DNA of 17,317 nt from Undibacterium sp. (GTDB lineage: Bacteria > Pseudomonadota > Gammaproteobacteria > Burkholderiales > Burkholderiaceae_D): positions 1 to 17,317 of the forward strand of contig JAIELM010000163.1 in assembly GCA_019752975.1 (NCBI GenBank), read 5' to 3'. The notes beneath the pieces are model-generated. The model was not told where the DNA came from, did no database searches, and saw nothing but the letters and a program-made list of their open reading frames with translations. Of this stretch, positions 1 through 17,317 are shown piece after piece. The translations under genes and the position numbers were made by a program. The stretch's first letter is position 1, and each line of letters begins with the position of its first letter.

Positions 1-751
1 AAGCCACATACTGTTCTAAAGCGATGGTCTCCGCCCTCACTTGCGGATTGATCCCAAGCTCTAGCAATTGCTGTTCAGTGAACATCCCTGCTAAGCAGTT
101 GCGTATCACTTTGCGTCTTTGCGAAAAAGCCTTAGTCACGACTTGCTCTAGATTCTTTTGTTCGCAAGCGAGTTTTTCACGCTTAGGGATCATGCGCACG
201 ATGGCCGACTCGACTCGGGGCGGTGGGTCAAATGCGGTAGGCGGTACGATGAATAAGAGTTCCATGTGGTAGCGCCATTGCAGCATCACAGACAGGCGTC
301 CATATTCCTTCCCCCCTGGTTCGGCCACCATACGTTCCACCACTTCTTTTTGCAACATGAAGTGTTGATCTTCGACTTGTTCTGCATAGTCGGCCAAATG
401 AAACAGAAGAGGACTAGAAATATTGTAGGGAAGATTACCGACCACACGTAAGCGCCGACCATCAGATACAGGAATTGTTGCAAAATCAAATTGCAGTGCA
501 TCCCCCTCATGAATGATAAGTTTGGTTGGATCAAAGGTCTTTTTTAAGCGCGCAACTAAATCTCGGTCTAGCTCAACCACATGCAATTGCTTCAGTTCGT
601 TGAGAAGTAAGCGGGTCATGGCGGCTAAACCCGGGCCTATCTCCACCATACTTTGATCTGCTTGCGGATTAATCGCGCTAATGATGTCGGAAAGGACTTG
701 TTGGTCGGTCAAAAAATTTTGACCAAAGCGTTTTTTTGCTATGTGTTTCAT
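1..751 (-). CDS. rsmA: 16S rRNA (adenine(1518)-N(6)/adenine(1519)-N(6))-dimethyltransferase RsmA (KsgA), C-terminus cut by window edge
   Basis: SAM-dependent enzyme that dimethylates two adjacent adenines near the 3' end of 16S rRNA during 30S maturation. The reverse strand reads open from an ATG at 751-749 to the window edge, giving 250 codons; the family is usually about 255-275 residues, so only a short C-terminal piece is missing. Visible marks are the N-terminal KRFGQNFLTD block (residues 7-16), the SAM-binding motif EIGPG (37-41), the target-base motif NLPYNIS (106-112), and the family block FDPPPRVESAIV (174-185). It starts 39 bp after the pdxA stop, as the last visible gene of the lptD-surA-pdxA-rsmA cluster. 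The Shine-Dalgarno sequence is weak (an A-rich AGAAAAA stretch), which suggests coupled or read-through expression. No frameshift was seen. Confidence 0.95.
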   Translation of the reverse strand, partial: MKHIAKKRFGQNFLTDQQVLSDIISAINPQADQSMVEIGPGLAAMTRLLLNELKQLHVVELDRDLVARLKKTFDPTKLIIHEGDALQFDFATIPVSDGRRLRVVGNLPYNISSPLLFHLADYAEQVEDQHFMLQKEVVERMVAEPGGKEYGRLSVMLQWRYHMELLFIVPPTAFDPPPRVESAIVRMIPKREKLACEQKNLEQVVTKAFSQRRKVIRNCLAGMFTEQQLLELGINPQVRAETIALEQYVA

Positions 752-790
752 TAATTTTTCTAATTTTTTTCTAAACTGCGCTAGGATGTT

Positions 791-1882
791 TTAAGATTTA
801 TTGGGCGTAACCGACTTCGCCATATTTTGACGCAGTACCATTTCTGCTGCCATTTTGATCGCCACCCGCATGCTGCCGGCGTCTGCTAAACCAGTACCGA
901 TTTTAGCAAGATCGAGTGCCGTACCGTGATCGACCGAAGTACGAATGAGCGGTAGTCCCAAAGTGATGTTGACGCCCAAACCAAAGCTGGCAAATTTAAG
1001 TACCGACAAGCCTTGATCATGATACATGGCGAGCACGCAGTCACAATCTTTGAGATATTTTTGTTGGAATAGCGTGTCAGCTGGAAAACTGCCGCGCACG
1101 TCCAGTCCTAAAGATTTAGCATGCTGAATAACCGGATTGATGACATCGATTTCTTCGCGACCAAGATAGCCATTTTCGCCAGCATGGGGGTTTAAACCTG
1201 TGACAAAAATACGCGGCTTGGCAATCCCAAATTTATGCTCCAAATCATGATGGATAATCTGTAGCGTACCTAATAAATCATCAAAACGTATCGCATCAGG
1301 CACCTCACGTAGGGGCAAATGCGTAGTGGCGAGCGCGACCCGCAAAGGCTGCGGCAAATGCGCCGACGCTTCGCAGGCCAACATCATGACCACATGCTGC
1401 GTCTTAGTCTGCTGCGCAAAATATTCTGTATGTCCAGTAAAGGCAATCCCAGCGTCATTGATGGTACTTTTTTGCAGCGGCGCGGTGGCGATGGCATCCA
1501 CCCATCCCTGCTGCGTAGCCTCTATTGCAAAGTCCAGACTTTGCAACACCGAACGCCCATTTCTGGCGTCTAACTGACCCGCGACCACATGAGCTGCCAG
1601 GGGACAGTCGATGACTGTGATTTGATCTTTGCCACATCCGGGTAGACCGTTTAATCCGTTGCTTCTTAGGGCTTGTTGTGAGACGCCCATTAGGCGAATA
1701 TTTTTATCCAAGTCTTGCGCTAACATGGCGAGAAAAGCCGCGTCACCGATCAACACAGGGCGAATTTCGGTGCGCAACTCCCAAGCAGCGAGTAGGGATA
1801 TTTCTGGCCCTATGCCGGCTGGCTCGCCTACAGTAATAGCGATAACAGGACTAGAATTAGTTGAAGAATAAGAATAGGCCAT
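791..1882 (-). CDS. pdxA: 4-hydroxythreonine-4-phosphate dehydrogenase PdxA
   Basis: NAD-dependent, metal-dependent cytosolic enzyme of the DXP-dependent pyridoxal 5'-phosphate pathway. It oxidises 4-phosphohydroxy-L-threonine, whose decarboxylated product is condensed by PdxJ. I chose the ATG at 1882 (363 aa) because an AGAGA Shine-Dalgarno lies about 7 nt upstream and the conserved [13 protein letters not shown] block then begins at residue 15. A GTG at 1909 would add nine residues with no family support. The three metal-ligand histidines of the family can be placed at H151 (FTGHTEYF), H188 (ATTHLPL) and H288 (AMYHDQGL). The C-terminal block [21 protein letters not shown] is present as [14 protein letters not shown]. 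It lies between surA and rsmA in conserved order, and its own promoter is proposed in the 240-bp gap upstream. Confidence 0.95.
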
Positions 1883-1952
1883 GAGAATATCTCTAACGTA
1901 GAATGACACATTTTAAGTGATGATGCACACAGCTTCGAGGCTAGATAGCTTA

Positions 1953-1981
1953 ATTATGCTTGCGCGTTTTCACTACGTAAA
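1953..1981 (-). promoter_or_regulatory. Candidate sigma-70 promoter for pdxA(-rsmA)
   Basis: On the minus strand the hexamers TTTACG (1981-1976) and CATAAT (1958-1953) are separated by exactly 17 bp. CATAAT matches 5 of 6 consensus -10 positions and TTTACG 4 of 6 of the -35. Initiation near 1945 would give a leader of roughly 60 nt before the pdxA ATG. The 240-bp surA-pdxA gap is long for simple co-transcription, which fits an internal promoter. Prediction by eye only. Confidence 0.45.
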
Positions 1982-2011
1982 GTTGATCGAGAAAGCCTTC
2001 ATTTTTCCTAA

Positions 2012-2034
2012 AGTTTCGTGAGCTTCACGAAACT
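2012..2034. repeat. Perfect 10-bp inverted repeat (hairpin) in the surA-pdxA gap
   Basis: AGTTTCGTGA (2012-2021) and TCACGAAACT (2025-2034) are perfect reverse complements around a 3-nt spacer. No T-run follows on either strand, so it is a poor intrinsic terminator. It lies about 90 bp downstream of the surA stop and about 30 bp upstream of the proposed pdxA -35. It could be an RNA hairpin at the surA 3' end or an operator-like palindrome. Confidence 0.5.
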
Positions 2035-2121
2035 CATGATGGATACATGCGCACAGAAACCGTGTCCACCCTATTTTTAGTGATGCTGCACACGGCACAG
2101 CGGAGATTGCCGCTCAATATA

Positions 2122-3546
2122 CTATTTCTGATCTTCGCGGAATTCGACATAGGCACCGTCACGCAATTGACGTAACCACGTCTGCAAAGCTTCTTCCGAT
2201 TTTCTGGAGCGCACTGCTTGTCTGGCATCGGTGCGTTGCTTTTCCTTATTATCTTCTGTCATTTTTCGTTCTAGCACTTGAATCAAGTGAAAACCTAACT
2301 GGGTTTCTACTGGATCACTCACTTCGTTAAGCGCCAACTTATTCATCACTGTTTCAAACTCTGGGAAGGTATCACCAGGGTGTATCCAGCCTAATTCACC
2401 ACCTTTAGCTGCCGACGAATCTACTGAATTTGTTTTGGCTAATTCTTCAAACGTCGCCGTCTTGTTGGTAATTTTCTGCTTCAGCTCCAACAATGTACTT
2501 TTCACTTGTGCCGCGGTTAGAACTTGGGTGGCGCGCATCAAGATGTGACGCACATTGGACTGCTGTACTGTGTTCACCACTACTTCAGGTGCTTTATCGC
2601 GTTTACCCAGTAACTTCAGGATATGAAAGCCACTTGGGCTACGCACGATTTCGCTAATTCCACCTACAAAACTAATCTTATTCACCGCATCGATAAATAG
2701 TGGTGGAATTGCTTTTTGATCTTTCCAGCCGACCTCACCCCCTTTTAAAGCCTCAGACGCGTCAGAATAAGTGGCCGCCAATTTGGCAAAATCCTCACCG
2801 ATACGCAACTTTTTATAGGCTTCCTGTGCTCTCGCATTACTCTTGGCAATCGCTTCTGGTGTCGCGTTTTCTGGTATACGCACCATAATATGTCCGAGAT
2901 TAATTTCCTGATTTTTGTTTGGTGCCGCTTCTTGGGCTGCTAAGAAATTGTCGACCTCTAATTCCGATACCTGTATCTTGCTGTCCACCTCTCGCTCACG
3001 CACCCTCTGTATCATGATGTCATCGCGTATCTCTTCTCGGAAAGCACCAAAAGAAGTGCCGTCTTTTTCGATTTGATTACGCATTTCTTGCAAGCTAGTC
3101 TTGTTCTGCTCCGCCATTCTTTGCAAAGCGCGATCGAGCTGGATGTCATCGATACGCATACCGTTTTCTTTGGCCATTTGTATCTGTAATCTGTCGATGA
3201 TCATGCGCTCTAAAATCTGCTTTTGCAACTCATCTCGTGCAGGAAGTGCAGTACCCTGTGCTTTTAAGTTACGTTCTATAGAATTTATTCTATCGTTGAG
3301 TTCCATTTTGGTAATAACTTCGTCGCCCACGACCACCGCGATACTGTTCACTACTTCATTTCTCGTCGTTTTTTTGACTGGAGCCTTAATGGATTGCGCC
3401 AACGCATCTTGAATAGGTGCGGTGGGAGAGGCAGTCTGTGCCACTTGCGCATTGACCGCGGTGGATAGTAACAGCGCAAACAAAGCAGAAACACAAGGTA
3501 ATGTAGTAGAACGGTTTGAAAGCTTCATAGGCAAGTTGTGTCGCAT
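2122..3546 (-). CDS. surA: Periplasmic chaperone / peptidyl-prolyl isomerase SurA
   Basis: Periplasmic chaperone that escorts unfolded outer-membrane proteins, LptD among its best-known clients, to the BAM complex. From the ATG at 3546 the protein is 474 aa. A signal peptide spans about residues 1-33, with hydrophobic core LPCVSALFALLLSTAV and likely cleavage VNA|Q. The SurA N-terminal core follows (IAVVVGDEVITKMELNDRI region, about 68-200), then two parvulin-like domains at about 216-315 (starting INLGHIMVRIP) and 331-427 (starting NVRHILMRA), each ending in the GFHxxxLL/QVL pattern, then a C-terminal helix. A GGA lies about 5 nt before the ATG at 3546; the ATG at 3528 would give a tidier signal peptide but has no Shine-Dalgarno, and the open frame upstream to 3648 has no family support. 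It follows lptD, with a mobile-type repeat between. Confidence 0.94.
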   Translation of the reverse strand: MRHNLPMKLSNRSTTLPCVSALFALLLSTAVNAQVAQTASPTAPIQDALAQSIKAPVKKTTRNEVVNSIAVVVGDEVITKMELNDRINSIERNLKAQGTALPARDELQKQILERMIIDRLQIQMAKENGMRIDDIQLDRALQRMAEQNKTSLQEMRNQIEKDGTSFGAFREEIRDDIMIQRVREREVDSKIQVSELEVDNFLAAQEAAPNKNQEINLGHIMVRIPENATPEAIAKSNARAQEAYKKLRIGEDFAKLAATYSDASEALKGGEVGWKDQKAIPPLFIDAVNKISFVGGISEIVRSPSGFHILKLLGKRDKAPEVVVNTVQQSNVRHILMRATQVLTAAQVKSTLLELKQKITNKTATFEELAKTNSVDSSAAKGGELGWIHPGDTFPEFETVMNKLALNEVSDPVETQLGFHLIQVLERKMTEDNKEKQRTDARQAVRSRKSEEALQTWLRQLRDGAYVEFREDQK

Positions 3547-3648
3547 AGTGATCCAAAACTCATAAAAAATTAAATAAGATGCAAGGCGCCGCAATTTAAC
3601 AAAATTGGCGAAAGCTGCAATATACACGCTAATACTACTAAAAAACAT

Positions 3649-3751
3649 AGGACTTACGCAAAACAGACGCTAGCGTCGTTGCGTTCGCCTTGTCGTACCA
3701 AAGTACTGCCTGCGGCTCCGCGCCTAGCCAGCGCAATTTTGCGTAAGTCCT
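3649..3751. repeat. R1: MITE-like repeat with terminal inverted repeats, between lptD and surA
   Basis: A 103-bp element bounded by AGGACTTACGCAAAA on the left and its exact reverse complement on the right (3737-3751). A flanking T and A extend the match to 16 bp, so the ends could alternatively be read as a TA target duplication outside GGACTTACG. The interior also folds back partly (GACGCTAGCG against the GCGCTGGCTAGG of the other end). Its first 76 bp match 67 of 76 positions of the copy at 10406-10481. There is no room for a coding gene, so it fits a non-autonomous element moved by an enzyme encoded elsewhere. It sits in the surA 5' region, about 100 bp from the start codon. Confidence 0.75.
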
Positions 3752-3782
3752 AAAAACAGCTAAGTCAAAACAGGACTTGCAC

Positions 3783-3825
3783 AAAACTGTACCAGCGCTG
3801 AAATTGCACCGCTGGGAACGGTTTT
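3783..3825 (-). terminator. Imperfect hairpin downstream of lptD, possible weak terminator
   Basis: AAAACTGTACCAGCG (3783-3797) pairs with CGCTGGGAACGGTTTT (3810-3825), with a perfect 6-bp CCAGCG/CGCTGG inner stem. On the minus strand it begins about 20 nt after the lptD stop and ends in TTTT, so attenuation between lptD and surA is possible. The flanking AGGACTTGCACAAAAC (from 3772) resembles the R1 terminal repeat (13 of 16), so this may instead be a decayed half of a related element. Confidence 0.35.
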
Positions 3826-3845
3826 GAAAAACACTAACTAGAACT

Positions 3846-6170
3846 TTACTTTACCGACTGATAGCCCGTAATCGCCTTCTTCATGGTCTCTAGTGGATTA
3901 GATCGTCCTAATTTACCTAGCCCATTGAATTCCAATTGAAAAGCGAAGCCCGAGTTATTGTTCAAAATAGTGGTCGCAAATCGATGTGCAATCAAACGAA
4001 ATGCCCAACAATCGGCATGGTATTCAAAACCTGCCAAACTCTCTACCATACTATGATCCAACAATGAATAATTCGCCTTACCCACAACATACCAGCGCTG
4101 CGCCAACGGCCACTGTCCTGAGAGTTCCAGTTGTTTCAGGACATCTCTTTGAAATTGCCATTGCAGGTTAAGAATTTTCTTCGCCTCTGGCTGCCAGTGT
4201 GCGGCGTAACTAGAGCGCAAAACTTTCCTATCACTTTGACTCACTTGCAAGGCCGCGTCGAGATTAAAAGTATCCGATACTTGCCCCGTTGCGGCCATTA
4301 AGAAATCAGAACGGCTAGGATTGACCTTGCCGTCTAGAGTCACCTTTTGAGTATTAAAATAGAAGCGCTGACCGAAGGACAATTTCACCCTTTCTCGACC
4401 ATCATCTTCGATAAAGCGCGAAGATAAACCGGCGGTAATTTGGTTCGCATCACCTATCCTATCGTAGCCAGTAAAACGATTTTCACTAAAGATTTGGGCA
4501 TAATTGAAGTCGGCTTGTGCGGTATCAAATAAAGGGAAATTTTTCTGATCGCGATACGGTATGTTCACATAAAACAAGCGCGGCTCTAAGGTTTGCGTCA
4601 TGTTTTTGTCAAACCACTTAGCCTGTCTTTCAAAAACCATTCCGGCATCCAAGGACATGCTAGGCAGTGTCCGCTGCATAGACCTCGCTTGCCCAACGGG
4701 GGTGTTCTCCAATTGATAGCTACTGGCGTAATAACTCAGTTTAGGCACAACAAAATACCCTGGCTGTATATAGGGTAGCGATACCTGTCCATTAATTAAA
4801 GCACGTTGACCACGCACCGCGGTGGGATGATAAAAATCAGTAAGTTGACTATCCACACTCCAATCTATACCGCCAACATCGTACTGCCCAGCGTGCAGAC
4901 TCAGTTGAGGCAAGCGTTCGTAAGGAACACCAATCGGCGAGCTGATATCTTGCAAAACCTGATAGCTACTAGTACGCAAAGAGGCATTCCAAAAACTGCC
5001 GTAATAATCCAAACCGACTTCTTGTGGCAATAGACGTTGCGCGGTCTTGGCACTGGAATTGGAAAAGTCCGTGGGATAATTATTGTCCGACGCCTTATTC
5101 ACATTCCACGAAAAAATCAATTGCGGCATGATTTTTTGCATGTGTACCGAACTGATTTCGTAACGAATACTTGGGTTTAATTTATCGCGCGCAGCAACGC
5201 TGTCATGCATGAACTCGAGATTGGTTTCACCGGAATAATTCTCACCTAAATAACGTCCATCTATACCCAATTGCAAACCACGCTTTTCGATCAGTTTCGG
5301 CTGCAAAGTAAGATCACGGTTAGGTGCAATATTGAAGTAATAAGGGATGGCAATTTCGTTACCACCTTTGGGCGTGTGTCCCCAAGTCGGTGGTAAAACC
5401 CCAGATTGCCTAGCATCTGATAGTGGGAAACTAAGCTTAAACCATGGCAATATCGGTAAAGGAACGCCCTTAAAATACAAAGTCGCGCCACTGGCGACGC
5501 CACGATCTAAACCGGTGTCCAAGCTAATCGTATCGGCTTGTAGATACCAATCTGGTGACAGGCCGGGACAAGTACTGTAAGTGCCGTTATTAATCGTAGA
5601 GCGCTCTTCGCTAGCAAAATCGATACGCTCAGCCTTTCCTTGTGCCTTATTCTTAGCCAAAAAATAGCTAGGATTCAGCACATAACCTATGCCGGATTCA
5701 AGAATAATACGCATGACGTCACCACGATAGCAATCCTGATCACGCTGTAAGCTCACATTAGCTGTAGCGTCTAATTGATCTTCCACTTGTTGATAATGGG
5801 CTTTATCGGCTTTAAAGACCATATTGCCACGAATCACTTCAACCAAATCATCGAGATCGGCATAGATATCGGGCACGCCGTGGATATTTTCCGCCTTCAA
5901 CACCGTGCTAAGCTCAACAGGAGTCGCCTTGATGTCGGGTTTAACAGTACTAGCAACTGGATTTGGCGTTTGGTTTGAAACTGGATTGGGCATTGAGCCA
6001 ACAACAGACGCGCTAGCAGGAATCGGCGCTTGTGCGTAGGCTGGCGCAAACGCGGCGAACAATATTCCCGCGATGCTACTCTTTACCACATAAGGAAATG
6101 GGCAAAATCCGGGCAAAGCCTGTGGAGAATGCGATAATATGGTTTTTTGGCAGCGTGTTTTCAGGTGCAT
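3846..6170 (-). CDS. lptD: LPS-assembly protein LptD (OstA/Imp)
   Basis: Outer-membrane beta-barrel that, with LptE as plug, inserts lipopolysaccharide into the outer leaflet at the end of the Lpt bridge. The 774-aa protein begins at the ATG at 6170 (a TTG three codons upstream is less likely; neither has a clear Shine-Dalgarno). A long basic N-terminus leads to the hydrophobic stretch SSIAGILFAAFAPAYA with probable cleavage near residue 46, then a Pro/Ser-rich linker. The OstA/LptA-like beta-jellyroll lies at about 95-210, containing the STCPG..PDW motif (C201). The barrel follows, with the family block LPILPWFKLSFPLSDARQSG and the NIAPNRDLTL strand, ending with EYHADCWAFRLIAHR (C721). The mature chain has three cysteines (147, 201, 721); the adjacent C-terminal Cys pair of E. 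coli LptD is reduced to one. First gene of the minus-strand cluster, divergent from amgK. Confidence 0.95.
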   Translation of the reverse strand: MHLKTRCQKTILSHSPQALPGFCPFPYVVKSSIAGILFAAFAPAYAQAPIPASASVVGSMPNPVSNQTPNPVASTVKPDIKATPVELSTVLKAENIHGVPDIYADLDDLVEVIRGNMVFKADKAHYQQVEDQLDATANVSLQRDQDCYRGDVMRIILESGIGYVLNPSYFLAKNKAQGKAERIDFASEERSTINNGTYSTCPGLSPDWYLQADTISLDTGLDRGVASGATLYFKGVPLPILPWFKLSFPLSDARQSGVLPPTWGHTPKGGNEIAIPYYFNIAPNRDLTLQPKLIEKRGLQLGIDGRYLGENYSGETNLEFMHDSVAARDKLNPSIRYEISSVHMQKIMPQLIFSWNVNKASDNNYPTDFSNSSAKTAQRLLPQEVGLDYYGSFWNASLRTSSYQVLQDISSPIGVPYERLPQLSLHAGQYDVGGIDWSVDSQLTDFYHPTAVRGQRALINGQVSLPYIQPGYFVVPKLSYYASSYQLENTPVGQARSMQRTLPSMSLDAGMVFERQAKWFDKNMTQTLEPRLFYVNIPYRDQKNFPLFDTAQADFNYAQIFSENRFTGYDRIGDANQITAGLSSRFIEDDGRERVKLSFGQRFYFNTQKVTLDGKVNPSRSDFLMAATGQVSDTFNLDAALQVSQSDRKVLRSSYAAHWQPEAKKILNLQWQFQRDVLKQLELSGQWPLAQRWYVVGKANYSLLDHSMVESLAGFEYHADCWAFRLIAHRFATTILNNNSGFAFQLEFNGLGKLGRSNPLETMKKAITGYQSVK

Positions 6171-6208
6171 GTGAAACAATCAATGGCTCATTTAATTATT
6201 AGCCAGCT

Positions 6209-6214
6209 ATTATA
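6209..6214 (-). promoter_or_regulatory. Consensus -10 box (TATAAT) upstream of lptD
   Basis: The minus strand carries a perfect TATAAT about 39 bp before the lptD ATG. The hexamer 17 bp upstream (TTAGTG) is a poor -35, so the element may need an activator or may be coincidental. No sigma-E-like GGAACTT/TCAAA pair was seen by eye. Confidence 0.35.
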
Positions 6215-6245
6215 GGCGCAAACGGCCTAGGCACTAAGCGCCTTA

Positions 6246-6298
6246 AATCAGATTACCTCAGATGAGTACTTAAGTGCGTCTGTTAAGTGCTTCTGATT
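6246..6298. repeat. Tandem 13-mers inside an inverted repeat in the lptD/amgK divergent region
   Basis: TTAAGTGCGTCTG (6270-6282) is followed immediately by TTAAGTGCTTCTG (6283-6295), 12 of 13 identical. The outer arms AATCAGA (6246-6252) and TCTGATT (6292-6298) form an inverted repeat around them. Their place between the two divergent genes fits a regulator-binding region for one or both, but no regulator can be named from the sequence. Confidence 0.4.
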
Positions 6299-6347
6299 AG
6301 CGACAACGCAAGCTCACATTGTCTTTTAGAAATCTACTCACTTTATT

Positions 6348-7373
6348 ATGTCTTCTATCCTCGAAAATCAAGATTTCACAGCCTTAGCTACTTGGCTTAA
6401 CAGCATAACTGCTCCGGCTATCGATATCGCCAGTCTACGTATCGCCTCAGAAGACGCCAGTTTACGTAAATATTATCGCGTCAACGCCCAAAATAGTACG
6501 CAAACTTATATCGTCATGGACGCCCCACAGCCGGCGGAGGATGTCAGACCTTTTATTCAGATTGCACAATTATTTGATCGGTTGCATCTGACAGTACCTC
6601 AAGTCTTAGCACAGGATACCGCACAAGGTTTTTTGCTGCTGACCGATCTCGGTACCAACATGTATTCTCACGCGCTTAATCATGACTCCGCCCATCACTT
6701 ATACAGCGATGCCACCGATGCCCTGATTCTGTTACAGAGCCAAAGTCAGCCAGAAGTTTTACCGGAATACGATAGAGAATTTTTGTTGCGTGAATTACGT
6801 ATTTTCCCTGAATGGTATATTGGAACTCACTTAGGCGTCACGCTAAGCAGCGAGCAAAACGCGAGCTTAAATCAGGTATTTGTAGCCTTGCTCGCCAACA
6901 TTCTGGCGCAACCACAAGTGTTTGTGCATAGGGACTTCCATTCACGCAATTTGATGGTAATGGACAAGGGCAATCCCGGCATTCTCGATTTTCAAGGTGC
7001 CTTATACGGCCCCATCACCTACGATCTGGTCTCGTTATTGCGCGACGCTTATCTGCAATGGGACGAAGAAATGGTCTTAGATTGGGCCATACGCTACTGG
7101 GAAAAAGCCCGTAAAGCAGGCCTACCGGTCGCCCCCGACATCGATAGTTTTTATCGCGATTTTGAATTCATGGGGCTACAAAGACATCTCAAAATCCTAG
7201 GCATCTTCGCTCGTTTAGCCCATAGAGACGGCAAGCAAAACTACCTAAAGGATATTCCCCTGGTGATGCAATATGTGCGCAAAACTGCACAACGCTACAA
7301 TAGCTTAATTCCCTTGTTACGCTTATTGGACGTATTGGAAAATACTGCGCCTCAAGTTGGGTATACGTTTTAA
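6348..7373 (+). CDS. amgK: N-acetylmuramate/N-acetylglucosamine kinase AmgK
   Basis: Aminoglycoside-phosphotransferase-fold sugar kinase that phosphorylates the anomeric (C1) hydroxyl of MurNAc or GlcNAc. It is the first step of the recycling route that bypasses de novo, fosfomycin-sensitive UDP-MurNAc synthesis. 341 aa. The catalytic loop is visible as HRDFHSRNL (194-202, catalytic D196), followed by the metal-binding ILDFQ (212-216, D214). The N-terminal lobe has the SEDASLRKYYRV nucleotide-loop region (34-45). The stop codon abuts the murU ATG with no gap, and the AmgK-MurU pairing is what separates it from generic phosphotransferases of this fold. The same placement beside lptD-surA-pdxA-rsmA is known in Pseudomonas. 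No strong Shine-Dalgarno precedes the ATG. Cytosolic. Confidence 0.9.
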   Translation: MSSILENQDFTALATWLNSITAPAIDIASLRIASEDASLRKYYRVNAQNSTQTYIVMDAPQPAEDVRPFIQIAQLFDRLHLTVPQVLAQDTAQGFLLLTDLGTNMYSHALNHDSAHHLYSDATDALILLQSQSQPEVLPEYDREFLLRELRIFPEWYIGTHLGVTLSSEQNASLNQVFVALLANILAQPQVFVHRDFHSRNLMVMDKGNPGILDFQGALYGPITYDLVSLLRDAYLQWDEEMVLDWAIRYWEKARKAGLPVAPDIDSFYRDFEFMGLQRHLKILGIFARLAHRDGKQNYLKDIPLVMQYVRKTAQRYNSLIPLLRLLDVLENTAPQVGYTF

Positions 7374-8102
7374 ATGAAAGCGATGCTACTTGCCGCTGGT
7401 CGCGGCGAAAGAATGCGACCACTCACCGATACCTGTCCCAAGCCGCTACTCAAACTACGCGGTCGCCCATTGATCGTGTGGCATATCTTAAATTTAGTTA
7501 AAGCAGGCATCACCGAGATCGTGATTAATCACTCCCATTTAGGTCATATGATCGTGAGTGCTTTGGGTGATGGTAGTCAATTTGGTGCCAAAATTACTTA
7601 TTCATTTGAGGAAGTGGCATTAGAAACCGCCGGTGGTATTGCACAAGCTTTGCCACTTTTAGGACCCGATGCTTTCATCGTAGTTTCTGCCGATATTTAC
7701 ACACCACATTTTAATTTTGAAGACTGCAAGAACACCCTCGAAGACAAGGATATGTGGGGCAATCCTCATCCTTTAGACAAGCGCGATATGGCTTGGCTGT
7801 ATATGGTGAAGAATCCGGATTTTCACCCGGAGGGCGATTTTGGCTTGAGTTTAATGGGCTTATCTAATCATGCTTTACCGGGTGAAAGCAAAGTCACATT
7901 CGGCAATATCGGTGTCTATAGACCAGAGATATTTAGTCATATTCCGTCAGGTACATCGGCCAAACTAGGCCCACTATTACGTGAACTAGCAGACCGTGGA
8001 CAACTTGGTGGAGAGATGTATCGTGGCATTTGGCATAATGTGGGGACACCTTTACAATTGGCCGAACTCAATACACCCGTGATCCCCCAACGCCCATCAT
8101 GA
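7374..8102 (+). CDS. murU: N-acetylmuramate alpha-1-phosphate uridylyltransferase MurU
   Basis: Nucleotidyltransferase that converts MurNAc-1-phosphate (made by AmgK) and UTP to UDP-MurNAc, returning recycled wall sugar to peptidoglycan precursor synthesis. 242 aa, typical for MurU and shorter than bifunctional GlmU. The signature LAAGRGERMRPLT (6-18) with KPLL (23-26) binds the nucleotide. ETAGGIAQAL (84-93) and SADIYT (105-110, with D107 as likely metal ligand) follow, and the C-terminal IWHNVGTPLQL block is that of sugar-phosphate nucleotidyltransferases. The start directly follows the amgK stop and the end overlaps ubiH by four bases (ATGA), so translational coupling is likely. Without amgK it might be called a generic mannose-1-phosphate guanylyltransferase-like protein; context favours MurU. 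Confidence 0.9.
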   Translation: MKAMLLAAGRGERMRPLTDTCPKPLLKLRGRPLIVWHILNLVKAGITEIVINHSHLGHMIVSALGDGSQFGAKITYSFEEVALETAGGIAQALPLLGPDAFIVVSADIYTPHFNFEDCKNTLEDKDMWGNPHPLDKRDMAWLYMVKNPDFHPEGDFGLSLMGLSNHALPGESKVTFGNIGVYRPEIFSHIPSGTSAKLGPLLRELADRGQLGGEMYRGIWHNVGTPLQLAELNTPVIPQRPS

Positions 8103-9247
8103 ACAGCTTTATCCCCTTCATCATTTGTGGTGCGGGACCGGTCGGTCAAGCACTCGCGCTGCTACTCCATAAAGCCGGAATCGCAGCACAAGACATTTTG
8201 CTGATCGATGCAAAAACCGGTGAAGCTGCTCAGCAAGACCATCGCAGCATCGCACTCTCACACGGTAGCCAACAAATTTTACTTAGCATTTCCGCACCCA
8301 CTTCGCACACTACCGAAATCAGAGAAATCCATATCTCAAGGCGCGGTCACTTTGGTCGTTGCATGATCAAGGCGAGCGATTATCAACTCAAAGCAATGGG
8401 CTATGTGGCACGTTATGGCGCTATTTTGCAGCCTTTGGAAGAAGCATTAACACGGGCTAACATTAAAATTCTACGTCCAGTACAAGTGGCGCGAGTGGAA
8501 GAAAACGAGCAATTGGTAACGCTACATTTGGCGGAACAAGAACCAATACAATGTCAGGTTTTTATACAAGCCGAAGGCGGCACCTTCGATACACAGGCCA
8601 CCACGGCGAGCAGTCACCCTTACCAACAAACCGCGATCATCAGTCACGTTCACTGTAGCGCCGCGATTATGGGGCGTGCCTTCGAACGCTTTACCGAACA
8701 AGGGCCTTTAGCCCTGCTACCACAAGACGATGGTTACGCCTTGGTTTGGTGCGTAGAATCAGAGCAGGCGCAGGCATTAATTGCACTCGATGACGCGACA
8801 TTTTTAGCGGCATTACAGAATACTTTCGGGAACAGACTAGGTCAATTTTTGAGCGCCACGCCACGCCATCATTTCGCACTTGGACTCAACTGTCAGAACC
8901 ATGCCAGTACACGCACGGTGAGAATCGGTAACGCCGCACAAACCTTGCATCCGGTAGCAGGTCAAGGTCTCAATCTAGGCTTACGCGACGCTCACGTTTT
9001 AGCCGAACAATTAGCGAGAACCAATCCCCTAAGTGCAGCAGAAATTCAAATCGCTTTACAAGCCTATCTACGCTTGAGAAAAGACGACAGACTAAGCACC
9101 ATCAAGATTACCGACACCATGGCAAAGATTTTTTCTCATGAAAATGCGAATCAAATCGGGCTGGGATTAAGCTTAAGTTTGTTAGATTTTTTTAAGCCTG
9201 CAAAAAAAATTCTTGCGGAGCAAATGATGTTTGGATGGCGGGTTTAA
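8099..9247 (+). CDS. ubiH: UbiH-type FAD-dependent hydroxylase of ubiquinone biosynthesis
   Basis: Flavoprotein monooxygenase of the UbiH/UbiF/COQ6 family, which hydroxylates the aromatic ring of the octaprenyl quinone precursor at the inner-membrane surface. 382 aa. The N-terminal Rossmann motif IICGAGPVGQALALLL (8-23) binds the FAD adenosine part. RSIALSHGSQQIL (49-61) matches the conserved arginine segment, and the second FAD signature is GNAAQTLHPVAGQGLNLG (277-294). The GNAAQTLHP wording, rather than GDAAH, is typical of UbiH, which favours UbiH over UbiF or UbiI; regiospecificity is not provable here. It overlaps murU by ATGA, which makes a three-gene operon mixing wall recycling and quinone synthesis. 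The reading frame is intact. Confidence 0.85.
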   Translation: MNSFIPFIICGAGPVGQALALLLHKAGIAAQDILLIDAKTGEAAQQDHRSIALSHGSQQILLSISAPTSHTTEIREIHISRRGHFGRCMIKASDYQLKAMGYVARYGAILQPLEEALTRANIKILRPVQVARVEENEQLVTLHLAEQEPIQCQVFIQAEGGTFDTQATTASSHPYQQTAIISHVHCSAAIMGRAFERFTEQGPLALLPQDDGYALVWCVESEQAQALIALDDATFLAALQNTFGNRLGQFLSATPRHHFALGLNCQNHASTRTVRIGNAAQTLHPVAGQGLNLGLRDAHVLAEQLARTNPLSAAEIQIALQAYLRLRKDDRLSTIKITDTMAKIFSHENANQIGLGLSLSLLDFFKPAKKILAEQMMFGWRV

Positions 9248-9337
9248 GTGTGGATAAGGAGAATGTAGAGCGGGTAAAATCTGCGACACAGATGCTGATT
9301 CATCCGTATAACTTCTACCACGCCCTACAAACCGCAC

Positions 9338-9676
9338 TTATTTCGGCACGTTATCGATGTTCACCAGCCCCAATTGACATGGGCGAATCACCTGTGGAAT
9401 CAACAGGACTCCGGTAGGCGGGTAACTATAGGTATAAGAAGTCACCGTATTATCAACTAAAATTTGACAAGACGCCTTAGACGACGCTTGCAAAATAATA
9501 ATGGCGGTGGAATTTGTTGGATTGTGTGGTTGAGGTACACGTACCGCCGCAGTCCACAAAGAGCCACCACCAGGACCGTTGCTAATATAGGCATGGGCTG
9601 CCTGCATCAGAAAAACACTCGTTGCAAGTCCACAAATCACAAACACTACATTAGCTATTTTTTTCAGATAATTCAT
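9338..9676 (-). CDS. Small secreted protein of unknown function
   Basis: 112 aa; I do not recognise the family. The start is well supported: GGAG (9686-9683) lies six bases before the ATG. A clear signal peptide has a basic MNYLKK start, a hydrophobic core VVFVICGLATSVFLMQA and likely cleavage AHA|Y near residue 29. The mature chain of about 83 residues is rich in Ser, Thr, Pro and beta-branched residues, with GGGSLWTAAVRVPQP after a Gly-rich start, a Tyr-rich YTYSYPPTG segment (81-89) and two cysteines (70 and 100) that could form one disulfide. The predicted product is a small beta-rich periplasmic or secreted protein. It converges on ubiH and stands alone, next to a patch of mobile DNA, so it may be accessory. 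Confidence 0.65.
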   Translation of the reverse strand: MNYLKKIANVVFVICGLATSVFLMQAAHAYISNGPGGGSLWTAAVRVPQPHNPTNSTAIIILQASSKASCQILVDNTVTSYTYSYPPTGVLLIPQVIRPCQLGLVNIDNVPK

Positions 9677-9964
9677 TTACGTCTCCATATAGATTATTAA
9701 GTTAACAAAATAAATAAACTCAATTAAACCAGTAAAAATGATAGACGCTAGCCAGTTCAGTTCCCATACAACAGAAAATCGGCGACTACCCTCAATCAAT
9801 TTCTACATAATGCAATCGAGTAGAACACGCCGCAAATCAATAAAAGCTTTAAATAAATTGAATTCGTGGCGCGCAAAAAGTATAAGTCATTTATAAAACT
9901 CATTATTACCAATATTAAAAATAATCATATTACGTAACACTTCTTAACATTGGAACTTACCACT
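9677..9964. other. AT-rich intergenic stretch without a recognisable gene
   Basis: Between the start of the small secreted gene and repeat R2. It should contain the promoter of the minus-strand gene (TTAATAATC-like AT-rich segments lie close to its Shine-Dalgarno), but no convincing -35/-10 pair was identified. No ORF with a family resemblance and no strong hairpin was seen. Confidence 0.5.
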
Positions 9965-10088
9965 AGGACTTACGCAAAATTGCGCTGGCGAGAGCCTGCC
10001 CTCGAATGCTTGAATCGGGGGAGCGGAGCCACCCGCAATACAATTGCACGTCACCGCAAACCAACAACGCCAACGTCGATTTTGCGTA
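9965..10088. repeat. R2: MITE-like repeat, inverted copy of R3, interrupted at its right end
   Basis: It begins with AGGACTTACGCAAAAT. Its first 66 bp (9965-10030) match the reverse complement of 10471-10536 with only three mismatches. The inner right half has diverged, but it ends in ATTTTGCGTA (10079-10088), the inner ten bases of the right terminal repeat. The missing end AGTCCT reappears at 10352-10357, after a 263-bp insertion. It is non-coding and the same family as R1 (3649) and R3 (10406). Confidence 0.7.
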
Positions 10089-10158
10089 TCTATGGACGCC
10101 TTCCTTTTTGCAAGTGATTTTTTGATTTTTTCCTATGGCTTTATTTGCTTGCCTCTAC

Positions 10159-10284
10159 TTATCCCAAATCCATGTCGCGCGTTAGCATCTTCTTGTAGAC
10201 GATTTTGCCTTTCTCATCTAGCCCTATTTCGGCAAATACCGACTTAGCAATATCCAAACCCATCACTTTTACGATAGTATTCAT
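10159..10284 (-). pseudogene. IS110-family transposase, N-terminal fragment
   Basis: A 41-codon frame from the ATG at 10284 to TAA at 10159. The reading MNTIVKVMGLDIAKSVF, then GLDEKGKIVYKKMLTR, closely follows the usual N-terminus of IS110/IS1111 transposases (GxDxAKxxF...G.D..GK.V..K.L.R), the start of their RuvC-like DEDD domain. The aspartate in GLD at residue 10 would be the first catalytic acid. A full enzyme has about 320-400 residues, so everything after roughly residue 37 is lost, including the rest of the DEDD set and the C-terminal serine domain. The fragment cannot be active. Too short for certainty, but the pattern is distinctive. Confidence 0.65.
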
Positions 10285-10316
10285 GATGGACTATCCCACT
10301 CCTTGTTTGCCTTTCG

Positions 10317-10336
10317 GCCAAGCTGATCGGCTTGGC
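10317..10336. repeat. 7-bp hairpin in the left end of the IS110 remnant
   Basis: GCCAAGC (10317-10323) and GCTTGGC (10330-10336) pair around a 6-nt loop, about 33-52 bp upstream of the transposase start. It could be part of the structured or subterminal-repeat region that IS110-family ends contain; that is inference from position. Confidence 0.4.
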
Positions 10337-10405
10337 ACATGAATTTCATTAAGTCCTAAGCTCCTATGTTTAATCTGTATTACTATTACACTCTTCTATT
10401 TATTT

Positions 10406-10536
10406 AGGACTTAGGCAAGACAGACACTGGCGTTATTGCGTTCGCCTTGTCGTACAAATGTGCTGCCTGCGGCTCCGCGCCCCCGATTCAAGCAGTCGAG
10501 GGCAGGCTCTCGCCAGCACAATTTTGCGTAAGTCCT
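10406..10536. repeat. R3: MITE-like repeat directly upstream of the two-partner-secretion operon
   Basis: 131 bp bounded by AGGACTTAGGCAAGAC on the left (two mismatches to the family end) and ATTTTGCGTAAGTCCT on the right. The left 76 bp match R1 at 67 of 76 positions. Relative to R1 it has 28 bp more on the right side, and that part is shared with R2. It ends 50 bp before the proposed start of tpsB, so it may supply or disturb promoter sequences or form a hairpin in the leader. No coding capacity. Confidence 0.75.
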
Positions 10537-10586
10537 ATTATTTTACGATTCAGCACTAATTTGGTTTTTTTATAGGATCTTTTGTT

Positions 10587-12377
10587 TTGGCTCGTCACTT
10601 CGTTTATTTCAACAGAAACAATCAAGCAGTGTCTAAGGTGAGATGTTCGCCCTATCATAGTTCGAGAAAATATGTTTGTGGCATGATTGCCATAGTGCTT
10701 AGCAGTGTCAGCTTGACCCTAAAAGCGCAAACACCAATTACACTAAGCCCACAATTAAGCACGCAATTAAGCGCGCAATTAAGCACGCAAATAAGCACAC
10801 AATTAAGCCCGCAGCTCAACTCAAATTCAGATGTCAATTCAAAGTCATTCGTCTATCAACCACAATATGTGATTGGGCTGCCGCTACGTGCTCTGGAATT
10901 CCTTGGCAATACAAAAATATCGACAGAAGCTTTAAATCATGTCCTACAAGATTTTTTAGGAAAATCGATTTCGGCTAGTGATGTTGAAGAGATGCGCACG
11001 CGCTTGAGCAAGATGTATGTCGATCAGGGTTATCTTAATTCAGGCGCGGTGTTTGTGTTGCCAAGTTCGCCCTCTACTAGTGATCGCTTGCAATTTCAGA
11101 TAATTGAAGGACAAATACAGGAAGTACGGCTTCAGGGTTTGCAAGGTTTACATGAGCGCTATATCAAGCAACGTCTGCCGAGTACCAACCAAGTACTAAA
11201 CATGCAGGCATTGCGGGAGCAATTTCAACTCCTATTGCAAGATCCTCTGTTTGAACGCATACAAAGTCGCCTACTACCGACGGGCACTTTGGGTGAAGCC
11301 ATATTGGAGCTCGATGTCGTGCGTAAGCCCAGCTACAGTTATTCGTTATTTGCCAATAACTACCGTTCGCCAGCGATTGGTGAAGTGATTCTCGGCGCCT
11401 CTGCGACCGTGCGCAACTTGACTGGGAATGGCGATGCCTTCGACGTGCAAGCGGGAAAAAGTCATGGCGCTACGCCTTATCATCTGGCTTGGACGACTAG
11501 CTTGAGCGACCCTAGCCACAGTCTTCAGATCAGTTGGGATCAGGGACGTAGTTCAGTGGTGGAGGCGCCATTAGATTTGGTCGATATTCATAGCCAGACC
11601 AATGCTTTGGAATTGAAGTGGAATCACGTTTTAACTCAGACTTTGTCGCGTCGGATTGATATTGGGATTGCGCTGAATAAGCGGCAAACCAGAAGTAGTT
11701 TGTTGGGCGAAGATTTTTCTTTTAGCCCTGGCGAGGTGAATGGTCGTTCTAGAACGCAGGTTTTGAAATTCTCCCAAGAATGGAGTGAACGTGGTGAAAC
11801 CGACGGCTTATTACTGCGTTCTATCTTCCATTTTGGTCGAAATAATTTGCAAGCCAACGAACCACCGTCTACGGTAGGAACTGAAAATACAGCTGTGCCA
11901 CCGCGTCAGTATTGGATGTGGAACGGACAGCTACAATGGCTTAAGCAAATTTCTGGCTGGGACGCACAAATTTTGCTGCGCAGCCAGTGGCAATGGAGCT
12001 CTATGAGTTTGATCTCTATGGAAAAAATGGCGGTAGGAGGCATAGCCACTGTACGCGGCTTTAGGGAGGGCAGCTTATTGCGAGATCAGGCACAAATGTT
12101 CAGTGTCGAGTTTCACAAAAATTTGTTTAAGGATGCGGCTAAATCGAGTCAAGTATCGGCTTACCTATTTGTCGATGACGGACGCGGAAAAAATCATCAC
12201 GAAGTAGCGCAGTCCATGTCTTCTTACGGCATAGGATTAAAGGCGCAATACGCGGCCTGGTTTGCTGATCTCAGTTTCGCTAAACGTATCGAGGTTCCCA
12301 CACATCTCGCGCACCAAGAAAAAACGACCTGGCAAGACAAAGGTGTGCAGTTGCAACTCGCTTATAAATTCAATTAA
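10587..12377 (+). CDS. Two-partner-secretion outer-membrane transporter TpsB (ShlB/FhaC/HecB family)
   Basis: Omp85-superfamily pore that exports its TpsA partner across the outer membrane. As read from TTG at 10587 (AGGAT about 10 nt upstream) it has 596 aa. The exact start is uncertain: GTG at 10635 or ATG at 10683 are alternatives, and the signal peptide core MIAIVLSSVSLTLKAQ ends near residue 48 in this numbering. Next come a low-complexity tetrapeptide repeat (55-78), POTRA domains at about 95-245 (PLRALEFLGNTKIS..., then LQFQIIEGQIQEVRLQGLQG) and the beta-barrel. The barrel holds the hallmark VRGF (489-492, the conserved plug-loop motif) and FVDDGR (528-533), and ends in an aromatic-rich strand with terminal LAYKFN. 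The CHAT gene begins 2 bp downstream. It lacks a recognisable separate activation domain, so adhesin or other exoprotein export is as likely as hemolysin export. Confidence 0.92.
   Translation: MARHFVYFNRNNQAVSKVRCSPYHSSRKYVCGMIAIVLSSVSLTLKAQTPITLSPQLSTQLSAQLSTQISTQLSPQLNSNSDVNSKSFVYQPQYVIGLPLRALEFLGNTKISTEALNHVLQDFLGKSISASDVEEMRTRLSKMYVDQGYLNSGAVFVLPSSPSTSDRLQFQIIEGQIQEVRLQGLQGLHERYIKQRLPSTNQVLNMQALREQFQLLLQDPLFERIQSRLLPTGTLGEAILELDVVRKPSYSYSLFANNYRSPAIGEVILGASATVRNLTGNGDAFDVQAGKSHGATPYHLAWTTSLSDPSHSLQISWDQGRSSVVEAPLDLVDIHSQTNALELKWNHVLTQTLSRRIDIGIALNKRQTRSSLLGEDFSFSPGEVNGRSRTQVLKFSQEWSERGETDGLLLRSIFHFGRNNLQANEPPSTVGTENTAVPPRQYWMWNGQLQWLKQISGWDAQILLRSQWQWSSMSLISMEKMAVGGIATVRGFREGSLLRDQAQMFSVEFHKNLFKDAAKSSQVSAYLFVDDGRGKNHHEVAQSMSSYGIGLKAQYAAWFADLSFAKRIEVPTHLAHQEKTTWQDKGVQLQLAYKFN
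10749..10820 (+). repeat. Six in-frame 12-bp tandem units in tpsB
   Basis: Units of (cc/ac/gc)-RCAATTAAGC type, the last one degenerate (CCGCAGCTCAAC), encode PQLS-TQLS-AQLS-TQIS-TQLS-PQLN. They lie just after the signal peptide, where TpsB proteins carry the plug helix and linker. The 12-bp period keeps the frame, so copy-number change by slippage would vary the length without killing the gene. Confidence 0.85.
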
Positions 12378-12379
12378 GT

Positions 12380-14839
12380 ATGGAAAACATGAAGCTAGTG
12401 CCCCAAAACCGATACCCTAGTCGACACCTTAGTCGACCCACAATGACCACACGGCGAGCATTATTCGGGCTGTGGTCAGGCGTGTTTTCTGGCTGGTTGG
12501 GTTGCGCATGTTTGTTGTTTTCGCAGCTGACGCAGGCGCAAGATATCGGCAGTAGTGCCACCACGCCAGCGGCATCGTATGGCACCTGCCAATCAAGTTT
12601 TTTAATCAAACTGCAGCTGTTACGCGCACGCTATCAAACTGAAGGCGATCAGGCGATGCGGGGCGCTGCCGCCTTGGAATTGGCGCTACATTTGCAGCAA
12701 ATGGGACGCTATCAAGAGGCTTATCATGTTGTGCAAGAGGCCTTGAACCAAACACTCCTGCCATTACAACGTGCGCATGCATTGGTTGCGCTAGGAAATA
12801 TCGATATCGAATTGGGACGCCGAGATCTGGCCGAGCAAGCCTATCGTGATGCTATTGGAATTGCACCTGGTGTGGCCGAAGTCACGCTGAGTGTCGCACT
12901 GAATCAATTGGGTCTATTACCCGCTAAGCAAATAAGCACAAGTGCATTGAAGTCGGTCGAAAACACATTACAGCAGCTCCCCGACGATGAGATGAAGGCG
13001 CGCTTTTTGGTGCAATACATTTTACAAGCGAAACGCAGTGGCGCGTTTACTTCGAGTTATTTGGAACAAAATTTAGAACAGGCTTTACTGATCGCGAACT
13101 CAATTGGCTCGCGCTATTTGCAAATTGAAATTTTGGATCAGCAGGCGCAATTATTCGAGGAGCGGGAGCGAGATAGTGAATTGATGGCTGTCTCAGATCG
13201 TGCGATTCTCTTGCTGCAGCAAATTGATGCACCAGAATTGATGATTGCGATTGAGGCGAGGCGCGGTCGGGTTTTTACACGACATCAGCAAATTCAGAAT
13301 GCGATTAAAAGCTTTCAAGCCGCAGCACGCTATATTCGAGAAATTCGCCAGGATATACCGGTCTCTTATGCACAAGGACGATCAAGCCTGCGCGAAATCA
13401 TCGATCCGGTTTACCTAGGATTGGCTGATGCTTTGCTCAAACAGTCCGAACAGAGCAAGCCGGCGGAGCGGGCCATGATGCTGTATCAAGTACGGGATGT
13501 GATTGAGGAAATTAAACAGAATCAATTCGATGATTATCTCGGGAATCATTGCAGTACCAGCGCCGCAAACTCGGCTTCAGAAAAAAGTGGGAGTAAAAGT
13601 CAGGATTTGAGCTCATCCAAGTCACTGCGATTGGCAGCGGGAACCGCCGTGTTGTACCCAATTATCTTCCCCGATCGCTTAGAGTTATTGCTAGAAACCT
13701 CGGATGGCATCGTAGGCCATAGTGTCGCCATCAATGCAGAAAAATTGAATCAAGATGTCATGGCGCTGTCGAGCGCTTTGCGCGCCAATCACACTTACCA
13801 GACTTTGTCGCGTCGTCTGCATCGAGTATTATTGGCGCCCTTGGAGCAAGAATTAAGTTCACGAAAAATTGCAAACTTGGTGATTGTGCCGGATGGCGTA
13901 TTGCGCCTGTTAGCTTTTGCCGCACTTCATGACGGCAAACAGTATGCAATAGAAAAATACGCCATCGCGATTTCACCAGGCTTACGCATCATCGCTCAGC
14001 AAGGGCCACAAAATGACCCACAGCGACCGGATGCTGCGCCCCATACTGTGCTGTTGGCAGGCCTTAGCGAACCTGGTGCTGTGGTAGAACGCTTACCTGA
14101 TGAATTGGTAGATCAGCTATTACAGGAAGACGAAACCGATAGCGATCAATTGCGTCGCAGCCTAGTCCGACAAAGGGCGTTACGAAATAGCACAGCCACT
14201 ACCAGCAGTGCGCCCCTACCACAGCAAGTTGATGGCGCGAAAACCGTCGTGGAAGACGCGCAACTCATTTCGGAAAAGTTAAAGCATGTTTTGCGATTGG
14301 ACGGTGTTCAAGCGGAAATCACTTCTTTGCATCAGATCGTGCATGGTCGCACCATGTTAAATCAAGAATTCACTTCCAGCAATTTTGCACAGCAGGTGCG
14401 CAGCGGTCAATTTGATATTGTGCATGTCGCATCGCACGGCATTTTTGGAAGTAGTGCAGAGAAGACTTTTATCTTAGCCCATGATGAGCCTATTACGATC
14501 GATCAGTTTCAGACCTTGCTGTCGGCAGATGGTTTAAATATACGCCCTTTAGACTTGCTCATTTTATCGGCCTGCGAAACAGCGGAAGGCGACGATAGAG
14601 CGCCTTTAGGAATCTCGGGTGCCGCTTTGAAAGCGAAAGCCCGTAGCGCTATAGGCTCGCTATGGCCGGTATCGGATCTGGCGGCGAATCAATTAATGCA
14701 GCGTATATACGAGAATTACATCAATAAAAAACTAAGTAAAGCGCAATCTTTACGACTAGCGCAGTTGGATTTGATGCGACAAGCCTTGTATGCACATCCT
14801 AGCTATTGGGCGGCCTTTATCTTGGTGGGGAGTTGGTAA
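12380..14839 (+). CDS. Exported TPR-CHAT domain protein, putative cysteine protease of the TPS operon
   Basis: 819 aa. An N-terminal basic stretch and hydrophobic core (MTTRRALFGLWSGVFSGW... about 22-53, likely cleavage after TQA) predict Sec export. Helical, TPR-like repeats fill about 95-385 (e.g. LALHLQQMGRYQEAYHVVQEA, LGNIDIELGRRDLAEQAYRDAI), followed by a Ser/Lys-rich linker (391-416). The CHAT caspase-like domain spans about 420-819. It opens with the family phrase LVIVPDGVLRLLAFAALHDG (500-519), then the catalytic His in VHVASHG (H686) and the catalytic Cys in LLILSACETAEG (C732), ending SYWAAFILVGSW. Both dyad residues are intact. A charged, Gln/Ser-rich insert (about 575-625) interrupts the domain. 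It starts 2 bp after tpsB and its stop overlaps the tpsA ATG, so it belongs to the secretion system; cleavage of TpsA or TpsB is my inference. ATG at 12389 is an alternative start. Confidence 0.88.
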   Translation: MENMKLVPQNRYPSRHLSRPTMTTRRALFGLWSGVFSGWLGCACLLFSQLTQAQDIGSSATTPAASYGTCQSSFLIKLQLLRARYQTEGDQAMRGAAALELALHLQQMGRYQEAYHVVQEALNQTLLPLQRAHALVALGNIDIELGRRDLAEQAYRDAIGIAPGVAEVTLSVALNQLGLLPAKQISTSALKSVENTLQQLPDDEMKARFLVQYILQAKRSGAFTSSYLEQNLEQALLIANSIGSRYLQIEILDQQAQLFEERERDSELMAVSDRAILLLQQIDAPELMIAIEARRGRVFTRHQQIQNAIKSFQAAARYIREIRQDIPVSYAQGRSSLREIIDPVYLGLADALLKQSEQSKPAERAMMLYQVRDVIEEIKQNQFDDYLGNHCSTSAANSASEKSGSKSQDLSSSKSLRLAAGTAVLYPIIFPDRLELLLETSDGIVGHSVAINAEKLNQDVMALSSALRANHTYQTLSRRLHRVLLAPLEQELSSRKIANLVIVPDGVLRLLAFAALHDGKQYAIEKYAIAISPGLRIIAQQGPQNDPQRPDAAPHTVLLAGLSEPGAVVERLPDELVDQLLQEDETDSDQLRRSLVRQRALRNSTATTSSAPLPQQVDGAKTVVEDAQLISEKLKHVLRLDGVQAEITSLHQIVHGRTMLNQEFTSSNFAQQVRSGQFDIVHVASHGIFGSSAEKTFILAHDEPITIDQFQTLLSADGLNIRPLDLLILSACETAEGDDRAPLGISGAALKAKARSAIGSLWPVSDLAANQLMQRIYENYINKKLSKAQSLRLAQLDLMRQALYAHPSYWAAFILVGSW
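14827..14832 (+). promoter_or_regulatory. Strong Shine-Dalgarno for tpsA inside the CHAT gene
   Basis: GGGGAG lies six bases before the tpsA ATG and within the last codons of the CHAT gene. It fixes the tpsA start at the TAATG overlap and suggests efficient, coupled translation. It is much stronger than the initiation signals of tpsB and the CHAT gene. Confidence 0.75.
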
Positions 14840-17317
14840 TGAAGCGACAAGCGATACAACAAGCGATGCAACAAACGATACGACAAGCGATGCAAAAAAA
14901 AATAAATTCACCTCAAGCACCAAAAAAATTACTGGCAATGGCGGCGCTCAGCTGCTTGCTTAGCGCAAATGGCGTGGTGTTCGCTGATGTACGTACTGAT
15001 GGTAGTTTGGGCGCAGTACAAGCATTGAGTGGCAACATGATAGTCCCGCAAACTTTGGGACAGATCAAGGGGCAAAATTTATTCCATAGTTTTTCCCTGT
15101 TGAATGTCAATGCCGGCGAATCATTAAGCTTCACCACCACCGATAGTTTTCAAAATGTCGTGACACGTGTCACCGGTGGCACGCCGACCACTATACAAGG
15201 TTTGTTGCAGCTTAGTGCAGCGACGGGTTCCAAGCCTAATTTCTATTTGATCAATCCGAATGGCATTGTCTTTGGTGATGGCGCCATAATTGATGTCCCT
15301 GCGGGTTTGCATTTAAGTACCGCGAATTATTTACAATTTGCTGACGGCCGGTTTCACGCCGACCTGAACGCCGCTAGCAGTTTATCTACCGCGGCACCAG
15401 AAGCCTTTGGTTTTCTTGGTGGTACGAACGCCAGTGTGCGATTCGCTGACTCTGTAAAAATTGAGTCAGTAGGAGCACGCCCTATCAGTTTGATTGCGGG
15501 TGAAATCAGTATTGACAATACCGTGCTCCGTAGTGATGGTGGAGATATTCGTGTCATGGCGGTAGCCGATGCCAAGCAATTGATTGACACTAGTATGCGC
15601 GCAGACATGCGCTCGGATCTAAGAGGCAAGATAGAGATCACCAATGCTGGACATTTAGATTCTTCTGGTAGCGTCGGTGTTGACGGTGGAAATATTATGG
15701 TCAGTGGTGGCAATATTCAAATTGGCTCACCTGAGCGCGAGTCGTTTCGCGGCATCGCCAGTAATGCCACAGCGCTCAGTGGTAAGGCCGGGAATATCAC
15801 GGTGAATGCAACTGGTACCCTCACGATTGTGGGGGGGAATAGCGTCACCTCGTCAACCTATGGCAAATCCGATGCGGGTTCCGTCACCGTACATGCGAGA
15901 AACATGTTAATTGATGGCCAAAATCTGACTTCGGTGGGAATTCATAGCAATGCAGAAAGCGGAACGGGAAACGCAGGCCACGTCGATGTTAGGATAGACG
16001 AAAGCTTGCATATTCAAAACGGCGGTGCGATTGCCACCTCCACGTTTGCCGAGGGCAAGGCTGGGTTTGTTGCGGTCAATGCCAAGAATATTGTTCTAGA
16101 TGGGCAAGGTATTGTCACAGGTATTGTGAGCGACACCAACAGCCATTTTTCAAATGCGGGGCTGGGTGGCGAAGTGTCAGTGCAAGCGACTGAAAAAATT
16201 TCTATCCTTAACGGTGCTAGTATTTCGGCCTCCTCATTTACTGTCGGTAATCGCTATACGGCAGCCTCAGCAGGAAAAATTTCTATACTAACGAAGGACT
16301 TGTTCCTAGACGGACTAGGCAATACTAGAACCGGTGTGCGTAGTTTCACCGCCAGCGTAGGCAATGCCGGCAATATTGAGATTAAAGCGAGTGGTGACGT
16401 AAGCATAGTCAATGGCGCCAATATTACGACAGAGACGAACTATCTCGGGGCCGGTGGTAACATTGCTTTGCGTGCGAAGAATCTTTACATTGACGGTCAG
16501 GGCGATAAACACACAGGAATTTTCAGCAATGTCGGCACTCAAGGCAGAGCTCAAGCGGGTAACGTCAATGTCCAAGTCGATGAGCTCTTACGTCTACAAA
16601 ATTCCGCCAAAATATCCAGTTCTACCGATAGTTATGGGCGTGCCTCCGCAGGATCCATATCGATAGAAGCGCGCAATATTGAACTGAGCGGTGCGCTAGA
16701 TTCTAGTTTGCCACGTACTGAAATTGTAAGTACCGCCCACGCCGATGATTATGATCTTTATTCGACTGGTAACGCGGGATCGGTCACCGTCAAGACAAGT
16801 GAAAACCTACTTCTGCAACATGGTGCCAGCATTTCTTCGAGCACCTATTACAAAGGAAGCGCAGGCACAGTCAAAGTAGACGCGCGCAATTTGGCGCTAG
16901 AAAGTGACGCTGTAATTAGTTCGGAAGCAGGTGAATTTTCCTCGGGACAAACCGGCAATATTAGTTTGCATGCAGCCGAGGCGATACGTGTTGATCATGC
17001 GCAGGTCTCAATTCGAAATCTAGCGACCGTTGCAAAACCAGAAGTGATTATCGGCACTAGCCTGCAACTACAAGCCGATGCCCTACAACTAGATCATGCC
17101 GACATTACCGCTGCATCGAGTGGTAATGTGTCGGCGAGTCAAATTCAAATTGATTTTGGACGGCAGATGCGTTTATCACCTTCCTTGATTACCACCAGTG
17201 CGGTCAGTGGTAATGGTGGAAGTATTCGCGTAACTGGTAATGGCGCTTTGATTTTGCAGCAGTCGCAAATTAGCACCTCGGTGACCGGTGTTGATAATGG
17301 CAACGGTGGAAATATTG
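14839..17317 (+). CDS. TpsA exoprotein, filamentous-haemagglutinin-type secretion domain with beta-helical repeats (3' end beyond window)
   Basis: Secreted partner of the TpsB/CHAT operon, open for 826 codons to the window edge without a stop or frameshift. The start is the ATG overlapping the CHAT stop. The N-terminus has a polar tetrapeptide-repeat segment (3-22), then a hydrophobic signal core LLAMAALSCLLSANGVVFA with likely cleavage at A|D near residue 49. The haemagglutinin activity/TPS domain runs from about 50 to 300, with the hallmark NPNGIVFG at 139-146. From about 315 the chain is a repetitive beta-helix. Roughly 65-70-residue units begin with (N/S)AGxV/I, contain an INGASIxSST-like turn and a second AGxIxIxAxNLxLDGxG line, and show at least six copies before the edge. 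This wording resembles exoproteins often paired with CHAT proteins in cyanobacteria rather than Bordetella FHA. No cysteine-rich adhesin or toxin tip is visible; cargo function is unknown. Confidence 0.9.
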   Translation, partial: MKRQAIQQAMQQTIRQAMQKKINSPQAPKKLLAMAALSCLLSANGVVFADVRTDGSLGAVQALSGNMIVPQTLGQIKGQNLFHSFSLLNVNAGESLSFTTTDSFQNVVTRVTGGTPTTIQGLLQLSAATGSKPNFYLINPNGIVFGDGAIIDVPAGLHLSTANYLQFADGRFHADLNAASSLSTAAPEAFGFLGGTNASVRFADSVKIESVGARPISLIAGEISIDNTVLRSDGGDIRVMAVADAKQLIDTSMRADMRSDLRGKIEITNAGHLDSSGSVGVDGGNIMVSGGNIQIGSPERESFRGIASNATALSGKAGNITVNATGTLTIVGGNSVTSSTYGKSDAGSVTVHARNMLIDGQNLTSVGIHSNAESGTGNAGHVDVRIDESLHIQNGGAIATSTFAEGKAGFVAVNAKNIVLDGQGIVTGIVSDTNSHFSNAGLGGEVSVQATEKISILNGASISASSFTVGNRYTAASAGKISILTKDLFLDGLGNTRTGVRSFTASVGNAGNIEIKASGDVSIVNGANITTETNYLGAGGNIALRAKNLYIDGQGDKHTGIFSNVGTQGRAQAGNVNVQVDELLRLQNSAKISSSTDSYGRASAGSISIEARNIELSGALDSSLPRTEIVSTAHADDYDLYSTGNAGSVTVKTSENLLLQHGASISSSTYYKGSAGTVKVDARNLALESDAVISSEAGEFSSGQTGNISLHAAEAIRVDHAQVSIRNLATVAKPEVIIGTSLQLQADALQLDHADITAASSGNVSASQIQIDFGRQMRLSPSLITTSAVSGNGGSIRVTGNGALILQQSQISTSVTGVDNGNGGNI
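14845..14892 (+). repeat. Four in-frame 12-bp tandem units in the tpsA signal region
   Basis: Units CGACAAGCGATA, CAACAAGCGATG, CAACAAACGATA and CGACAAGCGATG, with a fifth decayed unit at 14893-14904, encode RQAI-QQAM-QQTI-RQAM-(QKKI). They extend the basic n-region ahead of the hydrophobic core of the signal peptide and add internal ATG codons in frame. As in tpsB the period is 12 bp, but the unit sequence differs. Confidence 0.85.

Follow-up and report, generated by a model that had tools for sequence, protein, structure and literature searches.

Two-partner secretion (TPS, type Vb) is taught as needing two proteins. The described systems FhaB/FhaC, HMW1/HMW1B, and HxuA/HxuB each place in one operon a TpsB with POTRA and ShlB barrel domains and a TpsA with a TPS domain, and the locus studied here is alike in these respects but differs in that its operon also holds a protease gene. 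According to a 2017 TPS review, TPS operons appear not to include protease genes, and those proteases that are known to mature TpsA are encoded elsewhere (PMC5422565). The same review describes a periplasmic TpsA tail and a disulfide anchor for HMW1 and HxuA. In the CdrA/LapG system of Pseudomonas, a periplasmic protease under c-di-GMP control releases a TpsA adhesin by acting on its C-terminal tail (PMC5422565).

The window, a stretch of 17,317 nucleotides that makes up all of contig C7, comes from a genome bin of 3.2 Mb that is 73% complete. It contains a tight plus-strand operon for TpsB, a TPR-CHAT protein with predicted export, and TpsA (Table 1). The locus belongs to TPS by its TpsB with POTRA_2 and ShlB barrel and by a same-locus TpsA with an N-terminal TPS domain. 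The original prediction described a 2-bp gap and a 1-bp overlap between the three genes. The one-base overlap between the CHAT stop and the TpsA ATG (TAATG, 14837-14841) stands, and a TpsB-CHAT gap of 2 bp requires that CHAT begin at the first ATG (12380); the database entry for this protein (P0001, 798 aa) fits the ATG at 12443, with a gap of about 65 bp. The start codon of TpsB is likewise uncertain, and its length of 596 aa is counted from a TTG. The C terminus of the window's TpsA is out of view because the gene runs off the contig end.

Table 1. Coordinates of the operon and of the features assigned to its three proteins.
Feature	Position	Strand	Evidence or remark
TpsB outer-membrane transporter	10587..12377	+	ShlB 7.8e-26, 91.7 bits; POTRA_2 2.2e-11, 43.9 bits (Pfam)
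POTRA_2 domain of TpsB	10881..11111	+	Pfam residues 99-175
Exported TPR-CHAT protein (export predicted)	12380..14839	+	819 aa; start 12380 or 12443; CHAT 3.1e-52
Likely signal peptide of CHAT protein	12443..12538	+	residues 22-53, predicted only; script, model, and eye
Helical TPR superhelix and linker of CHAT protein	12599..13585	+	residues 74-402
C391 codon of CHAT protein	13550-13552	+	invariant in 101/101 rows
CHAT protease domain	13802..14833	+	PF12770
Catalytic His686 codon	14435..14437	+	101/101 rows
Catalytic Cys732 codon	14573..14575	+	100/101 rows
Asp766 codon, candidate P1-arginine-binding acid	14675..14677	+	101/101 rows
TpsA exoprotein, 3' end missing at contig end	14839..17317	+	TPS domain 9.4e-25, 88 bits; adhes_NPXG
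TPS secretion domain of TpsA	14989..15723	+	Pfam residues 51-295

Left of the operon lie genes for RsmA, PdxA, SurA, LptD, AmgK, a nucleotidyltransferase, and a UbiH-like protein, the named ones being ordinary housekeeping genes. Promoter-like sites were rarer than in shuffled sequences (5 versus 9.4), and an Rfam search gave no match. Directly upstream of TpsB, at 9964-10537, is an element with 98-nt inverted arms that are 86% complementary; it belongs to a repeat family with at least 92 matches in the genome, many of which are both arms of one copy, and by eye its interior resembles an IS110-type transposase fragment on the minus strand. A 112-aa minus-strand ORF at 9338-9676 had no match in NCBIfam.

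The middle gene was originally read as an exported TPR-CHAT protease with intact His686 and Cys732, and our searches agree. Its product scored 178 bits against the CHAT family, for which the curated cut-off is 24 (PF12770), also matched TPR in Pfam, and has the His/Cys dyad of CHAT peptidases, which is conserved in the aligned rows (101, the window's protein among them, for all conservation counts in Table 1). Its nearest named relatives are from Undibacterium. In two family members (P0053 and P0055) Ser replaces the catalytic Cys, and these are perhaps pseudo-enzymes. At the N terminus, a hydrophobic stretch at about residues 29-48 was found by script and is a helix (29-48) in the model; TQA↓Q follows, with the cut point read by eye, and the whole fits a predicted Sec signal peptide. 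In the examined loci, 39 of 60 CHATs outside the clade defined below also have predicted export (under a somewhat different clade cut), so export is not special to the clade. Two CHATs scoring like the clade (P0176 and P0182) carry OmpA between the TPR and CHAT parts, one of them with SPOR as well, which points to the periplasm; they are perhaps a peptidoglycan-bound variant. By eye, both begin with a von Willebrand-like region.

In an AlphaFold2 model (pLDDT 86.9), the CHAT protein is predicted to share the fold of the craspase TPR-CHAT protein and separase, with TPR plus CHAT as in Csx29 and a caspase-like fold as in separase. A profile search of solved structures gave TPR-type matches among the best 60 of 274. 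In the model, Asp766 sits after the strand that follows the Cys strand, a placement equivalent to that described for the acid proposed in separase (PMC4626109), and by our own assignment it is a candidate P1-arginine-binding acid.

Genes for this type of CHAT protein were found at TPS loci well beyond the window. The system is patchy: among 98 relatives, counting the window's genome, a CHAT-protein match of any kind occurred in only 26. Besides the window's locus, nine loci matched at E < 1e-100. Eight of these are from the same genus (L121-L128, with 42 other same-genus genomes searched) and all have the order TpsB-CHAT-TpsA; the ninth, from the same family (L129), has a different gene order. 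We then assigned relatives to a clade by a cut on profile score and length. A pattern-based label was dropped as too narrow: of 84 named CHAT ORFs, 21 failed to match the pattern although a TPS gene was present.

Our class sample comprised 369 genomes, 57 with CHAT and 122 with a TPS domain, and 60 regions were taken at the strongest CHAT matches (to a limit of E 1.8e-34), excluding one 195-aa piece and weaker matches. A TPS gene lay within 8 kb of 15 of the 25 clade CHAT ORFs versus 2 of 45 others (p 4e-7), and a same-strand TPS gene lay within 500 bp of 8 of the 25 versus 1 of 45 (p 8e-4); among the ten clade ORFs that lack a TPS gene, four are on contigs shorter than 10 kb. At the genome level, any CHAT was weakly associated with TPS (p 0.015), so the tie is with the clade and not with CHAT generally. 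The 80 named loci were chosen by similarity among the matches listed in a scan with alignment A1; in these, a TPS gene lay within 8 kb of 62 of 78 clade ORFs and on the same strand within 500 bp for 50. By broad group, linked relatives fall in the Beta- and Gammaproteobacteria, Desulfobacterota, Nitrospirota, Planctomycetota, Myxococcota, and Cyanobacteria, and the named loci include Betaproteobacteria, Methylococcales, Thiotrichales relatives, Scalindua, Methylomirabilota, and Magnetococcales. A tree of every third named locus agrees roughly: a branch with support 92 separates 43 rows, 41 without a TPS gene and 2 with one, while the deepest forks are weak (22), branches are long, and near-copies also cluster labels. 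Two candidates were rejected along the way. An apparent TpsB-CHAT fusion in L209 is probably two genes, because the frame crosses an ambiguous base (X) before a Met and signal peptide, and genome G028 was not counted in the clade, its CHAT being split over two frames and lacking the clade pattern.

The CHAT protein thus belongs to the secretion locus, as first proposed from the window, and the association is wide, extending from the eight same-genus trios to other phyla and to natural TpsA-CHAT fusions (see below). What is not general is the middle position. Among 117 clade ORFs (three sets with some overlapping loci; same strand, within 500 bp), TpsB was upstream and TpsA downstream in 17; TpsB was upstream only in 25, TpsA downstream only in 11, TpsA upstream only in 16, and neither was present in 48. 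The ordered trio that the original prediction would look for in other genomes is kept in eight other genomes of the genus, and what is conserved more broadly is association and not insertion between TpsB and TpsA. The three-component secretion system of the original prediction, in which secretion would require CHAT, is putative. The expected co-variation was also found: over 24 loci, TpsB, CHAT, and TpsA distances correlate (r 0.91, 0.93, and 0.90, none of 2000 permutations being as high in each case), as common descent would also produce. The co-occurrence might have no other cause than the joint inheritance of a single TpsA/TpsB/CHAT lineage.

A feature absent from the original prediction was found in this analysis. 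CHAT-linked TpsA proteins often have a common signature near the C terminus, of the approximate form C-x(n)-S-x-[FL]-x(3)-G-R-[GD]-G-[LI]-P, which in alignment A2 (33 rows) appears as Cys, then S-x-[FL], then G-R-[GDE]-[GA]-[LI]-P. A strict pattern matched 45 of the 89 complete TpsA ORFs beside clade CHATs. In seven same-genus orthologues the signature lies about 10 residues from the TpsA C terminus, and that of the window's own TpsA is presumed from them because its end is missing.

When the 369 genomes were searched with a signature profile regardless of position, 20 matched, 18 strongly and two with marginal and partial matches. Some CHAT was present in 16 of the 18 strong-signature genomes (p 1.7e-12) and a clade CHAT in 15 (p 6.6e-20), where the clade label came from the regions analysed and 17 of the 57 CHAT genomes (weaker matches) counted as non-clade. 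Among the 122 TPS genomes, the signature was found in 14 of 17 with a clade CHAT versus 1 of 105 without. The profile behind these numbers is not independent of linkage, because its rows came from TpsA proteins at CHAT loci, chosen by a pattern requiring R, K, or Q. Three of the 18 genomes have the signature and no clade CHAT (G028, G099, G366), and five of 20 have a clade CHAT and no strong signature (G000, whose TpsA is cut, G153, G209, G233, and G301); the three TpsA proteins inspected in G301 end in degenerate versions. Genome G032, which has two clade CHATs elsewhere, has unlinked TpsA proteins (L348, L349, L350, L353) with a diverged signature, e.g., KRLEG for GRGG.

These counts bear on whether CHAT might serve in quality control, as a protease that has no specific site and removes TpsA that has stalled or misfolded in the TpsB channel. 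The locus linkage would fit such a role, as would the ability of TPR domains to bind peptides. We consider it very unlikely, however, as a specific C-terminal signature tracks the CHAT clade and clan CD families are rather selective at P1 (PMC4357240).

Within the signature, the Cys is kept in 98% of 107 fusion rows and 97% of 111 mostly unfused rows. The Arg column is not strict, being R or K in 86% of the fusion rows, which were not selected by the R/K/Q pattern, and in 84% of the mostly unfused rows, a value inflated by the inclusion of profile rows picked for R, K, or Q. In two tandem arrays, identity was 69 and 64% in the signature versus 42 and 41% in the middle of the protein; across diverse loci the signature showed no excess (34 versus 33%). 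When Cys residues beyond position 60 were counted in 110 signature-bearing TpsA ORFs, 71 had exactly two, usually one inside the signature and one in the tail, 18 had one, and 21 had more.

The two-Cys pattern resembles the anchor of HMW1 and HxuA as described in PMC5422565, and the signature could accordingly do no more than cap the C terminus in one TpsA lineage or anchor it by an HMW1-like disulfide, with CHAT an inherited neighbour that acts elsewhere or serves as a scaffold. The three signature genomes without a clade CHAT would also suit this explanation, which we nevertheless regard as unlikely: the 18 single-Cys proteins, in which no loop within TpsA is possible, include the window's same-genus orthologues, and all but one of the 101 aligned CHAT rows retain the catalytic dyad. 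A putative disulfide between the single Cys of the orthologous TpsA proteins and C391 of CHAT was considered.

Signature-bearing TpsA genes can be numerous, with 18 of the 19 genomes of named loci that we examined carrying 1 to 58 matches each. Calothrix brevissima has 11 TpsA genes in tandem, each product matching the signature about 70 residues before its end, and a CHAT gene lies 4 kb beyond the array; two other genomes have similar, less tidy clusters. The array-bearing cyanobacteria also hold dozens of other CHATs, so we make no strict one-protease claim for them. In other genomes the two partners are joined. Using the CHAT part of a 2090-aa Desulfobacterales bacterium protein as query, a script found a TpsA domain plus CHAT in 110 of the best 120 of 333 matches. 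At a lax cut-off, the signature profile matched ahead of TPR-CHAT in all 110 (a few below 30 bits, one at 11), and 100 passed a simple catalytic-motif check. The named fusions are mostly Desulfobacterota-type and Magnetomorum, with few Gammaproteobacteria, and are thus related to each other. The architecture is visible in databases under public names such as 'Filamentous hemagglutinin family N-terminal domain-containing protein, CHAT domain-containing'. In a model of a natural fusion piece, the signature was a flexible, low-confidence loop (residues 41-58, pLDDT <50) and was not placed in the active site.

Fusions that join a surface beta-helix and a caspase-like domain in one chain, and the many TpsA proteins per CHAT locus in some genomes, would also be expected if TpsA were an outer-membrane-spanning sensor and CHAT a periplasmic effector that is activated when TpsA binds something outside and then acts on other proteins, in the style of conflict or cell-death systems. 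Several carriers (Nostocales, Desulfonema, Beggiatoa relatives, and Magnetomorum) are filamentous or multicellular. Among the effector domains given for the conflict systems of multicellular bacteria in PMC10907252 is CHAT. This seems to us distinctly unlikely; CHAT would have no known target, and a sensor-effector pair alone leaves the conserved, mostly basic junction signature unexplained. A variant includes that signature: TpsA proteins would be surface receptors wired to a periplasmic caspase, and outside contact or completed secretion would trigger a CHAT cut at the junction signature and an envelope response. If true, the response might be release, aggregation control, or cell death, and TpsA arrays would converge on one protease. 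We give it the same slim chance.

We favor, with a probability of about 0.6, a reading in which CHAT is a periplasmic, separase- or craspase-like cysteine protease dedicated to TPS that recognizes the TpsA signature and cuts at or near its basic residue to mature or release the exoprotein. We infer that CHAT cuts TpsA, as well as the position of the cut and its outcome in maturation or release. Once translocation ends, the TpsA tail would remain periplasmic, as for HMW1 and HxuA (PMC5422565), and CHAT would cut it there at or beside the basic residue. In TpsA proteins with a second Cys after the signature, an anchor loop might be opened by the cut. The window's orthologues have a single Cys, so that there only the tail would be trimmed, and in the fusions the cut would free the exoprotein from the folded periplasmic CHAT.

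The recurring pairing and the common tag near the exoprotein end suggest a trimming or release step for which we found no description; a search of the open-licence PubMed Central literature gave no paper that describes the CHAT-TPS pairing. If the favored reading is true, a dedicated caspase-like protease and a matching exoprotein tag would form an extra processing layer in type V secretion, and one clade of exported CHAT proteins would gain a function. The simple tag-and-protease pair would be testable in the laboratory and would extend over several phyla, with many tagged proteins in cyanobacteria.

Several known systems invite comparison. Separase is a eukaryotic protease that cuts cohesin and is far larger than the window's CHAT protein. 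Csx29 has target RNA bound to Cas7-11 as its switch and Csx30 as its substrate (PMC10028731), whereas the window's CHAT is a predicted exported protein at a secretion locus with 11% identity to Csx29 in a structural alignment, and Cas7-11 is not encoded alongside it in the window. An HMW1-type anchor would need a loop between two C-terminal Cys, a number present in 71 of the 110 signature TpsA ORFs; the end of the window's own TpsA is missing. In the sortase and exosortase/PEP-CTERM systems each enzyme serves a larger number of secreted proteins that share a C-terminal signature, and the CHAT/TpsA pair is similar in having many tagged proteins per enzyme; unlike in those sorting pairs, neither transpeptidation nor a membrane anchor is indicated. 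LapG belongs to a different protease family, and CdrA/LapG is like the role proposed for CHAT in that a periplasmic protease would act on a TpsA tail. Unlike LapG, CHAT is encoded in the TPS operon itself and can form one chain with TpsA in other genomes.
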